A stretch of 64,000 nucleotides of DNA from contig ONCE01000010.1 in assembly GCA_900316245.1 (NCBI GenBank), positions 1-64,000 on the forward strand, given 5' to 3'. This DNA is from an uncultured Bacteroidales bacterium (GTDB lineage: Bacteria; Bacteroidota; Bacteroidia; Bacteroidales; UBA932). Below the pieces are notes generated by a model. The model worked only from the letters and a program-made list of their open reading frames with translations. It did no database searches and was not told where the DNA came from. Position numbers and translations under genes: made by a program. Within the stretch, counting starts at the first letter, position 1; every line of letters starts with the position of its first letter. Below are positions 1 to 64,000 of this stretch, one piece after another.

Positions 1-95
1 GTGATGAGCTTGACGTACTTGGCAACCGCTTCCTTCATCTGGGTGTCAGACAAAACGGGAGTTGCAATGAAAACGGTTTCGTACTGGTTAACCAT
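1..95 (-). CDS. rpsF: 30S ribosomal protein bS6, 5' end only
   Basis: Partial gene, cut by the window edge. Translating from the ATG at 95-93 gives about 31 residues that begin [16 protein letters not shown], the typical N-terminal beta strand and first helix of bacterial ribosomal protein S6. S6 binds 16S rRNA together with S18 in the small-subunit platform, and in Bacteroidetes rpsF normally heads an rpsF-rpsR-rplI operon; that continuation would lie to the left of this window. The gene is divergent from the acyltransferase at 246, and a full -33/-7 promoter on its strand lies at 164-195, leaving a leader of about 60 nt. I looked for an S6:S18-binding leader motif and saw none that I could defend. 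Confidence 0.88.
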
Positions 96-163
96 TGTTT
101 GTTAATTAATTGTTAATAAATGTTTTAATCTTTCTGAGACCAGTGGATGCTCAAAAAGGACTG

Positions 164-195
164 CAAAAATAGACATTTTATCCGAGAAAAACAAA
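164..195 (-). promoter_or_regulatory. Promoter of rpsF
   Basis: On the minus strand a -33 TTTG (195-192) is followed after 20 nt by TATTTTTG (171-164), an exact match to the Bacteroidetes primary sigma consensus TTTG-N19-21-TAnnTTTG. It drives the rpsF operon leftward and is back to back with the promoter at 207-238. Confidence 0.7.
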
Positions 196-206
196 TCTTT
201 TTACCC

Positions 207-238
207 TTTGGGGTTTAGCTATAAATTGATTATATTTG
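207..238 (+). promoter_or_regulatory. Promoter of the lipid A acyltransferase operon
   Basis: A -33 TTTG (207-210), a 20-nt spacer and TATATTTG (231-238). The -7 box ends only 7 nt before the ATG at 246, so the transcript is predicted to be leaderless or nearly so. Confidence 0.7.
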
Positions 239-245
239 TGAATTG

Positions 246-1175
246 ATGAATAAGGAAAGAACATCGCTCGGAGCCCGTTTGGTCGGGGGTTTGCTGCACT
301 TGCAGGGACGCCTTCCGCTGGCCTTTCACCGCTGGTGGGGCCGGCGCATCGCGTGGCTGGTGAGAGATGTCTTCCACTATCGCAGAGAGGTGGTGATGGC
401 CAACCTGGCCCGGTCCTTCCCTACCAAGAGTTATGAAGAGCTCCAGGCCATCAGCAAGCGCTTCTACCTGCACTTTGGCACTGTCCTTACGGAAATGATC
501 TGGTTTGGCGCCTGCCGCGGTCCCAAGGGCCGGGCCCGCCTGCACAACAGCCATATCGTGGAGTTCTCCAATCCGGAAGAGCTCAACCGCCTGTACAACG
601 GCGCCAAGCAGCTGATGATCCTCCAGGCCCATACGGGCAACTGGGAACTGGTGGGCGGTTACAAAGAGTACAGCTACGGCGCTCCCCTCGCCCTGGATCC
701 CACCGCGATGGCCGTCACCTACCGCCGCCTCAGCAGCCAAACCTGGGAAGGCGTGATGGCCCAGAATCGGCCCGCCCCCGTCCTGGACCTGGGATTCGAA
801 GGATACGTGGAAACCCGGGACATCCTTCGTTTTATGCTGGAAAGGCGGGAGCAGAAATTTGCCTACACCTTTATCACGGACCAGTATCCCTTTGACGGCG
901 TGGGCGCAGACATCACCTTTATGCACCAGCCCACCATCACGCTGATGGCCGCCGCCAAGATGGCCGTCAAGCTGGATATGGCCCTGGCGTACCTGCGCTA
1001 CGAATGCCGGGAAGAGGGCGGCTACCGGATGACGTGCGTCCCCATAGCGGAGCACGCCGGCGGTAAGGACCCCCTGGCCCTGATGCAACAATACTACAAA
1101 CTGTTGGAGGAAGACCTGGAAAAACAACCCTGGAATTACCTCTGGACCCATAAACGTTGGAAAGTGAAGAAATGA
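246..1175 (+). CDS. Lysophospholipid/lipid A acyltransferase, LpxL/HtrB family
   Basis: 309 residues of the LABLAT family, membrane-associated enzymes that move an acyl chain from acyl-ACP onto the lipid A precursor. The family's catalytic H-x4-E is visible as HTGNWE, with His129 and Glu134, in the usual context (L-Q-A-H-T-G-N-W-E). An N-terminal segment rich in Leu, Trp and Arg fits the membrane-proximal helix of HtrB-type proteins, and the length is normal. I start at the ATG at 246; a TTG at 243 is also in frame, but the promoter ends at 238. It is first in an operon and its TGA overlaps the next ATG. Which acyl position it serves cannot be told from sequence. A related amino-acid N-acyltransferase role is possible but less likely. 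Confidence 0.85.
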   Translation: MNKERTSLGARLVGGLLHLQGRLPLAFHRWWGRRIAWLVRDVFHYRREVVMANLARSFPTKSYEELQAISKRFYLHFGTVLTEMIWFGACRGPKGRARLHNSHIVEFSNPEELNRLYNGAKQLMILQAHTGNWELVGGYKEYSYGAPLALDPTAMAVTYRRLSSQTWEGVMAQNRPAPVLDLGFEGYVETRDILRFMLERREQKFAYTFITDQYPFDGVGADITFMHQPTITLMAAAKMAVKLDMALAYLRYECREEGGYRMTCVPIAEHAGGKDPLALMQQYYKLLEEDLEKQPWNYLWTHKRWKVKK

Positions 1176-2170
1176 AAAGACTGTTTGTCATAGTTTCGTG
1201 CCTGGTTCTGGGCGTCTCGCTTCAGGCACAGGAAATGTATTATGCACTCCCCCGCACCATCCTTACCTTGGAGGTGCAGGCCCGTCAGGAAAGCTTTTTC
1301 GCCGGCCCTTATGCCGCATTCGCCCACCGGCTTCTCAACCTGGACGTGAAAGAAGAGGATGAGGTAAGGACGGAGGTCGTATCGGCCCGCCTGATTCCCC
1401 AGGTGGAGGCAGACCCTTCGGCCTGGTTCACCACGGAACCGGACAATGCCCCCTTCCTGTCCCTCAGCGCCCAGGGGCTGGTAAGCTTCGCAGACAAGGC
1501 CGAAGGAGAAACGGTTACCTGGCGCTTCCCGGCCAAGGCCCGGGCCAGCTTCAACAACGCCCGCATCACGGATACCGACAAGCCCACCACCATAGTGGAA
1601 TACCAGTCCGTCCAAACGGATACGGGAATGGTCAACGTTCCCATCGAGCATAAGATTCTGGTAGAGAAGACGCTGGAAGACAAGGCCTCCGATGCCGCAG
1701 AGATGATTCTCCAGCTTCGCAAGGACCGGATGAACATCATCACCGGCAACACGGACGCCAACTTCTACGGCAACTCGATGGAGGTGGCCCTCAAGGAACT
1801 GAGCCGCCTGGAGAAGGAGTATATGGCCCTGTTCGAAGGCTTCACCGTTACCAGAACCTTCACGGGCAGTTTCGAGGTCATTCCCTCGGCCGGCAACCGC
1901 AACCAGCAGTACCTGGCCTTCCGCCTGCTGGAAGACCACTTTACCCTGGACGGCAACCGCGGCGTTCCCTACTATCTCCACGTGGAGCCCGAGGCCACCA
2001 AGAGCGAGGAGGAAGCGGCCTCCCAGCGCCGCAGCCGGAACAATCCCCTGCACTACCGTACCCCGGTGGTCTGCAAGGTAACCCTGACCAAAGACAACCA
2101 GACCCTTCTGAGCACCCGCGTACCCGTGTACCAGCTGGGACTGGAAAGTCAATACCCCAACAACAAATAA
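1172..2170 (+). CDS. DUF4831 family secreted protein
   Basis: 332 residues with an N-terminal signal peptide (MKRLFVIVSCLVLGVSLQAQ, cleavage after AQA/Q) and a body matching the Bacteroidetes DUF4831 pattern: a YYALP-R-T segment just after the signal, then a long beta-rich region and a C-terminal R-TPV-CKVTL strand. Function is unknown; a periplasmic or surface location is inferred from the signal peptide. The ATG at 1172 overlaps the upstream stop as ATGA, which fixes the start; an in-frame ATG at 1157 would lie inside the acyltransferase gene. Translational coupling to the acyltransferase suggests an envelope role, but that is only context. Confidence 0.75.
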   Translation: MKRLFVIVSCLVLGVSLQAQEMYYALPRTILTLEVQARQESFFAGPYAAFAHRLLNLDVKEEDEVRTEVVSARLIPQVEADPSAWFTTEPDNAPFLSLSAQGLVSFADKAEGETVTWRFPAKARASFNNARITDTDKPTTIVEYQSVQTDTGMVNVPIEHKILVEKTLEDKASDAAEMILQLRKDRMNIITGNTDANFYGNSMEVALKELSRLEKEYMALFEGFTVTRTFTGSFEVIPSAGNRNQQYLAFRLLEDHFTLDGNRGVPYYLHVEPEATKSEEEAASQRRSRNNPLHYRTPVVCKVTLTKDNQTLLSTRVPVYQLGLESQYPNNK

Positions 2171-2191
2171 ACCTAATCACTATTTATAACC

Positions 2192-3649
2192 ATGAGCATC
2201 CAAAATCTGGAACCCAAGGTAGTCTGGAAGAACTTCTACGCTCTCACCCAGATTCCCCGTCCCTCCAAGCACGAGGGCAAAGTCATCGAGTACCTTTACA
2301 ACTGGGGTGTTTCCCACGGCTTCGAAACCATCAAGGACGATACCGGCAACATCATCATCCGCGTACCTGCCACGCCCGGTATGGAAAAGTGCAAGGGCGT
2401 CATCCTGCAGGGCCATATGGATATGGTGCCCCAGAAGACGTCCGACTCCACCCACGATTTCCTCAAGGACCCCATCAGCGCCTATGTAGACGGTGAGTGG
2501 GTAACGGCCGACCGCACCACCCTGGGAGCCGACAACGGTATGGGTGTGGCCCTGAGCCTCGCCGCCCTGGAAGATCCGTCCGTGAAGCACGGTCCCCTGG
2601 AGGTTCTGGTAACTTACGACGAGGAAACCGGAATGACAGGCGCCAACAACCTCAAGCCCGGCGTCCTGAAGGGCGACATCCTCCTCAACCTGGACTCCGA
2701 GGAAGAAGGAGAACTCTGCGTAGGTTGCGCCGGCGGTCTGGACCTCGCCGCCACCTTCAAGTTCCGCAAGTACAATACGCCCGCCGGTTACAAGGGTATG
2801 CTTGTCACCGTCAAGGGCCTGCAGGGCGGTCACTCCGGAATGGACATCTCCCTATACCGCGCCAACGCCAACAAGGTGATGGCCCGGATGCTCCTCCCCG
2901 TGATGGAAATGTTCGGCGTCAAGGTAGTCAGCTTCACCGGCGGCAGCCTGCGCAACGCCATTCCTTTCGAGGCCGAAGCTGAAATCGTGGTCCCCGAAGA
3001 GAACTTCAAGACCGTCAAGAAGATGGTGGAGAACGTCTTCAACGAGATCAAGACCGAATTCCAGGAGAGCGATCCTTCGGCCACCCTCTATGTCAAGGAA
3101 GTTCCCGCCTCTGCCAAGTTCATCCAGAACGCGGTGATGCTCAACGCCGTCAAGGCCCTGCTGGCCTGCCCGTCCTCCGTCATCCGTATGAGCCGCACAA
3201 TGGAAGGCCTCACCGAGACCTCCATCAATATGGCCATCGTCCGCACGGAGAAGGGCAAGATTACGGTCCACAGCCTGATGCGCAGCGCTGTAGACAGCGC
3301 CAAGGCAGCCCTCGCCCAGCGCGTACGCTGCATCTTCGAGCTCGCCGGGGCCGACGAGGTAGTTACCAAGGGCGGCTACTCCGGTTGGACGCCCAAGCTG
3401 GACACCGAAATCAACAAGGTGTGCATGGAGCAGTTCCAGAAGGTCTATGGCAAGCCTATGAAGATTATGGCCACCCACGGCGGCCTGGAATGCGCCATTA
3501 TGGGTGCCAAGTATCCCAACTGGGAGATGGTGTCCATCGGACCTACCGTCAAGTATCCCCACAGCCCGGACGAGCGTGTCAACATCGCATCCGTGGCCCG
3601 CACCTGGGAATACCTCAAAGCCGTCCTCGCCAACATCCCTAAGAAATAA
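2192..3649 (+). CDS. pepD: Aminoacyl-histidine dipeptidase (beta-Ala-His dipeptidase, M20C)
   Basis: 485 residues, the normal PepD length. This cytosolic Zn-dependent peptidase of family M20C cuts Xaa-His and many other dipeptides. Metal and catalytic residues are visible: the H-x-D pair in GHMDMV (His75, Asp77), Asp114 in GADNG, the DEET motif at 143-146 with the catalytic Glu, and a C-terminal HGGLECA (His429) and PHSPDE. The region from about 200 to 390 between them is the lid/dimerisation domain of M20 enzymes. It follows DUF4831 by 21 nt and precedes a peptide transporter by 21 nt, so imported peptides are probably hydrolysed here. Confidence 0.93.
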   Translation: MSIQNLEPKVVWKNFYALTQIPRPSKHEGKVIEYLYNWGVSHGFETIKDDTGNIIIRVPATPGMEKCKGVILQGHMDMVPQKTSDSTHDFLKDPISAYVDGEWVTADRTTLGADNGMGVALSLAALEDPSVKHGPLEVLVTYDEETGMTGANNLKPGVLKGDILLNLDSEEEGELCVGCAGGLDLAATFKFRKYNTPAGYKGMLVTVKGLQGGHSGMDISLYRANANKVMARMLLPVMEMFGVKVVSFTGGSLRNAIPFEAEAEIVVPEENFKTVKKMVENVFNEIKTEFQESDPSATLYVKEVPASAKFIQNAVMLNAVKALLACPSSVIRMSRTMEGLTETSINMAIVRTEKGKITVHSLMRSAVDSAKAALAQRVRCIFELAGADEVVTKGGYSGWTPKLDTEINKVCMEQFQKVYGKPMKIMATHGGLECAIMGAKYPNWEMVSIGPTVKYPHSPDERVNIASVARTWEYLKAVLANIPKK

Positions 3650-3670
3650 AGTACTAATAATCAAACAGAT

Positions 3671-5194
3671 ATGTTCAAAAACCAACCCAAAGGACTATTT
3701 GCATTAGCCCTTGCCAACACCGGTGAGCGTTTCGGCTACTACACGATGATTGCCGTATTCGCCCTGTTCCTCCGCGCCAACTTCGGCCTTTCTGCTGGTA
3801 CAGCCGGTACCATTTACAGCTCCTTCCTTATGCTGGTGTACTTCTTCCCGCTCATCGGCGGTATCCTGGCCGATAAATTCGGCTTCGGCAAGATGGTCAC
3901 CACCGGCATCCTGGTCATGTTCCTGGGATATCTCCTGCTGAGCATTCCCCTGGGAAGCGGCACCGTGGCCCTGGTGGCCATGCTGGCAGCCCTAATCCTG
4001 ATTGGCTTCGGAACGGGCCTGTTCAAGGGTAACCTCCAGGTAATGGTAGGTGACCTGTACAACGACCCTGAGTACGCCGCCAAGCGCGATTCCGGCTTCT
4101 CCCTCTTCTATATGGCCATCAACATCGGCGCCCTGTTTGCCCCTACCGCCGCCATCAAGATCCGCGAGTGGGCCATCAGCCTGGGCTTCGACGGAAACTC
4201 CGCCTACCACTTCTCCTTTGCAGTGGCCTGCGTTTCCCTGATCATCTCCATTGCCATCTACTATGCATTCCGCAGCTGGTTCAAGCACGTGGAAGGCGGT
4301 CACGCCAAGGGCAACAAGGCCCAGGTAGTGGACACCCTCACCCCCGAGCAGACCAAGAAGCGTATGGTAGCCCTGTTCCTGGTGTTCGCCGTGGTTATCT
4401 TCTTCTGGATGAGCTTCCACCAGAACGGCCTTACCCTCACCTACTTTGCCGATGAATTCACGGAGCGCAGCGCTTCCGGCCTGGCTTCCATGCCGTTCAA
4501 CGTATGGAACCTCGTGGCCGTGATCGCCATTGTCTACGCCCTCTTCTCCATCTTCGACAAGGAGGCTACCAAGAAGGGCAAATGGATCGGTGTCTGCGTC
4601 GTGGGCCTCGCCTGCGCCTATCTGGTATGGCAGTACAACCGTCTCAGCGGTTCCATCGCCATCAGCGCTCCCATCTTCCAGCACTTCAACCCCTTCTATG
4701 TAGTGGCCCTCACGCCGGTCTCGATGGCCATCTTCGGTGCCCTCGCCAAGAAGGGCAAGGAGCCTTCCGCTCCCCGTAAGATTGCCTACGGTATGCTGGT
4801 TGCCGCCCTCGCCTTCGGCCTGCTGGCTTTCGCCTCCATCGGTCTCAATACGCCCGACGTGCAGGCTGCTGCCCGCGAAGCCGGTATGCCCGAAACCCTC
4901 GTTTCCCCTTACTGGCTCATCACCGTTTACCTCATCCTCACCTTCGGCGAACTCCTGCTGAGCCCTATGGGTATCTCCTTCGTTTCCAAGGTAGCCCCTC
5001 CCAAGTACAAGGGTATGATGATGGGTATGTGGTTCGTGGCCACGGCTCTGGGTAACTTCCTGGTGCAGGTGGGCGGTCACCTCTGGGGCGACATTCAGCT
5101 CTGGATGGTCTGGTCCGTATTCCTGGCCGTCTGCGTCATCTCCGCCATCTTTATGTTCGCGATGATGAAGAAACTCGAAGCTGCTACCGAATAG
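3671..5194 (+). CDS. Proton-dependent oligopeptide transporter (POT/PTR2 family)
   Basis: 507 residues with 12-14 predicted membrane helices. The POT signature ERFxYY is present in helix 1 (Glu19, Arg20, Phe21, Tyr23, Tyr24), the motif required for proton-coupled uptake of di- and tripeptides. A second family segment appears at about residues 115-160 (GTGLFKGN, then D-SGFSLFYMAINIGA). The C-terminal LSPMGISFVSKVAPPKYKGMMMGMW segment is also typical. Placed directly after pepD, which fits uptake followed by cytosolic hydrolysis. The stop codon lies one base before the GTG of the next gene. Confidence 0.93.
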   Translation: MFKNQPKGLFALALANTGERFGYYTMIAVFALFLRANFGLSAGTAGTIYSSFLMLVYFFPLIGGILADKFGFGKMVTTGILVMFLGYLLLSIPLGSGTVALVAMLAALILIGFGTGLFKGNLQVMVGDLYNDPEYAAKRDSGFSLFYMAINIGALFAPTAAIKIREWAISLGFDGNSAYHFSFAVACVSLIISIAIYYAFRSWFKHVEGGHAKGNKAQVVDTLTPEQTKKRMVALFLVFAVVIFFWMSFHQNGLTLTYFADEFTERSASGLASMPFNVWNLVAVIAIVYALFSIFDKEATKKGKWIGVCVVGLACAYLVWQYNRLSGSIAISAPIFQHFNPFYVVALTPVSMAIFGALAKKGKEPSAPRKIAYGMLVAALAFGLLAFASIGLNTPDVQAAAREAGMPETLVSPYWLITVYLILTFGELLLSPMGISFVSKVAPPKYKGMMMGMWFVATALGNFLVQVGGHLWGDIQLWMVWSVFLAVCVISAIFMFAMMKKLEAATE

Positions 5195-5195
5195 C

Positions 5196-5873
5196 GTGCC
5201 TAGATTGTATATTATAAGCGGTCCTAACGGCTCCGGGAAGACAACGGCTTCTTACAGCGTTCTCCCGGAGCTGCTGGACTGCAGTGAATTTGTAAACTCG
5301 GACGAATTCGCCAAGCACCTGTCGCCGTTTTCGCCCGAGAGCGCGTACATCACGGCCAGCCGCCTGATGCTCCGCAAAGTACAGTACCTCTTTGACCGGC
5401 GGGAAGATTTCTGCATAGAAACCACGCTGGCCACGCGTTCGCTGCTCAAGATGACGCGCAACGCACAGGAAAAGGGGTACTATGTGACGGTGCTTTATTT
5501 CTGGCTCAACAGCCCGGAGATTGCCATTCAGCGGGTGGCGGCCCGGGTCAAGGCCGGCGGCCACGACATCCCGGAAGAAACCATCCGGCGCCGCTACATA
5601 ATGGGCCTGCACTACCTGTTCCACGACTATATGCAGACGTGCGACAAGTGGATCCTGGCCGACAATTCCAACCCGCCCTACGACGTCATAGCAGAAGGCT
5701 CCAAGAAGGGCCTCGTGATCCGTGATATGGAAAGGTACGAAACCGTCAAATCCCTGGTCACGGACGAATCCTACTCGCTCACCCCCATCAAGGACGTGGC
5801 CGAGTACATAGCCAAAGAAATAGCCAAGGTACCGCTGGCACACGACGGCGTACCTTACCAAGAAGAGAAATGA
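5196..5873 (+). CDS. Zeta-toxin-like P-loop ATPase/kinase
   Basis: 225 residues. A Walker A motif stands at the N-terminus (GPNGSGKT, residues 9-16), followed by NSDEF and an IETT segment, the layout of the zeta-toxin/COG4185 family of small-molecule kinases. Zeta toxins phosphorylate UDP-N-acetylglucosamine; whether this protein does is unknown. There is no adjacent epsilon antitoxin: the neighbours are a peptide transporter one base upstream and tldD, whose ATG overlaps this stop (ATGA). That makes a housekeeping or regulatory kinase more likely than an active toxin-antitoxin module. The start is GTG; no ATG lies in frame near the N-terminus and the Walker A position supports it. Confidence 0.75.
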   Translation: MPRLYIISGPNGSGKTTASYSVLPELLDCSEFVNSDEFAKHLSPFSPESAYITASRLMLRKVQYLFDRREDFCIETTLATRSLLKMTRNAQEKGYYVTVLYFWLNSPEIAIQRVAARVKAGGHDIPEETIRRRYIMGLHYLFHDYMQTCDKWILADNSNPPYDVIAEGSKKGLVIRDMERYETVKSLVTDESYSLTPIKDVAEYIAKEIAKVPLAHDGVPYQEEK

Positions 5874-7306
5874 TAGAGAGCAAGACATACTATTTCAACA
5901 TTTTCCAAATAGATGCCGCTGCGCTGGACCGCCTTGTAACCGAAGCCCTGTCCACCGGCGGCAACTATGCAGACCTATATTTTGAAAATACCACCTACGG
6001 AAGCCTCCTCCTCAGGGACGGAGCCGTCACTTCCGGAGGAACCCATATCGATTTTGGCGTGGGCATCCGCGTCCTGAGCGGAGAAAAAACCGGCTACGCT
6101 TATTCGGAAAGCACCGCCTGGGAGGATATGCTGGCATCGGCCCGAGCCGCCGCCCAGATTGCTTCCGGCCCCACCGACGTAAGCCCTTATGGCACCCGCA
6201 ATCCCAGCCGCGGAGAGCCCAACCCCCACGCAGACCGTTACCCCATCGAGCAGCCCTGGCGCGGCACGCCTATGAGCACCTTCCTCCCCTTCCTGCAGAA
6301 GTTGGAGGCCGATGTCCGCAGACGCGACAACCGCATTGTCAAGGTCATCGCCAACCTGGCCTTCCAGATGAGCGACATCCTGATGTACAACAGCGAGCGC
6401 GAACTCAAATGGGACACCCGCCCGATGGGCAGCGTCTCCCTCACCGCCGTGTTCAAGCAGGGCAACCTTACGGAGAACAAATCCACCTCCCGGAGTTTCC
6501 GCTGCGGGGCCGAAATGCTCACGGACGGCCTGGTGAACGAGATGGCTTCGGAGATAGTCAAAGGCATAGACGACCGCTTTGCCGCCAAGCGCCCCAAGGG
6601 AGGCCAGATGCCCGTAGTGATGGGCGCCGGTGCCTCCGGCATCCTCCTGCACGAAGCTATGGGACACGCCTTCGAGGCCGATTTCAACCGCAAAGGCACT
6701 TCCATCTTTGCCGACAAGATGGGCCAGCAGATCTGCCCCAAGGGCATCCAGATCATAGACGACGGCACCCTGAGGGGCAACCGCGGCTCGCTCAATTTTG
6801 ACGACGAAGGCATCCCCGGCCAGAAGACCTATATGGTAGAGGACGGCGTGCTCACCTCTTACCTGCACGACCGCATCTCCGCCGCCCATTACGGCGTAAG
6901 GCCCACCGGCAACGGCCGCCGCGAAAGTTTCCGCTACGCCCCCATTCCCCGGATGCGCTCCACCTATATGGAAAGCGGCAGCGCCAAGGCCGAGGATTTG
7001 GTAGCCGAGGTCTCCAAAGGCATCTTCGTGGACGAGTTTTCCAACGGCCAGGTACAGATTGGCGAAGGAGACTTCACCTTCTATGTAAAATCCGGCTATC
7101 TCATTGAAAACGGAAAACTTACACAGCCCGTCAAGGACATCAACATCATAGGCAACGGTCCTGCCGCGCTGGCCGACATTAAAGGCGTGGCCAATGACCT
7201 GGCCATAGACCCCGGTGCCTGGACCTGCGGCAAGGAACAGTCCGTTCCCGTAAGCTGCGGCATCCCCACCGTGCTCATTGGCAAATTAACTGTAGGAGGA
7301 GAATGA
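5870..7306 (+). CDS. tldD: TldD family metalloprotease, catalytic subunit
   Basis: 478 residues. TldD carries the active site of the TldD/TldE heterodimer, a Zn-dependent protease that degrades unfolded peptides through a narrow tunnel and in some bacteria matures modified peptides. The family HExxxH is visible as HEAMGH (His261, Glu262, His266), preceded by GAGASGILL. The N-terminal half (about 15-220) has the repeating beta fold of the PmbA/TldD domain. The start overlaps the upstream stop (ATGA) and the partner gene follows after 1 nt. No ribosomal peptide precursor or maturation enzyme is nearby, so a general peptidase role is the default. Confidence 0.92.
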   Translation: MIESKTYYFNIFQIDAAALDRLVTEALSTGGNYADLYFENTTYGSLLLRDGAVTSGGTHIDFGVGIRVLSGEKTGYAYSESTAWEDMLASARAAAQIASGPTDVSPYGTRNPSRGEPNPHADRYPIEQPWRGTPMSTFLPFLQKLEADVRRRDNRIVKVIANLAFQMSDILMYNSERELKWDTRPMGSVSLTAVFKQGNLTENKSTSRSFRCGAEMLTDGLVNEMASEIVKGIDDRFAAKRPKGGQMPVVMGAGASGILLHEAMGHAFEADFNRKGTSIFADKMGQQICPKGIQIIDDGTLRGNRGSLNFDDEGIPGQKTYMVEDGVLTSYLHDRISAAHYGVRPTGNGRRESFRYAPIPRMRSTYMESGSAKAEDLVAEVSKGIFVDEFSNGQVQIGEGDFTFYVKSGYLIENGKLTQPVKDINIIGNGPAALADIKGVANDLAIDPGAWTCGKEQSVPVSCGIPTVLIGKLTVGGE

Positions 7307-7307
7307 T

Positions 7308-8639
7308 ATGGAGAAAGCCGTACTGACACAGGAAGAAATGGCATTGGCCAGACATTGCCTCCAATTCGCTTTGGAGCAAGGAGCCAGCCAAGTGCGCATC
7401 ACCCTCACCAAGAGCCTTTTGAACCTCGTGGGCCTGCTCAACGGAGAAGTGGACAAGACCTCCCACGCCCTGGACCGCAGCCTGCAGCTGCAGCTATTTG
7501 TAGAGGGCCGATTCGGGGCCTTCTCTTCCAACCGCCTGGAAAAGGAAGGACTAGAAGCCTTCATCCGGGAAGCCATTGACACCGTCAAGATGCTGGAGCC
7601 CGACGCCTTCCGCAGCCTCCCCGCCCCCGAGCGCCAGGCCAAGGACGCCCTCACTGGCCGCGAACTGGGCCTGTATGACCCCGCCTACGAATCCCTCACC
7701 GCCCAAGACCGTCGCCAGATGGCCCTTGGCTCCATTGCCTGGCCCAAGGAAGGGCTCATCGCCGAGGAAGGCGAATATTCGGACTCGGTCTTCGACAGCC
7801 TCACCCTGGACTCCCAGGGCCTGGAGGCCCGCCATACGGAAACCTCCTTCGAAATTGGCTACGAATCCACCGTCGAAGACGCAGAGGGACGGCATTTCTC
7901 CAGTTACTGGTGGGACGCCACGCCCCGGCTCAAGGACCTGCAGCTCAAAGACTGCGCAGAGAAAGCCTGCCGGCGGGCTATGGACCAACTGAACCCCAAG
8001 CCGGTTCCCAGCGGCAAATACACCCTCATCCTGGATACAGAGTGCGCCTCCAAGGTGGTCACTCCCCTGCTCAACGCTCTTGGCGGATACAGCCTGCAGC
8101 AGAAGAACTCCTTCCTCGCAGACAGCCTGGGCAAGCAGCTCTTCCCGCAGGGGCTTACCATCCTGGATGCCCCCCGCACCCCGGGAGACACCGGCTGCCG
8201 CCTCTTTGACAGCGAAGGCGTAGCCACCCGAGAAATGCCCATCATCGAGAACGGCGTGGTCAAGACGTACTTCCTCAACACCTACATCTCCCGGAAGATG
8301 GAGATGGAGCCCACCATAGAAGACGCCACCAGGGTCAAAGTCCTGCCCCTGGGCAACTGCAAAACCCAACAGGACGTCCTGTACCAAGTGAAGGACGGCA
8401 TCCTGGTCACGGGCTTCAACGGAGGCAATTCCAACCCCGCCACCGGCAACTTCTCGTACGGCATCGAGGGCTTCCTCATCAAGGACGGCAAGCGCGTGCA
8501 TCCCGTGCGCGAAATGCTCATTACCGGAGACTTCCTCACCCTTTGGAGCCACCTCATTGCCGCCGCCCAGGACGCCCGTCCCTGCCTCAGCAAACTGGTT
8601 CCTACTCTGGCATTTACGGACGTTGATTTCAGCGCTTAA
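7308..8639 (+). CDS. tldE: TldE/PmbA family protein, partner of TldD
   Basis: 443 residues of the PmbA/TldE family. It shares the TldD fold (FSYGIEGFLIKDGK near the C-terminus is characteristic) but lacks HExxxH, as expected for the non-catalytic partner that completes the substrate tunnel. It starts 1 nt after tldD, so the two subunits are coupled at translation. No terminator is evident before the next promoter at 8653, so the operon may simply run into the following unit. Confidence 0.9.
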   Translation: MEKAVLTQEEMALARHCLQFALEQGASQVRITLTKSLLNLVGLLNGEVDKTSHALDRSLQLQLFVEGRFGAFSSNRLEKEGLEAFIREAIDTVKMLEPDAFRSLPAPERQAKDALTGRELGLYDPAYESLTAQDRRQMALGSIAWPKEGLIAEEGEYSDSVFDSLTLDSQGLEARHTETSFEIGYESTVEDAEGRHFSSYWWDATPRLKDLQLKDCAEKACRRAMDQLNPKPVPSGKYTLILDTECASKVVTPLLNALGGYSLQQKNSFLADSLGKQLFPQGLTILDAPRTPGDTGCRLFDSEGVATREMPIIENGVVKTYFLNTYISRKMEMEPTIEDATRVKVLPLGNCKTQQDVLYQVKDGILVTGFNGGNSNPATGNFSYGIEGFLIKDGKRVHPVREMLITGDFLTLWSHLIAAAQDARPCLSKLVPTLAFTDVDFSA

Positions 8640-8652
8640 AGATTTTTTCCTT

Positions 8653-8660
8653 TATTTTTG
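8653..8660 (+). promoter_or_regulatory. Putative -7 promoter element before GT2 gene
   Basis: TATTTTTG, ending 6 nt before the ATG at 8667. No convincing -33 TTG at 19-21 nt, so weaker than the promoters listed with both boxes. Confidence 0.42.
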
Positions 8661-8666
8661 TAAAAA

Positions 8667-9659
8667 ATGAAGGTCGCCGTTGTCATACTGAACTACAATA
8701 CCCGGGACTATCTCAAACAGTTCCTGCCGGGTCTTCTGGCCTCCTGTGAAGGCTTGGACGCCGGGGTGTATGTAGCCGACAACGACTCCCGCGACGGCTC
8801 CCGGGAACTGATGGAAAAAGAGTTCCCCAATGTGCCCCTCATCTGCCTGCAGCAGAACTTCGGTTTCACGGGCGGATACAACCGCGCCCTCCAGGAAGTG
8901 GAGGCCGATTATTACGTCCTCATCAACAGCGACATAGAAGCCCCCAAAGACTGGCTGAAGCCCCTTCTGGATTGGATGGACAGCCATCCGGAATGCGGTG
9001 CCTGCGGTCCCAAACTCCTCTCCTACTACCAGCGCGATACCTTCGAGTACGCCGGCGCAGCAGGTGGCCTGCTGGACCGCTTCGGCTATCCCTTCTGCCG
9101 GGGTCGCATCCTGCAGAAGATAGAAAAGGACCACGGCCAGTATGATGAGCCCGCCAACGTCCTGTGGTGCAGCGGCGCCTGCCTGATGGTGCGCGCCAGC
9201 GTCTGGAACGCCCTGGGCGGCCTGGACGAGCGCTTCTTCGCCCATATGGAAGAGATCGACCTCTGCTGGAGGATGCAGCTGCGCGGTTGGACGGTAAACG
9301 TAGTTCCAGCCTCCTTCGTGTATCACATCGGCGGCGGCACCCTGCCCAACGAGTCCCCTTTCAAGCTCAGACTCAACTTCCGGAACAACCTTCTCCTCCT
9401 GGAGAACAACCTTCCCTCCACCCTTCAGAGCCGCTTCCGGACGCGTGTGAGAATCTTCATCAGAATGTGCCTCGACGGCTTTTCGGCCCTGGTCTATCTC
9501 TTTACGGGCCGATGGGAATTCTTCCGCAGCGTAATGCAGGCGCACCTGGAATACCGCCGGCTCCGCCGTCCCGGAGAACTCATCAAGGACGCCCGCCGGC
9601 CCGACGGCCTCTACGACGGATGGATAGTCCCTATAGGACTATTTGGGAAAAAGTGTTAA
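8667..9659 (+). CDS. Glycosyltransferase family 2
   Basis: 330 residues with a GT-A fold: the N-terminal VAVVILNYNTRDYL strand-helix, nucleotide-binding DND (38-40), the QNFGFTGGYNRAL segment typical of rhamnosyl/galactofuranosyl-type GT2 enzymes, and a metal-binding INSD (Asp89). Later motifs CSGACLMVR and LDERFFAHMEEIDLCWR supply the catalytic-base region (ED-type). A C-terminal amphipathic stretch suggests peripheral membrane contact. The role is probably transfer of a sugar to a surface polysaccharide or lipid; donor and acceptor cannot be read. No polysaccharide cluster surrounds it. Confidence 0.88.
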   Translation: MKVAVVILNYNTRDYLKQFLPGLLASCEGLDAGVYVADNDSRDGSRELMEKEFPNVPLICLQQNFGFTGGYNRALQEVEADYYVLINSDIEAPKDWLKPLLDWMDSHPECGACGPKLLSYYQRDTFEYAGAAGGLLDRFGYPFCRGRILQKIEKDHGQYDEPANVLWCSGACLMVRASVWNALGGLDERFFAHMEEIDLCWRMQLRGWTVNVVPASFVYHIGGGTLPNESPFKLRLNFRNNLLLLENNLPSTLQSRFRTRVRIFIRMCLDGFSALVYLFTGRWEFFRSVMQAHLEYRRLRRPGELIKDARRPDGLYDGWIVPIGLFGKKC

Positions 9660-9664
9660 ATTTG
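9657..9664 (+). promoter_or_regulatory. Putative -7 promoter element before trkA
   Basis: TAAATTTG, overlapping the stop codon of the upstream glycosyltransferase, 22 nt before the ATG at 9687. No -33 box at the right distance. Confidence 0.42.
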
Positions 9665-9686
9665 CAGATTAAAGTAAATTTTCGGC

Positions 9687-11054
9687 ATGAAAATAATCAT
9701 TGAAGGCGCGGGACAGGTTGGTTCGCATTTGGCCAAGATGCTGAGTGCGGAAGGCAGCGACGTAACCGTCCTGGACGACGATTCCGAGCGCATCCGTTCC
9801 CTGGCTACATCGGCCGACGTGGCCACCGTCCTGGGTCCCAACAGCTCCATCAAGCTGCTTAGGGAAGCCGGTACGGCGGAAGCAGACCTTTTCATAGCCG
9901 TCAACCCGCTCAAGGACCAGAGCGTAAACATAGTAAGTGCCCTGCTGGCCAAAAAGCTGGGCGCCAAACGCGTGATTGCCCGTATAGACGACGAAGACTA
10001 CCTCACCCCCGAGAACAAACTCCTGTTCAAGGATATGGGTATGGATATGGTCTTCTATCCCGAGAAGAGCGCCAGTGACGAGATTCTGGATATGCTGCGC
10101 CACACCGCCACCAACGAGTCCCTGGACTTTGCCCGCGGCAAGCTGCAGTTGGCCGTCTTCAAGCTGGACGACGATTCTCCCCTCCTGGATATGAACGTGA
10201 AGGATTTCGCGCACAAGGTCAAGGAGCAGGAGGCCGAAGCCGATTTCCGAATTGTGGCCATCTCCCGCGGAGGTAAGACCATCATCCCCAGCTTTGACAC
10301 CCCCTTCAAGAACTACGACTATCTCTATATCATCTGCGGCCGCAATTCGATGCCGGCCCTCATCAAGTACCTGGGCAAAGACCAGGTGGACATCCGCCGC
10401 GTAATGATTCTGGGCGGCAGCGAGATAGGCGTGATGGTGGCCGAGAAACTGGCTGCCCAGAAAGTGGACGAGGTAAAACTCATCGAGATCGATCCCAAGC
10501 GTTGCCGCACCCTTTCGGCCGCCCTGCCTTCCGAGGTAAATGTTACCTGCGGAGACGCCCGCGACTCCGATTTCCTCCTGGAAGAAGACCTCAAGGGCTA
10601 CCAGGCCATCCTGGCCGTCACCGGCAACGACGAGGTAAACATCCTCACCTGCGTGGCCGCCAAGAAAATGGGCGTACCGCGCGTGATTGCCCAAGTGGAG
10701 AACCTGGACTACATCCGTCTGGCCGAAGAGATGGGCGTGGACAGCGTGGTGAACAAGAAACTCACCACCGCCAGCCGCATCTTCAAGTTCACCCTCTCGG
10801 ACAAGGTACGTTCCGTGCGCTATATGAGCGGAACGGACGCCGAGGTCCTGGAATACACGGCTGCGCCCGGTTCCAAGATTACCAAAGGCATCCTCAAGGA
10901 CATCGATTTCCCCGCCAACGCCATCATCGGCGGCGTGATCCGCGGAGGAGACAGTTTCATTGCCGTGGGCCACTCCCACATCGAAGCCTACGACCGCGTG
11001 GCGGTCTTCGCCCTCCCCGATGCCGTGAAAGAAGTAGATAAAATGTTCAAATAA
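9687..11054 (+). CDS. trkA: Trk potassium uptake regulatory protein TrkA
   Basis: 455 residues with two tandem RCK units. Each starts with a Rossmann NAD(H)-binding glycine motif (EGAGQVGSHLA at 5-15; LGGSEIGVMVA at about 236) and is followed by a TrkA-C domain. TrkA is the cytosolic gating ring of the TrkH/TrkG potassium channel and senses nucleotides. No trkH lies in the window, so the membrane partner is elsewhere or to be found outside. It is followed after 6 nt by the decarboxylase alpha gene, which puts K+ control next to Na+ export. Confidence 0.92.
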   Translation: MKIIIEGAGQVGSHLAKMLSAEGSDVTVLDDDSERIRSLATSADVATVLGPNSSIKLLREAGTAEADLFIAVNPLKDQSVNIVSALLAKKLGAKRVIARIDDEDYLTPENKLLFKDMGMDMVFYPEKSASDEILDMLRHTATNESLDFARGKLQLAVFKLDDDSPLLDMNVKDFAHKVKEQEAEADFRIVAISRGGKTIIPSFDTPFKNYDYLYIICGRNSMPALIKYLGKDQVDIRRVMILGGSEIGVMVAEKLAAQKVDEVKLIEIDPKRCRTLSAALPSEVNVTCGDARDSDFLLEEDLKGYQAILAVTGNDEVNILTCVAAKKMGVPRVIAQVENLDYIRLAEEMGVDSVVNKKLTTASRIFKFTLSDKVRSVRYMSGTDAEVLEYTAAPGSKITKGILKDIDFPANAIIGGVIRGGDSFIAVGHSHIEAYDRVAVFALPDAVKEVDKMFK

Positions 11055-11060
11055 GTACCT

Positions 11061-12617
11061 ATGAGTATTCAGTCTGAAAATATCCAGAAACTGGTAGAAC
11101 GCCGCGAGAAGGCCCGCCAGGGAGGCGGTGCCAAGCGCGTGGAAGCCCAGCACGCCAAAGGCAAGAAGACGGCCCGTGAAAGGCTGGCCCTTCTGCTGGA
11201 CCCGGGCAGTTTCGAAGAGTACGATATGTTTGTCCAGCACCGCTGCACCAACTTCGGGATGGAGAAGTCCCACACGGACGGTGACGGCGTGGTAACCGGC
11301 TGCGGCACCATCGGCGGCCGTCCGGTCTACGTATTTGCCCAGGACTTCACCGTTACCGGCGGTTCCCTGTCCAAGACGATGAGCGAGAAAATCTGCAAGA
11401 TCCAGGATATGGCTCTGCGCAACGGCGCTCCCTGCATCGGCCTTAACGATTCCGGCGGCGCCCGTATCCAGGAAGGCATCGACGCCCTGGCCGGCTACGG
11501 AGAAATCTTCGAGCGCAACATCCTCTCCAGCGGTGTGGTGCCCCAGATCAGCTGCATTATGGGTCCCTGCGCCGGCGGTGCCGTTTACTCCCCCGCCCTC
11601 ACGGACTTCACCCTGATGGTCAAGAATACTTCCTATATGTTCCTCACCGGTCCGGCCGTGGTCAAGAGCGTTACCGGCGAAGTGGTGGACCAGGAAGAGT
11701 TGGGCGGAGCCTCCGTGCACGCTTCCAAGAGCGGTGTCACCCACTTTGCCTGTGACACGGAAGAAGACGCCATTGCCGCCATCAAGGAACTGGTGGGCTA
11801 CCTTCCTCAGAACAACCTGGAGACCGCTCCCTTCAAGGAAACCGCAGACCCCGTGAACCGCGTGGACGATGCCCTCAACAGCATTGTACCCGACAACCCC
11901 AACAAGGCTTACGATATGTACGCCGTAATCCGCAGCATCGTGGACGACGGCGCCTTCCTGGAGGTTCACAAGGAGTTTGCCAAGAATATCATCGTGGGCT
12001 TTGCCCATATGAACGGCCGCAGCGTAGGTATTGTGGCCAACCAGCCCGCCGTCCTGGCCGGTGTCCTGGACATTGGCGCCAGCCGCAAGGCCGCCCGTTT
12101 TGTCCGCTTCTGCGACGCCTTCAACATTCCACTGGTCACCCTGGTGGATGTTCCCGGCTTCCTCTGCGGCACGCAGCAGGAATACGGTGCCATCATCACC
12201 AACGGCGCCAAGCTCCTGTACGCCTACGGTGAGGCCACGGTTCCCAAGGTTACCGTCACCCTCCGCAAGGGCTACGGCGGCGCCCACATTGTGATGAGCT
12301 GCAAGCAGCTGCGCGGAGACGTCAACTACGCCTGGCCTTCGGCCCAGATTGCCGTTATGGGGGCCGAAGGAGCCGTCAACGTGCTCTACGCCAAGGAAAT
12401 GAAAGAGAACCCCGAGAACGCCCAGGCCATCTTCGACGAGAAGAAGAAAGAGTACGAAGAACTCTTCTCCAACCCCTACCAGGCCGCTCAGAAGGGTTAT
12501 ATCGACGATATCATCGAGCCGCGCAACACCCGCTTCCGCGTAATCCGCGCCCTGGAGCAGCTGGCCGGCAAACGCCAAGAAATCCCTGCCAAGAAACATG
12601 ACAACCTTCCTTTATAG
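11061..12617 (+). CDS. mmdA: Biotin-dependent acyl-CoA decarboxylase/carboxylase, carboxyltransferase subunit (methylmalonyl-CoA decarboxylase alpha)
   Basis: 518 residues, full-length carboxyltransferase of the propionyl-CoA carboxylase beta/MmdA family. It moves CO2 between an acyl-CoA and carboxybiotin. Family landmarks are [19 protein letters not shown] at the N-terminus, the oxyanion segment [25 protein letters not shown], and in the C-terminal domain DVPGFLCG and [11 protein letters not shown]. The alpha, gamma, biotin carrier, beta gene set that follows makes methylmalonyl-CoA decarboxylase of the Na+-pump type more likely than a plain carboxylase; no biotin carboxylase gene is present here. 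In Bacteroidetes this step closes the succinate-propionate route. Confidence 0.9.
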
Positions 12618-13008
12618 TATTGTGCCGCTCACGGCAGGCGGGGACCGAATGGCCCAGATAGACCCGCACGGCTGGACGCTCACCCTCATCAGCGTGTCGG
12701 TGGTGTTCGCCGCCCTCATCGTACTGTACTTCGTGTACAGTTTCTCCGGCAACCTCTTCTCCGGCAAGTTCAAACGGAAGCGCTCTGTCATCCCGAGCTC
12801 AGCCGAGGGATCTCCTGAAGTAGCGGCCGCCATAGCCCTGGCGCTGGATATGGAAAACGGCGGAGACGATTACGCCGCCATAGCCACGGCCGTGCACCTG
12901 TACCTGAGCGAAGCCATCCACGACGTGGAACCCGGCATCGTCACCATTGTCCGAAAAGAGAGCGGCTGGAACAACAAAGAGTTGAATTTCAGAAAATTAC
13001 CCAGATAA
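12598..13008 (+). CDS. Sodium pump decarboxylase gamma subunit (OadG-like)
   Basis: 136 residues with a single membrane helix (about 28-50, [20 protein letters not shown]) and a soluble tail, the layout of OadG. The gamma subunit anchors the carboxyltransferase and biotin carrier to the membrane beta subunit. The ATG at 12598 overlaps mmdA by 20 nt; an alternative ATG at 12649, after a GGCGGGGA stretch, would give 119 residues. Residues about 63-74 ([12 protein letters not shown]) are encoded by a palindromic repeat, TGTCATCCCGAG...GGGATCTCCTGA at 12786-12818, so part of the linker is probably acquired repeat DNA. Sequence conservation in this family is low, so the call rests on the helix, size and gene order. 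Confidence 0.75.
12786..12818 (+). repeat. Palindromic repeat family A, in-frame copy in oadG
   Basis: Begins TGTCATCCCGAG and ends GAGGGATCTCCTGA, with ATCCC/GGGAT arms. It is read through as [12 protein letters not shown] in the linker of the gamma subunit. It resembles the copies at 28963-28990, 47478-47550, 60915-60944 and 61055-61085. Confidence 0.65.
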
Positions 13009-13020
13009 TATATCGTTACC

Positions 13021-13446
13021 ATGAAAGAATACAAGTTCAAGATTAACGGAAAGGATTACGCCGTAAAGATTGGTGAGGCCGATGGAAAGAACCTCACGGT
13101 AAACGTGAACGGAGCCGACTACCAGGTAGAACTGGAGAATGCCCCCGTGGCCGCCCAAACTGTCATACCGAGCACCGCTCCTGCCCCTGCAGCCGCCGCT
13201 GCTCCCGCCGCCGCCCCCAAGGCCGCCGGCGCCGGTGTAACCATCAAGAGCCCCCTCCCCGGCATCATCATCTCCATCGATGTCAAGGAAGGCCAGGCCG
13301 TCAAGCGCGGACAGAAACTGGCCGTCATCGAGGCCATGAAAATGGAAAATGACATCCTCTCGGAGGCCGACGGCACCGTTACCGCCATCCACGCCCACAA
13401 GGGTGACTCCGTACTGGAAGGCGCAGACATTGTAACCATAGGCTAA
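13021..13446 (+). CDS. Biotin carboxyl carrier subunit of the decarboxylase
   Basis: 141 residues. The C-terminal biotinyl domain (about 72-141) contains EAMKMEN with the biotinylated Lys107 flanked by Met106 and Met108. An N-terminal beta domain (1-42) is joined to it by an Ala/Pro-rich flexible linker (about 43-72) that lets biotin swing between the carboxyltransferase and the membrane subunit. The linker includes TVIPS, encoded by TGTCATACCGAGC at 13161-13173, the first 13 bases of repeat family A, possibly a remnant. The beta gene overlaps its stop by one base. Confidence 0.93.
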   Translation: MKEYKFKINGKDYAVKIGEADGKNLTVNVNGADYQVELENAPVAAQTVIPSTAPAPAAAAAPAAAPKAAGAGVTIKSPLPGIIISIDVKEGQAVKRGQKLAVIEAMKMENDILSEADGTVTAIHAHKGDSVLEGADIVTIG

Positions 13447-14606
13447 TGGATACCATTTTAGACAGCCTCAGGCAGTTCTGGCAGTTCACAGGATTTGCCA
13501 ACTGCACCTGGCAGCATCTGGCGATGATTGTCATCGGCCTCATTTTCATCACGTTAGGTATCGTGAAGAAATGGGAGCCGCTGCTGCTGGTGCCCATCGG
13601 CTTCGGCATCATCATAGGCAACATCCCGCTGTTCTTCGATCCCACCACCGGTGTGGGCCTGCGAATCGGCCTGTATGAAGAAGGCTCGGTGCTCAACATC
13701 CTGTACCACGGCGTCCGGAACGGCTGGTATCCGCCGCTCATCTTCCTGGGCATAGGTGCCATGACGGATTTCAGCGCGCTCATCTCGCAGCCGCGCCTCA
13801 TCCTCATCGGCGCAGCCGCCCAGCTGGGTATCTTCGGTGCCTACCTGCTGGCCCTGGCCCTGGGCTTCGCCCCCAATGAGGCCGGTGCCATCGGCATCAT
13901 CGGCGGAGCCGACGGTCCCACCGCCATCTTCCTCAGCTCCAAACTGGCCCCGGAACTGATGGGCGCCATTGCCGTATCGGCCTATTCCTATATGGCCCTG
14001 GTTCCCGTGATCCAAAAGCCCATTATGTTGCTTCTGACCACCAAGAAAGAGCGCGTCATCCGGATGAACAAACCGCGCGTGGTAAGCCAGAGGGAGAAGA
14101 TCATCTTCCCCATCGTGGGCTTCATCTGCACGGCTTTCATCGTGCCCTCCGGCCTTCCGCTGCTGGGTATGCTCTTCTTCGGTAACCTCCTGAAGGAGAG
14201 CGGCGTAACCAAGCGTCTGGCCGCCACCGCCGGTGGTCCGCTCATCGATGTGGTCACCACGCTCATCGGCCTAACCGTGGGTGCTTCCACGCAGGCAGAC
14301 GTTTTCCTCACCGGCCGCAGCGTACTCATCTTCGGCCTGGGTCTGGCTTCCTTCGTGATTGCCACCACCTTCGGCGTAAGCTTTGTGAAATTTATGAACC
14401 TCTTCCTCCCGGAAGGCAAGAAAATCAACCCGCTCATCGGTAACGCCGGCGTATCGGCCGTTCCGGATGCAGCCCGTGTCTCCGAGGGTGTAGGTCTCGA
14501 ATGCGATCCCTCCAACCACCTCCTCACTCACGCCATGGCCCCCAACGTGGCCGGCGTCATCGGTTCGGCCGTGGCCGCAGGTATCCTCTTAGGATTCTTA
14601 GGTTAA
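13446..14606 (+). CDS. Na+-translocating decarboxylase beta subunit (OadB/MmdB family)
   Basis: 386 residues with about 9-11 membrane helices. This subunit decarboxylates carboxybiotin and couples that to Na+ export. Conserved family segments are visible: GAMTDFSAL, IGIIGGADGPTAIFLSS with the critical acidic residue, and GNAGVSAVPDAARV...HAMAPNVAGVIGSA at the C-terminus. It starts on the last base of the biotin carrier stop. With the three preceding genes it forms a complete sodium pump. Confidence 0.93.
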   Translation: MDTILDSLRQFWQFTGFANCTWQHLAMIVIGLIFITLGIVKKWEPLLLVPIGFGIIIGNIPLFFDPTTGVGLRIGLYEEGSVLNILYHGVRNGWYPPLIFLGIGAMTDFSALISQPRLILIGAAAQLGIFGAYLLALALGFAPNEAGAIGIIGGADGPTAIFLSSKLAPELMGAIAVSAYSYMALVPVIQKPIMLLLTTKKERVIRMNKPRVVSQREKIIFPIVGFICTAFIVPSGLPLLGMLFFGNLLKESGVTKRLAATAGGPLIDVVTTLIGLTVGASTQADVFLTGRSVLIFGLGLASFVIATTFGVSFVKFMNLFLPEGKKINPLIGNAGVSAVPDAARVSEGVGLECDPSNHLLTHAMAPNVAGVIGSAVAAGILLGFLG

Positions 14607-14613
14607 CAACAAT

Positions 14614-15861
14614 ATGAATAGAACTTCAACACTAATTCTAATGGCCGCGGTCCTGGTGGCCGCCTGCGCCCCCCAACCTGAAAAAGGCATCCGCCACGCC
14701 TCTCCCCTCTCCCAGGGGATGAGCGCCAAGCACCTCGCACTCATTGACAGCGCCGTCAACGCTTCCATCGCCGCCGGAGACATCCCCGGTGCCGTGGTGG
14801 GTGTGGTGCGCAACAACCGCCTGGTTTACGAAAAGGCTTTTGGCTACAAGTCCCTGGTTCCCGAGAAAGACACGATGACCGTTGAAACTATGTTCGATTT
14901 GGCCTCCGTGTCCAAGTGCGTGGGTACCACCCTGTCCTTCATGCAGCTCGTAGAGCAGGGCAAAGTGCGTCTGGTAGACCCTGTAACCTATTATTTCCCG
15001 GAATTCAAGAACTGGGTAGACCCTGAGACCAAGGAAGAAGTAGAAATCACCGTGCAGGACCTCCTCACCCACTCTTCCGGCCTGGCCGCCTACCTTCCCA
15101 ACGTTCCCGCCTACATTGAGGAATTCGGCATCAACAGCCCCGATTCCCTTATGATGTATATTTCCACCCGCATCAAGCGCAACTTCCGCCCGGGCACCCA
15201 GCAGCTCTACAGCTGCCTCAACTTCATCACCCTTCAGAACATCCTGGAGAAGGTGACCGGAGAGCGCCTCTGCGACTACGCCCAGAAGAATGTCTTCGAC
15301 GTTCTGGGCCTGGAGCACACCACCTACTTCCCGCTGTACGGGGAAGAGCCCTGCCGTCCCGGTCTGGACGAACTGGCCAAACTCTGCGCTCCCACCGAAA
15401 TGCAGGAAGACGGCCACGTCCTGAAGGCCGAAGTCCACGACCCCACCGCCCGTCTGGCCAATGCCGGCAACTCCGGTAACGCCGGCGTCTTCTCCAATGT
15501 GGAAGACCTGGCCGTGGTGGCCGCCGCCCTGCTGGGCGACGGTTCCTTCAACGGTCACCGCATCCTGAGCCCCCTCACCGTGAAAAAGATGTTCACCGTA
15601 CCCGAGACCAACGCATACGAGGTGGCGCGTGCCCTGGGCTTCGACACCTACTACACCGGTCCCTACACCAGCGGCGATATCTTCTGCGTGGACGATGTCC
15701 GCGGTCATACCGGCTACACCGGCACTTCCATGATCCTGGATCCCGAGACCAACACGGCCGTGATCGTGCTGGCCCACCGCGTACATCCCAAGGACGAAGG
15801 CTCCACCGGACGCCTCCGCTCCGTGATCGCCTCCATCGTAGCCGCTTCTATCGGCCGATAA
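14614..15861 (+). CDS. Beta-lactamase-fold serine hydrolase, lipoprotein
   Basis: 415 residues. A lipoprotein signal ends in LVAAC with Cys at about position 19. The penicillin-binding/class C fold is marked by S-x-x-K (Ser98-Val-Ser-Lys101 in DLASVSKC), a Tyr motif at YSCLN, and a late HTGYTG in place of KTG. In this family (COG1680) members act as esterases, D-aminopeptidases or peptidoglycan-related hydrolases, and few are true beta-lactamases. Substrate unknown. It ends an operon: 7 nt after the beta subunit and just before a strong terminator. Confidence 0.85.
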   Translation: MNRTSTLILMAAVLVAACAPQPEKGIRHASPLSQGMSAKHLALIDSAVNASIAAGDIPGAVVGVVRNNRLVYEKAFGYKSLVPEKDTMTVETMFDLASVSKCVGTTLSFMQLVEQGKVRLVDPVTYYFPEFKNWVDPETKEEVEITVQDLLTHSSGLAAYLPNVPAYIEEFGINSPDSLMMYISTRIKRNFRPGTQQLYSCLNFITLQNILEKVTGERLCDYAQKNVFDVLGLEHTTYFPLYGEEPCRPGLDELAKLCAPTEMQEDGHVLKAEVHDPTARLANAGNSGNAGVFSNVEDLAVVAAALLGDGSFNGHRILSPLTVKKMFTVPETNAYEVARALGFDTYYTGPYTSGDIFCVDDVRGHTGYTGTSMILDPETNTAVIVLAHRVHPKDEGSTGRLRSVIASIVAASIGR

Positions 15862-15884
15862 AAGAATGGTAGATTTCCAACTGA

Positions 15885-15918
15885 AAGGCCTCCCTGGTTG
15901 GGGAGGCCTTGTTTTTTA
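15885..15918. terminator. Bidirectional intrinsic terminator
   Basis: A perfect 10-bp stem (AAGGCCTCCC at 15885-15894 and GGGAGGCCTT at 15901-15910) with a 6-nt loop and a T-run (15912-15917). It sits between convergent genes and can stop both. Confidence 0.85.
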
Positions 15919-16479
15919 TTTCTGGATACGGATATAAGCGCCGTCCACGGGCTCTCCGTTGAACTTGAAACCGGTATACATTTCCGGTTCCCCTTTCACA
16001 TTCCAGCGTAAGGCGTGCTGCACACGAATCACATCCGAGCTGCCGTCCGGCCAGGAAATGACGAGGTCGTGATTCCATAAATCGGCCGAATCCAACTCTC
16101 CGAAAATAAGGACATATTGTTCCGTTTCGGTATACTCCTTGGGATAGATGTAAAAGCCCTTGATGACGGCCAGATACGCTTTGGTCTGCTCGTCATCCAG
16201 TCTTATGCCCTTCATTTCAATGCCTTCATAAGTCTTTCCGTTGAAGGAGGCCGATATGGGCTTATTGAGCCAACCGTTTTCATTTTCGGGATCCATAAGG
16301 TCGTTGCCCTGGGCATCCGAGAGCAGGATACGGACCATGGTGGGGGAAAAATCAAAAATCCAGCCGCTCTTGGGGCTGTAACTGGGCTGGGCCAGGAAAC
16401 GGGTAAAAGGATCTTCCGAGTCTTTTCCACAGGAAGAGAGAGCCAGAATCATAAGGGCGCCGATGAGGAATCTTTTCAT
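15916..16479 (-). CDS. Hypothetical lipoprotein
   Basis: 187 residues with a lipoprotein signal (MKRFLIGALMILALSSC, lipobox LSSC, Cys17). I do not recognise the body. It is mixed alpha/beta with aromatic-rich strands (GWIFDFSPTMVRILL, FYIYPKEYTE, DLVISWPDGS) and a final GAYIRIQK, reminiscent of small Ig-like or calycin-like surface lipoproteins of Bacteroidetes, but no family can be assigned. It is transcribed alone from a -7 element at 16522-16529. The 3' end overlaps the terminator at 15885-15918. Confidence 0.7.
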   Translation of the reverse strand: MKRFLIGALMILALSSCGKDSEDPFTRFLAQPSYSPKSGWIFDFSPTMVRILLSDAQGNDLMDPENENGWLNKPISASFNGKTYEGIEMKGIRLDDEQTKAYLAVIKGFYIYPKEYTETEQYVLIFGELDSADLWNHDLVISWPDGSSDVIRVQHALRWNVKGEPEMYTGFKFNGEPVDGAYIRIQK

Positions 16480-16521
16480 GGTACTTTAGTTTTACTTGTT
16501 AAATGGTTCGTTTTTCAGAAA

Positions 16522-16529
16522 CAAATATA
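16522..16529 (-). promoter_or_regulatory. Putative -7 promoter element of the lipoprotein
   Basis: TATATTTG on the minus strand, 42 nt before the ATG at 16479. No -33 box at the standard distance. Confidence 0.4.
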
Positions 16530-16606
16530 GAAATTAATTTATCCAATGTGGCCTTAATTCTCGTTATTTTGGTCACAAGAGGCTTTTTCTTGTGGTCTTT
16601 TTTTGA

Positions 16607-16614
16607 TATATTTG
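16607..16614 (+). promoter_or_regulatory. Putative -7 promoter element of the V-ATPase operon
   Basis: TATATTTG, 34 nt upstream of the first gene of the operon; a T-rich tract occupies the -33 region without a clean TTG at 20 nt. Confidence 0.5.
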
Positions 16615-16648
16615 CAAAGATACCGATAACTCTGAAAAAGATAATCAT

Positions 16649-17248
16649 ATGGACAAACTCCAGGAACTGACCCAGAAACTCTACGAGGAGGGTCTTTCAA
16701 AAGGAAAACAAGAAGGCGAAGCCCTGCTGGCCAAGGCACAGTCGGAGGCCGATGAGCTGGTAAAGCAAGCCCAGAAAGAAGCCGCCGCCATAGTGGAAAA
16801 AGCCCAGAAGGAAGCGGCAGACTATAAGATCAAAGTGGAGGGAGATGTGAAGATGGCTTCCGCCCAGGCCCTGCAGGCTACCAAGGCCAACATCGAAGGC
16901 CTCATCGTGGCCAAGGCCGTGGAGCCCGCCCAGGCAGAACTGGCCAATCCCGCCTTCCTGAAGGAGATCATTACCGCCGTGGCCAAGAACTTCAGCACCC
17001 AGGAGTCCACAGACCTGGCCCTGGTCCTGCCGGAGAAGCTCAAGAAAGAACTGGAGCCCTTCGTCAGCGGAGAACTGGCCAAGGTGCTGGGCAAAGGCGT
17101 GGAGGCTTCCTTCTCCAAGAAGGTGGCCGGAGGCTTCAAAATCGGCCCCAAAGATGGCAGCTATTTTATCAGCCTGACCGATGAGGCCTTCCAGGAGCTC
17201 ATTGGAGAATACCTCAGACCCGCAACCAAAAAGATTCTCTTTGGCTAG
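16649..17248 (+). CDS. V-type ATP synthase subunit E
   Basis: 199 residues. Residues about 5-70 form a long charged coiled coil rich in Ala, Glu, Lys and Gln, followed by a compact alpha/beta domain ending in YLRPATKKILFG. This is the layout of the V/A-type peripheral stalk subunit E, which ties the catalytic head to subunit I. It opens the operon E-DUF2764-A-B-D-I-K. Bacterial V-ATPases usually pair E with subunit G/H; no separate G/H gene is seen here. Confidence 0.85.
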   Translation: MDKLQELTQKLYEEGLSKGKQEGEALLAKAQSEADELVKQAQKEAAAIVEKAQKEAADYKIKVEGDVKMASAQALQATKANIEGLIVAKAVEPAQAELANPAFLKEIITAVAKNFSTQESTDLALVLPEKLKKELEPFVSGELAKVLGKGVEASFSKKVAGGFKIGPKDGSYFISLTDEAFQELIGEYLRPATKKILFG

Positions 17249-17253
17249 CCCAT

Positions 17254-17901
17254 ATGAGTAACTTCGAGTACATCATTTCCAGTCTTCCCTACCTCACCCA
17301 GGATTACAAATATGACCAGGGAGAGGGCTTCTACACCGTGCTGGAGCAGATCAAGGAAAACCTGGGAGAAAAGGATGCCGAGACGCTGGACTTCCTGCTG
17401 GATGGCTACGACGCCAAAAAGCTGGATGCGGATTTCTACGCCAAGGCCCTCAAGAGTTCCAACCGTTTTATCCGGGAGTACTTCCGCTTTGATCTCAACC
17501 TCCGCAACGCCAAGGTCCGCTACCTCAACCGCACCCTGGGCCGCGCAGAAGAGCAGGACGTCCTCACCGGAAAGGGAGACGAATTTGAAGAAGGTCTGGA
17601 CATAGACGGATACCGCTTCACCGGCGGAGAGTTCGAGGAAGAGCAGAAGGTGCAGAGCGCCCTGGAAAGCGCCAGCCTCCTGGACCGCGAAAGGTCCCTG
17701 GACAACATCTGCTGGGAAAAGGTCAACAACCTGGAAACCTTCCACTACTTTGACATCACGGCCGTCCTGGCCTATGTAGCCAAGCTGCACATCGTAGACC
17801 GCTGGCTCGCCCTGGACGAGGAAAAGGGCCGCGAACTCTTCCATAAACTGGTGCAGGAGGTTAAGGGAACATTTAAAGGAGTAAATTATACAGAACAATA
17901 A
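17254..17901 (+). CDS. DUF2764 protein, probable V-ATPase C-like subunit
   Basis: 215 residues beginning with YIISSLPYL, the DUF2764 hallmark. The family occurs in Bacteroidetes-type V-ATPase operons between subunits E and A. It is almost all helical and acidic, as is subunit C (AC39), which caps the central rotor and has no recognisable gene in this operon. I infer that DUF2764 fills that place; direct evidence is absent from the sequence. It starts 5 nt after E and ends 1 nt before A. Confidence 0.8.
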   Translation: MSNFEYIISSLPYLTQDYKYDQGEGFYTVLEQIKENLGEKDAETLDFLLDGYDAKKLDADFYAKALKSSNRFIREYFRFDLNLRNAKVRYLNRTLGRAEEQDVLTGKGDEFEEGLDIDGYRFTGGEFEEEQKVQSALESASLLDRERSLDNICWEKVNNLETFHYFDITAVLAYVAKLHIVDRWLALDEEKGRELFHKLVQEVKGTFKGVNYTEQ

Positions 17902-17902
17902 T

Positions 17903-19645
17903 ATGAAAACAACTGGTATTGTAACCGGCATCGTTTCCAATCTGGTCACCGTGAAGGTGAACGGACCCGTTGCTGAGAATGAAATCTGCTTCATCAATCT
18001 TGGCGGCGTCAAGATGATGGCGGAGGTCATCAAGGTAAACGGAGAGAATGCCTCCGTCCAGGTGTTCGAGAGCACCCGAGGCCTCAAGGGAGGAGACAAG
18101 GTGGAATTCGAGGGCCGAATGCTGGAGGTTCAACTGGGCCCCGGCCTGCTTTCCAGCGTATACGACGGCCTGCAGAACAACCTGGCCACTATGGACAACG
18201 TCTTCCTCCAGAGAGGCGAATACACAGATCCCCTGGACCGCAAGAAGACGTGGTCCTTCACCCCCATCGCCAAAGTGGGAGACAAGGTAGTGGCGGCAGA
18301 CTGGCTGGGAGAAGTGAAGGAAGGCTGGCTGCCCCATAAGATTATGGTCCCGTTCTCCTTCGAGGGAGAATTCACCGTCAAGTCCGTCAAGGAAGCCGGA
18401 GACTACACCGTAGATACCGTCATCGCCGTCCTCACCAACGACGTAGGAGAAGACGTGAACGTGACCATGGTCCAGAAATGGCCCGTCAAGGTGGCCGTCA
18501 AGGGCTATAAGGAGAAACCCCGTCCCAACAAGATTATGGAAACGGGCGTACGCGTCATCGATACCCTCAACCCCATTGCTGAAGGCGGTACCGGCTTTAT
18601 TCCCGGACCTTTCGGCTGCGGCAAAACGGTGCTGCAGCACGCCATAGCCAAACAGGGAGACGCAGACGTGATTGTAATGGCCGCCTGCGGTGAACGTGCC
18701 AACGAGGTGGTGGAAATCTTCACCGAGTTCCCGGAACTCATAGACCCCCACACCGGCCGTCACCTGATGGAACGTACCACCATCATCTGCAACACCTCCA
18801 ATATGCCCGTAGCCGCCCGTGAGGCCTCCGTATACACGGCTATGACCATCTGCGAGTACTACCGCGCGATGGGCCTCAAGTGCCTCCTGCTGGCAGACTC
18901 CACCTCCCGTTGGGCCCAGGCTCTGCGTGAGATGAGTAACCGTATGGAGGAACTCCCGGGCGCAGACGCCTTCCCCGTGGACCTTTCATCCATCATTTCC
19001 AACTTCTACTCCCGCGCTGGTATGGTGGTCCTCAACAACGGACAGACGGGTGCCGTCACCTTCATCGGAACGGTGTCCCCTGCCGGCGGTAACCTCAAGG
19101 AGCCCGTGACGGAAAGCACCAAGAAGGCCGCCCGCTGCTTCTACGCCCTGGAGCAGAACCGTGCAGACCAGAAGCGTTACCCCGCCGTAGGTCCGCTGGA
19201 ATCCTACTCCAAGTATCTGGAGTATCCGGAAATCATCTCTTACCTGGACGAAACGGTAGAAAAAGGCTGGGTGGACAAAGTGCTCAAGGCCAAGAACATC
19301 ATCCGCAAGGGTAAGGAATCGGCCGAGCAGATCAACATCCTGGGAGACGACGGCGTCCCTATGAGCTACCACGTCAACTTCTGGAAGAGCGAGCTGGTAG
19401 ACTTCGTGATTCTTCAGCAGGATGCCTTCGACGCCATCGACGCCCTGTGCCCGCTGGAGCGCCAGCGCTTTATGCTGGATCTGGTCCTGGAGATTTGCGC
19501 CAAAGACTACGATTTCGAAGACTTCGAAAAGTGCCGCGAGTTCTTCAAGAACCTCATCAACGAGCTGCGCCAGATGAACTATTCGGCCTATGAGAGCGAG
19601 CAGTTCTGGTCCTACAACGATTCCGTCAAATCTATGATTGCCTAG
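17903..19645 (+). CDS. V-type ATP synthase subunit A (catalytic)
   Basis: 580 residues, full length. The catalytic P-loop is GPFGCGKT (235-242, Lys241). Upstream lies the subunit A-specific non-homologous insert (about 110-190) that distinguishes V/A A-subunits from F1 beta. The following GERANEVVE, the SNMPVAAREASVYTA segment and LLADSTSRWAQALREMS are also diagnostic. It hydrolyses or makes ATP at the head of the complex. The start is the ATG at 17903, immediately after DUF2764. Confidence 0.96.
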   Translation: MKTTGIVTGIVSNLVTVKVNGPVAENEICFINLGGVKMMAEVIKVNGENASVQVFESTRGLKGGDKVEFEGRMLEVQLGPGLLSSVYDGLQNNLATMDNVFLQRGEYTDPLDRKKTWSFTPIAKVGDKVVAADWLGEVKEGWLPHKIMVPFSFEGEFTVKSVKEAGDYTVDTVIAVLTNDVGEDVNVTMVQKWPVKVAVKGYKEKPRPNKIMETGVRVIDTLNPIAEGGTGFIPGPFGCGKTVLQHAIAKQGDADVIVMAACGERANEVVEIFTEFPELIDPHTGRHLMERTTIICNTSNMPVAAREASVYTAMTICEYYRAMGLKCLLLADSTSRWAQALREMSNRMEELPGADAFPVDLSSIISNFYSRAGMVVLNNGQTGAVTFIGTVSPAGGNLKEPVTESTKKAARCFYALEQNRADQKRYPAVGPLESYSKYLEYPEIISYLDETVEKGWVDKVLKAKNIIRKGKESAEQINILGDDGVPMSYHVNFWKSELVDFVILQQDAFDAIDALCPLERQRFMLDLVLEICAKDYDFEDFEKCREFFKNLINELRQMNYSAYESEQFWSYNDSVKSMIA

Positions 19646-19649
19646 CCCT

Positions 19650-20966
19650 ATGAACAAAGCATATCAAAAAGTCTATACCAAACTGGAAGGTATCACCAAG
19701 GCCACGGTATCGCTCCACGCCAGCGGCGTAAGCAACGATGAACTGGCCGTCGTGGGCGGCAAACTGGCCCAGGTGGTGCGTACCAAAGGAGACCTGATTA
19801 CCCTTCAGGTTTTCTCCGGAACGGAAGGCATTCCCACCAACGCGGAAGTCACTTTCCTGGGAGAACCTCCCACCCTCAAAGTGTCCGACCAACTGGCCGG
19901 CCGCTTCTTCGACGCCTACGGCCATCCCATCGACGGCGGTCCGGAGATTGAAGGTGAGGAGCGTCAGATTGGCGGCCCGTCCGTGAACCCTTACAAGCGT
20001 CGCCAGCCTTCCCAGCTCATTCCCACCGGTATTGCCGGTATTGACCTCAACAACACCCTGGTTTCCGGTCAGAAGATTCCTTTCTTCGCCAACCCGGACC
20101 AGCCCTATAACCAGGTAATGGCAGACGTAGCCCTCCGTGCAGACGTGGACAAGATCATCCTGGGCGGTATGGGCCTGTCCAACGACGATTATCTCTTCTT
20201 CCGCCACAGTTTCGAGGCCGCCGGCGCCCTGGACAAGATCATCTGCTTCATCAACACCACGGAGAATCCCCCGGTGGAGCGCCTCCTGGTGCCTGATATG
20301 GCCCTCACGGCGGCCGAATACTTTGCCGTGGACAAGAACGAGAAAGTGCTGGTGCTGCTCACGGATATGACCCTGTACGCAGACGCCCTGTCCATCGTGT
20401 CCAACCGTATGGACCAGATTCCTTCCAAGGACTCCATGCCGGGCTCCCTGTACAGCGACCTCGCCAAAATCTACGAGAAGGCCGTGCAGCTGCCCACAGA
20501 CGGCTCCATCACCATCATCGCCGTTACCACCCTCAACGACGGAGACATCACCCACGCCATCCCGGACAACACGGGTTACATCACCGAGGGCCAGCTCTTC
20601 CTGAGGGCCGATTCCGATACCGGAAAGGTCATCATCGACCCGTTCCGCTCGCTGTCCCGTCTGAAACAGCTGGTGCAGGGAAAGAAGACCCGTGAAGACC
20701 ACTCCCAGGTGATGAATGCCTCCGTCCGTCTGTACGCAGACGCCCAGAACGCCAAGACCAAGTTGGAGAACGGTTTCGACCTCTCCGACTACGACCACCG
20801 CTGCCTGGACTACGCCAAAGACTACGCCCGCGAGCTCCTGGCCATCGACGTCAACATCACCATCACGGAGATGCTGGACACCGCCTGGAAGCTCTTTGCC
20901 AAATACTTCTCGCCGGCCGAAACCGGTATCAAACAAGCCTTGATTGACAAATACTGGGTTAAGTAA
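19650..20966 (+). CDS. V-type ATP synthase subunit B
   Basis: 438 residues from the ATG at 19650; an in-frame TTG at 19638 would overlap subunit A and is not needed. Subunit B is the non-catalytic partner in the A3B3 head. Its degenerate P-loop region (PFFANPDQPYNQ) and the segment ALTAAEYFA-DKNEKVLVLLTDMTLYADAL are typical. The stop overlaps the subunit D start (TAATG). Confidence 0.95.
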   Translation: MNKAYQKVYTKLEGITKATVSLHASGVSNDELAVVGGKLAQVVRTKGDLITLQVFSGTEGIPTNAEVTFLGEPPTLKVSDQLAGRFFDAYGHPIDGGPEIEGEERQIGGPSVNPYKRRQPSQLIPTGIAGIDLNNTLVSGQKIPFFANPDQPYNQVMADVALRADVDKIILGGMGLSNDDYLFFRHSFEAAGALDKIICFINTTENPPVERLLVPDMALTAAEYFAVDKNEKVLVLLTDMTLYADALSIVSNRMDQIPSKDSMPGSLYSDLAKIYEKAVQLPTDGSITIIAVTTLNDGDITHAIPDNTGYITEGQLFLRADSDTGKVIIDPFRSLSRLKQLVQGKKTREDHSQVMNASVRLYADAQNAKTKLENGFDLSDYDHRCLDYAKDYARELLAIDVNITITEMLDTAWKLFAKYFSPAETGIKQALIDKYWVK

Positions 20967-21570
20967 TGGCCATTAAATTCCAATATAACAAAACGTCGCT
21001 GACGGAACTGGGCAAGCAGCTCAAGATTCGCCAGGGAGCCCTCCCTACCCTACAGAACAAGGAGAGCGCCCTGCGTCTGGAGGTGCGAAAAGCCAAGGCC
21101 GACAGCGAACGTTTGCTGGTAGAATTGGAAGATGCCCTTCAGCGTTACGATTACCTGGCCGCCCTGTGGAACGAGTTCGAACCCGGACTCATCTCCATCA
21201 CGGACGTAGACCTGTACACCAAGAAAGTGGCCGGCGTGAAAACCCCCGCCCTGGGAGAGATTCACTACGAACTCAAGCCCTTCAATGCCTTTGTCAAGCC
21301 TGCGTGGTATGCAGACGGCGTAGCCATCCTCAAGGAGCTCAGCCGCCTGGGCATTGAATCCGAGGTGTACAAAGAGAAAGCCCGCATCCTGGACTACAAC
21401 CGCCGCAAGACCACCCAGAAGGTGAACCTGTACGAGAAAGTGCAGATTCCCGGTTACCAGGAAGCCATCCGCAAGATCAAACGCTATATGGAAGACGAGG
21501 AGAACCTCTCCAAGGCTTCTTCCAAGATTGTGAAAAAACGCCACGCCGAGGAAGAGGAGGCCTCTGTACT

Positions 21571-21574
<4 letters not shown>
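20966..21574 (+). CDS. V-type ATP synthase subunit D
   Basis: 202 residues, mostly two long helices forming the central rotor shaft: an N-terminal coiled coil with Leu and Lys heptads (KTSLTELGKQLKIRQ) and a C-terminal one ending in a basic RRK-TQKVNLYEKVQIP...IKRYMEDEEN segment that is typical of the family. It turns inside the A3B3 head and transmits torque to the membrane ring. It overlaps subunit B by one base and subunit I by ATGA. Confidence 0.93.
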
Positions 21575-23804
<2,230 letters not shown>

Positions 23805-23820
23805 ACCATAGATCATCCAC

Positions 23821-23860
23821 AAAAAACGGGGTTGACTCTTTTGAGTTAACCCCGTTTTTT
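23821..23860. terminator. Terminator of the V-ATPase operon
   Basis: A run of A, then ACGGGGTTGACTC, a TTTT loop, GAGTTAACCCCGT and a T-run: a 13-bp stem with one G-T pair. The A/T tracts on both sides make it bidirectional. Confidence 0.85.
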
Positions 23861-24048
23861 GCCAGTGAGGGTATAGTGTCCCGGGGGGGCTTGTCCACCC
23901 ACGGACCAATATAGGGGGAGGGGCCCATGGATTTTTTGGATTGTCGGGAGAAAGCTTGCTTTCGAGCGAGAGCCAAAAAGTGCTGGGAGGGGCCGGAGTG
24001 GAGCGAAGCGGAACGGAGTCCCCCCCGGGACACTATACCCTCACTGGC
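23861..24048. repeat. 188-bp element bounded by 29-bp perfect inverted repeats
   Basis: The left arm (23861-23889, starts GCCAGTGAGGGTATAGTGTC) is exactly complementary to the right arm (24020-24048). About 130 bp of non-coding DNA lies inside, with its own GAGCGAAGC-type short repeat near 24000. The size, perfect ends and lack of an ORF fit a MITE-like or REP-related mobile element, or a very strong transcription barrier between the convergent V-ATPase and YfcC genes. I see no target-site duplication. Nothing else is visible in this 258-bp intergenic gap apart from the terminator. Confidence 0.7.
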
Positions 24049-24062
24049 TAAATTATGATCTA

Positions 24063-25385
24063 TTAGAATTCGGGGATAGGGATGACAACCGTCAGGAGGA
24101 GAAGAAGCAGGCCGATGGCTAGGAGCGCCAGGGTTCCGCGCCAGATGAACTTGAGCCACTTGGCGTAAGGGATGCGGGCCATGGCCAGGGCGGCCATAAG
24201 GACGCCGGAAGTGGGCGTTAGCATATTGGTGAAGCCATCTCCGAACTGGAAAGCCAGCACCATAGCCTGGCGGGAGACGCCCACCATATCGGCAAACGGG
24301 GCCATGATAGGGATAGTGATGGCGGCTTTGGCCGATGCACTGGGAATGAGGAAGTTAATCACGGCCTGGATGCCATACATAGCCGACAGGGACGCCATCG
24401 GCCCGGTGCCGTCCAAGCCTTCCTGCATAGAGTGCAGGATGCTGTCCACTACCCTGCCGTCCTGCAGAATTACGATGATGCCGGAGGCAAAGCCCACCAC
24501 CAGGGCGGCGGAAAGGATATCTTTGGCGCCGGCCATCAGTTCTTCGGCAATCCTATTGGCGCCAAAGCCGGCTATGAGGCCGCAGACAATACCCATAAGC
24601 AGGAACAGGCCGGTGATTTCCGGCAGATACCAATCCCATTGCGTGACACCCACAACCAGGAGAATCACCGTCACGCCCAGCACAGACAGGATGGCTATCT
24701 GACGGCCCGTAAGCGGCTCAGCGGCCACGGCCTCGGCACTCACGGCGGGCGCCTTCTTGGTCTTGGCTGCATAAACCAGCACAAACACCATCAAAAGAAC
24801 AGTAAGAATGGCCCAGCAGATGAGCCGGTAGGTCATACCGGAGAAGAGCGGAAGATCCGCCATTCCCTGGGCTATGCCCACCGTAAACGGATTCAGGAAA
24901 GCGCTGGAGAAGCCTACATTGGAGGCCACATATACTATGAGCATTCCCATCATAGCATCGTAGCCCATCGATAGCATCAGCGGCACTACCATTCCCACAA
25001 AGGGTATCGTTTCCTCGCTCATTCCAAACACAGCGCCACCCAGGGAGAACAGCAGCGTAATGGCCACCAGCACCCATTTCTCGCGCTTCCCTACCCTGGC
25101 AATAAAGCGGCCTATCCCGGCATTCACGGCGCCCGTGGCGTTGAGCAGCCAGAAGGCCCCACCCACTACCAGGATAAAGACAATGATGCCGGCCTGCTTC
25201 ACGAATCCGTGGTAAACGGCACTGAACACCTGCCAGGTCTGCGGCACGTGGTCCACGGACTCATAACGCAAGGAACCGTCCGGGGCCTGGACATACTGTC
25301 CTCCCGGCACCAACCAGGTAACCACGGCGCATAAAACAAGGAGCGCAGCAATGATGACGTAAGTATTGGGAACGCGTAGTTTCAT
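24063..25385 (-). CDS. YfcC family membrane carrier (C4-dicarboxylate/amino acid type)
   Basis: 440 residues with about 11-12 membrane helices. The N-terminal MKLRVPNTYVIIAALLVLCAVVTWLVPGG, the GMSEETIPFVG segment and FLIPSASAKAAITIPIMAP-AD are typical of the YfcC/DcuC-like (ArsB/NhaD-related) carriers, which move amino acids or dicarboxylates, often as antiporters. Substrate unknown. The open frame continues far upstream, but only as antisense of the next gene; the promoter element at 25390-25397 fixes the ATG at 25385. Confidence 0.85.
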   Translation of the reverse strand: MKLRVPNTYVIIAALLVLCAVVTWLVPGGQYVQAPDGSLRYESVDHVPQTWQVFSAVYHGFVKQAGIIVFILVVGGAFWLLNATGAVNAGIGRFIARVGKREKWVLVAITLLFSLGGAVFGMSEETIPFVGMVVPLMLSMGYDAMMGMLIVYVASNVGFSSAFLNPFTVGIAQGMADLPLFSGMTYRLICWAILTVLLMVFVLVYAAKTKKAPAVSAEAVAAEPLTGRQIAILSVLGVTVILLVVGVTQWDWYLPEITGLFLLMGIVCGLIAGFGANRIAEELMAGAKDILSAALVVGFASGIIVILQDGRVVDSILHSMQEGLDGTGPMASLSAMYGIQAVINFLIPSASAKAAITIPIMAPFADMVGVSRQAMVLAFQFGDGFTNMLTPTSGVLMAALAMARIPYAKWLKFIWRGTLALLAIGLLLLLLTVVIPIPEF

Positions 25386-25389
25386 AATA

Positions 25390-25397
25390 CAAAAGTA
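25390..25397 (-). promoter_or_regulatory. Putative -7 element of the YfcC gene
   Basis: TACTTTTG on the minus strand, ending 4 nt before the ATG, so a leaderless transcript is predicted. No -33 box at the standard distance. Confidence 0.42.
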
Positions 25398-25409
25398 AAT
25401 ATTTCTTTG

Positions 25410-25417
25410 TAAATTTG
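25410..25417 (+). promoter_or_regulatory. Putative -7 element of the phosphatase-GDPD gene
   Basis: TAAATTTG, 19 nt before the ATG at 25437, divergent from the YfcC element 12 nt away. No clear -33 box. Confidence 0.42.
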
Positions 25418-25436
25418 GGGAAACTAAGAACCTGAT

Positions 25437-27416
25437 ATGAAACGAATCTTCACCCTTCTTGCCCTGGCTTTGGCTTTCGGTGCCGCCTATGCCCAGGAGC
25501 AGAGTCCCGAAATGGTCCATTTCCTCAAAGAATTCCCCCAGCGGGCCGGTTTCAACACCCATTCCTACGAGTTCACAGACGTTACCGATACACCGGCTCC
25601 CAGAGGTTACCACGCCTTCTATATCAGCCACTACGGACGCCACGGCTCCCGCAGCGACTGGGCCGGCAACTACACCTACAAGCTGGTGCGGGACATCCTG
25701 GCACAGGCCAAGGCCGATGGCGTAGCCCTCACCCCCGCCGGAGACTCCCTCCTCCGCGAATCGGCCTATATCTTTGAAAAATATGACGGTATGGACGGCC
25801 GCCTCACGCCCCGTGGCGTCCGGGAGCACCGCCAGCTGGCCAAACGGATGTACCAGCGCTTCCCGGAGGTCTTCAAGCACGGCAGCAAGAAAATCCGCGC
25901 CGTCTCCAGCACCACGCCCCGCTGCATCGTTTCCATGAACGGCTTCACCGCCCAGCTGCTGGCCCAGCAGACCGATCTGGACCTGGACCTGGATACCGGA
26001 GAGAAATTCTTCACCTACATTGCCCAGTCGGAGAACGGAACCATCCGGGCCCGCACGCAGAAGGCACTGGCAGAGCGTCCCCGCCAACCCCTGGATGCCG
26101 CTCCTGTCTACCAGACCCTTTTCCAGAATCCCGAAGAAGGCAAGAAATACGTCAAGAATGAGTCGGCCTTCCTCCACGGCATCTACGCTGTGGCCAGAGT
26201 GGCCGAAGCCTTCGACATCAACGACAACCTCTTCCGCTACCTGCCCTTCGACGCCGTATACAGCATCCACGAACAGCAATTCCTGAGCGCCTACCTCAAC
26301 CAGGCCAACTCGGAGCTCAACGGAGACCTCCGCCTTCCGCTCAACAAGCCCCTCGCAGATACCCTCATCATCCAGGCCGAAAGAGTCATCTCCGGCGCCT
26401 CCGACCGTGCCGCAGACCTCACCTTCGGCCACGACTGGCCCTTCCTGGGCCTGTGCGCCTACCTGGGCCTGGAAGGCATAGGAGACCGCCTCACTGCAGA
26501 TGAGGCCGCCACCAGTTGGATGGCCTCCGAGAACTGCCCCTTCGCCGCCAACCTGCAGATGATTTTCTACCGCAGCAAGAAAAAAGAAGAGCCCGTGCTG
26601 GTCAAGTTCCTGCTCAACGAGCGGGAGACCGCCATACCCGCCCTGGTGCCCGTCGAAGGCCCTTATTACAAATGGGAAGACGCCAAGGCCTACTGGGCCA
26701 CCCGCGTGCCCCACACCCAGATAGTAGCCCATCGCGGCTACTGGAAACAGAATGCCCAGAACTCCATCGCCTCCCTCACCGAAGCCCAGAACTTTGGCTG
26801 CTGGGGCAGCGAATTTGACCTCCACCTTACCGCAGACAACGTGGTTGTCGTAAACCATGATCCTAGCATTGGCAACACCAAGATTCAGACCAGCCCCCTA
26901 AAAGAGGTACGTACCCACAGTCTCAAGAACAAAGAGAAGGTTCCCACCCTGGACGAGTATCTCAAGCAGGGTGCCAAGAACAAAGACTGCGTCCTGGTGC
27001 TGGAACTCAAGCCGCACGCCAACGCCAGCCGGGAAGATGTGCTCATCGAAAAGTGCCTGGAAGCCCTCAAGGCCAACAAGTTGATGGATCCGAAGCGCAT
27101 TGCCTTCATCTCCTTCAGCTACCATATCTGTAAGGAACTGGCCAAGAAATGCCCCGGCTATTCCGTCCAGTATCTGGAAGGAGACAAAACCCCGGCACAA
27201 GTCTTTGCAGACGGCATCAACGGCATAGACTACCATTTCTCCCACTTCAAGAAGCACCCGGAGTGGGTTGAGCAGGCCCACGCCCTGGGTATGACAGTAA
27301 ATGCCTGGACCGTGGACAAGGAGGAGGACATCCGCCTTATGAAAGTGATGGGCGTGGACCAGATTACCACCAACGAGCCCGCCCTCACCCGCGAGATTCT
27401 CTTTGGACGCAAGTAA
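25437..27416 (+). CDS. Secreted fusion: histidine acid phosphatase + glycerophosphodiester phosphodiesterase
   Basis: 659 residues with a signal peptide (MKRIFTLLALALAFGAAYAQ). The first domain (about 25-400) is a histidine-phosphatase/phytase-like fold: the nucleophile motif RHGSR (68-72) and a late HDW (in FGHDWPF) that supplies the proton donor. The second domain (about 425-659) is a GDPD TIM barrel: AHRGYW, then E-x-D in GSEFDLHL, NHDPS, ELKPH, and the terminal VNAWTVDKEEDI...GVDQITTNEP. GDPD cuts glycerophosphodiesters to glycerol-3-phosphate and an alcohol; the phosphatase could then remove the phosphate. Both act outside the cytosol. The stop overlaps the next ATG. Confidence 0.87.
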   Translation: MKRIFTLLALALAFGAAYAQEQSPEMVHFLKEFPQRAGFNTHSYEFTDVTDTPAPRGYHAFYISHYGRHGSRSDWAGNYTYKLVRDILAQAKADGVALTPAGDSLLRESAYIFEKYDGMDGRLTPRGVREHRQLAKRMYQRFPEVFKHGSKKIRAVSSTTPRCIVSMNGFTAQLLAQQTDLDLDLDTGEKFFTYIAQSENGTIRARTQKALAERPRQPLDAAPVYQTLFQNPEEGKKYVKNESAFLHGIYAVARVAEAFDINDNLFRYLPFDAVYSIHEQQFLSAYLNQANSELNGDLRLPLNKPLADTLIIQAERVISGASDRAADLTFGHDWPFLGLCAYLGLEGIGDRLTADEAATSWMASENCPFAANLQMIFYRSKKKEEPVLVKFLLNERETAIPALVPVEGPYYKWEDAKAYWATRVPHTQIVAHRGYWKQNAQNSIASLTEAQNFGCWGSEFDLHLTADNVVVVNHDPSIGNTKIQTSPLKEVRTHSLKNKEKVPTLDEYLKQGAKNKDCVLVLELKPHANASREDVLIEKCLEALKANKLMDPKRIAFISFSYHICKELAKKCPGYSVQYLEGDKTPAQVFADGINGIDYHFSHFKKHPEWVEQAHALGMTVNAWTVDKEEDIRLMKVMGVDQITTNEPALTREILFGRK

Positions 27417-28141
27417 TGTCTTTTGAGAAAAAAGCAGTCAGCGAGCGGCCTCCGCACATTGCCAGTGCGGAGGCTATGCTCGACACCATCCTGGAACTGG
27501 GCATCGTTCCTTTCTTTGTGAACGTCATCCCCGGCTATTCCATCGAGGAAATGACAGCTCCCGAAAACTGGTTCGACACGCAGGAAAACCTCACCTACAC
27601 CCCTTGGGACTGGAAAATCCCCTGCGTCCAGAGCGGAGAAATAGCCTACGGCAAGTTCCTGCTGGGCGGCAAGGCGGCCTTTGCCACCGTCGAATGGTAC
27701 CGCGAACTCCGCAACTACCGTCAGGCCCAAGAGAAATATCGGCCCGACGCCGCCCAAAAGCAAATCCTGGATTACCTGAAGGAAAACGGCAGCATCAGCA
27801 TCAAGGAAATCCGCGGCCTGCTGGGCATCAAGAAAGGACAGGCCGATGCCCTGGTAACCCGCCTGATGATGCAGTGCCGGGTAATCACCGGAGACATCAT
27901 CCGCGTCTACCGCGGAGAAGACCTCCACTACAACGGCTGGCAGACTTCCTCCTTCTGCACCCCTGAGGCCCTCTTCGATACCGGCACGCCCTTCGCCGGC
28001 TTCCCGGGGTTCCCCTTCCAGGAAGACGCCGGTCTGGAAGTCAAACACTCCCCCGAAGAATCTTACCGGCTCCTCCAACAAAAAATCCGCAGCCTCGTTC
28101 CCGAAGCCACGGATAAACAAATAGCCAAACTCCTGGCCTAG
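27416..28141 (+). CDS. AlkZ-related winged-helix protein
   Basis: 241 residues. Residues about 105-150 form a winged helix (ILDYLKENGSISIKEIRGLLG-KKGQADALVTRLMMQCRVI), preceded by an aromatic-rich segment (ENWFDTQENLTYTPWDWK) seen in the AlkZ/YcaQ-related group. AlkZ is a DNA glycosylase for interstrand crosslinks; this protein is shorter than true AlkZ and I do not see its QxQ/QxD catalytic motif, so a repair function is only suggestive. It is coupled to the upstream gene by a one-base overlap. Its stop shares the palindrome CTAG with the stop of the convergent yggS. Confidence 0.6.
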   Translation: MSFEKKAVSERPPHIASAEAMLDTILELGIVPFFVNVIPGYSIEEMTAPENWFDTQENLTYTPWDWKIPCVQSGEIAYGKFLLGGKAAFATVEWYRELRNYRQAQEKYRPDAAQKQILDYLKENGSISIKEIRGLLGIKKGQADALVTRLMMQCRVITGDIIRVYRGEDLHYNGWQTSSFCTPEALFDTGTPFAGFPGFPFQEDAGLEVKHSPEESYRLLQQKIRSLVPEATDKQIAKLLA

Positions 28142-28962
28142 TATTCTCTGGGGCCGAAGATATCGGTGCCGATGCGCACCATTGTAGCCCCATGCTTCAC
28201 GGCAACGGGCCAGTCCCCCGACATTCCGATGGACAGAATGTCAAATCCAGGGAGACCTGTCGATTTGATCTTATTAAATAAGGTCTCAATCCGCTCAAAA
28301 TCCTTCTCAATAAGAGCCTCATTCTCCGTATGCGTAGCCATACCCATTAGACCACGGACACGGATATTAGCCAGCGGAGGAGGTGTGGCCTCGGAAACCT
28401 TCGCCACCCCCGGCTTTGAGGGGGGCTCCGCCCCCCTATTATCCCCCTGCGGCTCCCGGCCTATAAGTCCTTCGGACCCGGCCTCCGCCGGGCGCTCTGA
28501 TGAGCGCCAAGAACTCGCACCAACGCACTGGAGGGTTTCAGAAGGTACTCCTTCGGAGCTGGCGATGATGCTCAGTATCTCATCTTCTGAAAAGCCCTGT
28601 TTGGTTTCTTCGGCCCCTAAATGGAGTTCAAGTAAAATGTCAATGACTTTATTATTAGCTGCTCCCCAGGCATTGATGGCTTCGAGCAGGTGCAGGGAGT
28701 CCACGGACTGGACCAGAGAGGCATAAGGGAGGACCATTTTGAGCTTGTTGGTCTGGAGATGGCCGATGAAATGCCACTGGACGTCAGAGGGCATCTGCGG
28801 CACTTTGGCGGCCAGTTCCTGCGGACGGTTTTCTCCAAAGATGCGCTGACCGGCGTCATACGCCTCCATCAGTCGCTCCACCGGATGGAATTTGGAAACT
28901 GCCACCAGTTGAACACCTGATGGCAGTTTTCCTATAATACTCTCTAGATTCTGTTTAATCAT
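28138..28962 (-). CDS. YggS/PLPBP family pyridoxal phosphate protein with a large insertion
   Basis: 274 residues; the family is usually about 220-235. YggS-type proteins bind PLP without known catalysis and keep vitamin B6 and amino acid pools balanced. The PLP lysine is Lys24 (VAVSKFHP); FGENRPQEL, WHFIGHLQTNK, RGLMGMATHT and SIGMSGDWPVAVKHGATMVRIGTDIFG follow in order. Between GFSEDEI and NIRVRGLMGM about 50 extra residues (roughly 134-196, encoded by 28374-28562) break the expected short loop. They contain several DNA hairpins and read as low-complexity Ser/Pro/Gly sequence. The start is the ATG at 28962; the longer frame upstream is only the repeat at 28963-28990. Confidence 0.85.
   Translation of the reverse strand: MIKQNLESIIGKLPSGVQLVAVSKFHPVERLMEAYDAGQRIFGENRPQELAAKVPQMPSDVQWHFIGHLQTNKLKMVLPYASLVQSVDSLHLLEAINAWGAANNKVIDILLELHLGAEETKQGFSEDEILSIIASSEGVPSETLQCVGASSWRSSERPAEAGSEGLIGREPQGDNRGAEPPSKPGVAKVSEATPPPLANIRVRGLMGMATHTENEALIEKDFERIETLFNKIKSTGLPGFDILSIGMSGDWPVAVKHGATMVRIGTDIFGPREY
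28374..28562. repeat. In-frame hairpin-rich insertion inside yggS
   Basis: A 189-nt stretch that includes the family's normal short loop. It holds GAGGGGGGCTCCGCCCCCCT-type and GGCGCTC-TGAT-GAGCGCC (28491-28508) hairpins and a CCGGCCTCCGCCGG palindrome. It stays open in the yggS frame and the flanking protein is intact on both sides. Relationship to families A-C is unclear. Confidence 0.65.
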
Positions 28963-28990
28963 GAGATACGCTCGCTTCGCTCGGTATGAC
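28963..28990 (-). repeat. Palindromic repeat family A, intergenic copy
   Basis: Sits in the 30-nt gap between yidC and yggS and fills it. It reads GAGATACGCTCGCTTCGCTC then GGTATGAC on the plus strand, the same element as at 47521-47550 and 60915-60944. Confidence 0.7.
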
Positions 28991-28992
28991 AA

Positions 28993-30873
28993 CTAGCGTT
29001 TCTTGCCTTTTTGTTTCTCCATCTCACGCTGCATCTTCTGGGCTTCTTCCAGACGCTGCTGCCACTTGCTCTTGGGAACGGGCTTGTTCTCGGCTGCCTT
29101 CACCTTGGCCACCACCTCGTCGGGATCTACCACCCACTTGCGGATGATAAAGGTCTCCAGCATGGTGATGAGGTTGCTCAGGAGGTAGTAGTAGCTAAGA
29201 CCGGAGCTCAGGTTGTTACAGATGAAGAACATCATGATGGGCATCATATACAGGCTCATAGCCTGCATCATCTTGGCGTTGGGGTCGTTGCCGGCCGTGG
29301 TCTGGCTCTGCATGATCTTGGAATAGAAGAACATGGATACCGCCATCAGGAGGGCAAAGAGGGAAATGTGATCCATACCCAGGATGCTGGTGCCCCAGGA
29401 GATGATGTCATCGTAGGCACTCAGGTCTTCGGCCCAGAGGAAGGGCTGCTGACGCAGTTCGATGGATGCCGGGAAGAATCGGAACATAGCCCACAGGATA
29501 GGCATCTGCAGCAGCATCGGGAGGCAGCCTCCCATAGGTGAGACGCCGGCCTTCTTGTACAGGGCCATGGTCTCCTGCTGCTTCTTCATAGCGTCTTCCT
29601 GCTTGGGATACTTGGCGTTGATCTTCTCCATAAAGGGCTTGAGGGCCTGCATCTTGGCGCTGGAAGAATAGCTCTTGTAAGCGAAGGGCAGAACCACAAT
29701 CTTGATGAAGATGGTCATCAGGAGGATGATGATACCGAAGTTGGCGATGGACTTGTGCAGCCAGTCGAACAACGGGATAATCACATACTTGGTGAACACG
29801 CCGATGATCTTACCGCCCAGCGGAATCACCTTCTCGTAAGAGTGGTTGTAAGCCTTGAGACCGCGGTAGCTGTTGGGGCCGAAGTAGAACTCGAAGGGCA
29901 CGTCTACACGCTCTGCGCCCCGGATGTTCTCCAGGGAAGCGCGCATGGAAGCGCTGCAGTTCATAAGGTCGTGGGAAGGATCCTCCTTGGGAACAAAATC
30001 GATGGAGAACTCGCCGAAGCTGAAGTTGCCGGGAGCGCGCATAATGGCGCTGAAGAACTGCTGCTGGAAGGCGAACCATTCGATATTGTTGGAGAAACGC
30101 TTGCTGCCCTTACGGCCGTTGCCAATGTTGGCGGGTTTCTTGTCGTCCGGGAAATAGTAATTCAGACGGGAATACTGGGTCTCGTTCTTGTAGCCCTTCT
30201 CCATCCGCTGGATGGTGGCATCAAAGTGCACATCCACGCTGCCGGAGTTGCGCTGGAAGTTCATACCCACCAGCGAAAGGGTCTCGTTCACGGAGTAGGA
30301 ATCCTTCAGGAGGGTATAAGCCTGCTCGATGTAACCGCCGCTCTGCAGGGGCAGGCGCATCACCACCGTGCTGTCCGAAGAAGCCTCCGGAACATACTGG
30401 AAGGTGAATTTGCGGGTATCGATGGCCGAAGGGGCATAGACCACATAGCCCAGTTCCGTCTTACCGGCCTGCAGCAGATAGAGAGGGTCTTTGCCGTATG
30501 TGAGGTAATCCTTTATCATCACGGAATACGGCTGGGCGCCCTTGGTGGTGAACACCACCTCCAACTTGTTGTTGGACAGGGTGATGAACTTCTCCTCGGC
30601 GCGGGCGGCGAGGTTCAGGAGGGAATCCGAGTACACGGGAGCGGCGGGAGCCACGTTCTCGTGCGACAGGGAATCTGCCACGGCAGCCTCCTGGGGATGT
30701 TCGGCCCTCCAGATGCTGTCCTGCTGAAACTGCTGATAGGCCTCGGCCGCGGCGATGGAATCCAGCTGGGCCTGATATTCTTGCTGTTTTTTAACTTGAC
30801 GGCTCTGGTACCCGAAGAAGCCCATCATAATGAGGGCTATGAGTACAAAGCCAATGATTGAATTCTTATCCAT
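28993..30873 (-). CDS. yidC: Membrane protein insertase YidC
   Basis: 626 residues. The N-terminal helix (about 6-22) is followed by a large periplasmic beta-sandwich domain (about 80-370) and then five membrane helices. Conserved cytosolic and core features include SYSSSAKMQALKPFMEKIN, a proline-rich SPMGGCLPMLLQMPILWAMF, and a Lys/Arg-rich tail (KQKGKKR) that can touch the ribosome. YidC inserts and folds inner-membrane proteins with or without SecYEG. It starts 3 nt after the DUF349 gene, so the two are cotranscribed. Confidence 0.95.
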   Translation of the reverse strand: MDKNSIIGFVLIALIMMGFFGYQSRQVKKQQEYQAQLDSIAAAEAYQQFQQDSIWRAEHPQEAAVADSLSHENVAPAAPVYSDSLLNLAARAEEKFITLSNNKLEVVFTTKGAQPYSVMIKDYLTYGKDPLYLLQAGKTELGYVVYAPSAIDTRKFTFQYVPEASSDSTVVMRLPLQSGGYIEQAYTLLKDSYSVNETLSLVGMNFQRNSGSVDVHFDATIQRMEKGYKNETQYSRLNYYFPDDKKPANIGNGRKGSKRFSNNIEWFAFQQQFFSAIMRAPGNFSFGEFSIDFVPKEDPSHDLMNCSASMRASLENIRGAERVDVPFEFYFGPNSYRGLKAYNHSYEKVIPLGGKIIGVFTKYVIIPLFDWLHKSIANFGIIILLMTIFIKIVVLPFAYKSYSSSAKMQALKPFMEKINAKYPKQEDAMKKQQETMALYKKAGVSPMGGCLPMLLQMPILWAMFRFFPASIELRQQPFLWAEDLSAYDDIISWGTSILGMDHISLFALLMAVSMFFYSKIMQSQTTAGNDPNAKMMQAMSLYMMPIMMFFICNNLSSGLSYYYLLSNLITMLETFIIRKWVVDPDEVVAKVKAAENKPVPKSKWQQRLEEAQKMQREMEKQKGKKR

Positions 30874-30876
30874 AGT

Positions 30877-32763
30877 TTACTGCTCGTTCTCCTCCGCTTC
30901 TTTTGCTCTGATCTGGGCCTTGAGGTCCTCCAGCTTGGCCTTGGCGGCGTCAATGCGCTCCTGCATCTGGGCCTTCAGCTTCTCGGCGCCCTTGGAAAGG
31001 CCGAAGAAGCCGATGTTGTTCTCGTAGGTCTGGATCTCCTGCTGGAGCTGGGAGAACTGCTCCTTGAGCTTGTCCTTCTCGGTGAGGGGACGGCGCTCGC
31101 CTCCGCGGGCACCTCCACGCTCATTCCTGCGGGGACCGCGGGAACCGAAGTCCGGGAACTTGGCCTGCATGGCTTCGCGGTAATCGGCCTGTACCTTTTC
31201 CTTTTCCTTGAACGGCACGAAGCCAATCTCCTGCCACTTGGCGGCAAAGTCCTTGGCGGCGGCTGCATCGGTCTCTGCGTCTACGGAAACGTAGGCCTTG
31301 ATGGACTCAATGAGGGCCTTCTTGGCGGCGAGGTTGGCACCCAGGCTGCCGGGACCGTCGGGACGGTTGTCACGGGCGGTGAAGAAGGCGTCGCAAGCGC
31401 CGCGGAAACGCTTCCAGATTTGCTCGCTCTTCTTGCGGGGTACGGCGCCAATTTCCTTCCACTGCTTCTGCAGCTCGATGAAACGGTCGCTGGTGGCCTT
31501 CCAGTCCGTGCTGTCCTTGAGGGACTCGGCCTCCTCGATGATGGCCATCTTCTTGGCCAGGTTCTCGTTCATGGAATCCTTGAACTCGGAGAAGGAGGCG
31601 CGCTTGCGCTCGAAGAACTTGTCGCAGGCGGCGCGGAAACGGTCGTAGACCTTCTGGTTCTCCTTGCGGGTGGCAAAGCCGATGGTGCGCCACTTGGCCT
31701 GAATCTCTTCGATCTGCTTGCTCAGGGCGTTCCACTCGGTGGAGGAGGTAATTTCCTTATTGGCAATGGCTTCCACTTCTTCGCAGAGGGCCTGCTTGGC
31801 TTCCAGGTTCTGGGCCTGCTGCTCCTTGAGGCCTTCGAAGTGGGCCTGATAACGCTTGTTGATCACGGAAGTGGCAGCGCGGAAACGCTCCCAAATCTCG
31901 TCTCTGAACTCCTTGGCCACGGGGCCCAGGTCTTTCCACTGCTCGTGGAGCTTCTGGAGTTCCTTGAAGGACTCGACCACATCTTCGTCCTGGGACAGGG
32001 CTTCGGCCTGCTCGCAGAAAGCGGTCTTGGCCTCGAGATTCTTCTTGAAGTCCAGGTCACGGAGTTCGCGGTTGATGTCCACGAGGTCGTAGAACTTGGT
32101 CACGTACAGCTGGTACGTGTCGTTCACGTCGCGGAAGTTCTGCTGGGGAACGGGGCCGGTCTCACGCCAGCGGTTCTGGATGTCGCGGAACTTGGGGAAG
32201 GCTTCCTTCATATCGCCGGGCTCTTCCACGAGGGCCTTGAGCTCCTCGATGATGGCCTGCTTCTTCTGGAGGTTCTCCTCGCGCTGGGCATCGAGTTCCT
32301 TATTATATTCTGCGCGCTCTTTCTTGTAGGCTACGTACAGGGACTTGAAGCCGGCCTCGATGGCAGCGAAGGGGCTCACGGGACCGCTCTGCATAGGAAC
32401 GGTTGCCTCCTCTACGGAATTCTCGTCGGGTTCTTCCACCACGGCGTCTTCTCCGGCATCGGCCTTTTCTCTGGAAAGGCGCTTATAGAAGGCCGACTTG
32501 ATGGCTTCGGCCTCCTTGGACCGCTTCATACGGTCTACGCTTACACTTAAATCCTGAAACAGGTCTGCCAGTTCAGCAAGGGTCTTCTCTCCGTAGTTGA
32601 CAACCACTTCTTTCACTTCGTCGGCTACCTCGGCGGCTTTGTCGGCCACGGCGGCTACGGCGTCTTTCACTTCTTCCTTGACGGCTTCCACAGTGGGGGT
32701 TTCCTGTTCCTGTTTGGCTACATCTGCGGTTTCTTCCACCACAGGCTTAATTTCTTCACTCAT
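30877..32763 (-). CDS. DUF349 repeat protein
   Basis: 628 residues. After an acidic, Glu/Val-rich N-terminus (1-75), residues about 120-560 carry at least five repeats of the DUF349 motif, each a helical hairpin with W-(K/R)-(E/D/T)-(I/T/L)-G-(P/A/F) cores (for example FRDIQNRWRETGPVP, LHEQWKDLGPVAKE, IQAKWRTIGFAT, LQKQWKEIGAVPRK, FAAKWQEIGFVPF). Long charged coiled coils link them. The molecular role is unknown. It leads a three-gene operon with yidC and yggS. Confidence 0.85.
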   Translation of the reverse strand: MSEEIKPVVEETADVAKQEQETPTVEAVKEEVKDAVAAVADKAAEVADEVKEVVVNYGEKTLAELADLFQDLSVSVDRMKRSKEAEAIKSAFYKRLSREKADAGEDAVVEEPDENSVEEATVPMQSGPVSPFAAIEAGFKSLYVAYKKERAEYNKELDAQREENLQKKQAIIEELKALVEEPGDMKEAFPKFRDIQNRWRETGPVPQQNFRDVNDTYQLYVTKFYDLVDINRELRDLDFKKNLEAKTAFCEQAEALSQDEDVVESFKELQKLHEQWKDLGPVAKEFRDEIWERFRAATSVINKRYQAHFEGLKEQQAQNLEAKQALCEEVEAIANKEITSSTEWNALSKQIEEIQAKWRTIGFATRKENQKVYDRFRAACDKFFERKRASFSEFKDSMNENLAKKMAIIEEAESLKDSTDWKATSDRFIELQKQWKEIGAVPRKKSEQIWKRFRGACDAFFTARDNRPDGPGSLGANLAAKKALIESIKAYVSVDAETDAAAAKDFAAKWQEIGFVPFKEKEKVQADYREAMQAKFPDFGSRGPRRNERGGARGGERRPLTEKDKLKEQFSQLQQEIQTYENNIGFFGLSKGAEKLKAQMQERIDAAKAKLEDLKAQIRAKEAEENEQ

Positions 32764-32787
32764 AGTATTTAGTTTAATATTAACTTA

Positions 32788-32818
32788 CAAATGTAAAAAT
32801 ATTCTCTTACTTTTCCAA
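32788..32818 (-). promoter_or_regulatory. Promoter of the DUF349-yidC-yggS operon
   Basis: TTG at 32818-32816, 20 nt, then TACATTTG (32795-32788); 24 nt leader before the ATG at 32763. It overlaps the 3' end of trmD. Confidence 0.6.
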
Positions 32819-33487
32819 CAAGCCGGGCCGGCGCTCCCGGGTGCGGGCCAGGGCCTGCTCGTCCTGCCAGGCCTGGATAATCTTGGGATTGCCGCACAAA
32901 AGCACGTCAGGCACCTTCCAGCCATTGAATTCGGCCGGGCGGGTGTATACCGGAGGAGACACCAGTCCGTCCTGGAAAGAGTCGCTCAGGGCCGATGTCT
33001 CATCGGTGAGCACGCCGGGCACCAGCCGGATGATGCTGTCTGCCAGCAGCGCTGCCGGGATCTCTCCCCCGCTCACCACAAAGTCTCCCACGGAAATCTC
33101 CCGGGTTACCAGGTGCTCGCGGATGCGCTCGTCAATGCCCTTGTAGTGGCCGCAGAGAATGATGATGTTCTCCTTGAGACTGAGCTCGTTGGCTATGCCC
33201 TGGGTGAGGATTTCCCCGTCCGGGGCCATATAGATAACCTCGTCGTAATGCCTTTCGGCCTGCAAATCCTTGATGCAATTGTAGACCGGTTCCACCATCA
33301 TCACCATACCGGCGTCTCCGCCATAGGAATAATCGTCTACCGTCTGGCGGGAACCCAGTCCGTACTTTCTTAAATCGTGGATGTGAATCTCTGCCAGCCC
33401 CTTCTTCACGGCACGCGCCGGGATGGAATAGCTGAGAGGGCTCTCCAGCAGTTCAGGCACCACACTGATGATATCGATTCTAAGCAT
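32807..33487 (-). CDS. trmD: tRNA (guanine37-N1)-methyltransferase
   Basis: 226 residues, normal length. TrmD methylates G37 next to the anticodon using S-adenosylmethionine bound in a trefoil knot. Family residues are present: DIHDLRKYG-GSRQTVDDYSYGGDAGMVM, the knot segments CGHYKGIDERI and ISVGDFVVSGGEIPA, and EFNGWKVPDVLLCGNP at the end. I take the ATG at 33487; the open frame runs further, but that part overlaps the divergent promoter region. Confidence 0.95.
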   Translation of the reverse strand: MLRIDIISVVPELLESPLSYSIPARAVKKGLAEIHIHDLRKYGLGSRQTVDDYSYGGDAGMVMMVEPVYNCIKDLQAERHYDEVIYMAPDGEILTQGIANELSLKENIIILCGHYKGIDERIREHLVTREISVGDFVVSGGEIPAALLADSIIRLVPGVLTDETSALSDSFQDGLVSPPVYTRPAEFNGWKVPDVLLCGNPKIIQAWQDEQALARTRERRPGLLEK

Positions 33488-33507
33488 ACTAACGCAGGTT
33501 AAGACTA

Positions 33508-33515
33508 CAAAAATA
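33508..33515 (-). promoter_or_regulatory. Putative -7 element of trmD
   Basis: TATTTTTG on the minus strand, 20 nt before the ATG at 33487. Divergent from the sdaA element 14 nt away. Confidence 0.5.
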
Positions 33516-33529
33516 CGAAAAATAATCCT

Positions 33530-33537
33530 TATCTTTG
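33530..33537 (+). promoter_or_regulatory. Putative -7 element of sdaA
   Basis: TATCTTTG, 20 nt before the ATG at 33558; no clear -33 TTG. Confidence 0.5.
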
Positions 33538-33557
33538 CGTCCACATCCGCATACCCT

Positions 33558-34766
33558 ATGTATTCTCTTCGCGAACTGTATAAAATAGGAAAGGGTCCCT
33601 CCTCCTCACATACCATGGGCCCCAACAACGCCGCCCGCCTTTTCGGGGAGCGCCACACCGATGCCGCCCGCTTCGAGGTGACCCTCTACGGCTCCCTCGC
33701 CGCCACCGGCAAGGGCCATATGACGGACCTGGCCATCCTGGAAGTGCTGGAGCCCATCGGCCCGGTAAAAATCAACTGGGAGCCTTCCCGCTTCCTGGAC
33801 TATCACCCCAACGGTATGCTCTTCAAGGCATTCGGGGCCGATGACACCCTGCAGGAAGAATGGACCGTCTTCTCCGTGGGCGGCGGAGCCCTCTCCGAAG
33901 GCCCCGGCAAGGAAATGAGCAAGTCCGGAGAAGTATACGACCTCAACACCCTCAACGACATCATCGAATGGTGCGATGCCAACGGCCGAAGCATCTGGGA
34001 ATACGTAGAGATTTGCGAAGGAACCGAAATCTGGGACTATCTCCAGGAGATGTGGGAAGCGATGAAAGCCTCCGTGGTACGCGGCCTCAACAACGAAGGC
34101 CGTCTGCCCGGGCCCCTCAACCTTTCCCGCAAGGCCAGCAAGTACCACGTCAAGGCCCTGGGCTACCAACCCAACCTCCGCTCCCGCGGTCTGGTGTTTG
34201 CCTACGCCCTGGCCGTGAGCGAGGAGAACGCCTCCGGCGGCACCATCGTGACCGCCCCCACCTGCGGCTCCTCCGGCGTTATCCCGGGTGTCCTGTACCA
34301 CCTGGCTACCAGCCACGCCTTCTCGGATACCAAGATCCTCCGCGCCCTGGCTACGGCCGGCATCATTGGCAACGTGGTCAAGCAGAACGCCTCCATCTCC
34401 GGCGCCGAGGTAGGTTGCCAAGGTGAAGTGGGCGTAGCCTGCGCTATGGCTTCCGCCGCTGCCTGCCAGCTCTTCGGTGGCAGCCCCTACCAGGTAGAAT
34501 ACGCCGCCGAAATGGGCCTGGAGCACCACCTGGGTATGACCTGCGACCCTGTCTGCGGCCTGGTCCAGATCCCCTGCATCGAGCGCAACGCCTTCGCCGC
34601 CACCCGCGCCCTCGACTCCAACATCTACTCCACCTTCTCCGACGGCCGTCACCGCATCTCCTTCGACCACGTGGTAGAAGTGATGAAACAGACCGGCAAA
34701 GACCTCCCGTCCCTCTACAAGGAAACCTCCGCCGGCGGCCTCGCCCTGAAGTACTTACAAAAATAG
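33558..34766 (+). CDS. sdaA: L-serine ammonia-lyase (L-serine dehydratase), iron-sulfur type
   Basis: 402 residues, single-chain form: the N-terminal regulatory/beta domain (about 1-150) with ELYKIGKGPSSSHTMGP and the C-terminal alpha domain. The enzyme turns serine into pyruvate and ammonia with an oxygen-sensitive [4Fe-4S] cluster. Cluster cysteines are in TAPTCGSSG, EVGCQGEVGVACAM and CDPVCG. This is an anaerobe-type enzyme, in keeping with peptide use elsewhere in the window. The start at 33558 follows the -7 element. No clear terminator follows; a hairpin repeat at 34796-34845 lies 30 nt downstream. Confidence 0.95.
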   Translation: MYSLRELYKIGKGPSSSHTMGPNNAARLFGERHTDAARFEVTLYGSLAATGKGHMTDLAILEVLEPIGPVKINWEPSRFLDYHPNGMLFKAFGADDTLQEEWTVFSVGGGALSEGPGKEMSKSGEVYDLNTLNDIIEWCDANGRSIWEYVEICEGTEIWDYLQEMWEAMKASVVRGLNNEGRLPGPLNLSRKASKYHVKALGYQPNLRSRGLVFAYALAVSEENASGGTIVTAPTCGSSGVIPGVLYHLATSHAFSDTKILRALATAGIIGNVVKQNASISGAEVGCQGEVGVACAMASAAACQLFGGSPYQVEYAAEMGLEHHLGMTCDPVCGLVQIPCIERNAFAATRALDSNIYSTFSDGRHRISFDHVVEVMKQTGKDLPSLYKETSAGGLALKYLQK

Positions 34767-34795
34767 TTTCCTTCTTGTAGTTTAACCTTCCATCC

Positions 34796-34845
34796 TCCGG
34801 AAATTATTTTTCGGGACGGGACCCGAAAAACCAATTTCCTCCGGA
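34796..34845. repeat. Palindromic repeat family B, intergenic copy
   Basis: A hairpin with core TTTTTCGGGACGGGACCCGA and outer arms TCCGGAAATT and AATTTCCTCCGGA. The same core occurs twice inside ugd (52829-52973) with different arms. It lies 30 nt after the sdaA stop and could also act on that mRNA's 3' end. Confidence 0.8.
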
Positions 34846-34860
34846 TTTAGAATAGCTAGC

Positions 34861-34967
34861 CGTGAAATACAAGTAACGTTCTTTCAATACTTTACGTAAT
34901 TCCTCCTCCGTATTTTTCAGAGGAGGATTGTTGTATTTTGTTAATGCTTAATAACTTACATTTCACG
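34861..34967. other. Possible structured RNA or mini-element
   Basis: Outer complementary ends CGTGAAAT (34861-34868) and ATTTCACG (34960-34967) enclose an inner stem, CCTCCTC (about 34902-34908) with GAGGAGG (34920-34926). The 107-nt segment could fold as one branched RNA. No promoter or conserved family was recognised, so this is only a structural observation. Confidence 0.35.
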
Positions 34968-35516
34968 TCATAAAGGGCCGGCGGAAAGGGAGGGGAACGG
35001 AAGGCACCGCAGCCGGAGTATACGACATCCGGCTGCTACGGATCAAGCCCTGCACGGGCTCCATTAAAGGGCCCATGCAGGGCTTGCCCGTTGCCCACTT
35101 TCAGGCAAAGAAATGGAGAGGTTGGAGCCTGGCACTTAGCAGTTTAATAATCAATAGAATAGGCATATGGACTACCCTGATTAAGCAGTGGGTATATGTT
35201 GTTAACTATCACATGATCATTGACATAAGTGCCAGCGGTCCCGGACCCATCTCACGGTATTTTTCTTTCTGGGCCGTAGGCCCGGCACCCGACCCCCGAA
35301 TAAATATGTGCCAACCTTTGAACCATTGGGCATGTGACGAACGTTGCCATTGGCACCGCTGGTGGGGTGTAGGTTCTTTAAAAGGGCGCGGCGTTTGCCT
35401 GCTGGCAAACGAGGCGTAACCGCTGGCACAGGCTCTTGCACCGCACCCAAAGCTTTTCTGGGCGTTGCACTGTCTCTCGCGCTTCTTCTGATCCTTATAT
35501 CTCCACCGAACCATAA

Positions 35517-35620
35517 CCTGACAGCCGGCACTTTTGGCGTTTTTTGACGGTTGCGGCGTTGTGCATGACCTGACAGCCTGCACTTTTGGCCTTTTTTGCT
35601 GGCTGCGGCGTCAAGATTGA
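35517..35620. repeat. 52-bp tandem direct repeat
   Basis: Two imperfect copies begin CCTGACAGCC at 35517 and 35569. Shared segments are GCACTTTTGGC, TTTTTTG and GGCTGCGGCGT/GGTTGCGGCGT. Only two units and no spacers, so not a CRISPR array. Confidence 0.55.
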
Positions 35621-35728
35621 CGGTCAGGTGCGGTAGACGGGACAAAACGAGGCACGTTAGGGTCGAAAAACATGGGTTTTCGAGGTAAACGGGACAAGAA
35701 ATGGCACGTCTACCACGCCCGGGGTGTG

Positions 35729-35920
35729 AGATGGCCGATCGGGGTCGGCCATGACGACGATCGGGGTCGGCCATGACGGGGAGGTCAAGGCCCGGGATGA
35801 GGGTGCATTCCGAGCACCAGGAGGGTCGTTTTCGTGCTCGGGAAGAGGGAATACCAGGTCCCGAGCACCAGGAGGGGCAAATCCGTGCGCGGGAGATGGC
35901 CGATCGGGGCCGGGCATGAC
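35729..35920. repeat. Three GATCGGGG-type palindromes, part of a 143-bp repeat
   Basis: AGATGGCCGATCGGGGTCGG starts at 35729, a partial copy follows at 35758, and a variant starts at 35894. Each can fold through GGCCGA/TCGGCC arms. The sequence after the second and third copies (AGG-CCCGGGATGAGG) is also repeated, so a unit of about 143 bp was duplicated. The same palindrome type is at 38505-38530 and, in coding sequence, at 48805-48832. Confidence 0.55.
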
Positions 35921-36004
35921 GACAAGGGTCAGAGCCCGGGATGAGGTGGGAACCCCATACCCCTCCCATCAGTTTTACCCCGGTCCCTCGGAAGGGTGCA
36001 CAAC

Positions 36005-36037
36005 AAAAAAAGCCCGCAATCACTGCGGGCTTTTTTT
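36005..36037. terminator. Intrinsic terminator downstream of the TonB receptor gene
   Basis: Perfect stem AAAAAAAGCCCGCA with TGCGGGCTTTTTTT and a 5-nt loop. A/T runs on both sides make it bidirectional. It can end the minus-strand transcript of the receptor gene 170 nt after its stop. Confidence 0.85.
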
Positions 36038-36204
36038 GGTTAGTTAGTAGTGTATTCTTACCTTTAAGAAGAAGGTTAATTAGTTGGTTAGAAAAAGCGT
36101 TTCGTCTAGGAAAAGGAGAGTTCTCCCGTTTTCCTAATGCAAAGGTACGACAAAATTTTATTCTTACAAAATTTTTTAAACAAATTTTTGGTAAATAAAA
36201 TTTT

Positions 36205-38391
36205 TTAAAAAGTAAACCTGATTTTGAGCATGTAATTCCTTGGTGCCTGGGGGTAGACACCCACCCCGGAATACAGGGTTCCATCCTCCTTGGAGATGCT
36301 GTCCCAGCGCCATCCAGAGGCATAATACATATGATTCAGGAGGTTATGTGCATAGAGTCCCACGGTCATCTTTCCGGGACCCAGACGAAACGTTTTCTGC
36401 ACGGAGGCGTTCATCACAAAATACTGCGGAACGGCCATTTCTTCTCGCATCGAGTTGTCCAGATACTGCTTGCCCACGTACTTTCCGTCTACGGAAATGA
36501 AGAATCCCTCCAGGGGCAGGAAAGTCAGCTGCACCATACCGATGGTGGAAGGCGACATCAGCATCGTGGTCTTGCCGTAATTAATGGGCACCGTACCCGA
36601 ATAGTCGTCATACGGTACGTAGGAGGTGTAGTCCGCTATCTGGTTCATAGACAGGGTCAGGTTGCCATCGGCCCTCATCCAGCGGAGGGGCTCCCAGGCG
36701 GCTTCCAACTCCACTCCCCTGCGCCAGGCCCTGGAGACATTCTCCTTGATGGCATAGCCGGCGGTGGACAGTTTGCCCGTTTCCAGGAGCATATCCTTAT
36801 ACTCCATCGCGTAGAGGTTGGCCGATGCCTGGAACCGTTCCCCTTCAAAGCGGTAGCCCAGTTCCACATCCAGCATAGCCTCGGGCTTGATGGGTGTGCC
36901 CTCGCCCTTGATGTTCTCCTTGATGTCGGAGCGGCCGGGCTCACGGTGGCCGATGGCGGCCGAAGCATAGATCTTATGGTTCCCGAAGGCAGCCGTCACA
37001 CCGGCGCGGGGATTGAAGAAATGCCACACCTGGCGGTAATTCATCTCATCCTCCGGGACGGCGCCGTACTCCAGCCAGTCGTCATCGGACCCTTCCATAG
37101 TATAATGGATGGTACGGTACTGAAGGTCGGCATAGGCCGTGAGCCATTCCAGCGGACGGTATTCGGCCCTTACAAAGGCACTTCCCTCCATCTTGACGCC
37201 GGTATTGGTGTACCAGTTTTCCTTGGGGAACTCTCCGGAGAGCGCCTTGACCCAGAGGACCTCTCCCCAGTGACCGCCGGAGTAGTGCGAGAGGGTGAAC
37301 CCGCCGTTGATGGTGAGCCGATCCATCCGGTAACGCAGCGTAGGCTGCACCGTAAAGAGATTGTTGTCCATCTTCTTCTGGTAAATCATATCGCTGCGGG
37401 AGACGCCCTGCTCGGCAGGGATGCCGTAATTCTTGAGCTTCTTGTTTACCTTATAATATTCGTCGTAGCCGTCACCGCGGGTGTAATTGGCCGTGGCCGA
37501 TAAAGTGAGGGCATCGGTAAAGGCGTGGGTATACTGCAGCTGCACGTGGTGCTGGGCATAGTTGTCGGTCTGGTTGTCATAGTAATAGACATTGCCAAAC
37601 TCGTCGTAGTACTCGCCTGCTCCGTTATAGGTGCGGTCCTTGGCGTACTGCTCAAGGTCAATACCGTCCCAGGTGATGCCGCTGCGCTGGTTGCCCATCA
37701 GGTACGTCAGGCGGAGGGAGTTCTTTCTACCCAGCCAGCCCAGGACGGCAAAAGCGCTCTGCGACTGCACAAAAGCGTTGCGGATGTACCCGTCCGTTGT
37801 GTTTTGGGAAAAGGCGGCCGATGCATAGAACCCCTTCCGGGTGCGCCCGGTAGAAGCCGCCAGCGTAGTGATGAAAGTCTTGTAGGAACCGGCACTGAAA
37901 CTCACATCGGCCCAAGGGTCCGGCGTTACGAAAGCCGTATTCATATTGATGCTGGCGCCGAAGGCACCGGCACCGGAGGCCGATGTACCCAGTCCGCGCT
38001 GCACCTGCACGCTGGAAAGCATGGAAGCCAGGGACGGGATGTTGAGCCAGAAGACCTCCTGGCTCTCGGCATCATTGAGCGTGATGCCGTTGAGCGTCAC
38101 GTTGATCTGCGAGCCCTTGGAGCCGCGGATGGTCATAGCCGTACTCCCGAGGCCCGTTCCGCCCTCGCTGGTGGTCACCACCGAAGGCAGCAGTCCCAGC
38201 GTCTGAGGAAGCGAATTCATAGGATTGGAGCGCTCCAGGGCGTCCTTTCCTACATTCTCATAAGTAACAGGTGTGTTCTTTCCGGCACGGCTGGCCGATA
38301 CAATCACGGAGTCCAGACGCTCCGTCTTCTCCTGCGCCTGTGCGCAGAGACACAGCACACTAAGTGCTGAAAACAAAAGAGTTTTCTTCAT
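36205..38391 (-). CDS. TonB-dependent outer-membrane receptor under TPP riboswitch control
   Basis: 728 residues: signal peptide (MKKTLLFSALSVLCLCAQAQ), a plug domain (about 25-150: LDSVIVSASR, TLGLLPSVVTT, MTIRGSKGSQINVTLNGI, VQVQRGLGTSASG) and a 22-strand barrel ending in an aromatic-terminated strand (YMLKIRFTF). It lacks the N-terminal carboxypeptidase-D-like domain of SusC proteins, so it is a BtuB/FecA-type receptor. A TPP riboswitch directly precedes the ATG (38396-38466), so the cargo is probably thiamin, a thiamin phosphate or a precursor; Bacteroidetes are known to have such receptors. No inner-membrane transporter is next to it. Confidence 0.88.
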   Translation of the reverse strand: MKKTLLFSALSVLCLCAQAQEKTERLDSVIVSASRAGKNTPVTYENVGKDALERSNPMNSLPQTLGLLPSVVTTSEGGTGLGSTAMTIRGSKGSQINVTLNGITLNDAESQEVFWLNIPSLASMLSSVQVQRGLGTSASGAGAFGASINMNTAFVTPDPWADVSFSAGSYKTFITTLAASTGRTRKGFYASAAFSQNTTDGYIRNAFVQSQSAFAVLGWLGRKNSLRLTYLMGNQRSGITWDGIDLEQYAKDRTYNGAGEYYDEFGNVYYYDNQTDNYAQHHVQLQYTHAFTDALTLSATANYTRGDGYDEYYKVNKKLKNYGIPAEQGVSRSDMIYQKKMDNNLFTVQPTLRYRMDRLTINGGFTLSHYSGGHWGEVLWVKALSGEFPKENWYTNTGVKMEGSAFVRAEYRPLEWLTAYADLQYRTIHYTMEGSDDDWLEYGAVPEDEMNYRQVWHFFNPRAGVTAAFGNHKIYASAAIGHREPGRSDIKENIKGEGTPIKPEAMLDVELGYRFEGERFQASANLYAMEYKDMLLETGKLSTAGYAIKENVSRAWRRGVELEAAWEPLRWMRADGNLTLSMNQIADYTSYVPYDDYSGTVPINYGKTTMLMSPSTIGMVQLTFLPLEGFFISVDGKYVGKQYLDNSMREEMAVPQYFVMNASVQKTFRLGPGKMTVGLYAHNLLNHMYYASGWRWDSISKEDGTLYSGVGVYPQAPRNYMLKIRFTF

Positions 38392-38395
38392 TTTT

Positions 38396-38466
38396 TCCTT
38401 ACGACGGTATCAACCGTATCAAGTTATGAGGGTGTAATCTCAATCCGGTACTTCCGGATACCCCTA
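38396..38466 (-). promoter_or_regulatory. TPP (THI-box) riboswitch
   Basis: On the minus strand, directly before the receptor ATG. The conserved blocks appear in order: GGGGTA, a TCCGG/CCGGA stem, TGAGATTACACCC (the pyrimidine-sensing block is CUGAGA in the consensus), ACTTGAT, the ACGGT/ACCGT stem, and CGTAAGGA. The last block, AAGGA, lies 4-5 nt before the ATG and would serve as the ribosome site, so TPP binding should block translation. The element is complete enough for high confidence; only the exact ends are uncertain. Confidence 0.85.
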
Positions 38467-38475
38467 TTTTTCAAG

Positions 38476-38530
38476 ATTCCCGGTCAAGCCGGGAATGACG
38501 TGGCGTCATGGCCGACCTGATCGGCCATCT
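38476..38530. repeat. Two adjacent REP-like palindromes
   Basis: ATTCCCGGTCAAGCCGGGAAT at 38476-38496 (perfect arms ATTCCCGG/CCGGGAAT), then GTCATGGCC...GGCCATCT at 38505-38530 with GGCCGA/TCGGCC arms. The second overlaps the stop codon of the glutaminyl cyclase gene. They lie between that gene and the riboswitch and could shield its mRNA 3' end. Confidence 0.7.
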
Positions 38531-39275
38531 ACTTTACTAATTCTATCTGGTACAGTTTCGGCCAGTTTTTGCCGGTTACGTATACCTTGCCGGCGGCGTC
38601 CACGGCAATGCCGTTGAGAACGTCGGTGGCGGAAGTCCAAAGCGCGTCCGGGAGGAGCCCGGTGCAATCGATCATCCCTTCCACCTTACCGGTAGCGGGG
38701 TTGATGATGGCGATGGAGTCCGTGAGGTACACGTTGGCCCAAATCTTTCCGTTGATCCATTCCAGTTCGTTCAGGTTCTTCAGGGGACGGCCATTATAGG
38801 TTACGGCCAGCTTCTTCTGAACCTTCAGGTCCTTGTCCAGGTAGTACAGGTTGCTGCTGCCGTCGCTGGCGATGAGCTGCTTACCGTCCGTGGTAAGGCC
38901 CCAGCCCTCGCGCGGATAGCTGACGGTCTTCTTGTATTCCAAGGTCTTGGCATCGTAAAGGAAGGCCACCTTGTTGGTCCAGGTGAGGATGTACAGATTG
39001 TCACCCAGGATGGCGGAGCCTTCTGCAAAGTACTTGGAATTGAGCTTCTTGTTCTTAATGGGCTTGCCGGTATTCAGGTCCACGGTACGGATGGAACTGG
39101 TGCCGTACTGGCCCGTAGTCTCATAAAAAGTACCGTTGTGGAAAAACAGGCCCTGGGTGTAGGCCGCCATATCGTGCTGATACTCCTTCACCACTTTGAA
39201 CTTGTACTGCGTAACCTGTGCCTGGGAGCAGGCGCAGAGCAGCAGCGTTATCAAGAATACACCTAACCTTTTCAT
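38529..39275 (-). CDS. Glutaminyl-peptide cyclotransferase-like lipoprotein
   Basis: 248 residues with a lipoprotein signal (MKRLGVFLITLLLCAC, Cys16). The body is a five-bladed beta-propeller of the bacterial/plant glutamine cyclotransferase family, with the recurrent TQGLFF, YETTGQYG-SS-R, ILTWTN, REGWGLTTDGK, SDGSSNLYYLD, NELEWINGKIWANVY and NGIAVD blocks. The enzyme would turn N-terminal Gln of exported proteins into pyroglutamate. A -33/-7 promoter ends 7 nt before the ATG. The 3' end is directly against a REP-like palindrome. Confidence 0.88.
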   Translation of the reverse strand: MKRLGVFLITLLLCACSQAQVTQYKFKVVKEYQHDMAAYTQGLFFHNGTFYETTGQYGTSSIRTVDLNTGKPIKNKKLNSKYFAEGSAILGDNLYILTWTNKVAFLYDAKTLEYKKTVSYPREGWGLTTDGKQLIASDGSSNLYYLDKDLKVQKKLAVTYNGRPLKNLNELEWINGKIWANVYLTDSIAIINPATGKVEGMIDCTGLLPDALWTSATDVLNGIAVDAAGKVYVTGKNWPKLYQIELVK

Positions 39276-39282
39276 AGGAGCA

Positions 39283-39313
39283 CAAAGATAATACTTATTT
39301 CCCTTCCAACCAA
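39283..39313 (-). promoter_or_regulatory. Promoter of the glutaminyl cyclase gene
   Basis: TTG at 39313-39311, 20 nt, TATCTTTG (39290-39283), then the ATG 7 nt later at 39275. A leaderless transcript is predicted. Confidence 0.62.
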
Positions 39314-41022
39314 GCCAGATTGAATCTATAATGAACCCGGCTGCTCAAAAGGTGGATTACGCCGTCGGGACTCTGGGTGCAGGCCAGATACCCCTTGGGC
39401 TCGGCGTGCGTGGCGTCCAGGGTAAACGTCCCCGTCCAGGCGCCGCCGTCCAGGACCCGCTGCTGACCATCCGTCAGGAGTTTCTGAACGGGCCAGGATG
39501 CACCTTCGTCATAACTGAGAGCAACAAACAGGCCATTCGGGCCGAAGGAGCAGAGCATCAGAGGTCCCTCCTGAAGGCGCCGGAGCACCAGCCGCTGCCC
39601 GGAGCCGATGGGAGGGAACTCCGTAGCGCTGTACGTCCAGGTATAGCCGCCATCGGCCGATATACTGCAGGGCATCTTGCCGTCGATGGCATTGCCCCGG
39701 CCATAAGCCATCAGCCGGCCATCCTTCAGTTCCACGATGCCGGCGTGGATGCCTTTGATGATGCTGCCGGTGTCTTCCCAAGTCTTTCCCCCATCCTTGG
39801 AAAAATGCAGGGCCGTGCCGGCCTCGCCGTCCGGACCGGCGTCGCAGCAAAGGAGCAGGCGGCCGTCCCGGGTCACGATGGGACCTGCAATCACCTGATG
39901 CCGCACCTCGTGTTCCGGTTCTATATAATGGAGAGGGCCCCACAGGCCGCCACTACGGCGTCTCATAGCCAAGGCCAGGTCTTTCCACTCGCCGGCGTCT
40001 CCCACGCCCTGGAAATGCAGGATGTCTCCGCTGTCCAGGGTAAGCAGGGCACTGCCGGTCATATTGCGGTCCGGCACCTTGCAGAACAGCGTGGCGGGGC
40101 TCCAGGACTTTCCGTCAAACACGGACTGCAGCACCACCATCTCACGGCCGGCCTCGGCATCGGTAGAGAACCAGATGGCCAGCAGGCCGCCTTCCGGCAG
40201 CCACGTTACCGCCGGCTGGTGGTTGTGGGAATAGAACGGAGTACCGTCCACCGGCGCTATAACATAAGGAATGGGCTCGGCAAAGAGCGGATTCTCATCG
40301 GCCTCAAGATGAACTTTCTCACCGGACTCTTCCACGATGCGGAAGCCCAGCAGCACGGAACGGTCTTCCGGGAGCGAGCCGCTGCGGTTGGCGCTTCGGA
40401 GAAAGCGGACGGGCGTATTGTGGCTGCCGCCGCGGACGGCCTTGGAGTCGGAGTCGTAATTGTTGAAGCACCACTCCTCCACGTTGCCGTGCATATCGTA
40501 CAGGCCCCAGGCGTTGGGAGCAAACTGAGCCACCTGCAAGGAGACGGGCTCCTTGAAACGGGTGTTCTCCTGCACTTTCCAATAGGCCTCGGGATAGGTG
40601 TCGCCCGTATTATAAGCGGTAGTGGTTCCCGCCCGGCAGGCGTACTCCCATTCGGCCTCGGTGGGAAGGCGGAAGCTTCGGCCCGTCTTCCTGGAAAGCC
40701 AGGAGCAATAGGCCGAAGCCTCTTCCCAAGAGACCATCACCACGGCCTCGTCATCGGCCTGCGAGAAGCCCTTGTACCCGCGGAAGGACTTGTGCGAGGG
40801 GTCAAACGCCTCGTACTGGGCGTTGGTGATTTCCGTGGCGCTCATCCTGAAAGCGGGCAGGAAGACCTCGCGCTGCGGGGCCTCGTCCCCTTCCGACATA
40901 GCGGGCCCATCGCTGCCCATCCTAAAACTACCGGCTGGAATATCCACCAAAGTGGGCACGGGAACCCGGGTGCAGGCCACCAACAGTCCCAAAAGTAAAA
41001 AAGTGTGTTTCAAAATGGTCAA
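39295..41022 (-). CDS. Lipoprotein fusion: FGE-sulfatase domain + sialidase-like (BNR) domain
   Basis: 575 residues. The lipoprotein signal ends in LLVAC (Cys17). Residues about 25-230 are an FGE-sulfatase/SUMF1 domain ([78 protein letters not shown], VRGGS). From 231 to the end is a six-bladed sialidase-type propeller with Asp boxes ([24 protein letters not shown]). The start must be the TTG at 41022, because no ATG lies upstream of residue 35 and the signal peptide begins there. It probably acts on host or diet glycans at the cell surface; the true substrate is unknown, and FGE domains often lack formylglycine activity. Confidence 0.82.
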   Translation of the reverse strand: [575 protein letters not shown]

Positions 41023-41081
41023 TTGTTTTCTTCCCTGTTCGCTTAATACTCCAAAGTTAAGGATTATTTGTTGGAAATGCT

Positions 41082-41089
41082 TAAATTTG
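41082..41089 (+). promoter_or_regulatory. Putative -7 element of pgi
   Basis: TAAATTTG, 44 nt before the ATG at 41134, downstream of the divergent TTG start of the fusion gene at 41022. No -33 at 20 nt. Confidence 0.45.
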
Positions 41090-41133
41090 CACGCTTAAAA
41101 ATAGTTAGTAGAATCTTAATAATTAAACTCAAT

Positions 41134-42474
41134 ATGATCAAAGTAGACGTTAAAGGATGTGAGTCCTTCGTGGACGAAGCCAAGTATCAGGAGTATGTAG
41201 GCAAGGCCCTGGAAGCCTTCGACGTGCTCAAGAACGAGACCGGTGCCGGTAATGATTTCCTGGGTTGGAAGAAACTCCCCCGCTACATCTCGGACCGTGA
41301 ACTTCACGATTACGAGGCCATCCGTGACAAGTGGTCCCGCAAGGGTGTGGACCTGGTGATTGCCATCGGCATCGGCGGCAGCTATCTGGGCGCCAAGTGC
41401 GTGATGGAGGCCCTGAGCCACAGCTTCGCCAAGCAGCTCAAGCGCAAGGACGGCATCGAGGTGGTCTTCGCCGGCAACAACCTCTCCGAGGAATACTACG
41501 CCGAACTGATGGACCTGGCCGCAGAGCGTAACGTAGCCTGCATCGTCATCTCCAAGAGCGGCACCACCACCGAGCCCGCCGTGGCCTTCCGCATTGTGAA
41601 GCAGCACATCGAGGCCCGCTATGGCAAGGCCGAAGCCGCAGACCGCATCGTAGCCATTACCGATGCAGCCAAAGGCGCTCTCAAGACCCTGGCCACCCAG
41701 GAGAACTACGAGACCTTTGTAGTGCCCGACAACGTGGGCGGCCGTTTCTCCGTGCTCACTCCCGTGGGCCTGCTGCCCATCTGCGTAGCCGGTTACGACG
41801 TACGCGCCCTGGTAGAAGGCGCCCAGGATGCCTGCACGGGCCTGGGTATCAAGTCCGAGAAGAACCCCGCCGTCATCTACGCCGCCATGCGTAACTACCT
41901 CAACACGGAACTGGGCAAGAGCACCGAGATTCTGGTGAACTACAACCCCAAGCTCACTTATGTGGCCGAATGGTGGAAGCAGCTCTACGGCGAGTCCGAG
42001 GGCAAGGATGGCAAGGGCATCTTCCCCGCCAGCGTGAATAATACGGCCGATCTTCACTCGATGGGCCAGTTCATCCAGGAAGGCAGCCGCCTTATGTTTG
42101 AGACCGTCCTGCACGTGGAAAACGCCCAGCGCAGCGTGGTCATCGAGAGCGACAACCAGAACCTGGACCAGCTCAACTTCCTGGCCGGTAAGCACGTGGA
42201 GTACTGCAACCATATGGCCGAACTGGGAACCCAGCTGGCTCACATCGACGGTGGCGTGCCCCAGATGGCCGTCAATATGGAAAAGGTAGACGCCTTCAAC
42301 CTGGGCTCCCTGCTCTACTTCTTCGAGTTTGCCTGCGGCATCAGCGCCTATGTGCTGGGTGTGAATCCGTTCAACCAGCCCGGTGTAGAGGCCTACAAGA
42401 AGAATATGTTCGCTCTGCTGGAGAAGCCCGGTTACGAAAAGGAAACCGCCGCCATCCGCAAGAGAATCCAATAA
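41134..42474 (+). CDS. pgi: Glucose-6-phosphate isomerase
   Basis: 446 residues, the short Gram-positive-like bacterial class. It interconverts glucose-6-P and fructose-6-P in glycolysis. Conserved landmarks are AIGIGGSYLGAK, VISKSGTTTEPAVAFR (phosphate-binding Ser/Thr), GGRFSVLTPVGLLPI, GNN/SNF-equivalent regions, and a late catalytic HVEYCNHMAELGTQL and NPFNQPGVEAYKKNMF. The ATG at 41134 is used; an earlier ATG in frame at 41068 lies before the -7 element. The RNase P RNA gene starts 9 nt after its stop. Confidence 0.95.
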   Translation: MIKVDVKGCESFVDEAKYQEYVGKALEAFDVLKNETGAGNDFLGWKKLPRYISDRELHDYEAIRDKWSRKGVDLVIAIGIGGSYLGAKCVMEALSHSFAKQLKRKDGIEVVFAGNNLSEEYYAELMDLAAERNVACIVISKSGTTTEPAVAFRIVKQHIEARYGKAEAADRIVAITDAAKGALKTLATQENYETFVVPDNVGGRFSVLTPVGLLPICVAGYDVRALVEGAQDACTGLGIKSEKNPAVIYAAMRNYLNTELGKSTEILVNYNPKLTYVAEWWKQLYGESEGKDGKGIFPASVNNTADLHSMGQFIQEGSRLMFETVLHVENAQRSVVIESDNQNLDQLNFLAGKHVEYCNHMAELGTQLAHIDGGVPQMAVNMEKVDAFNLGSLLYFFEFACGISAYVLGVNPFNQPGVEAYKKNMFALLEKPGYEKETAAIRKRIQ

Positions 42475-42482
42475 GAATTACT

Positions 42483-42846
42483 GGTACAGCGATCTGTCGC
42501 GGCGAAAGCTGAGGAAAGTCCGCACAGGAAAGGGCGCCCGCCTGTGGAAAGCACAGTAGGGAGTAATCTTTAGGCAACGTAACAGAAAATAACCGCCGAA
42601 TTATCGTGTGACGATAATTTAGGAATATTTATGCGACCGAAGGGAGCAAAAACATTCTAGAAGGTAAGGGTGAAAACGCGAGGTAAGAGCTCACGACGTT
42701 GTATGGCGACATACAGCGGGTACGTTGTCCGGGCCTGCAAGACCAAATATACCGGCAGATGAGGGCGGCCCGTCCGATGCCGGGGGGTAGGTTGCGAAGA
42801 TAAATGACAGATTTAAAAACAGAAAGCGGCTTACGGCTGTACCATT
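42483..42846 (+). ncRNA. rnpB: RNase P RNA, bacterial
   Basis: The catalytic RNA that cuts 5' leaders from pre-tRNA. Universal blocks appear in order: GAGGAAAGTCCGCAC (P4 5' strand and CR-I), ACAGAAAATAA, GGTAAGGGTGAAAACG, GAGGTAAGAGCTCAC, and GATAAATGAC near the 3' end. The P1 helix closes perfectly with GGTACAGC (42483-42490) and GCTGTACC (42836-42843), which sets the ends, and a T-run follows (42844-42851). The length of about 360 nt is normal for a type A RNA. It starts 9 nt after pgi, so it may be read from that promoter and processed. The 3' strand of P1 overlaps the end of recX. Confidence 0.93.
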
Positions 42847-43274
42847 TTTTTAACTACATCATAGTCATAGCCCCTTGAAAGGGCAAACTTGATGAGCTTG
42901 AGGCGACCCTGGGGGTCGCCTTTTAGCGTCTTGGCCTTGGCCTCCAGAAGTTTGGCCAGGCGAGCTTCGGCCTTCTCCGGCTCAATCTCTTCCAGGGCGG
43001 CCGCAATATGGGCGTCCGAAACGCCCTTTCCACGCAGTTGGAAGCGGATTTTCACGGGGCCCCAGCCCTGCAGCGTGGCTTTCTCGCGCGCGTAGGCGGA
43101 AGCGAAGCGCGCGTCGTCCACGTACTTTTCGGCCTGCAATGCCTCCACCACCTTGGCGGCGGCTTCCTCATCTCCCTCCAGGTCCTTCAGGGCCTTGCGG
43201 TAGATATCGGCCCGGCAATACTCTGCCTTGGAACAGAGCTTTTGCAGGCGGCTCAGGCAACGGGCGGCGTCCAT
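42831..43274 (-). CDS. recX: RecX family regulatory protein
   Basis: 147 residues. The three tandem three-helix repeats of RecX are visible: CSKAEYCRADIYRKALK, the EKYVDDARFASAYAREK-TLQGWGPVKIRFQLRGKGV block, and a last ARLAKLLEAKAKTLKGDPQGRLKLIKFALSRGYDYD. RecX caps RecA filaments and limits recombinase activity; recA itself is 7 kb away and separately transcribed. The start is the ATG at 43274, 1 nt after the patatin gene stop, so it is translationally linked. The last four codons lie inside rnpB. Confidence 0.88.
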   Translation of the reverse strand: MDAARCLSRLQKLCSKAEYCRADIYRKALKDLEGDEEAAAKVVEALQAEKYVDDARFASAYAREKATLQGWGPVKIRFQLRGKGVSDAHIAAALEEIEPEKAEARLAKLLEAKAKTLKGDPQGRLKLIKFALSRGYDYDVVKKMVQP

Positions 43275-43275
43275 A

Positions 43276-45684
43276 CTAGAAGCTGTAACCGAACGACAGG
43301 TAGGCACCCACCTTCTTGGTGAGGGAAGACCAGAACACCTGGGCCTTGAGCGGGCCCACGATGGTGTTCCAGCCATAACCGGCACCTACGCCCCAGAGGA
43401 ATCGGCCATCGCCGATGGCACCCAGGCTGTCGCAGTCCAGCGAGGCATTGCCTATGGCAGAGAGGTAGTGGTTGTTGGCAATCTCGTAACGGAACTCCAT
43501 ACGGGCCAGGCCAATGTGATCCTGACACAGGGCCACGTCGTTGAAGCCCATAAACGGAATCTGCTGCTCAATGTAATGGCCGGCCATATCTCCGCCGATA
43601 ATGTTGGAATACACCAGCGGAATGTCGTTTCCAAATACAAAACGCAGGGCAAAACTGGGAATCATCGTAAAGCGGCCGAAGCTCACGGGGAACTTTCCGT
43701 CGGCCGACAACGAAGCGATCCACTTGGAAGGAGCGTCCTTTTCGAAGACCCTCCAGATGGCATCGGCCCCCAACCCGAACGACACGCCCTTGGCGGGGAA
43801 ATAACTGTTGTCCAGGGTCTCCAGGCGGGCGCTCAGGAAGGCGCCGGGATAGTCTGCCTTATCCCGGACGGTGTAGTCTCCGGGGCCGCTGGAAGAGAGG
43901 ATGTCATAGAGACGGAAGTACTGGTTGCGGATACCCAGGTTGACGTCCATCACCGACAGGCGCAGGTTGGACAGGTACAGTTCCTGGGTGGCTACCAGGA
44001 ACGAGGTATTGAGCCGGTCGCTGCCGTTGTATACGTTCAGGCGGTTGGTGTAACGGACCATGGACCGTACATTGAACGTAGTAAAGTGCGGAGCATTATA
44101 AGCATAGGACACATCCAGGTAAGGGCTGGTGCTGATACGGGCCGTCAGGTCCAGCGAGTGACCGCTCACGGCGCGGGTATTGAAGCCCACGTTGAGGAGC
44201 AGCGATACCAGGTCCCGCGTATCCATACGGGCGCTGAAGCCAATCTGGTGCATGGGACCGCGCTTGCAGTAGATGCGCAGTTTGTAAGGCTCCTCTGAAC
44301 CGCGGAGCTCGTAGTTCACATAGTCGTAAGCGCCTTTGCCGAAGATGGTGGCCACGTCCTTTTCAATCATCCACTTGCTGGCGCGCATACCGGCCTTCAC
44401 GTGCATCTTCTCGCGGAGCATCTCGCCTTCCTGGTAAGGAACGCCATCCACCACCACTTCTTCGATGAGCACGTCCTGCTGGCCGATATCCACGGCCGGC
44501 TTGGCATTGAGGTGCCGTCCGGCATTGCCCATCCGTTTCTTGAGGGCCTTCAGCTGGTCGGATTTGGCCTCGGCGGCCTTATAGCCTCTGACATACATCG
44601 TATCCACAGCTTCGGCATTGAAGCTGAGCATATTATAACCATTCAGATTGGGATGGATGTAGAGATCCACCTCCTGCACATTGCGGGCGAACACGTCGTT
44701 GGAAAGAAGGTCCATGGACGAGGCCAGGACATCGGCCAGGTTCTGGATCTCATTGGCCTGCAGGCTGGCCTGGGACAGGTCCACGCCAATCACGATATCG
44801 GCCCCCATCTCGCGGGCGATATTCACCGGGAAGTTGTTGCGCATGCCGCCGTCGGCCAGCACCATTCCGTTGGTACGCACCGGGGCAAAGAGGCCGGGAA
44901 TGCTCATCGTGGAGCGCATGGCCAGGTTGATGGAACCGGAGTGCCATACCTTGGCCTTGCCGGAAGCCATATCCGTAGCTACGCAGGCAAAGGGAATGGG
45001 GAATTTGAAGAAGTCCGTAGAGTCGCTGTACCCTACCGTACGGCTGGTAATGATCTGGTTTACATTCTGGCCGAAAACAAAGCCCGACGGCAGGCTGCCC
45101 ATCAGGTTGCCCTTGGCCAGTTCGTCAAAGGATTCCCTTCTCAACTTTTTGGACTTGACGCCCAGGTCCAGTTCACGGCTCCGGCCCTCGGTAAAGGGGG
45201 CGTCGCCGGCCAAGTATTGCTGATAATCGGCCTGGCTGTAATAGAACGGGAAGGAGAGCATATATTTCTCCTTGTAGCGCTTGCGGGCATACGAGACATA
45301 CTGCTTGTCCACCTTGTCGCTCAGGGCCATATCCCAGTCGATGTTGTGGATTAGGTCGTCCAGATAGTCGGCATCGTAGCCCAGGGCATACAGAGAGCCC
45401 AGCAGGCCGCCGATACTGGTGCCCACCACCATATCCACCGGAATGTCATATTCTTCCAGGTACTTGAGAACGCCCACGGTAGCAGCGCCCTTGGCACCGC
45501 CGCCGGACAGCACCAGCGCCACGGTAGGACGCGTCTTCCGGATCTGGGACATCCTGTAGCGAATCTCGCGCACAGCCTTGGCATCCTTGGCATCCAGGCC
45601 GAAGGAAGAGTAATCTTCCTCCGTATTCTGGGCATACGCCACCAAAGGCAGCAGAAAAACTAAAACAGCAAGTAACTTCTTCAT
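43276..45684 (-). CDS. Patatin-like phospholipase with C-terminal outer-membrane barrel (PlpD-like)
   Basis: 802 residues: signal peptide (MKKLLAVLVFLLPLVAYAQ), a patatin domain (about 50-330) and a beta-rich remainder. The catalytic dyad is Ser90 in GTSIGG and Asp278 in ADGGMRN, with the oxyanion GGGAKG at 61-66. About residues 390-480 look like a POTRA module (IEEVVVDGVPYQEGEM), followed by a 16-stranded Omp85-like barrel that ends in an aromatic residue (LSFGYSF). This is the type Vd autotransporter (PlpD) plan: a lipase carried to or anchored at the surface by its own barrel. The start overlaps the rlmN stop as ATGA. Confidence 0.88.
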   Translation of the reverse strand: MKKLLAVLVFLLPLVAYAQNTEEDYSSFGLDAKDAKAVREIRYRMSQIRKTRPTVALVLSGGGAKGAATVGVLKYLEEYDIPVDMVVGTSIGGLLGSLYALGYDADYLDDLIHNIDWDMALSDKVDKQYVSYARKRYKEKYMLSFPFYYSQADYQQYLAGDAPFTEGRSRELDLGVKSKKLRRESFDELAKGNLMGSLPSGFVFGQNVNQIITSRTVGYSDSTDFFKFPIPFACVATDMASGKAKVWHSGSINLAMRSTMSIPGLFAPVRTNGMVLADGGMRNNFPVNIAREMGADIVIGVDLSQASLQANEIQNLADVLASSMDLLSNDVFARNVQEVDLYIHPNLNGYNMLSFNAEAVDTMYVRGYKAAEAKSDQLKALKKRMGNAGRHLNAKPAVDIGQQDVLIEEVVVDGVPYQEGEMLREKMHVKAGMRASKWMIEKDVATIFGKGAYDYVNYELRGSEEPYKLRIYCKRGPMHQIGFSARMDTRDLVSLLLNVGFNTRAVSGHSLDLTARISTSPYLDVSYAYNAPHFTTFNVRSMVRYTNRLNVYNGSDRLNTSFLVATQELYLSNLRLSVMDVNLGIRNQYFRLYDILSSSGPGDYTVRDKADYPGAFLSARLETLDNSYFPAKGVSFGLGADAIWRVFEKDAPSKWIASLSADGKFPVSFGRFTMIPSFALRFVFGNDIPLVYSNIIGGDMAGHYIEQQIPFMGFNDVALCQDHIGLARMEFRYEIANNHYLSAIGNASLDCDSLGAIGDGRFLWGVGAGYGWNTIVGPLKAQVFWSSLTKKVGAYLSFGYSF

Positions 45685-46721
45685 TTTTCCTTATGTTTTC
45701 CGGCCAATAGGCCACATGCGGCAAAAATATCTTCTCCGCGGGAGGCGCGGATGGTGGCGGTAAGGCCGCCGGCGTTGAGTCGGTCGCGGAAGGCTTCCAT
45801 AACAGGGTCCGGAGCCGTTCCGTACGGGAAATCGGGAATCTTGTGGAAGCGGATCAGGTTCACCCGGCATTCCAGGTTCCGGAGCAGCTTCAGGAGTTCG
45901 TCCGCGTGCTTGGGGGTATTGTTCCAGCCTTCGAACACCGTGTATTCAAAACTAACCCTGCGCTGGCCCGTGAAATCGTACTGCTTGATGAGCCGCACCA
46001 CTTCCGTAATGGACCAGGCCTTCTGAACGGGCATCATCTGAAGCCGCTCCTCGGGGAAAGGATTGTGCAGGCTCACGGCCAGGTGGCACTTGCTCTCGTC
46101 CAGGAACTGCTTGAGTTTGGGCAGTACGCCAATGGTGCTCAGGGTAACGCGCTTGGGGCTCCAGGCCAGGCCCCAGGGGGCCGTCAGGACCTCAATGACA
46201 CGCTTCACATTGTCCCAGTTGTCCAGCGGCTCACCCATACCCATAAAGACGGTATTGGTAAGCTCCCCTGCCTCGTCAATGGCAAAGAACTGGTTCAGGA
46301 TATCGGCGGCGCTCAGATTGCCGTGGAAACCTTGCCGGCCCGTCATACAGAACTTGCAGGCCATCTTGCACCCCGCCTGCGAACTCACGCAGAGCGTCTT
46401 TCTGTCATCGTCCGGAATCATCACGGCTTCGATGCAAGAAGTTTCCTCCTTATCCCCCACCGGGCACGTAACCTCAAACAAATACTTTCGCGTGCCGTCC
46501 TTGGAAGTCTGAACGTCGATGGGGGCCACATAGCCCACCTCATAATGCTGGCTCAGGGTCTCACGGCCGGCCTTGGAGAGGTTGGTCATCTCCTCAATGC
46601 TCCTCACCCGCTTCTGGTACAGCCACTGAGCCATCTGCTTACCCGCAAACGCAGGCAAGCCATGGGTTTTGGCAATTACGGCCAATTCTTCAGGGGTTTT
46701 TCCTAACAACCGCTCTTTCAT
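45681..46721 (-). CDS. rlmN: 23S rRNA (adenine2503-C2)-methyltransferase, radical SAM
   Basis: 346 residues. It methylates A2503 in 23S rRNA (and A37 of some tRNAs) by a radical SAM reaction. The cluster motif C-x3-C-x2-C is Cys118, Cys122 and Cys125 (GCKMACKFCMTGRQGF); MGMGEPLDNWDNV, RVTLSTIGVLP and NPFPEERLQMMPVQKAWS follow. The start is the ATG at 46721, 5 nt after a -7 element; the longer frame upstream would include the promoter. It leads the rlmN-patatin-recX operon. Confidence 0.95.
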   Translation of the reverse strand: MKERLLGKTPEELAVIAKTHGLPAFAGKQMAQWLYQKRVRSIEEMTNLSKAGRETLSQHYEVGYVAPIDVQTSKDGTRKYLFEVTCPVGDKEETSCIEAVMIPDDDRKTLCVSSQAGCKMACKFCMTGRQGFHGNLSAADILNQFFAIDEAGELTNTVFMGMGEPLDNWDNVKRVIEVLTAPWGLAWSPKRVTLSTIGVLPKLKQFLDESKCHLAVSLHNPFPEERLQMMPVQKAWSITEVVRLIKQYDFTGQRRVSFEYTVFEGWNNTPKHADELLKLLRNLECRVNLIRFHKIPDFPYGTAPDPVMEAFRDRLNAGGLTATIRASRGEDIFAACGLLAGKHKEK

Positions 46722-46726
46722 ACTTA

Positions 46727-46757
46727 CAAAAATACATAATTTGTCCAGAATTATCAA
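46727..46757 (-). promoter_or_regulatory. Promoter of the rlmN operon
   Basis: TTG at 46757-46755, a 20-nt spacer, TATTTTTG (46734-46727) and the ATG 5 nt later. A leaderless transcript is predicted. Confidence 0.62.
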
Positions 46758-46769
46758 CCATTCGACAAA

Positions 46770-46793
46770 TCCGGAGGAAATTGGTTTTCCGGA
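46770..46793. repeat. Short derivative of palindromic repeat family B
   Basis: TCCGGAGGAAATTGGTTTTC then CGGA. Its first 19 bases equal the reverse complement of the right arm of the copy at 34796-34845, but the central hairpin is missing and the outer TCCGGA ends are kept. Lies between rlmN and the helix-hairpin-helix gene. Confidence 0.55.
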
Positions 46794-46809
46794 GGACGGT
46801 GGGGCAATC

Positions 46810-47715
46810 TTAGTCTATTGGAGCGATGAGGCAACGGGAGAGGGCGGCTGCGTGTTCTTCGGAGAGGACACCGGCTTTGCGAAGGCCCTCCACCGTGCAT
46901 GCCTCGGGGGCGTTGTGCTGGCGATAAAGGACTATGCCGTGGGCCTCTGCACGGGAAATGTGCGGATGGCGGGACAAATCGGCCTCAGAGAGCGTCCAAA
47001 GGCCGAAAGGAACCGGAGCGGGACACTTGATAAGATCCCTTAACCCGTCCAATTTAGCCTTGTCAAAATGATAGATTTCCAGCAGCTGCTCCACGGAAGA
47101 ATAACCGCCCAGCCGCTCCCGATAACTCACGATTTTGCCGGCAAAATAAGGGCCGATACCAGGCAGCGCCAGGAGGGCAGCGCTGTCTGCCTGGTTGATG
47201 TCCAACCGTGGAATGTCGATGAACTTTTCCAGGCGCCGGTACACGGAATCAGCCACCACGAAGCTTTTGGCAAAGTCCTCGGGCCGACGGAAACGCCCGC
47301 CCTTATTGCGGTAGTTTTCAATGGATTGCGCCTGCTTCTGGGAAAAGCCCAGCCGCTGAAGGTCCTCCACGCTCACCGTGTTGGGGTTGAAACGGAAGCT
47401 CTCCACTTTCCGGGGAGCCAGTTTCTCCCGCACCGCCACCACCGCCGGAGAGTGAGGGGCGTTCTTTCTAATTGAATGAGATCCTCTCGGCCTAAGGCCT
47501 CGGGATGACAAAGTACTGTCTGTCATACCGAGCGAAGCGAGCGTATCTCCTACATAGACATACACCGTATCCGGACGGTCCCTATTGGCGGCAATCCGCA
47601 GAACGGCGGCCTTGTGCACAAACAAGGCCACCTCGTAACCGATAATCAGGAATAGCAGGGCAATGGCTCCGGCGACGAAACTGCTAGTCGGTGTCTGTTT
47701 CTTCTTCCCCTCCAT
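46810..47715 (-). CDS. Membrane-anchored helix-hairpin-helix protein (ComEA-like)
   Basis: 301 residues. One N-terminal membrane helix (about 13-32) and then two or three helix-hairpin-helix units (VSVEDLQRLGFSQKQAQSIENYRNKGG; LDINQADSAALLALPGIGPYFAGKIVSYRERLGG; a third C-terminal RAEAHGIVLYRQ). They bind DNA without sequence choice in ComEA proteins, which pull DNA through the envelope. Residues about 56-79 (GDTLASLGMT...GLRPRGSHS) come from two inverted family A repeats at 47478-47510 and 47521-47550, inserted in frame between the helix and the first unit. It overlaps rsmI by 32 nt. Confidence 0.75.
   Translation of the reverse strand: MEGKKKQTPTSSFVAGAIALLFLIIGYEVALFVHKAAVLRIAANRDRPDTVYVYVGDTLASLGMTDSTLSSRGLRPRGSHSIRKNAPHSPAVVAVREKLAPRKVESFRFNPNTVSVEDLQRLGFSQKQAQSIENYRNKGGRFRRPEDFAKSFVVADSVYRRLEKFIDIPRLDINQADSAALLALPGIGPYFAGKIVSYRERLGGYSSVEQLLEIYHFDKAKLDGLRDLIKCPAPVPFGLWTLSEADLSRHPHISRAEAHGIVLYRQHNAPEACTVEGLRKAGVLSEEHAAALSRCLIAPID
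47478..47550 (-). repeat. Two opposing family A repeats inside the helix-hairpin-helix gene
   Basis: The first runs GAGATCCTCTCGG...CGGGATGACA (47478-47510), the second TGTCATACCGAGCGAAGCGA... (47521-47550), in opposite orientations with an 10-nt spacer. Both are open in the frame of the host gene. Confidence 0.7.
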
Positions 47716-48418
47716 CGTAACGCCTCTTCTTAGCGGGTTTCGCCGGATGGGCCCCGGCTACAACTAGTACGATTTCGCCTTTGGGTTCGTGGGCGCGGAA
47801 CCAGTCCGCCACCTCTTCCAAAGTGCCTCTGCGATGCTCTTCGTGAACTTTCGAGATTTCACGGGCTACGGAGCAGAGACGGTCCGGGCCAAAGAATTGG
47901 GCCATCTGTTCCAGGGTTTTGACAAGCCGGTAAGGGGACTCGTAAAACACCATGGTTCTGGTTTCTGTGGAGAGTTCCTGCAACAGCGTCTGCCGGCCTT
48001 TTTTCTGGGGCAGGAAGCCTTCGAAGGCGAATTTGTCGCACGGAAGGCCGCTGGAAACAATGGCAGGAATGCAAGCGGTAGCGCCCGGAAGCGTCTGAAC
48101 CTCAATGCCTTCCTGTGCACAGGCCCGGGCCAGCAGGAAGCCCGGGTCCGAGATGCCGGGGGTGCCGGCATCGGAAATGAGCGCCACGTTAAGGCCGGAA
48201 AGGATACGCTCCTTCACCAGTTCCACCGTCTGGTGCTCATTGTATTTATGGTGGCTCTGTAAGGGCCGATGGATATCGTAATGCTTAAGCAGTACGGAAC
48301 TGGTACGGGTGTCTTCGGCCAGAATGAGGTCTGCCTCCTTCAGGACCTCCACGGCACGGAAGGTCATATCCTGGAGGTTGCCCACCGGCGTGGGAACGAT
48401 ATAAAGGATGCCCGCCAC
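47684..48418 (-). CDS. rsmI: 16S rRNA (cytidine1402-2'-O)-methyltransferase
   Basis: 244 residues of the tetrapyrrole-methylase fold. Landmarks are LYIVPTPVGNLQDMTFRA, AEDTR, LISDAGTPGISDPGFLL, LPGATACIPAIVSSGLP, and FYESPYRL. It 2'-O-methylates C1402 of 16S rRNA in the decoding site. The start is a GTG at 48418 that shares one base with the upstream stop. The tail is rich in Lys/Arg and acidic residues (AKPAKKRRYDGGEEETD). Confidence 0.95.
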   Translation of the reverse strand: MAGILYIVPTPVGNLQDMTFRAVEVLKEADLILAEDTRTSSVLLKHYDIHRPLQSHHKYNEHQTVELVKERILSGLNVALISDAGTPGISDPGFLLARACAQEGIEVQTLPGATACIPAIVSSGLPCDKFAFEGFLPQKKGRQTLLQELSTETRTMVFYESPYRLVKTLEQMAQFFGPDRLCSVAREISKVHEEHRRGTLEEVADWFRAHEPKGEIVLVVAGAHPAKPAKKRRYDGGEEETDTD

Positions 48419-48996
48419 TAACCCAGTTTTTTACGTACGCTCATCATAAAGTGGTAGACAACGTCGCTCTTGAGGTTCCAGTGGGGGAACTTTTCCCGGA
48501 TGTAGGCCACGGCCTCATCCAGGTTGGACATCGCGTTAAGATCTGCTATGGTCTGGTCATACAGGGCAAAGTCCTCTTTGAACAGAGTGCCGATGAACAG
48601 CGCGCGGTCCAGCAGGCTGATGCCGCTGCGGATGTTCTTCACCGGGATACCGGGCTTATCCGTGCGCCAAGGCAGGTGCGCCGTGTCATCCTCCGCCGGC
48701 TGAGGAGCCGATACCTTGGGAGCCTCAGGCTCAGGGGCCACCACCGGTTCAGGCTCAGGGGCCACCACGGGCTCGGGGACTGCCTCCGGTTCCGGAGCGG
48801 GTTCGTCATGCCCGACCTGATCGGGCATCTCCGCCACCCCTATCTGGATGTCCGTGAAGTCTACCTCTTCATCATCGGCCTGTACCGGAGAGGCCTGCAG
48901 GGAGGACAGTCTGGCTTCCAGAGTTTCTATCTGCTCCTTGATGCGGGCAATCTCTTCTTGAAACTCTTTTAGCAAATCTTTTTGTGTTTTTTCCAT
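48418..48996 (-). CDS. Uncharacterised coiled-coil protein with a Pro-Glu linker
   Basis: 192 residues, three parts: an N-terminal coiled coil (about 1-40), a low-complexity Pro/Glu/Ala linker (about 65-105, PEPVVAPEPE-type), and a C-terminal helical domain (about 110-192) with SGISLLDRALFIGTLFKEDFALYDQTIADLN and VVYHFMMSVRKKLG. I do not recognise the family, although similar C-terminal domains are widespread in Bacteroidetes. Residues 55-64 (EMPDQVGHD) are encoded by the palindrome at 48805-48832 and so probably stem from repeat DNA. It leads an operon with rsmI. Confidence 0.7.
   Translation of the reverse strand: MEKTQKDLLKEFQEEIARIKEQIETLEARLSSLQASPVQADDEEVDFTDIQIGVAEMPDQVGHDEPAPEPEAVPEPVVAPEPEPVVAPEPEAPKVSAPQPAEDDTAHLPWRTDKPGIPVKNIRSGISLLDRALFIGTLFKEDFALYDQTIADLNAMSNLDEAVAYIREKFPHWNLKSDVVYHFMMSVRKKLG
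48805..48832. repeat. REP-like palindrome inside the coiled-coil protein gene
   Basis: GTCATGCCCGACCTGATCGG then GCATCTCC, arms GCCCGA/TCGGGC. In frame, coding EMPDQVGHD on the minus strand. Same type as 38505-38530 and 35729-35755. Confidence 0.7.
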
Positions 48997-49011
48997 AAAT
49001 GACTAAATTTG
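48981..49011 (+). promoter_or_regulatory. Promoter of tdk
   Basis: TTTG (48981-48984), 19 nt, TAAATTTG (49004-49011); 23 nt before the ATG at 49035. It shows that the longer frame starting at 48999 is not the coding start. Confidence 0.62.
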
Positions 49012-49021
49012 TAGTCAACAA

Positions 49022-49054
49022 CAAAGATACGGAAATGTTTTTGGAAAATTCAAA
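49022..49054 (-). promoter_or_regulatory. Promoter of the coiled-coil protein/rsmI operon
   Basis: TTTG at 49054-49051, 21 nt, TATCTTTG (49029-49022), 25 nt before the ATG at 48996. It interleaves with the tdk promoter. Confidence 0.6.
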
Positions 49055-49610
49055 AAAATCCGGCTGCATTGAGGTAATTTGCGGGTCTATGTTCTCCGGC
49101 AAAACGGAGGAGCTCATCAGGAGACTCAAGAGGGCCCAATTTGCCAAGCAGAAGATTGCCACTTTCAAGCCCACGGTAGACAAGCGCTACTCAGACCTGG
49201 ACGTGGTCTCGCACGATTCCCACAGCATTTCCTGCACGCCCATCAAGACGCCCTCCCGTATGCTCCAGATTGAGCCCGACGTAGAGGTGGTGGGCATAGA
49301 TGAAGCTCAGTTCTTTGACGAGAGCATCATTGGCGTATGCCAGGAACTGGCCAACCGCGGTATCCGCGTAATCATCGCCGGCCTGGATACGGACTACCTA
49401 GGCAAACCTTTCGGCCCCATTCCCGGCCTTATGGCCATAGCGGAAGACGTCCAGAAGGTTCACGCCATCTGCGTGCGCTGCGGCGCACTGGCTAATCACT
49501 CCCACCGTCTGTCAGATTCCAAGAAACTGGTGGTCCTGGGAGAAAAAGACACGTATGAACCCCTCTGCCGTGAGTGCTACCAAAAAGCCCTGGCAGAAGA
49601 AAATGAGTAA
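49035..49610 (+). CDS. tdk: Thymidine kinase
   Basis: 191 residues, class II tetrameric kinase that phosphorylates thymidine with ATP. P-loop GSMFSGKT (17-24, Lys23); GIDEAQFFD carries the Mg-binding Asp; structural Zn cysteines lie in CVRCGA and CRECY. The ATG at 49035 is chosen because a -33/-7 promoter ends at 49011 and the family begins just before the P-loop. Salvage of thymidine; its gene is followed after 18 nt by a lipoprotein gene. Confidence 0.93.
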
Positions 49611-49628
49611 TTTCTAACACTAATAATT

Positions 49629-50270
49629 ATGAAAACATCCAGACTCATCATCGCAGCAATTGCCGTGCTTGGTGTTGTTGCCTGTCAGAAAATCGAAACT
49701 CCCGAAGTCCCTCAGGAAGAACCGGAGGTAGTTGCCCCCGAGCAGCCCGTAGCGGCAGAACCTGAGAAGGCTCCCGAAGACCTTAATAGCGTAGCCGCTG
49801 TCCTTAACGATGTAGTGGAAAAAGAAGAAGTACGTCTCTTCTTCAAGAAAATCTACTATATGATCAGAGAGGGCAAGGACTCCAGACACTTCGAGTTCAG
49901 CGTTACTCCGGAGGGAGATGGCGCCAAGAGTTATATCAGCGGAAGCCTGGGCCTTGTCAGAGGAGACGAACATCCCATTGTCATTGACATTGACGTCGCC
50001 ATCTTCGAGCAGATGCCCATCGTGGGCCAGCTGGATTTCGTTCAGGTTACCGCCAACTACGCCAAAGCCGCCGCTTCCTGTGACGATATGGTCTGCGAGT
50101 GGTATCTTTGGAAAGCTTCCCAGGGCCTGAACTTTACCGTTGCCAACAGCTACAAGCTCTGCTTCCTCCGCAAGGATGTAGACGGAAAGCGTACCATGAA
50201 GCTCTACGCCTATGACCCGTCTCAACCGGAAGTTGAGCCTATGCCCATTCCCTTCCCTCCTGTAGGCTAG
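49629..50270 (+). CDS. Hypothetical lipoprotein with Pro/Glu linker
   Basis: 213 residues with a lipoprotein signal (IAVLGVVAC, Cys19) and a Pro/Glu/Val-rich linker (about 24-50), then a globular domain rich in charged and aromatic residues (LFFKKIYYMIREGKD, VIDIDVAIFEQMP). I do not recognise the family. It is translated downstream of tdk without a promoter of its own that I can see, and a terminator follows. It may occupy the periplasmic face of the outer membrane. Confidence 0.65.
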   Translation: MKTSRLIIAAIAVLGVVACQKIETPEVPQEEPEVVAPEQPVAAEPEKAPEDLNSVAAVLNDVVEKEEVRLFFKKIYYMIREGKDSRHFEFSVTPEGDGAKSYISGSLGLVRGDEHPIVIDIDVAIFEQMPIVGQLDFVQVTANYAKAAASCDDMVCEWYLWKASQGLNFTVANSYKLCFLRKDVDGKRTMKLYAYDPSQPEVEPMPIPFPPVG

Positions 50271-50288
50271 GCCAAAGACAGAACCCAT

Positions 50289-50327
50289 AAAAAAGAGCCG
50301 GACCCGAATGGAGTCCGGCTCTTTTTA
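50289..50327. terminator. Bidirectional terminator between tdk operon and recA
   Basis: Perfect 13-bp stem AAAAGAGCCGGAC (50291-50303) and GTCCGGCTCTTTT (50313-50325), 9-nt loop, T/A runs on both sides. Confidence 0.85.
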
Positions 50328-50341
50328 TAAGAGGTATAGGA

Positions 50342-51367
50342 TCAGTCCTGCACGTTGGCCAGGGCTTCGCGGATTTTGGCTTCTATTTCTTCTGCCAGTT
50401 CCACGTTGTCCATCATCAGTTTCTTGACGGCTTCACGGCCCTGTGCGAGCTTGGTGTCGTTGTAGGAGAACCAGGAGCCGCTCTTCTGGATGATGCCCAG
50501 TTCTACGCCCAGGTCCACGATTTCTCCGCTGCGGGAGATGCCTTCTCCGAACACAATGTCAAACTCTGCCTTCTTGAAGGGCGGGGCCATCTTGTTCTTG
50601 ACCACCTTTACCTTGACGTGGTTGCCCAGGGCTTCCTCACCGTCCTTGATCTGGGTGGTGCGGCGGATATCCAGGCGCACGGAGGCATAGAACTTAAGGG
50701 CGTTGCCGCCGGTGGTGGTTTCCGGGTTGCCGAACATAATGCCAATCTTCTCACGCAGCTGGTTGATGAAGATGCAGCAGGTATTGGTCTTGGAGATGTT
50801 GGCGGTGAGTTTTCTCAGGGCCTGGCTCATCAGACGGGCCTGCAGGCCCACCTTGTTGTCTCCCATTTCTCCCTCGATTTCTGCACGGGGAGTCAGGGCG
50901 GCCACGGAGTCGATGACTACGATATCCACGGCACCCGAACGGATGAGGTTGTCTGCAATTTCCAGGGCCTGTTCGCCGTTGTCCGGCTGCGAGATGAGCA
51001 GGGTGTCCAGGTCTACGCCCAGAGACTTGGCATAGGTGCGGTCAAAGGCGTGCTCTGCATCTATGATGGCCGCAATGCCGCCCGCCTTCTGCGCCTCTGC
51101 GATGGCGTGGATGGCCAGCGTGGTTTTACCGGAGCTTTCCGGTCCGTAAATTTCAATGATACGGCCTTTGGGATATCCCCCGATGCCCAGAGCGTGGTCC
51201 AACGAAATGGAACCGCTGGGAATTACCTGAGTAGAATCCCATTCCGGCTGGTCTCCCAGCTTCATAATGGTTCCCTTTCCGTAGTCTTTCTCGATCTTGT
51301 CAATGGTTGCCTGGAGTGCCTTGAGTTTGGCGGCGTTAATTCCAGTTCCTTCAGCTTCTTTTGCCAT
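50342..51367 (-). CDS. recA: Recombinase RecA
   Basis: 341 residues. RecA polymerises on single-stranded DNA, exchanges strands and triggers SOS. Walker A GPESSGKT (75-82, Lys81), the DSVAAL Walker B, loops L1 and L2 ([30 protein letters not shown]), and the C-terminal [15 protein letters not shown] and [10 protein letters not shown] are normal. A -33/-7 promoter lies at 51415-51445. I saw no clear LexA-type palindrome in the leader. Confidence 0.97.
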
Positions 51368-51414
51368 ACGCTAATGTGTTAAATTAATGTTGCGGGCATC
51401 CTTAACCGCATCTA

Positions 51415-51445
51415 CAAAGATAAGTAAACTCCGCCGATAAACCAA
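51415..51445 (-). promoter_or_regulatory. Promoter of recA
   Basis: TTG at 51445-51443, 20 nt, TATCTTTG (51422-51415). The leader is about 40-45 nt before the ATG at 51367. Confidence 0.6.
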
Positions 51446-51446
51446 G

Positions 51447-52298
51447 CTACGGAAGCTCGATTTCATAAGCAAATTCATAGGACTCTCCGGGAGCCAGCGA
51501 GTGGTTGCAGTCACGCTCCGAAATGTCCCCCGTGAAGCCCTTCCGGTCTGCAATTCCGCACCAGGGTTCAATGCAGACGAACGGGCAGCCGGGCTTGTAC
51601 GGAGCCCACAGACCGTAGGCTTCGGCCTGGGGGCAGTTGACCCGCAGGACCTCCTTCCCTTCCTTATCCAGCAGCGCTACCGAAGCCACCTTGGAGCGCT
51701 CCAGCAGGAACGCATCGGCCTTAAACGTTTCTCCGGTGAGCACAATCAGGCCCTTCTCGTTGGGCACAATGGTAGGGGCCGAAGGAACCCGCAGCCCGCC
51801 CTCCAAGTAGGAGTAAGCGGTAGGTTCCACCACCCTACCCTGGTGGTCGAAGCACTGCAGATAGCCGTGCACGGGGTCATCAGCCCTATAATCCGGCATC
51901 AGGAAAGCCGGATGGGCGCCAATGGAGAAATGCATAGTACAGGCCGATGTATTGTGGACCGTCCAGGAGCAGGTCACGGACTTTTCCGTTACCGGATAGC
52001 GGGCTTCCAGGACAAAGGTATAGGGATAATTCTCCCTGGGCTCCTTCTGTTCATACACCCAGGCGTCCCCCATATTGATAAAGTCCACATCCCGCGCGAA
52101 GCCGTGCTGATGCATCTCGTAGGCCTTGCCGCCAATGCGCAGCGTTTCGCCGGCCGGAAGGCCCACAACCGGGAACAGAATAGGGGCCACACGCCCCCAG
52201 AAAGCCTTGTCGGCGTTCCACATATACTCGCGGTTTCCCCGCCGGAGACCCCGGAGTTCGGCTCCGTGCGGAGCCACGGTTATCTGAATCTTTTCCAT
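51447..52298 (-). CDS. Aldose 1-epimerase-like protein (LacX type)
   Basis: 283 residues of the galactose mutarotase-like beta-supersandwich. Conserved elements are [25 protein letters not shown], the catalytic His in MHQHGFAR and in FSIGAHPAF, and [12 protein letters not shown] near the C-terminus. It would speed interconversion of alpha and beta anomers of a sugar; the LacX subgroup often lacks a defined substrate. A -7 element ends 5 nt before the ATG. It is divergent from ugd. Confidence 0.85.
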
Positions 52299-52303
52299 TT
52301 CCT

Positions 52304-52311
52304 CAAAGTTA
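52304..52311 (-). promoter_or_regulatory. Putative -7 element of the aldose epimerase gene
   Basis: TAACTTTG on the minus strand, 5 nt before the ATG at 52298; leaderless transcript predicted. Confidence 0.45.
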
Positions 52312-52324
52312 GCAATTTTTTGCT

Positions 52325-52332
52325 TAAATTTG
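52325..52332 (+). promoter_or_regulatory. Putative -7 element of ugd
   Basis: TAAATTTG, 5 nt before the ATG at 52338; leaderless transcript predicted. It lies 13 nt from the divergent element of the aldose epimerase gene. Confidence 0.45.
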
Positions 52333-52337
52333 TGCCT

Positions 52338-53726
52338 ATGAAAATTGCCATTGCAGGAACCGGATACGTAGGAATGAGCCTGGCCACGCTCCTAGCCCAA
52401 AAGAGCGAGGTAGTAGCCGTAGACGTTGTCCCGGAAAAGGTAGCCAAAATCAACCGCAGGGAATCCCCCATAGCAGACGAGTACATAGAACAGTTTCTCC
52501 GGGAGAAGCCGCTCAACCTCACCGCTACCCTGGACGCAAAGGAGGCCTACAAAGGGGCCGATTATGTAATCATAGCCACCCCTACCAACTATGACCCTCA
52601 GCAGAATTTCTTCGACACGTCCCACGTGGAAGAGGTGGTGAAACTGGTGCTGGAGGTGAATCCGAATGCCGTGATGGTGATCAAGAGCACGGTGCCGGTA
52701 GGGTTTACCCGTTCCCTGGAGGAGAAGTACCCCACTGGCAAGTTCCTCTTCTCCCCTGAGTTCCTGCGTGAAAGTAAGGCGCTATACGATAATTTATATC
52801 CGTCCCGTATAATTGTTGGATTCAACCGTTCTGCGGAAAATTATTTTTCGGGACGGTGCCCGAAAAACCAATTTTCCGCCGAACTACAAACCGAAAACCA
52901 AGTTGCCAATTCTCTTCCGGCAGAAGAAAATTATTTTTCGGGACGGGACCCGAAAAACCAATTTTCCTCTGCCTCCACAAAGCCAGCGCTCATAGAGAAA
53001 GCTTCGGAGTTTGCCAATTTATTGAAGGAATGCTCTTTGAAGCCGGAGGTGCCGGTGCTGCTGATGGAAACTACGGAGGCGGAGGCGGTGAAGTTGTTTG
53101 CCAATACGTACCTGGCGCTGCGCGTCAGTTATTTCAATGAACTGGACACGTATGCGGAGATGAAGGGCCTGGATACAAAGGCCATCATCGAGGGCGTGTG
53201 CCTGGATCCGCGCATAGGAACGCATTACAACAATCCTTCCTTCGGATACGGCGGCTACTGCCTTCCCAAGGACACCAAGCAGCTGCTGGCCAACTACAAC
53301 GACGTACCTGAGAACCTCATCCAGGCCATCGTGGAATCCAACCGCACGCGCAAGGACTACATAGCAGACCGGGTACTTTCCAAGGCCGGTTACTACAGTT
53401 ATTACGGCCCCAACAACACCTACGCAACGGCGCAGGAGAAGGACGTCACCGTGGGCGTGTACCGCCTCACTATGAAGTCCGGATCGGACAACTTCCGCCA
53501 GAGCGCCATCCAGGGCATTATGAAGCGCATCAAGGCCAAGGGAGCGCACGTGATTGTGTACGAGCCCACCCTGGAAGACGGCACCACGTTCTTCGGCTCG
53601 CCGGTGGTCAACAACCTGGAGGCCTTCAAGGCCCAGTCCAACGCCATCATAGCCAACCGCTTTGACGAGCAGCTGGAAGACGTAAAAGAAAAAGTTTACA
53701 CCCGAGATATCTTTAAAAGAGACTAG
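52338..53726 (+). CDS. ugd: UDP-glucose/nucleotide-sugar 6-dehydrogenase with two in-frame palindromic repeats
   Basis: 462 residues, longer than the usual 385-400. It oxidises UDP-glucose to UDP-glucuronate with two NAD+. The Rossmann GTGYVG (8-13) opens the protein; [26 protein letters not shown] and the catalytic [11 protein letters not shown] with Cys308 are intact. Between IIVGF and [10 protein letters not shown] about 50 residues (roughly 164-212) consist of two copies of NYFSGR-PKNQFS, each coded by a family B palindrome (52829-52883 and 52919-52973). The N-terminal NAD domain and the catalytic domain are in register on both sides, so the protein is probably functional with a surface loop. 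The ATG at 52338 follows a -7 element. Confidence 0.9.
52829..52883. repeat. Palindromic repeat family B, first copy in ugd
   Basis: Core TTTTTCGGGACGGTGCCCGA; outer arms TTCTGCGGAAAATT and AATTTTCCGCCGAA pair with one G-T wobble. In frame. Confidence 0.85.
52919..52973. repeat. Palindromic repeat family B, second copy in ugd
   Basis: Same core (TTTTTCGGGACGGGACCCGA); outer arms GGCAGAAGAAAATT and AATTTTCCTCTGCC pair except for one A-C. 90 nt after the first copy, in the same frame. Confidence 0.85.
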
Positions 53727-53728
53727 AG

Positions 53729-54628
53729 ATGATTCAATCCATGACCGGCTACGGAAAGGCCGAAGCCCAGCTCCAAGCCGGAAAACTTACCCTCGAAATC
53801 CGCACCCTCAACGGCAAGAGCGCCGATATCAACCTCAAGAGTTCCCTCCTTCCCAAGGACAAGGAACTGGAAGTGCGCAAACGCCTGGCCGAAAGGCTGG
53901 TCCGCGGCACCATAGACCTCTACGTCAGCTTCGAGGCCGGCGCCTCCGATTCGGCCCATACCATCAACGCCGACGTCTTCCACGCCTACTGGCAGAGCGC
54001 CGTCAAGGCCCTGGACAAGGAAACCGTCTTCACCAAAACCTTCCTGAAAGACCCCGGCGTGGGCAGCATCCTCGCCAGCAGTGTCCTCCGCCTCCCGGAC
54101 GTAGTGGACGCCAAGAAGGCCGATATCATCACGGAAGAAGAATGGCCCAAGGTATCGGCCGCCCTGGACGAAGCCCTGGACCAGCTCTGCGCCTACAGAG
54201 CCGACGAAGGCAAAGCCCTGTATAAAGACGTTACCAGCCGCGTGGACGGCATCCTCAAGCTCTACGACCAAGTGGAAGCCCTGGAAGGAGAACGCATCAC
54301 CACGGTCCGCGAGAAGTTTGACAAGGCCCTGGCCGAACTGGCCGCCAAGCCCAACCCCGAGCGCCTGGAGCAGGAGATGATCTTCTACCTGGAGAAATAC
54401 GACATCAACGAAGAAAAGGTGCGCCTCCGCCAGCACTGCAAGTACTTTATGGAGGTAATTGATTCCGAGCCCTACCCCGGCAAGAAGCTGGGCTTCATCC
54501 TTCAGGAAATGGGCCGAGAAATCAACACCACCGGTTCCAAAGCCAACCACGCCGGCATCCAGCAGCTTGTTGTGCGGATGAAAGACGAACTCGAAAAAAT
54601 CCGCGAACAATCCATGAACATCCTTTAA
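53729..54628 (+). CDS. YicC/YloC family endoribonuclease
   Basis: 299 residues starting MIQSMTGYGKAE, the YicC hallmark, and ending with the DUF1732 domain (EMGREINTTGSKANHAGIQQLVVRMKDELEKIREQ). Between lie a beta N-terminal part and a long helical middle. YicC-type proteins have been reported to act in RNA decay. It starts 2 nt after ugd, so the two are coupled. A terminator follows between convergent genes. Confidence 0.88.
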   Translation: MIQSMTGYGKAEAQLQAGKLTLEIRTLNGKSADINLKSSLLPKDKELEVRKRLAERLVRGTIDLYVSFEAGASDSAHTINADVFHAYWQSAVKALDKETVFTKTFLKDPGVGSILASSVLRLPDVVDAKKADIITEEEWPKVSAALDEALDQLCAYRADEGKALYKDVTSRVDGILKLYDQVEALEGERITTVREKFDKALAELAAKPNPERLEQEMIFYLEKYDINEEKVRLRQHCKYFMEVIDSEPYPGKKLGFILQEMGREINTTGSKANHAGIQQLVVRMKDELEKIREQSMNIL

Positions 54629-54630
54629 AA

Positions 54631-54666
54631 GAAAACCTCAGGTCAAGGGCCTGAGGTTTCTTTTTA
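54631..54666. terminator. Bidirectional terminator after yicC
   Basis: 10-bp stem AAACCTCAGG/CCTGAGGTTT (54633-54642, 54650-54659), 7-nt loop, followed by a T-run that contains the stop of the convergent metallophosphatase gene. Confidence 0.8.
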
Positions 54667-55524
54667 GAACGTTATATGGGCTTCACCCATTTGGACTCCC
54701 ATCCATCCTACCTGGACGATGGGGATTTTCTTTCCATCCAGGTTGGCCACATAACCGGGCTCCTCCAGGAAGGTGTGGGAATGACCGCCCACAAAGAGGT
54801 CAATGCCCCTCGTGGCAGCGCATAGTATAGGATCCGTGATGTCTCCGGGATGGTGTTCCGTATAGCCGATATGGGTAAGGGCTATCACGTAATCCACCTG
54901 GGGACGGACCTCGTCCACATACTTCTGCACCGTGGGAATCATATCGTATTCAGGAATACGGTTGGCAATGTCTCCGGCTACCATATCCTTGAGGCCGCAG
55001 AGGACGCCCACTATGCCAATCTTCTTGCCGGCGCGCTCCACAATCACATAGGGCTTGATGTACTTGCCGGCCTCGAAGGGCGAGAAATCGTAGTTACAGA
55101 CCACTACAGGAGCATTCAGGCCGGACAGCAGCTGGCCCAGGGCCTCGATGCCGTTGTCAAACTCGTGGTTGCCCAGGGTTACCACGTCGTAGCCCAGCGC
55201 ATTGATCAGCTGAACCTCAACGGTGCCCTTGAATTCCGTAAAGTAGGAAGTACCCTGGCAGAAGTCTCCGGAGTGAAGCAGGAGCACGTTCTCTTTTCCA
55301 TCGGCCTTTCTTACAGAATCTATATAGGCTGCCCGCTCCAGGACTCCGCCCATTCCGGCGAAATCGGCCTTTTCTACCTCCAGGTGACTGTGCGTGTCGT
55401 TCACGTGGACAATGGTGAGCGTGCGGGTCTGGCGCTGACCCACCTGCTTGCCCACATAGATGCAATAGCCCAAAACGGCCAAGGCGCCCAGGACCAAAAC
55501 AATGCGAATAATCTTATCTTTCAT
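54664..55524 (-). CDS. Metallophosphoesterase, N-terminal half of a split 5'-nucleotidase
   Basis: 286 residues. A membrane anchor or signal (about 5-25) precedes a calcineurin-type phosphoesterase: HVNDTHSHL, LLLHSGDFCQGT, TLGNHEFDNG, the VIALTHIGYTEH segment, and GGHSHT. These are the di-metal ligands of UshA-like nucleotidases. The UshA substrate-binding domain is missing here and is coded by the gene upstream in the transcript, 3 nt away. The pair probably acts on nucleotides or UDP-sugars in the periplasm. Confidence 0.88.
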   Translation of the reverse strand: MKDKIIRIVLVLGALAVLGYCIYVGKQVGQRQTRTLTIVHVNDTHSHLEVEKADFAGMGGVLERAAYIDSVRKADGKENVLLLHSGDFCQGTSYFTEFKGTVEVQLINALGYDVVTLGNHEFDNGIEALGQLLSGLNAPVVVCNYDFSPFEAGKYIKPYVIVERAGKKIGIVGVLCGLKDMVAGDIANRIPEYDMIPTVQKYVDEVRPQVDYVIALTHIGYTEHHPGDITDPILCAATRGIDLFVGGHSHTFLEEPGYVANLDGKKIPIVQVGWMGVQMGEAHITF

Positions 55525-55527
55525 AGC

Positions 55528-56424
55528 CTAGTCCTCCATAATGACGCGGCCGTCGCTCTGGCCGTGAATGATTTCTCCACGGGCGTTGCAGCCACGGATA
55601 TAGTCCAGCATCACATCCTTGAGCAGGATGCGGGAGAGCTGCACGCTCTCTGCCAGGGAGCCGATATTGATCTGGTCACCACCGTCCAGCAGGAAATCGA
55701 TGGTGGTCACATTGTACACCTTGTCAGGGTCGATGGGCTGGCCGCCGATGAGGGCGCTCTCCAGTTTGTGGGCCTTCACACGGATGGTGGCACCGCTGGT
55801 GGCCTGGAAAGCCTTGGTATTGGACAGCTGCTCAAAGAGCCTCGTGAGGGAGCTTCCCTTCATACGGGCATACACCACATAATTCCGGAAGGGGAACATA
55901 GATGTGATGTCGTCCAGGGTAATAGCGCCTTCCGGCATAGGAAAGCGGATGCCGCCGAAGTTGGTAATGGCAAAGTCCATAGGCACCTTGAAAAACTTGG
56001 TGCCGAAGGCGCGCAGGGCATCGGCAAAGAGATTGCCCAGCGGCAGGTCCGGTTCGGTCCTGAGGTTCTCCAGCAGGGCATCGCTATAGCCAATGACCAC
56101 CTTGAGGTCTGCCAGTTTTCCCTGGACCCCCTCCATAATACGGGCCGATTGAGCCTCGGGGCTGTCCAGAGGGAACGTTGCCCCGGAAGGAGCCACATAC
56201 ACGCTGTCCTTGAACACGCCCAGTGCCTCCGGCACATTGTCGGAGGTAACGGGCTTGGCCTGCATACGGTGGCCGTCCATACGCACCACCCGCCATTCGA
56301 AGGAAGGGCCTTTAGGGGCCAAAGCCTGGCTGGCGGCAAAGACTGCCCCAACCAGGATTAAAGCCCAGGCGATATACCAAATATTGTTGGTATTCTTGTT
56401 ATTTTTTACTTCATTGTCAGCCAT
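55528..56424 (-). CDS. 5'-nucleotidase C-terminal domain protein
   Basis: 298 residues from the ATG at 56424 (a GTG at 56430 is also in frame). One N-terminal membrane helix (about 13-33) precedes a 5_nucleotid_C domain: PLGNLFADALR, DFAITNFGGIRF, ITLDDITSMFPF-N, TIDFLLDGGDQ and a final YIRGC. In UshA this domain follows the phosphoesterase; here it is a separate protein coded first in the operon. The start overlaps the ABC permease by 19 nt. Confidence 0.86.
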   Translation of the reverse strand: MADNEVKNNKNTNNIWYIAWALILVGAVFAASQALAPKGPSFEWRVVRMDGHRMQAKPVTSDNVPEALGVFKDSVYVAPSGATFPLDSPEAQSARIMEGVQGKLADLKVVIGYSDALLENLRTEPDLPLGNLFADALRAFGTKFFKVPMDFAITNFGGIRFPMPEGAITLDDITSMFPFRNYVVYARMKGSSLTRLFEQLSNTKAFQATSGATIRVKAHKLESALIGGQPIDPDKVYNVTTIDFLLDGGDQINIGSLAESVQLSRILLKDVMLDYIRGCNARGEIIHGQSDGRVIMED

Positions 56425-57815
56425 TTCCACAGGTCTTTGAAAGTGGATTTCTTGCCAAACATCAGGATACCCACCTTATAGATCTTGGCCGATGCCCAGG
56501 CGCAGACCACGAAGGTAACCACCAGCAGGGCAATGGAAAGGACCAGTTCCCAGGTAGCCACACCGAAAGGAATGCGGGCCAGCATCACGATGGGAGAGGT
56601 GAAAGGAATCATGGATCCCCAGAACACGAGGGCGCTGTCGGGAGCCTTGAAAGCATAGATGGCGATAAAGAAGCCCAGCATCAGCGGAATGGTAACCGGC
56701 AGTTGCAGCTGGGAGCTGTCTCCTTCGTTCTCCACGGCCGAGCCGATGGCCGCAAAGAGCGACGCATACAGCAGGTAGCCAAAGACGAAGAAGAAGAGGA
56801 AGGCGAGGCCAATCTGACCCAGATTGATATTGCCGATGGTGCTCACGATGGCATCCATACCGGTAGGTTCGCCGTTAGTCACAGCCGTAGTATCCGTAGC
56901 AGCAGCCAGGGCGCCGCTCAGATCCAGGTCTCCGGGGTGCACGCCACCGGTGGAAGCCATCTGCTGGACCATTTCGGTGGAAGGATCGTCCCCAAGCATA
57001 CCCATAATCTTGTCCTTGCCCATAAAGCCCATGGCAACGCCCAGCAGCATACCCGTAAGCAGAATCCACAGCAGGAACTGCGTGAGGGCCACCAGAGCCA
57101 CGCCGATGATCTTGCCGAACATCAGTTCGGTAGCCCGGACGGAAGACATCAGAACCTCCACCACGCGGGAGCTCTTCTCTTCAATCACGGAACTCATCAC
57201 CATACCGGAGAACAGGGCGATGAACATATAGATGGCCATACCCAGAATCATGGACAGGATCATATAGATGCCGCTTTCCGAGATGCTTTCCTTACCGGAT
57301 TCATCCACGGTGTAAGTGTGCAGCTTCACATTGGACTTGACCCCGGCCATAATCTCCTCCAGGTTCTCGATGCCGTAACTCTCGATGCGATAGGCCTCAA
57401 CGGCGTCGTTGATGCGGTTCTCAATCATAGAGCCGGTATCCATACCCAGCGGCTTCTCGGAGTAACAGTCTGCGGTAACGGTGCGGGCCTCAGTGTCCAG
57501 TTCGGAGATGGTGAGAAGGATATCTACACCGGCCGAAGAGAAATCGGCCTTGATGGCCTCCGGAGAAGCCTCCGTGCCCAGATCCACAAACTTGGTGACG
57601 TCATTGTCCGTGAGGTAAGGCAGCACAATGCCGCTGCGGTCAATCACGCCCACCTGCTTGGTCTCTTCCTTGGCGCCCACCATAATGAGCGAAGGAACGA
57701 TACAAAGACCGGCAAACAGAACAGGTGCCAGGAAAGTAATGAGAAGGAAACTCTTTTTCTTGACCTTATTCAGGTATTCACGCTGAATAACAATGCCTAA
57801 TTTCTTGAAATTCAT
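56406..57815 (-). CDS. ABC transporter permease, NatB/ABC-2 type
   Basis: 469 residues. One N-terminal helix (about 22-44), a large extracytoplasmic domain (about 45-180) and five or six C-terminal helices (GMAIYMFIALFSGMVMSSVIEEKSSRVVEVLMSSV is the family's hallmark block). NatB-type exporters expel Na+ or other compounds; since this cell appears to use a Na+ cycle, Na+ export is possible but not shown. Its ATPase is coded 3 nt upstream. Confidence 0.87.
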   Translation of the reverse strand: MNFKKLGIVIQREYLNKVKKKSFLLITFLAPVLFAGLCIVPSLIMVGAKEETKQVGVIDRSGIVLPYLTDNDVTKFVDLGTEASPEAIKADFSSAGVDILLTISELDTEARTVTADCYSEKPLGMDTGSMIENRINDAVEAYRIESYGIENLEEIMAGVKSNVKLHTYTVDESGKESISESGIYMILSMILGMAIYMFIALFSGMVMSSVIEEKSSRVVEVLMSSVRATELMFGKIIGVALVALTQFLLWILLTGMLLGVAMGFMGKDKIMGMLGDDPSTEMVQQMASTGGVHPGDLDLSGALAAATDTTAVTNGEPTGMDAIVSTIGNINLGQIGLAFLFFFVFGYLLYASLFAAIGSAVENEGDSSQLQLPVTIPLMLGFFIAIYAFKAPDSALVFWGSMIPFTSPIVMLARIPFGVATWELVLSIALLVVTFVVCAWASAKIYKVGILMFGKKSTFKDLWKWLTMK

Positions 57816-57818
57816 AGC

Positions 57819-58673
57819 TTATTCCTCCTCCGTTACCAGTTTAATAAAGATATCGTTCATACGGGGAATCACCTCCTTGAAGGAGTTGATGGTCACATCC
57901 TGGGCAATGAGCTCGCTCAGTTTGGCGTTGACCTCGGGGCGGGCCACAACCAGTTGCTTGCGCTCCTTGAAGGCATCCGTGTACTCGATTTCCACGTTGT
58001 CCTCGCCGTGCTGGCGACGGATTTCTTCCGTACCGCCGGTAACCACCAGCTTGCCCTTGTTGATGAGGGCGATATTCTCGCACAGGGCCTCCACGCTCTC
58101 CATATTGTGGGTAGAGAGGATAATGGTGGCACCGTCTTCCTTCAGGCGAAGGATTTCCCGACGGATGAGTTCTGCGTTCACGGGGTCAAAGCCGCTGAAG
58201 GGCTCGTCCAGAATCATCAGAGAGGGCCGATGCACAATGGTAGTGATGAACTGCACCTTCTGGGCCATACCCTTGGAGAGTTCCTCCACCTTCTTGTTCC
58301 ACCAGTCCGCGATGTCAAAGCGGACAAACCACTTCTTGAGTTCCACGGCCGCCTCGCGGGAACTCATTCCCTTGAGCTGGGCCAGGTACATACACTGGTC
58401 TCCCACCTTCATCTTGCGGTAGAGGCCGCGCTCCTCCGGCAGGTAACCGATGCGGGAGACGTCCTCCTCCGTGATGGGGTGACCCTGGAAGTACACCTCA
58501 CCCTCAGAAGCCAGGGTGATGCGGTTGATGATACGGATGAGGGTGGACTTACCCGCACCGTTGGGCCCCAGGAGGCCGAAGATCTTGCCCTCCGGAATGT
58601 CCAGCGAGAGCTTGTCCAGCGCCACTTTGGGACCGAAGGTCTTTGTTACGTTCTTTACTTCAATGATTGCCAT
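57819..58673 (-). CDS. ABC transporter ATP-binding protein, NatA type
   Basis: 284 residues. Walker A GPNGAGKST (36-44), Q-loop in YLPEERGLY, signature LSKGMAQKVQF, Walker B LMILDEPFSGFD, H-loop STHNM. A C-terminal extension of about 60 residues (from NVEIEYTDAF) is typical of the NatA/CcmA group. It powers the NatB-like permease that follows. Confidence 0.93.
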   Translation of the reverse strand: MAIIEVKNVTKTFGPKVALDKLSLDIPEGKIFGLLGPNGAGKSTLIRIINRITLASEGEVYFQGHPITEEDVSRIGYLPEERGLYRKMKVGDQCMYLAQLKGMSSREAAVELKKWFVRFDIADWWNKKVEELSKGMAQKVQFITTIVHRPSLMILDEPFSGFDPVNAELIRREILRLKEDGATIILSTHNMESVEALCENIALINKGKLVVTGGTEEIRRQHGEDNVEIEYTDAFKERKQLVVARPEVNAKLSELIAQDVTINSFKEVIPRMNDIFIKLVTEEE

Positions 58674-58713
58674 AGCGTTTTCTTCATGGCCTGGTTAATG
58701 GCCATCGTTTGTG

Positions 58714-58743
58714 CAAATATAGTAAGTTTTTATTGAAATGCAA
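58714..58743 (-). promoter_or_regulatory. Promoter of the NatAB-nucleotidase operon
   Basis: TTG at 58743-58741, 19 nt, TATATTTG (58721-58714); leader of about 40 nt before the ATG at 58673. Confidence 0.58.
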
Positions 58744-58753
58744 TAAATTTTTA

Positions 58754-59794
58754 TCAAATATTTAAGAGGCGTGCCACCAACTCAGTAAAAAGGTCCGCCT
58801 GCGAAGCCTCTCCGGCATCTCCACCCTTGCCTTTATAATCATAGTCTGTAAGCAGGCCGATGGCAGCCATACACTGCTGCAGGCTGTAGTTGCGCACGGC
58901 GGCGTCATACTCCTTCAGGAAGTAAGGATTGACGCCCAGGATGCGGGCGGCATCACCAGGAGACGGCCTGGTGGGAAGGATGGCGTGGTACTTCTCTATC
59001 CGCTGGAAATGCGTAAAGAGCGGGGCTATCACCATAGGCAGCACAAAACGGGGCGCCTGGCCAATGTAGGCCGCAATCTTAAGCGCCTGCGCCGCCTGGC
59101 GGAAACTCAGGCACTTGGTGAGCTCGAACACGCTGTACTGGCGGCTGATGCCTACGTTCTTTTCAATATCGGCCACTCCTATCTCCTTCACACCCTCGGG
59201 GAGGTTTTTGAGGAGTTTGTCCGTTTCTACGGCTATCTTGCCCAGTTCGGTTCCGGCGCTTTCGGCCAATAACTGCGCTGCCTCGGGGTGGATTTTGAGT
59301 CCCCTGCCCTCATAGTAGGAAGTAATCCACTGGGGCATTTCATAATCCCTTAACGTGGGAGACTCCACAATCACGCCCGTCTTGAGCACGCTCTTGTACA
59401 GGCCCCGGCGCTTGTCTGCGCTGGCCCCGTGCATCAGAATTACCAGGACGGTGCTCTCCAGCGGCTGCTGGCAGTAGATGGCTAGTTCTTCCAAGCTCTT
59501 CATCTGCTGGGCTTCCTTCACAACCACCAGCTGCCGGTCTGCCATCATAGGAAAGCGGCGGGCGGCGGTGATGACGGTTTCTGCCGTTACATCGGCCCCG
59601 TAACAGATGGTTTCATTGAAGTCCTTTTCCCATTCCTGGAGGCAGTTGTCTATGATGGCGTTGCACACCAGTTCCGGGTAATAAGGTTCTTCACCCATCA
59701 GCAGATATACACACTTGAAGATGCCACTACGGACATCTTCAAGAATGGCCCGGACCTGGCGGTCCGTCTCGATATAACCTTTTTGTGCAGCCAC
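58754..59794 (-). CDS. holA: DNA polymerase III delta subunit
   Basis: 346 residues. HolA opens the beta clamp as part of the clamp loader. It is AAA+-like but without a working P-loop: CVYLLMGEEPYYPELV near the start, then a RFPMMADRQLVVVKEAQQM segment and DYEMPQWITSYYEGRGLKIHPEAAQLL. The start is a GTG at 59794, 4 nt after hpf; no ATG lies in frame close by. It ends the operon. Confidence 0.9.
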   Translation of the reverse strand: MAAQKGYIETDRQVRAILEDVRSGIFKCVYLLMGEEPYYPELVCNAIIDNCLQEWEKDFNETICYGADVTAETVITAARRFPMMADRQLVVVKEAQQMKSLEELAIYCQQPLESTVLVILMHGASADKRRGLYKSVLKTGVIVESPTLRDYEMPQWITSYYEGRGLKIHPEAAQLLAESAGTELGKIAVETDKLLKNLPEGVKEIGVADIEKNVGISRQYSVFELTKCLSFRQAAQALKIAAYIGQAPRFVLPMVIAPLFTHFQRIEKYHAILPTRPSPGDAARILGVNPYFLKEYDAAVRNYSLQQCMAAIGLLTDYDYKGKGGDAGEASQADLFTELVARLLNI

Positions 59795-59797
59795 TTA

Positions 59798-60088
59798 CTA
59801 TTTGGCGAACTTCTTCTCCTTGGCGCGCACGATCTTCTCCTTGAGAGCATCTGCGGCCTCGGTGACGGCTTCTTCAAAGGTGTGGGCCTGGCGCTCGATC
59901 ACCAGTTCTTCTCCCGGGATGTGGGTCTGTAGTTTGACGCTCTTGTTTTCTGCGTCAGGAAGGAGGCTCAAGGTGACATCGATATCACCCATGTTGTCGA
60001 AGAATTTCTCTGCTTTTCCTACTTTCTTCTCAATGAAGTCCAGCAGCTTCTCGTCTGCGTTGAACTTAAGGGACTTGACATTAATCAT
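59798..60088 (-). CDS. hpf: Short ribosome hibernation-promoting factor (HPF/YfiA)
   Basis: 96 residues, the short HPF form, beta-alpha-beta-beta-beta-alpha. It binds at the decoding centre of idle 30S subunits. The typical VKSLKFNADEKLLDFIEKKVGKAEKF and a basic C-terminus (KEKIVRAKEKKFAK) are present. It overlaps xerC by 8 nt. Confidence 0.92.
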   Translation of the reverse strand: MINVKSLKFNADEKLLDFIEKKVGKAEKFFDNMGDIDVTLSLLPDAENKSVKLQTHIPGEELVIERQAHTFEEAVTEAADALKEKIVRAKEKKFAK

Positions 60089-61046
60089 GTGTTTCTTCGT
60101 TTTTTGCCCGGGGATGGGCGTTCATATATTGTGCCTTTAGCCGCTCGATGGAATTGTGGGTGTAAACCTCCGTGGCCGCGAGGCTGGAGTGGCCCAGCAT
60201 CTCCTTGATGGCATTCAGGTCTGCTCCTTCGTCCAGCAGGGCTGTTGCGAGCGAGTGCCTGAGCACGTGGGGGGATTTCCTCCCGCTGATGCCGTAACCG
60301 TCCAGTTCCGTTTTCACCGCCCGGTCCACAAACTCAGGATAAAGGGGCTTGCCTTTTTCCGTTGTCAGGAGCGGACTGTCCGGCTTACTGACGCCTGTCA
60401 TCGAGTTAGCTGCTTGTAAATATAGTGAAATTTCTTCAAGAATGGAAGGGATAAGGGGAATTTCTCTCATTTTGTCACCCTTTCCTTTTACGCGGAGCGT
60501 CTGCCTCCCACGGTCCACGCTTTGGCGTTGCAGGCCGATGAGTTCGGCCCTTCTTATGCCGGTGGCATACAAAAGGCTGATGATGAGCCGGCGCAGCCGC
60601 CGGTTGTAAAGTTCCGATGCCAGCTTGTCTCCAGGCTTCAGGCTCTGCAGTATCTTGAGCTCTTCCTCCCCTGCCGCGTGGGCCGTTTCCTTGAGATAAT
60701 CATCCATCGATTTCTCCGTGTAGTACTCCGGCAGGCGCTTCTCCATCTTGGGGCGCTTGACCCCGCGGACCGGATTGGACTTCAGTTTCCCCTGTTTAAT
60801 AAGGTAATTGCAGTACCCGCTGAGCGCACTCATATGCAGATGCACCGTCCGCGGCTTAAGCCCCTTCTCAATCAGCGAAGCCTCGTACTCCCTTATTCTT
60901 GACGGAATTAAATTTGTCATACCGAGCGAAGCGAGCGTATCTCCTGCCCACAGGGCAAAGCCCTCGAGAGCGTCGCGGTACAGCGTCTGCGTCCGAGGGG
61001 AATACCTCCGGACATCCCTCAGATATGCTATATACTCGTCAATCAT
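60081..61046 (-). CDS. Tyrosine recombinase, XerC/XerD type, with in-frame repeat insertion
   Basis: 321 residues from the ATG at 61046 (another ATG at 61058 would overlap the upstream gene by 20 nt). N-terminal SAM-like domain (1-125), C-terminal catalytic domain. The catalytic set is visible: Arg in TGIRRAEL, Lys in KGKGDK, HVLRHS with His and Arg, GHSSLAATEVYTH with His and the nucleophilic Tyr. It resolves chromosome dimers at dif. Residues 35-44 (GDTLASLGMT) come from a family A repeat at 60915-60944 between helices of the core-binding domain. A dif site is not in the window. Confidence 0.88.
   Translation of the reverse strand: MIDEYIAYLRDVRRYSPRTQTLYRDALEGFALWAGDTLASLGMTNLIPSRIREYEASLIEKGLKPRTVHLHMSALSGYCNYLIKQGKLKSNPVRGVKRPKMEKRLPEYYTEKSMDDYLKETAHAAGEEELKILQSLKPGDKLASELYNRRLRRLIISLLYATGIRRAELIGLQRQSVDRGRQTLRVKGKGDKMREIPLIPSILEEISLYLQAANSMTGVSKPDSPLLTTEKGKPLYPEFVDRAVKTELDGYGISGRKSPHVLRHSLATALLDEGADLNAIKEMLGHSSLAATEVYTHNSIERLKAQYMNAHPRAKNEETHD
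60915..60944 (-). repeat. Palindromic repeat family A, in-frame copy in xerC
   Basis: On the plus strand it begins TGTCATACCGAGCGAAGCGA and ends GCGTATCTCC; identical in its 30 bases to 47521-47550. Codes GDTLASLGMT on the minus strand. Confidence 0.75.
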
Positions 61047-62502
61047 GGGGTTTTTCATCCCGAGGCTGCAGGCCGAGCGTATCTCTTGCGACCTTCCTCA
61101 TATAGGCATCGGCCGCCTCGAAAGTGTACGGAATCTCTCCGTCCAGGACGGCGTTCTTCACCATTTCCTTGAGCTCGCCAATGGTGCTGCAGGGCTCCAG
61201 GCCAAAGAGCTGCATAATATAGTCTCCGGTAATGGGGTTCTTCCAGTTGCGGATCTCGTCCTTGGCTTCCACCTCGGCCATCTTTTCCTTGACCAGTTCA
61301 AAGTTGCGGCGGAGGCGGGCCACCTTGACGGGGTTCTTGGAGGTGATGTCCGCGTTGCACAGGAGCATCAGGTCGTCAATGTCCTCGCCGGCATCGAAGA
61401 GCAGGCGGCGGACGGCGCTGTCGGTGACTTCGTCGTCTACCAGGGCTATCGGCCTTAAATGCAGGTTCACGAGCTTCTGGACGTATTTCATCTTCTCGTT
61501 GAGCGGCATCTTGAGCTTCTGGAAAATCTCCGGAACCATACGGGCGCCCACTACCTCGTGACCGTGGAAGGTCCAGCCCTGGCCGGCCGCATACCGCTTG
61601 GAAATGGGCTTCCCAATATCGTGCAGCAGGGCGGCCCAGTGCAGCCACAGATTGGGCTCGCGGCCCTCTTCCTTCTCGAAGCGGATTACGTTCTCCAGCA
61701 CCTGGAGCGTGTGGGTGAAGTTTTCCTTATGGCCCTTGCCGTCTACCGTTTCCACGCCCTTGAGGCGGCTCAGCTCCGGCAGGAACTGTTTCAGAAGACC
61801 GGTCTCTTCCAGGGTCTCGAAGGCCTTGGAAGGATGGTCGGTCATCAGCATTTTGTTCAGTTCTTCCACAATGCGCTCCTTGGAGAGAATCTGGAGCCTG
61901 TCGGCCATAGCGGTCATAGCGGCTATGCTCTCCGGCACTATGGTAAACGGATGTTCCGGCGTACTCAGCCGGGCGGCGAAGCGGATGGCCCGAAGCATTC
62001 TCAGAGGGTCGTCGGAATAGGTCTGTTCCGGCTCCAGCGGGGTGCGAATGATGCCCGCCGCCAGGTCCTTGATGCCTCCGAAGGGGTCCACGAGGGCGCC
62101 ATAATCTTCGGCCTGTAAACTGAAGGCCATCGCGTTGATGGTGAAGTCCCTTCTGAGCTGATCTTCCTCCAGCGTGCCGTCTTCCACGATGGGCTTGCGG
62201 GATTCGCGGTGATAACTCTCCTTGCGGGCACCCACAAACTCCACCTCCATTCCGTGGTACTTGAGCATAGCCGTGCCGAAGTTCTTGAACACCGACACCC
62301 GGGCCTTGGTCTTCTTGGCTATGGCCTCGGCCAGGGCGATTCCACTCCCTTCCACTACAATATCTATATCCATGTTGGGACGTCCCAGGAAACAGTCCCG
62401 CACGTAGCCTCCAATCACAAAGGCCCGTACGCCCAATTCCCTGGCCGTCTCACCCACTAACTTGAATACCGGATGCTCTAAGTAACCTTCTGTTATCGTC
62501 AT
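61039..62502 (-). CDS. CCA tRNA nucleotidyltransferase/poly(A) polymerase family protein with HD domain
   Basis: 487 residues. The nucleotidyltransferase head is at 27-110: GGYVRDCFLGRPNMDIDIVVEG, with the metal Asp residues DID, then RRDFTINAM and DDPLRMLRAIRFAARL. A C-terminal HD domain (about 250-400) has LHDIGKP. Members add or repair the CCA end of tRNA. The last 15 residues (TLGLQPRDEKPHD) are encoded mostly by the family A copy at 61055-61085, so the native C-terminus was probably extended. It is the second gene of the operon. Confidence 0.88.
   Translation of the reverse strand: MTITEGYLEHPVFKLVGETARELGVRAFVIGGYVRDCFLGRPNMDIDIVVEGSGIALAEAIAKKTKARVSVFKNFGTAMLKYHGMEVEFVGARKESYHRESRKPIVEDGTLEEDQLRRDFTINAMAFSLQAEDYGALVDPFGGIKDLAAGIIRTPLEPEQTYSDDPLRMLRAIRFAARLSTPEHPFTIVPESIAAMTAMADRLQILSKERIVEELNKMLMTDHPSKAFETLEETGLLKQFLPELSRLKGVETVDGKGHKENFTHTLQVLENVIRFEKEEGREPNLWLHWAALLHDIGKPISKRYAAGQGWTFHGHEVVGARMVPEIFQKLKMPLNEKMKYVQKLVNLHLRPIALVDDEVTDSAVRRLLFDAGEDIDDLMLLCNADITSKNPVKVARLRRNFELVKEKMAEVEAKDEIRNWKNPITGDYIMQLFGLEPCSTIGELKEMVKNAVLDGEIPYTFEAADAYMRKVARDTLGLQPRDEKPHD
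61055..61085 (-). repeat. Palindromic repeat family A, copy at the 3' end of the CCA-adding family gene
   Basis: TCATCCCGAGGCTGCAGGCC on the plus strand, then GAGCGTATCTC; it codes RDTLGLQPRD on the minus strand. It is 111 nt from the copy in xerC. Confidence 0.65.
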
Positions 62503-62505
62503 TCT

Positions 62506-62910
62506 CTAGCCGATCATTTCTTCCCACAAAGGGGCCTTTTGCATAAACTCCCAGCCATCCTGCGTCCTCTGAAAAAGGAAGGTCTTGGTACCGTTGGTGA
62601 TACCTATGTACTTCACTTCCAACTCGTTGCAATAGCGGATGGCCTGATCGATCACTTCCTGACTCAGCTCCACCTCCGGGCGCTTGCACTCCACCAGCAT
62701 CAAGGGACTGGCCTTGCGGTCGTACACTACTATATCGGCCCTGTACTCCTTGGCCCCGTGCCTGAACGCCACCTCGCTCCCCATCATATGCTCCGGCACC
62801 TTCATTCCCTCGTGAAGCACGGATATAAACCACTGCCGCACCGCCTCCTCGGGCGTATTCTTCACGCTCTTCTTCCTCAGCGGATCCCAGATATATTCTT
62901 GCTGAATCAT
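62506..62910 (-). CDS. HsdR N-terminal-like PD-(D/E)XK nuclease domain protein
   Basis: 134 residues from the ATG at 62910. The nuclease core is Y-R-A-D-I-V-V-Y then L-V-E-C-K-R-P (Asp and Glu-x-Lys), preceded by the Bacteroidetes-type DPLRKK-VKNTPEEAVRQWF. This matches the type I restriction HsdR N-terminal family, here without helicase, methylase or specificity genes. A -33/-7 promoter at 62919-62950 sets the start and excludes the ATGs at 62943 and 62985. Members of this orphan family usually lie beside holA; here it leads the cca-xerC-hpf-holA operon. Confidence 0.8.
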   Translation of the reverse strand: MIQQEYIWDPLRKKSVKNTPEEAVRQWFISVLHEGMKVPEHMMGSEVAFRHGAKEYRADIVVYDRKASPLMLVECKRPEVELSQEVIDQAIRYCNELEVKYIGITNGTKTFLFQRTQDGWEFMQKAPLWEEMIG

Positions 62911-62918
62911 TTCAACGC

Positions 62919-62950
62919 CAAATTTACCCTTTTTCCCTCTCATATCCAAA
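62919..62950 (-). promoter_or_regulatory. Promoter of the HsdR-N-like to holA operon
   Basis: TTTG at 62950-62947, 20 nt, TAAATTTG (62926-62919), then the ATG at 62910 after 8 nt; leaderless transcript predicted. Confidence 0.65.
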
Positions 62951-63028
62951 CCCACCCACTCCTTGACCCCGCCTAAATAGAGCAACCTACAACCCTAGTA
63001 TTATTAAAAAACTTTGTACCTTTATACC

Positions 63029-64000
63029 ATGAAAGCAAAGATCCTTTTCCTGGCGCTGGGACTGCTGGTGGTAGTTTCGGCCCGTTCGCAGCAGAGGCTG
63101 CAGCCCATTCCCGTAGACCATAAATGGCTGAGTAACAAAGAAGTGGCCTTTACTTACGACGGCTCCTACACGGACCCGGCGTGCTTCAAGCTCACACTAG
63201 GCAAAAAGCTTACCCGCACCGAAGGTTTCCAGGCCCCGGAAAAGTATACGGACTTCCCGCTTCAGCCTAAGGGCGCCGTGAATCTGACCTTTAGCCCGGA
63301 CTCTACCAAACTGGCTTTCACCCGTGGCAACGACCTTTGGGTGGTGGACATTGCCAGTGAAAAGGAAACCCGCCTCACCTTCGACGGCACCGAAACCGTG
63401 ATGAACGGCTACGCCAGCTGGGTGTACTATGAGGAAATCCTGGGCCGGCCGTCCCGCTACCGCGCCTTCTGGTGGAGCCCGGACAGCGAAACCCTGGCCT
63501 TCTACCACTTTGACGACACGGAAGTCCCTATGTTCCCCATCTATTCGCCCAAGGGCCAGGACGGCATCCTCCGCCGCACGCATTATCCCAAGGTGGGAGA
63601 GCGCAATCCGGAGGTAAAAATCGGCTTTGTAAAGGCCTCCGGCAGCGATATAGTCTGGGCCGATTTCAACGAAAAAGAGGACCAGTACTTTGGCATCCCC
63701 TTCTGGGGGGCCGACAGCAAGGCCTTCTTCGTAGCCCGCGAACCGCGCATCCAGAATACCCTGGACCTGTACGCCGTATCGCCGGCCGACGGCAGCAAAA
63801 AAGCCATCTATCACGAGGAAGTATCCACCTGGCTGGACTGGATCGAGGGGATGCTCTTCACTGAGAAAGGCCTCTATATGGTCCGCAGTTTCGAGACCGG
63901 CTGGCAGCAGATTTACTTCCTCACCTACGACGGCCAGCTCAAGCGCCTCACCGACGGCCCCAACTGGCGCATCTCGCTCCTGAGGGCCGAAAAAGACGGA
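63029..64000 (+). CDS. S9 family peptidase (DPP-IV-like), 5' part
   Basis: 324 codons, cut by the window edge. A signal peptide (MKAKILFLALGLLVVVSARSQ) precedes the DPP-IV N-terminal beta-propeller: LTFSPDSTKLAFTRGNDLWV, YASWVYYEEILGR, AFWWSPDSETLAFYHFDDTEVPMFPI. The double Glu in WVYYEEI corresponds to the residues that bind the free N-terminus in DPP-IV. The catalytic serine hydrolase domain lies beyond the window. This exported dipeptidyl peptidase would supply dipeptides to transporters such as the POT protein at 3671. Confidence 0.85.
   Translation, partial: MKAKILFLALGLLVVVSARSQQRLQPIPVDHKWLSNKEVAFTYDGSYTDPACFKLTLGKKLTRTEGFQAPEKYTDFPLQPKGAVNLTFSPDSTKLAFTRGNDLWVVDIASEKETRLTFDGTETVMNGYASWVYYEEILGRPSRYRAFWWSPDSETLAFYHFDDTEVPMFPIYSPKGQDGILRRTHYPKVGERNPEVKIGFVKASGSDIVWADFNEKEDQYFGIPFWGADSKAFFVAREPRIQNTLDLYAVSPADGSKKAIYHEEVSTWLDWIEGMLFTEKGLYMVRSFETGWQQIYFLTYDGQLKRLTDGPNWRISLLRAEKDG

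Follow-up and report, generated by a model that had tools for sequence, protein, structure and literature searches.

How does a gene come to hold two copies of one hairpin in the middle of its coding region and keep its reading frame? The question is raised by ugd, a gene in the window analysed here, a 64,000-nucleotide stretch of a contig from an uncultured Bacteroidales bacterium (table 1). A 42-nt repeat, 95% identical between 52836–52877 and 52926–52967 and thus spaced by 90 nt, lies within the two hairpins. The frame from 52338 to 53726 contains no stop through either of them; the two NYFS motifs of the protein begin at residues 168 and 198 (Met1 counted), and Cys308 of the GYGGYC motif is retained. 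A preliminary description of this DNA had reported two 55-nt copies, 90 nt apart and in frame, in a protein that had gained about 50 residues and kept Cys308. Each of these statements is borne out, the gain being about 55 residues relative to the Klebsiella enzyme, and the presence of paired in-frame hairpins in ugd is confirmed. The open frame suggests that the hairpin codons are translated. As for the number of copies in the window, the two in ugd stand; a third, intergenic, with its core at 34802–34837, had been missed.

Table 1. Features of the window discussed in the text (positions count from the first nucleotide of the window).
Feature	Position	Strand	Description
ugd	52338..53726	+	UDP-glucose 6-dehydrogenase, insertion-bearing, 462 aa; match to 3phl/3pid
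Hairpin copy 1	52829..52883	+	55 nt; core 52839-52874, centre CGGGACGGTGCCCG; in-frame 12-residue peptide
Hairpin copy 2	52919..52973	+	55 nt; core 52929-52964, centre CGGGACGGGACCCG; in-frame 12-residue peptide
Extra segment of Ugd	52833..52997	+	~55 residues more than Klebsiella Ugd (residues 165-219 of P0001, no Met1)
Third copy	34790..34847	+	Intergenic; outer arms CCATCCTCCGG...CCTCCGGATT; core 34802-34837
108-nt repeat	34860..34967	.	Palindrome-ended, CCGTGAAAT...ATTTCACG, with central hairpin; like one preceding a RAYT gene (L193) at another place in the genome
Repeat-rich stretch	34755..36001	.	1247 nt, holds the third copy; near relative G381 has 21 nt there

Is the extra segment an old part of the enzyme? 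In a phmmer comparison with Klebsiella Ugd (3phl, 3pid) the match breaks at query residues 164/220, chain residues 200/202. A match to Ugd at the cut-off was obtained in 38 of 81 genomes of the same genus, perhaps Cryptobacteroides (the window's own counted); 33 of these 38 matches came in pieces, split around the insertion place. Thirty same-genus loci could be aligned, and their loops were assigned to classes by eye. Sixteen have a loop of 11–15 aa at the insertion place, and these, with the hairpin element in only two loci (the window and G334), are the relatives without insertion that the preliminary description had named as a check. Four have a loop of 19–30 aa with no recognisable repeat. 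The remaining eight carry some other insert: ATGCCCGATCAGGTCGGG-type palindromes in three, repeats of the GTCATTCTGAGCGAAGCGAAGAATC kind in three, GTCCCTGAGC repeats in one, and in one more an insert whose type was not placed. Among element-bearing metagenome-assembled genomes (MAGs), 13 of 37 gave a Ugd match at the cut-off; of the 11 loops readable, from 10 of these 13, one contains the hairpin element (G392) and about five, judged by eye, contain other palindromic repeats. The Ugd loop is a landing place common to several kinds of repeat, which the preliminary description had not noticed.

In one such loop, that of G363 (L202), a different palindrome, read as VQGSPDQKKWSAESLDAP, is followed by an element-like 3′ junction, CTCCACAACGCC. 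That arrangement points to a broader class whose hairpins can be exchanged. The conserved 3′ junction was found at 31 places, 22 with the core and nine without; three of the nine have a strong hairpin, which is suggestive only.

That the segment is an assembly artefact, or else an old conserved piece of Ugd, we regard as scarcely credible. The carriers that have titles are, it is true, MAGs or uncultured isolates. Assembly error is nevertheless rejected because MAGs of many different projects have the same in-frame pattern, and a conserved native segment is rejected since most aligned orthologues, and the Klebsiella enzyme, are without the element.

Where else does the element occur? Within the window, the 20-nt core at up to three mismatches has three matches, against none in 100 dinucleotide shuffles. 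A search of the whole genome for AATTATTTTTC-N-GAAAAACCAATTT found 22 copies, and the reversed control found none, so that the second proposed check, many other copies in the genome, also came out in favour; the pattern permitted a gap of 4–34 nt, and the observed gap was 12 nt in all 22. Fourteen copies lie within seven open reading frames (ORFs), all in the NYFS sense frame, and one (L021) is antisense to a Beta-lactamase family fold gene and in frame with it. The other seven are intergenic, scattered over the genome, with nearly identical flanking arms. The surroundings of the window's intergenic copy (34755–36001) are densely packed with palindromes and tandem repeats of several kinds, among them GCACCAGGA...GTGCTCGG units and a repeat of the GGTAGACGGGACA type that resembles one beside another RAYT gene (L192). 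The 108-nt repeat of table 1 stands directly 3′ of the element in four of eight intergenic loci inspected, the window's among them.

Beyond this genome the distribution is patchy. Of the family, 299 genomes were sampled, and only two, G269 and the window's own, have the core at no more than one mismatch. With each GTDB species represented by a single genome, a scan found at least 110 stretches in at least 38 assemblies (the 38 counted by hand). Among the matches listed, the titles of these 38 name Bacteroidales or Bacteroidia, bar one short Clostridia contig; a ruminant or ruminant stomach is named in 11 titles, and 17 bear RUG or RUI codes, which we take to denote rumen genomes. The Clostridia-titled contig (L094, 3.4 kb) may be mis-binned. 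When carrier genomes were searched again, copies were found in 40 of 40 and the reversed control in none; two of the 40, G269 and G391, are apparently a single assembly. Carriage by phages was considered and rejected: phages gave no match at the search sensitivity used, and the exact pattern was not found in viral contigs. The element family is present in uncultured, mostly rumen Bacteroidales. The suggestion that Bacteroidales have protein-coding palindromic elements of their own is supported by these copies, those within genes being mostly in frame. The titles and abstract openings covered by our literature search, to which subscription papers are mostly external, hold no account of this element.

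What defines the unit, its sequence or its shape? To this we answer with the arms of 50 distinct in-gene copies, a feature outside the preliminary description. Shuffling lowered the share of paired cells from 92.2% to 80.0% (sd 0.6) and the number of double changes from 157 to 59.0 (sd 7.3); the covariation score fell from 0.306 to 0.107. In controls with the register slid, pairing was never above 61.9% and double changes never exceeded 31. There are 11 one-sided changes, and of the 1200 arm cells 94 do not pair. The count of further pair types does not go beyond the shuffles, 80 of 500 of which reach it. Exchange of flanks between copies gave the same picture: arm pairing was 7.77 of 9 in 52 in-gene copies against 5.66 (sd 0.15) when swapped, and 6.41 of 9 in 78 other copies against 4.56 (sd 0.12). 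An outer stem, defined as at least 7 bp lying 17–21 nt ahead of the core, occurs in 17 of the 52 and 33 of the 78; once the flanks are swapped, the figures are 3.1 and 3.7.

Because the search patterns fix part of the core, the core itself was examined by a mismatch-tolerant search. Among the matches listed from the carrier genomes, 59 of 61 two-mismatch copies differ by one compensated base pair (of five kinds) and two copies have a single mismatch, both counts being made by eye with the G391 rows left out as repeats of G269; the bulge is touched in one of the 63 mismatched rows. These rows are not independent events, since many come from G382 and G390 and share ancestry. At the fetched loci, 12 of 14 two-mismatch copies differ by one compensated pair, and three have one mismatch, in one case in the bulge. 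The A/CC bulge is mostly kept across copies. Structure, more than sequence, sets the unit. As to which strand folds, the balance of A-C and G-T pairs proved ambiguous, and a reading based on it was dropped.

Could the hairpins be kept for work at the level of mRNA (stability, pausing or translation), with the peptide a by-product? Arm covariation is strong within coding sequence, and the residues that the arms encode are not conserved, as such a role would have it. On the other hand, G-U intermediates are rare: 11 one-sided changes stand against the 157 two-sided ones, and G-T accounts for 11 of 63 non-Watson–Crick cells (in-gene helix, pooled), close to the 2 in 12 to be expected were all equal. 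The hosts, moreover, are unrelated genes, and most sampled relatives are without the element. We consider an mRNA-level role distinctly improbable. A bolder idea, which we put forward tentatively and think rather unlikely, is that this is a class of mobile hairpin set by shape, not sequence, which keeps its bulge while the two arms change jointly, in a single step, as the unit moves or is copied. If that is true, such a hairpin could change its arms freely and yet stay recognised, and it would seed in-frame protein segments at permissive loops that unrelated palindromes also enter.

In which frame do genes read the element? We counted a copy as strictly in-gene if at least 40 codons with a positive codon score lay on both sides. 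The score, for which 346 ORFs from the fetched loci served as the training set, replaced a first classifier, which was noisy because the linkers around inserts lower the score. By script 53 of 139 copies qualified, and 52 once L003 was removed, a copy in frame f2 that sits between Pfam-recognised M28 peptidase and ABC transporter genes. The NYFS frame, f0, accounts for 41 of the 52, the antisense frame f4 for eight and f2 for three; the rest have none. Frames f0 and f4 are one codon phase of the palindrome read from opposite strands, so that two equivalent frames account for 49 of the 52. In all three f2 copies f0 is closed by a TGA just ahead of the core. Stops inside the core do not explain the bias, since five of the six frames are open in the window's core.

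The hosts are varied, with housekeeping genes among them. Their families were taken from Pfam because clustering by blastp chained 32 entries, apparently through the shared inserts; the set comprises 60 proteins, three of which are neighbours of intergenic copies. It includes MutY, Ugd, CitC-CitG, CitX, subunits a and gamma of ATP synthase, the RNase P protein, RibF, IGPS, ketoacyl synthase, HI0933-like, NTP-transferase-HAD and DNA alkylation repair proteins, and others; the L087 host protein has no Pfam family, and the CitX gene of L016 is Pfam-recognised yet falls below the score cut. Six MAGs have a copy at one common place in MutY, with differing arms, and two of the six have an additional copy. 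In ATP synthase subunit a of five MAGs (L038, L058, L074, L080, L139) the element lies 17–21 codons past the start, and these five near-start copies were left out of the strict set. They stand behind an apparent signal peptide. One CitC-CitG ORF (L101, 2549–4600, reverse strand) contains two copies, one sense (f0) and one antisense (f4).

Does the peptide itself have a function, the frame bias reflecting selection on the protein? The concentration of strict copies in two equivalent frames and the recurrence of hosts such as MutY, Ugd, ATP synthase subunit a and CitC-CitG are what recruitment would produce. Yet the NYFS and KNQF codons need no cause at the level of the peptide, because the search pattern fixes most of them and intergenic copies have them too. 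The inner residues vary with the stem (GRDP, QDFA, EGFP, SCSC), and in relatives other repeats occupy the Ugd loop. A recruited peptide seems to us very unlikely.

If the element moves, what might move it? Matches to Y1 transposase (RAYT) were found in 12 of 12 carriers searched, 10 of them above the curated cut-off, and in 46 of 61 genomes of the same genus, 38 above the cut-off, the element status of the 61 being partly checked. The presence of RAYT does not clearly separate carriers. Of 30 RAYT loci, two have the element 5′ of the RAYT gene, and these are an orthologous pair (L228/L229); at a third (L244) a copy lies inside the neighbouring SpoU-family gene, and the locus DNA examined at the other 27 contains no copy. 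The three RAYT genes of the window's own genome have other repeats alongside, as judged by eye.

Two further features of RAYT loci may be recorded. In L228 (890–1110) and in L229 (reverse strand) a tandem 15-nt unit of the GGCTTGCCATCCCC type lies just 5′ of the element, upstream of RAYT; it resembles the element's own outer arm plus linker. The RAYT reading frame of L194 (1330–2271) encodes a protein with NYFSGKQL, and the DNA there resembles the left half of the element; this may be chance or a remnant.

Is transposition required at all? The near relative G381 is 81–90% identical to the window's genome over the stretches compared. Its fabF-like gene is shorter by a net 264 nt (88 codons) and its HI0933-like gene by a net 120 nt (40 codons), the latter retaining arm-like sequence with the core absent. 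The length differences between near relatives are whole codons; the comparison is unpolarised. At three occupied/empty pairs no target-site duplication was seen by eye. Inheritance, or replacement in place, may lie behind part of the pattern, as at the MutY site common to six MAGs.

Taken further, this would mean that the copies are mostly vertical, that slippage, gene conversion between copies or hairpin-templated (quasipalindrome) repair reshapes them where they stand, and that true transposition contributes little. Such a reading is in keeping with the tandem and incomplete copies seen in the fabF-like and NTP-transferase-HAD genes, the 15-nt tandem array beside a RAYT copy, the differing arms at one MutY site and the small number of one-mismatch copies. 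Against it stand the seven dispersed intergenic copies with their nearly identical arms and the scarcity of the core in the family sample. Hairpin-templated repair, furthermore, should erase the bulge too, which is touched so rarely among the matches listed. We judge this reading unlikely, though worth keeping in mind.

The account that we favour, and hold to be probable, is that of a non-autonomous palindromic selfish element, akin in behaviour to the Rickettsia palindromic elements (RPEs) and to intragenic REPs, mobilised in trans and surviving in protein loops. Recognition of the unit would take place on single-stranded DNA folded into a bulged hairpin. We infer that a transposase acting in trans moves it, most likely one of the RAYT-type HUH (Y1) kind. 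Insertions would persist mainly in protein loops, and the surviving codon phase, sense or antisense, would be the one in which the hairpin contains no stop and encodes a mostly polar peptide. Through survival in loops and in a stop-free phase, the gene would gain a loop and still work.

The original finding is right, and it is larger than first described: the protein-coding palindromes form a family that is defined by structure and has a sequence, hosts and a covariation signature of its own. The best-known palindromes of this protein-coding sort are those of Rickettsia, and their way of moving there is unsettled. A comparable system in dozens of gut bacterial genomes, with occupied/empty pairs, recurring hosts and a clear structural signature, makes both the movement of the element and the survival of the gene testable in Bacteroidales. 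When repeats of several kinds enter one enzyme loop, new protein segments have a direct way to arise.

How does the element compare with known systems? The outer stem (17 of 52 and 33 of 78 copies) resembles the terminal inverted repeats of a MITE, set against which is the lack of a target-site duplication by eye at the three pairs. With RAYT-mobilised REPs (REPtrons) it shares a conserved irregularity in the hairpin, the occurrence of RAYT matches in every carrier searched and, at one orthologous RAYT pair, a position on the 5′ side; it differs in that 27 of 30 RAYT loci are without a copy in the DNA examined and that mobilisation here is a deduction. Intragenic REPs tagged with GTAG or CGTC lie within coding regions in several phyla, the CGTC kind also in Bacteroidetes (PMC3733652), and repeats that by their look are of CGTC type occupy the same Ugd loop in relatives. 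By contrast, neither the flank consensus nor our 50-row alignment shows a constant GTAG or CGTC tag where the stem begins, CGTC being found at the stem foot in some rows only, such as the GTCAGA-armed ones; the bulged stem is longer, and an outer stem is present in roughly a third of the copies or more. RPEs are, according to a review, short dispersed palindromes, many of them in frame in unrelated genes, to which they add a characteristic peptide (PMC10969869). The present element belongs to another phylum, its inner hairpin is 55 nt as against about 150 bp for RPEs, and its arms covary, the unit being set by structure. Like the RPEs, it is dispersed and palindromic (22 copies with 12-nt centres in this genome) and lies in frame in varied conserved protein genes. 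The Rickettsia-like behaviour first proposed for the two ugd hairpins therefore holds, as a likeness of behaviour, independent of sequence comparison or any claim of descent.
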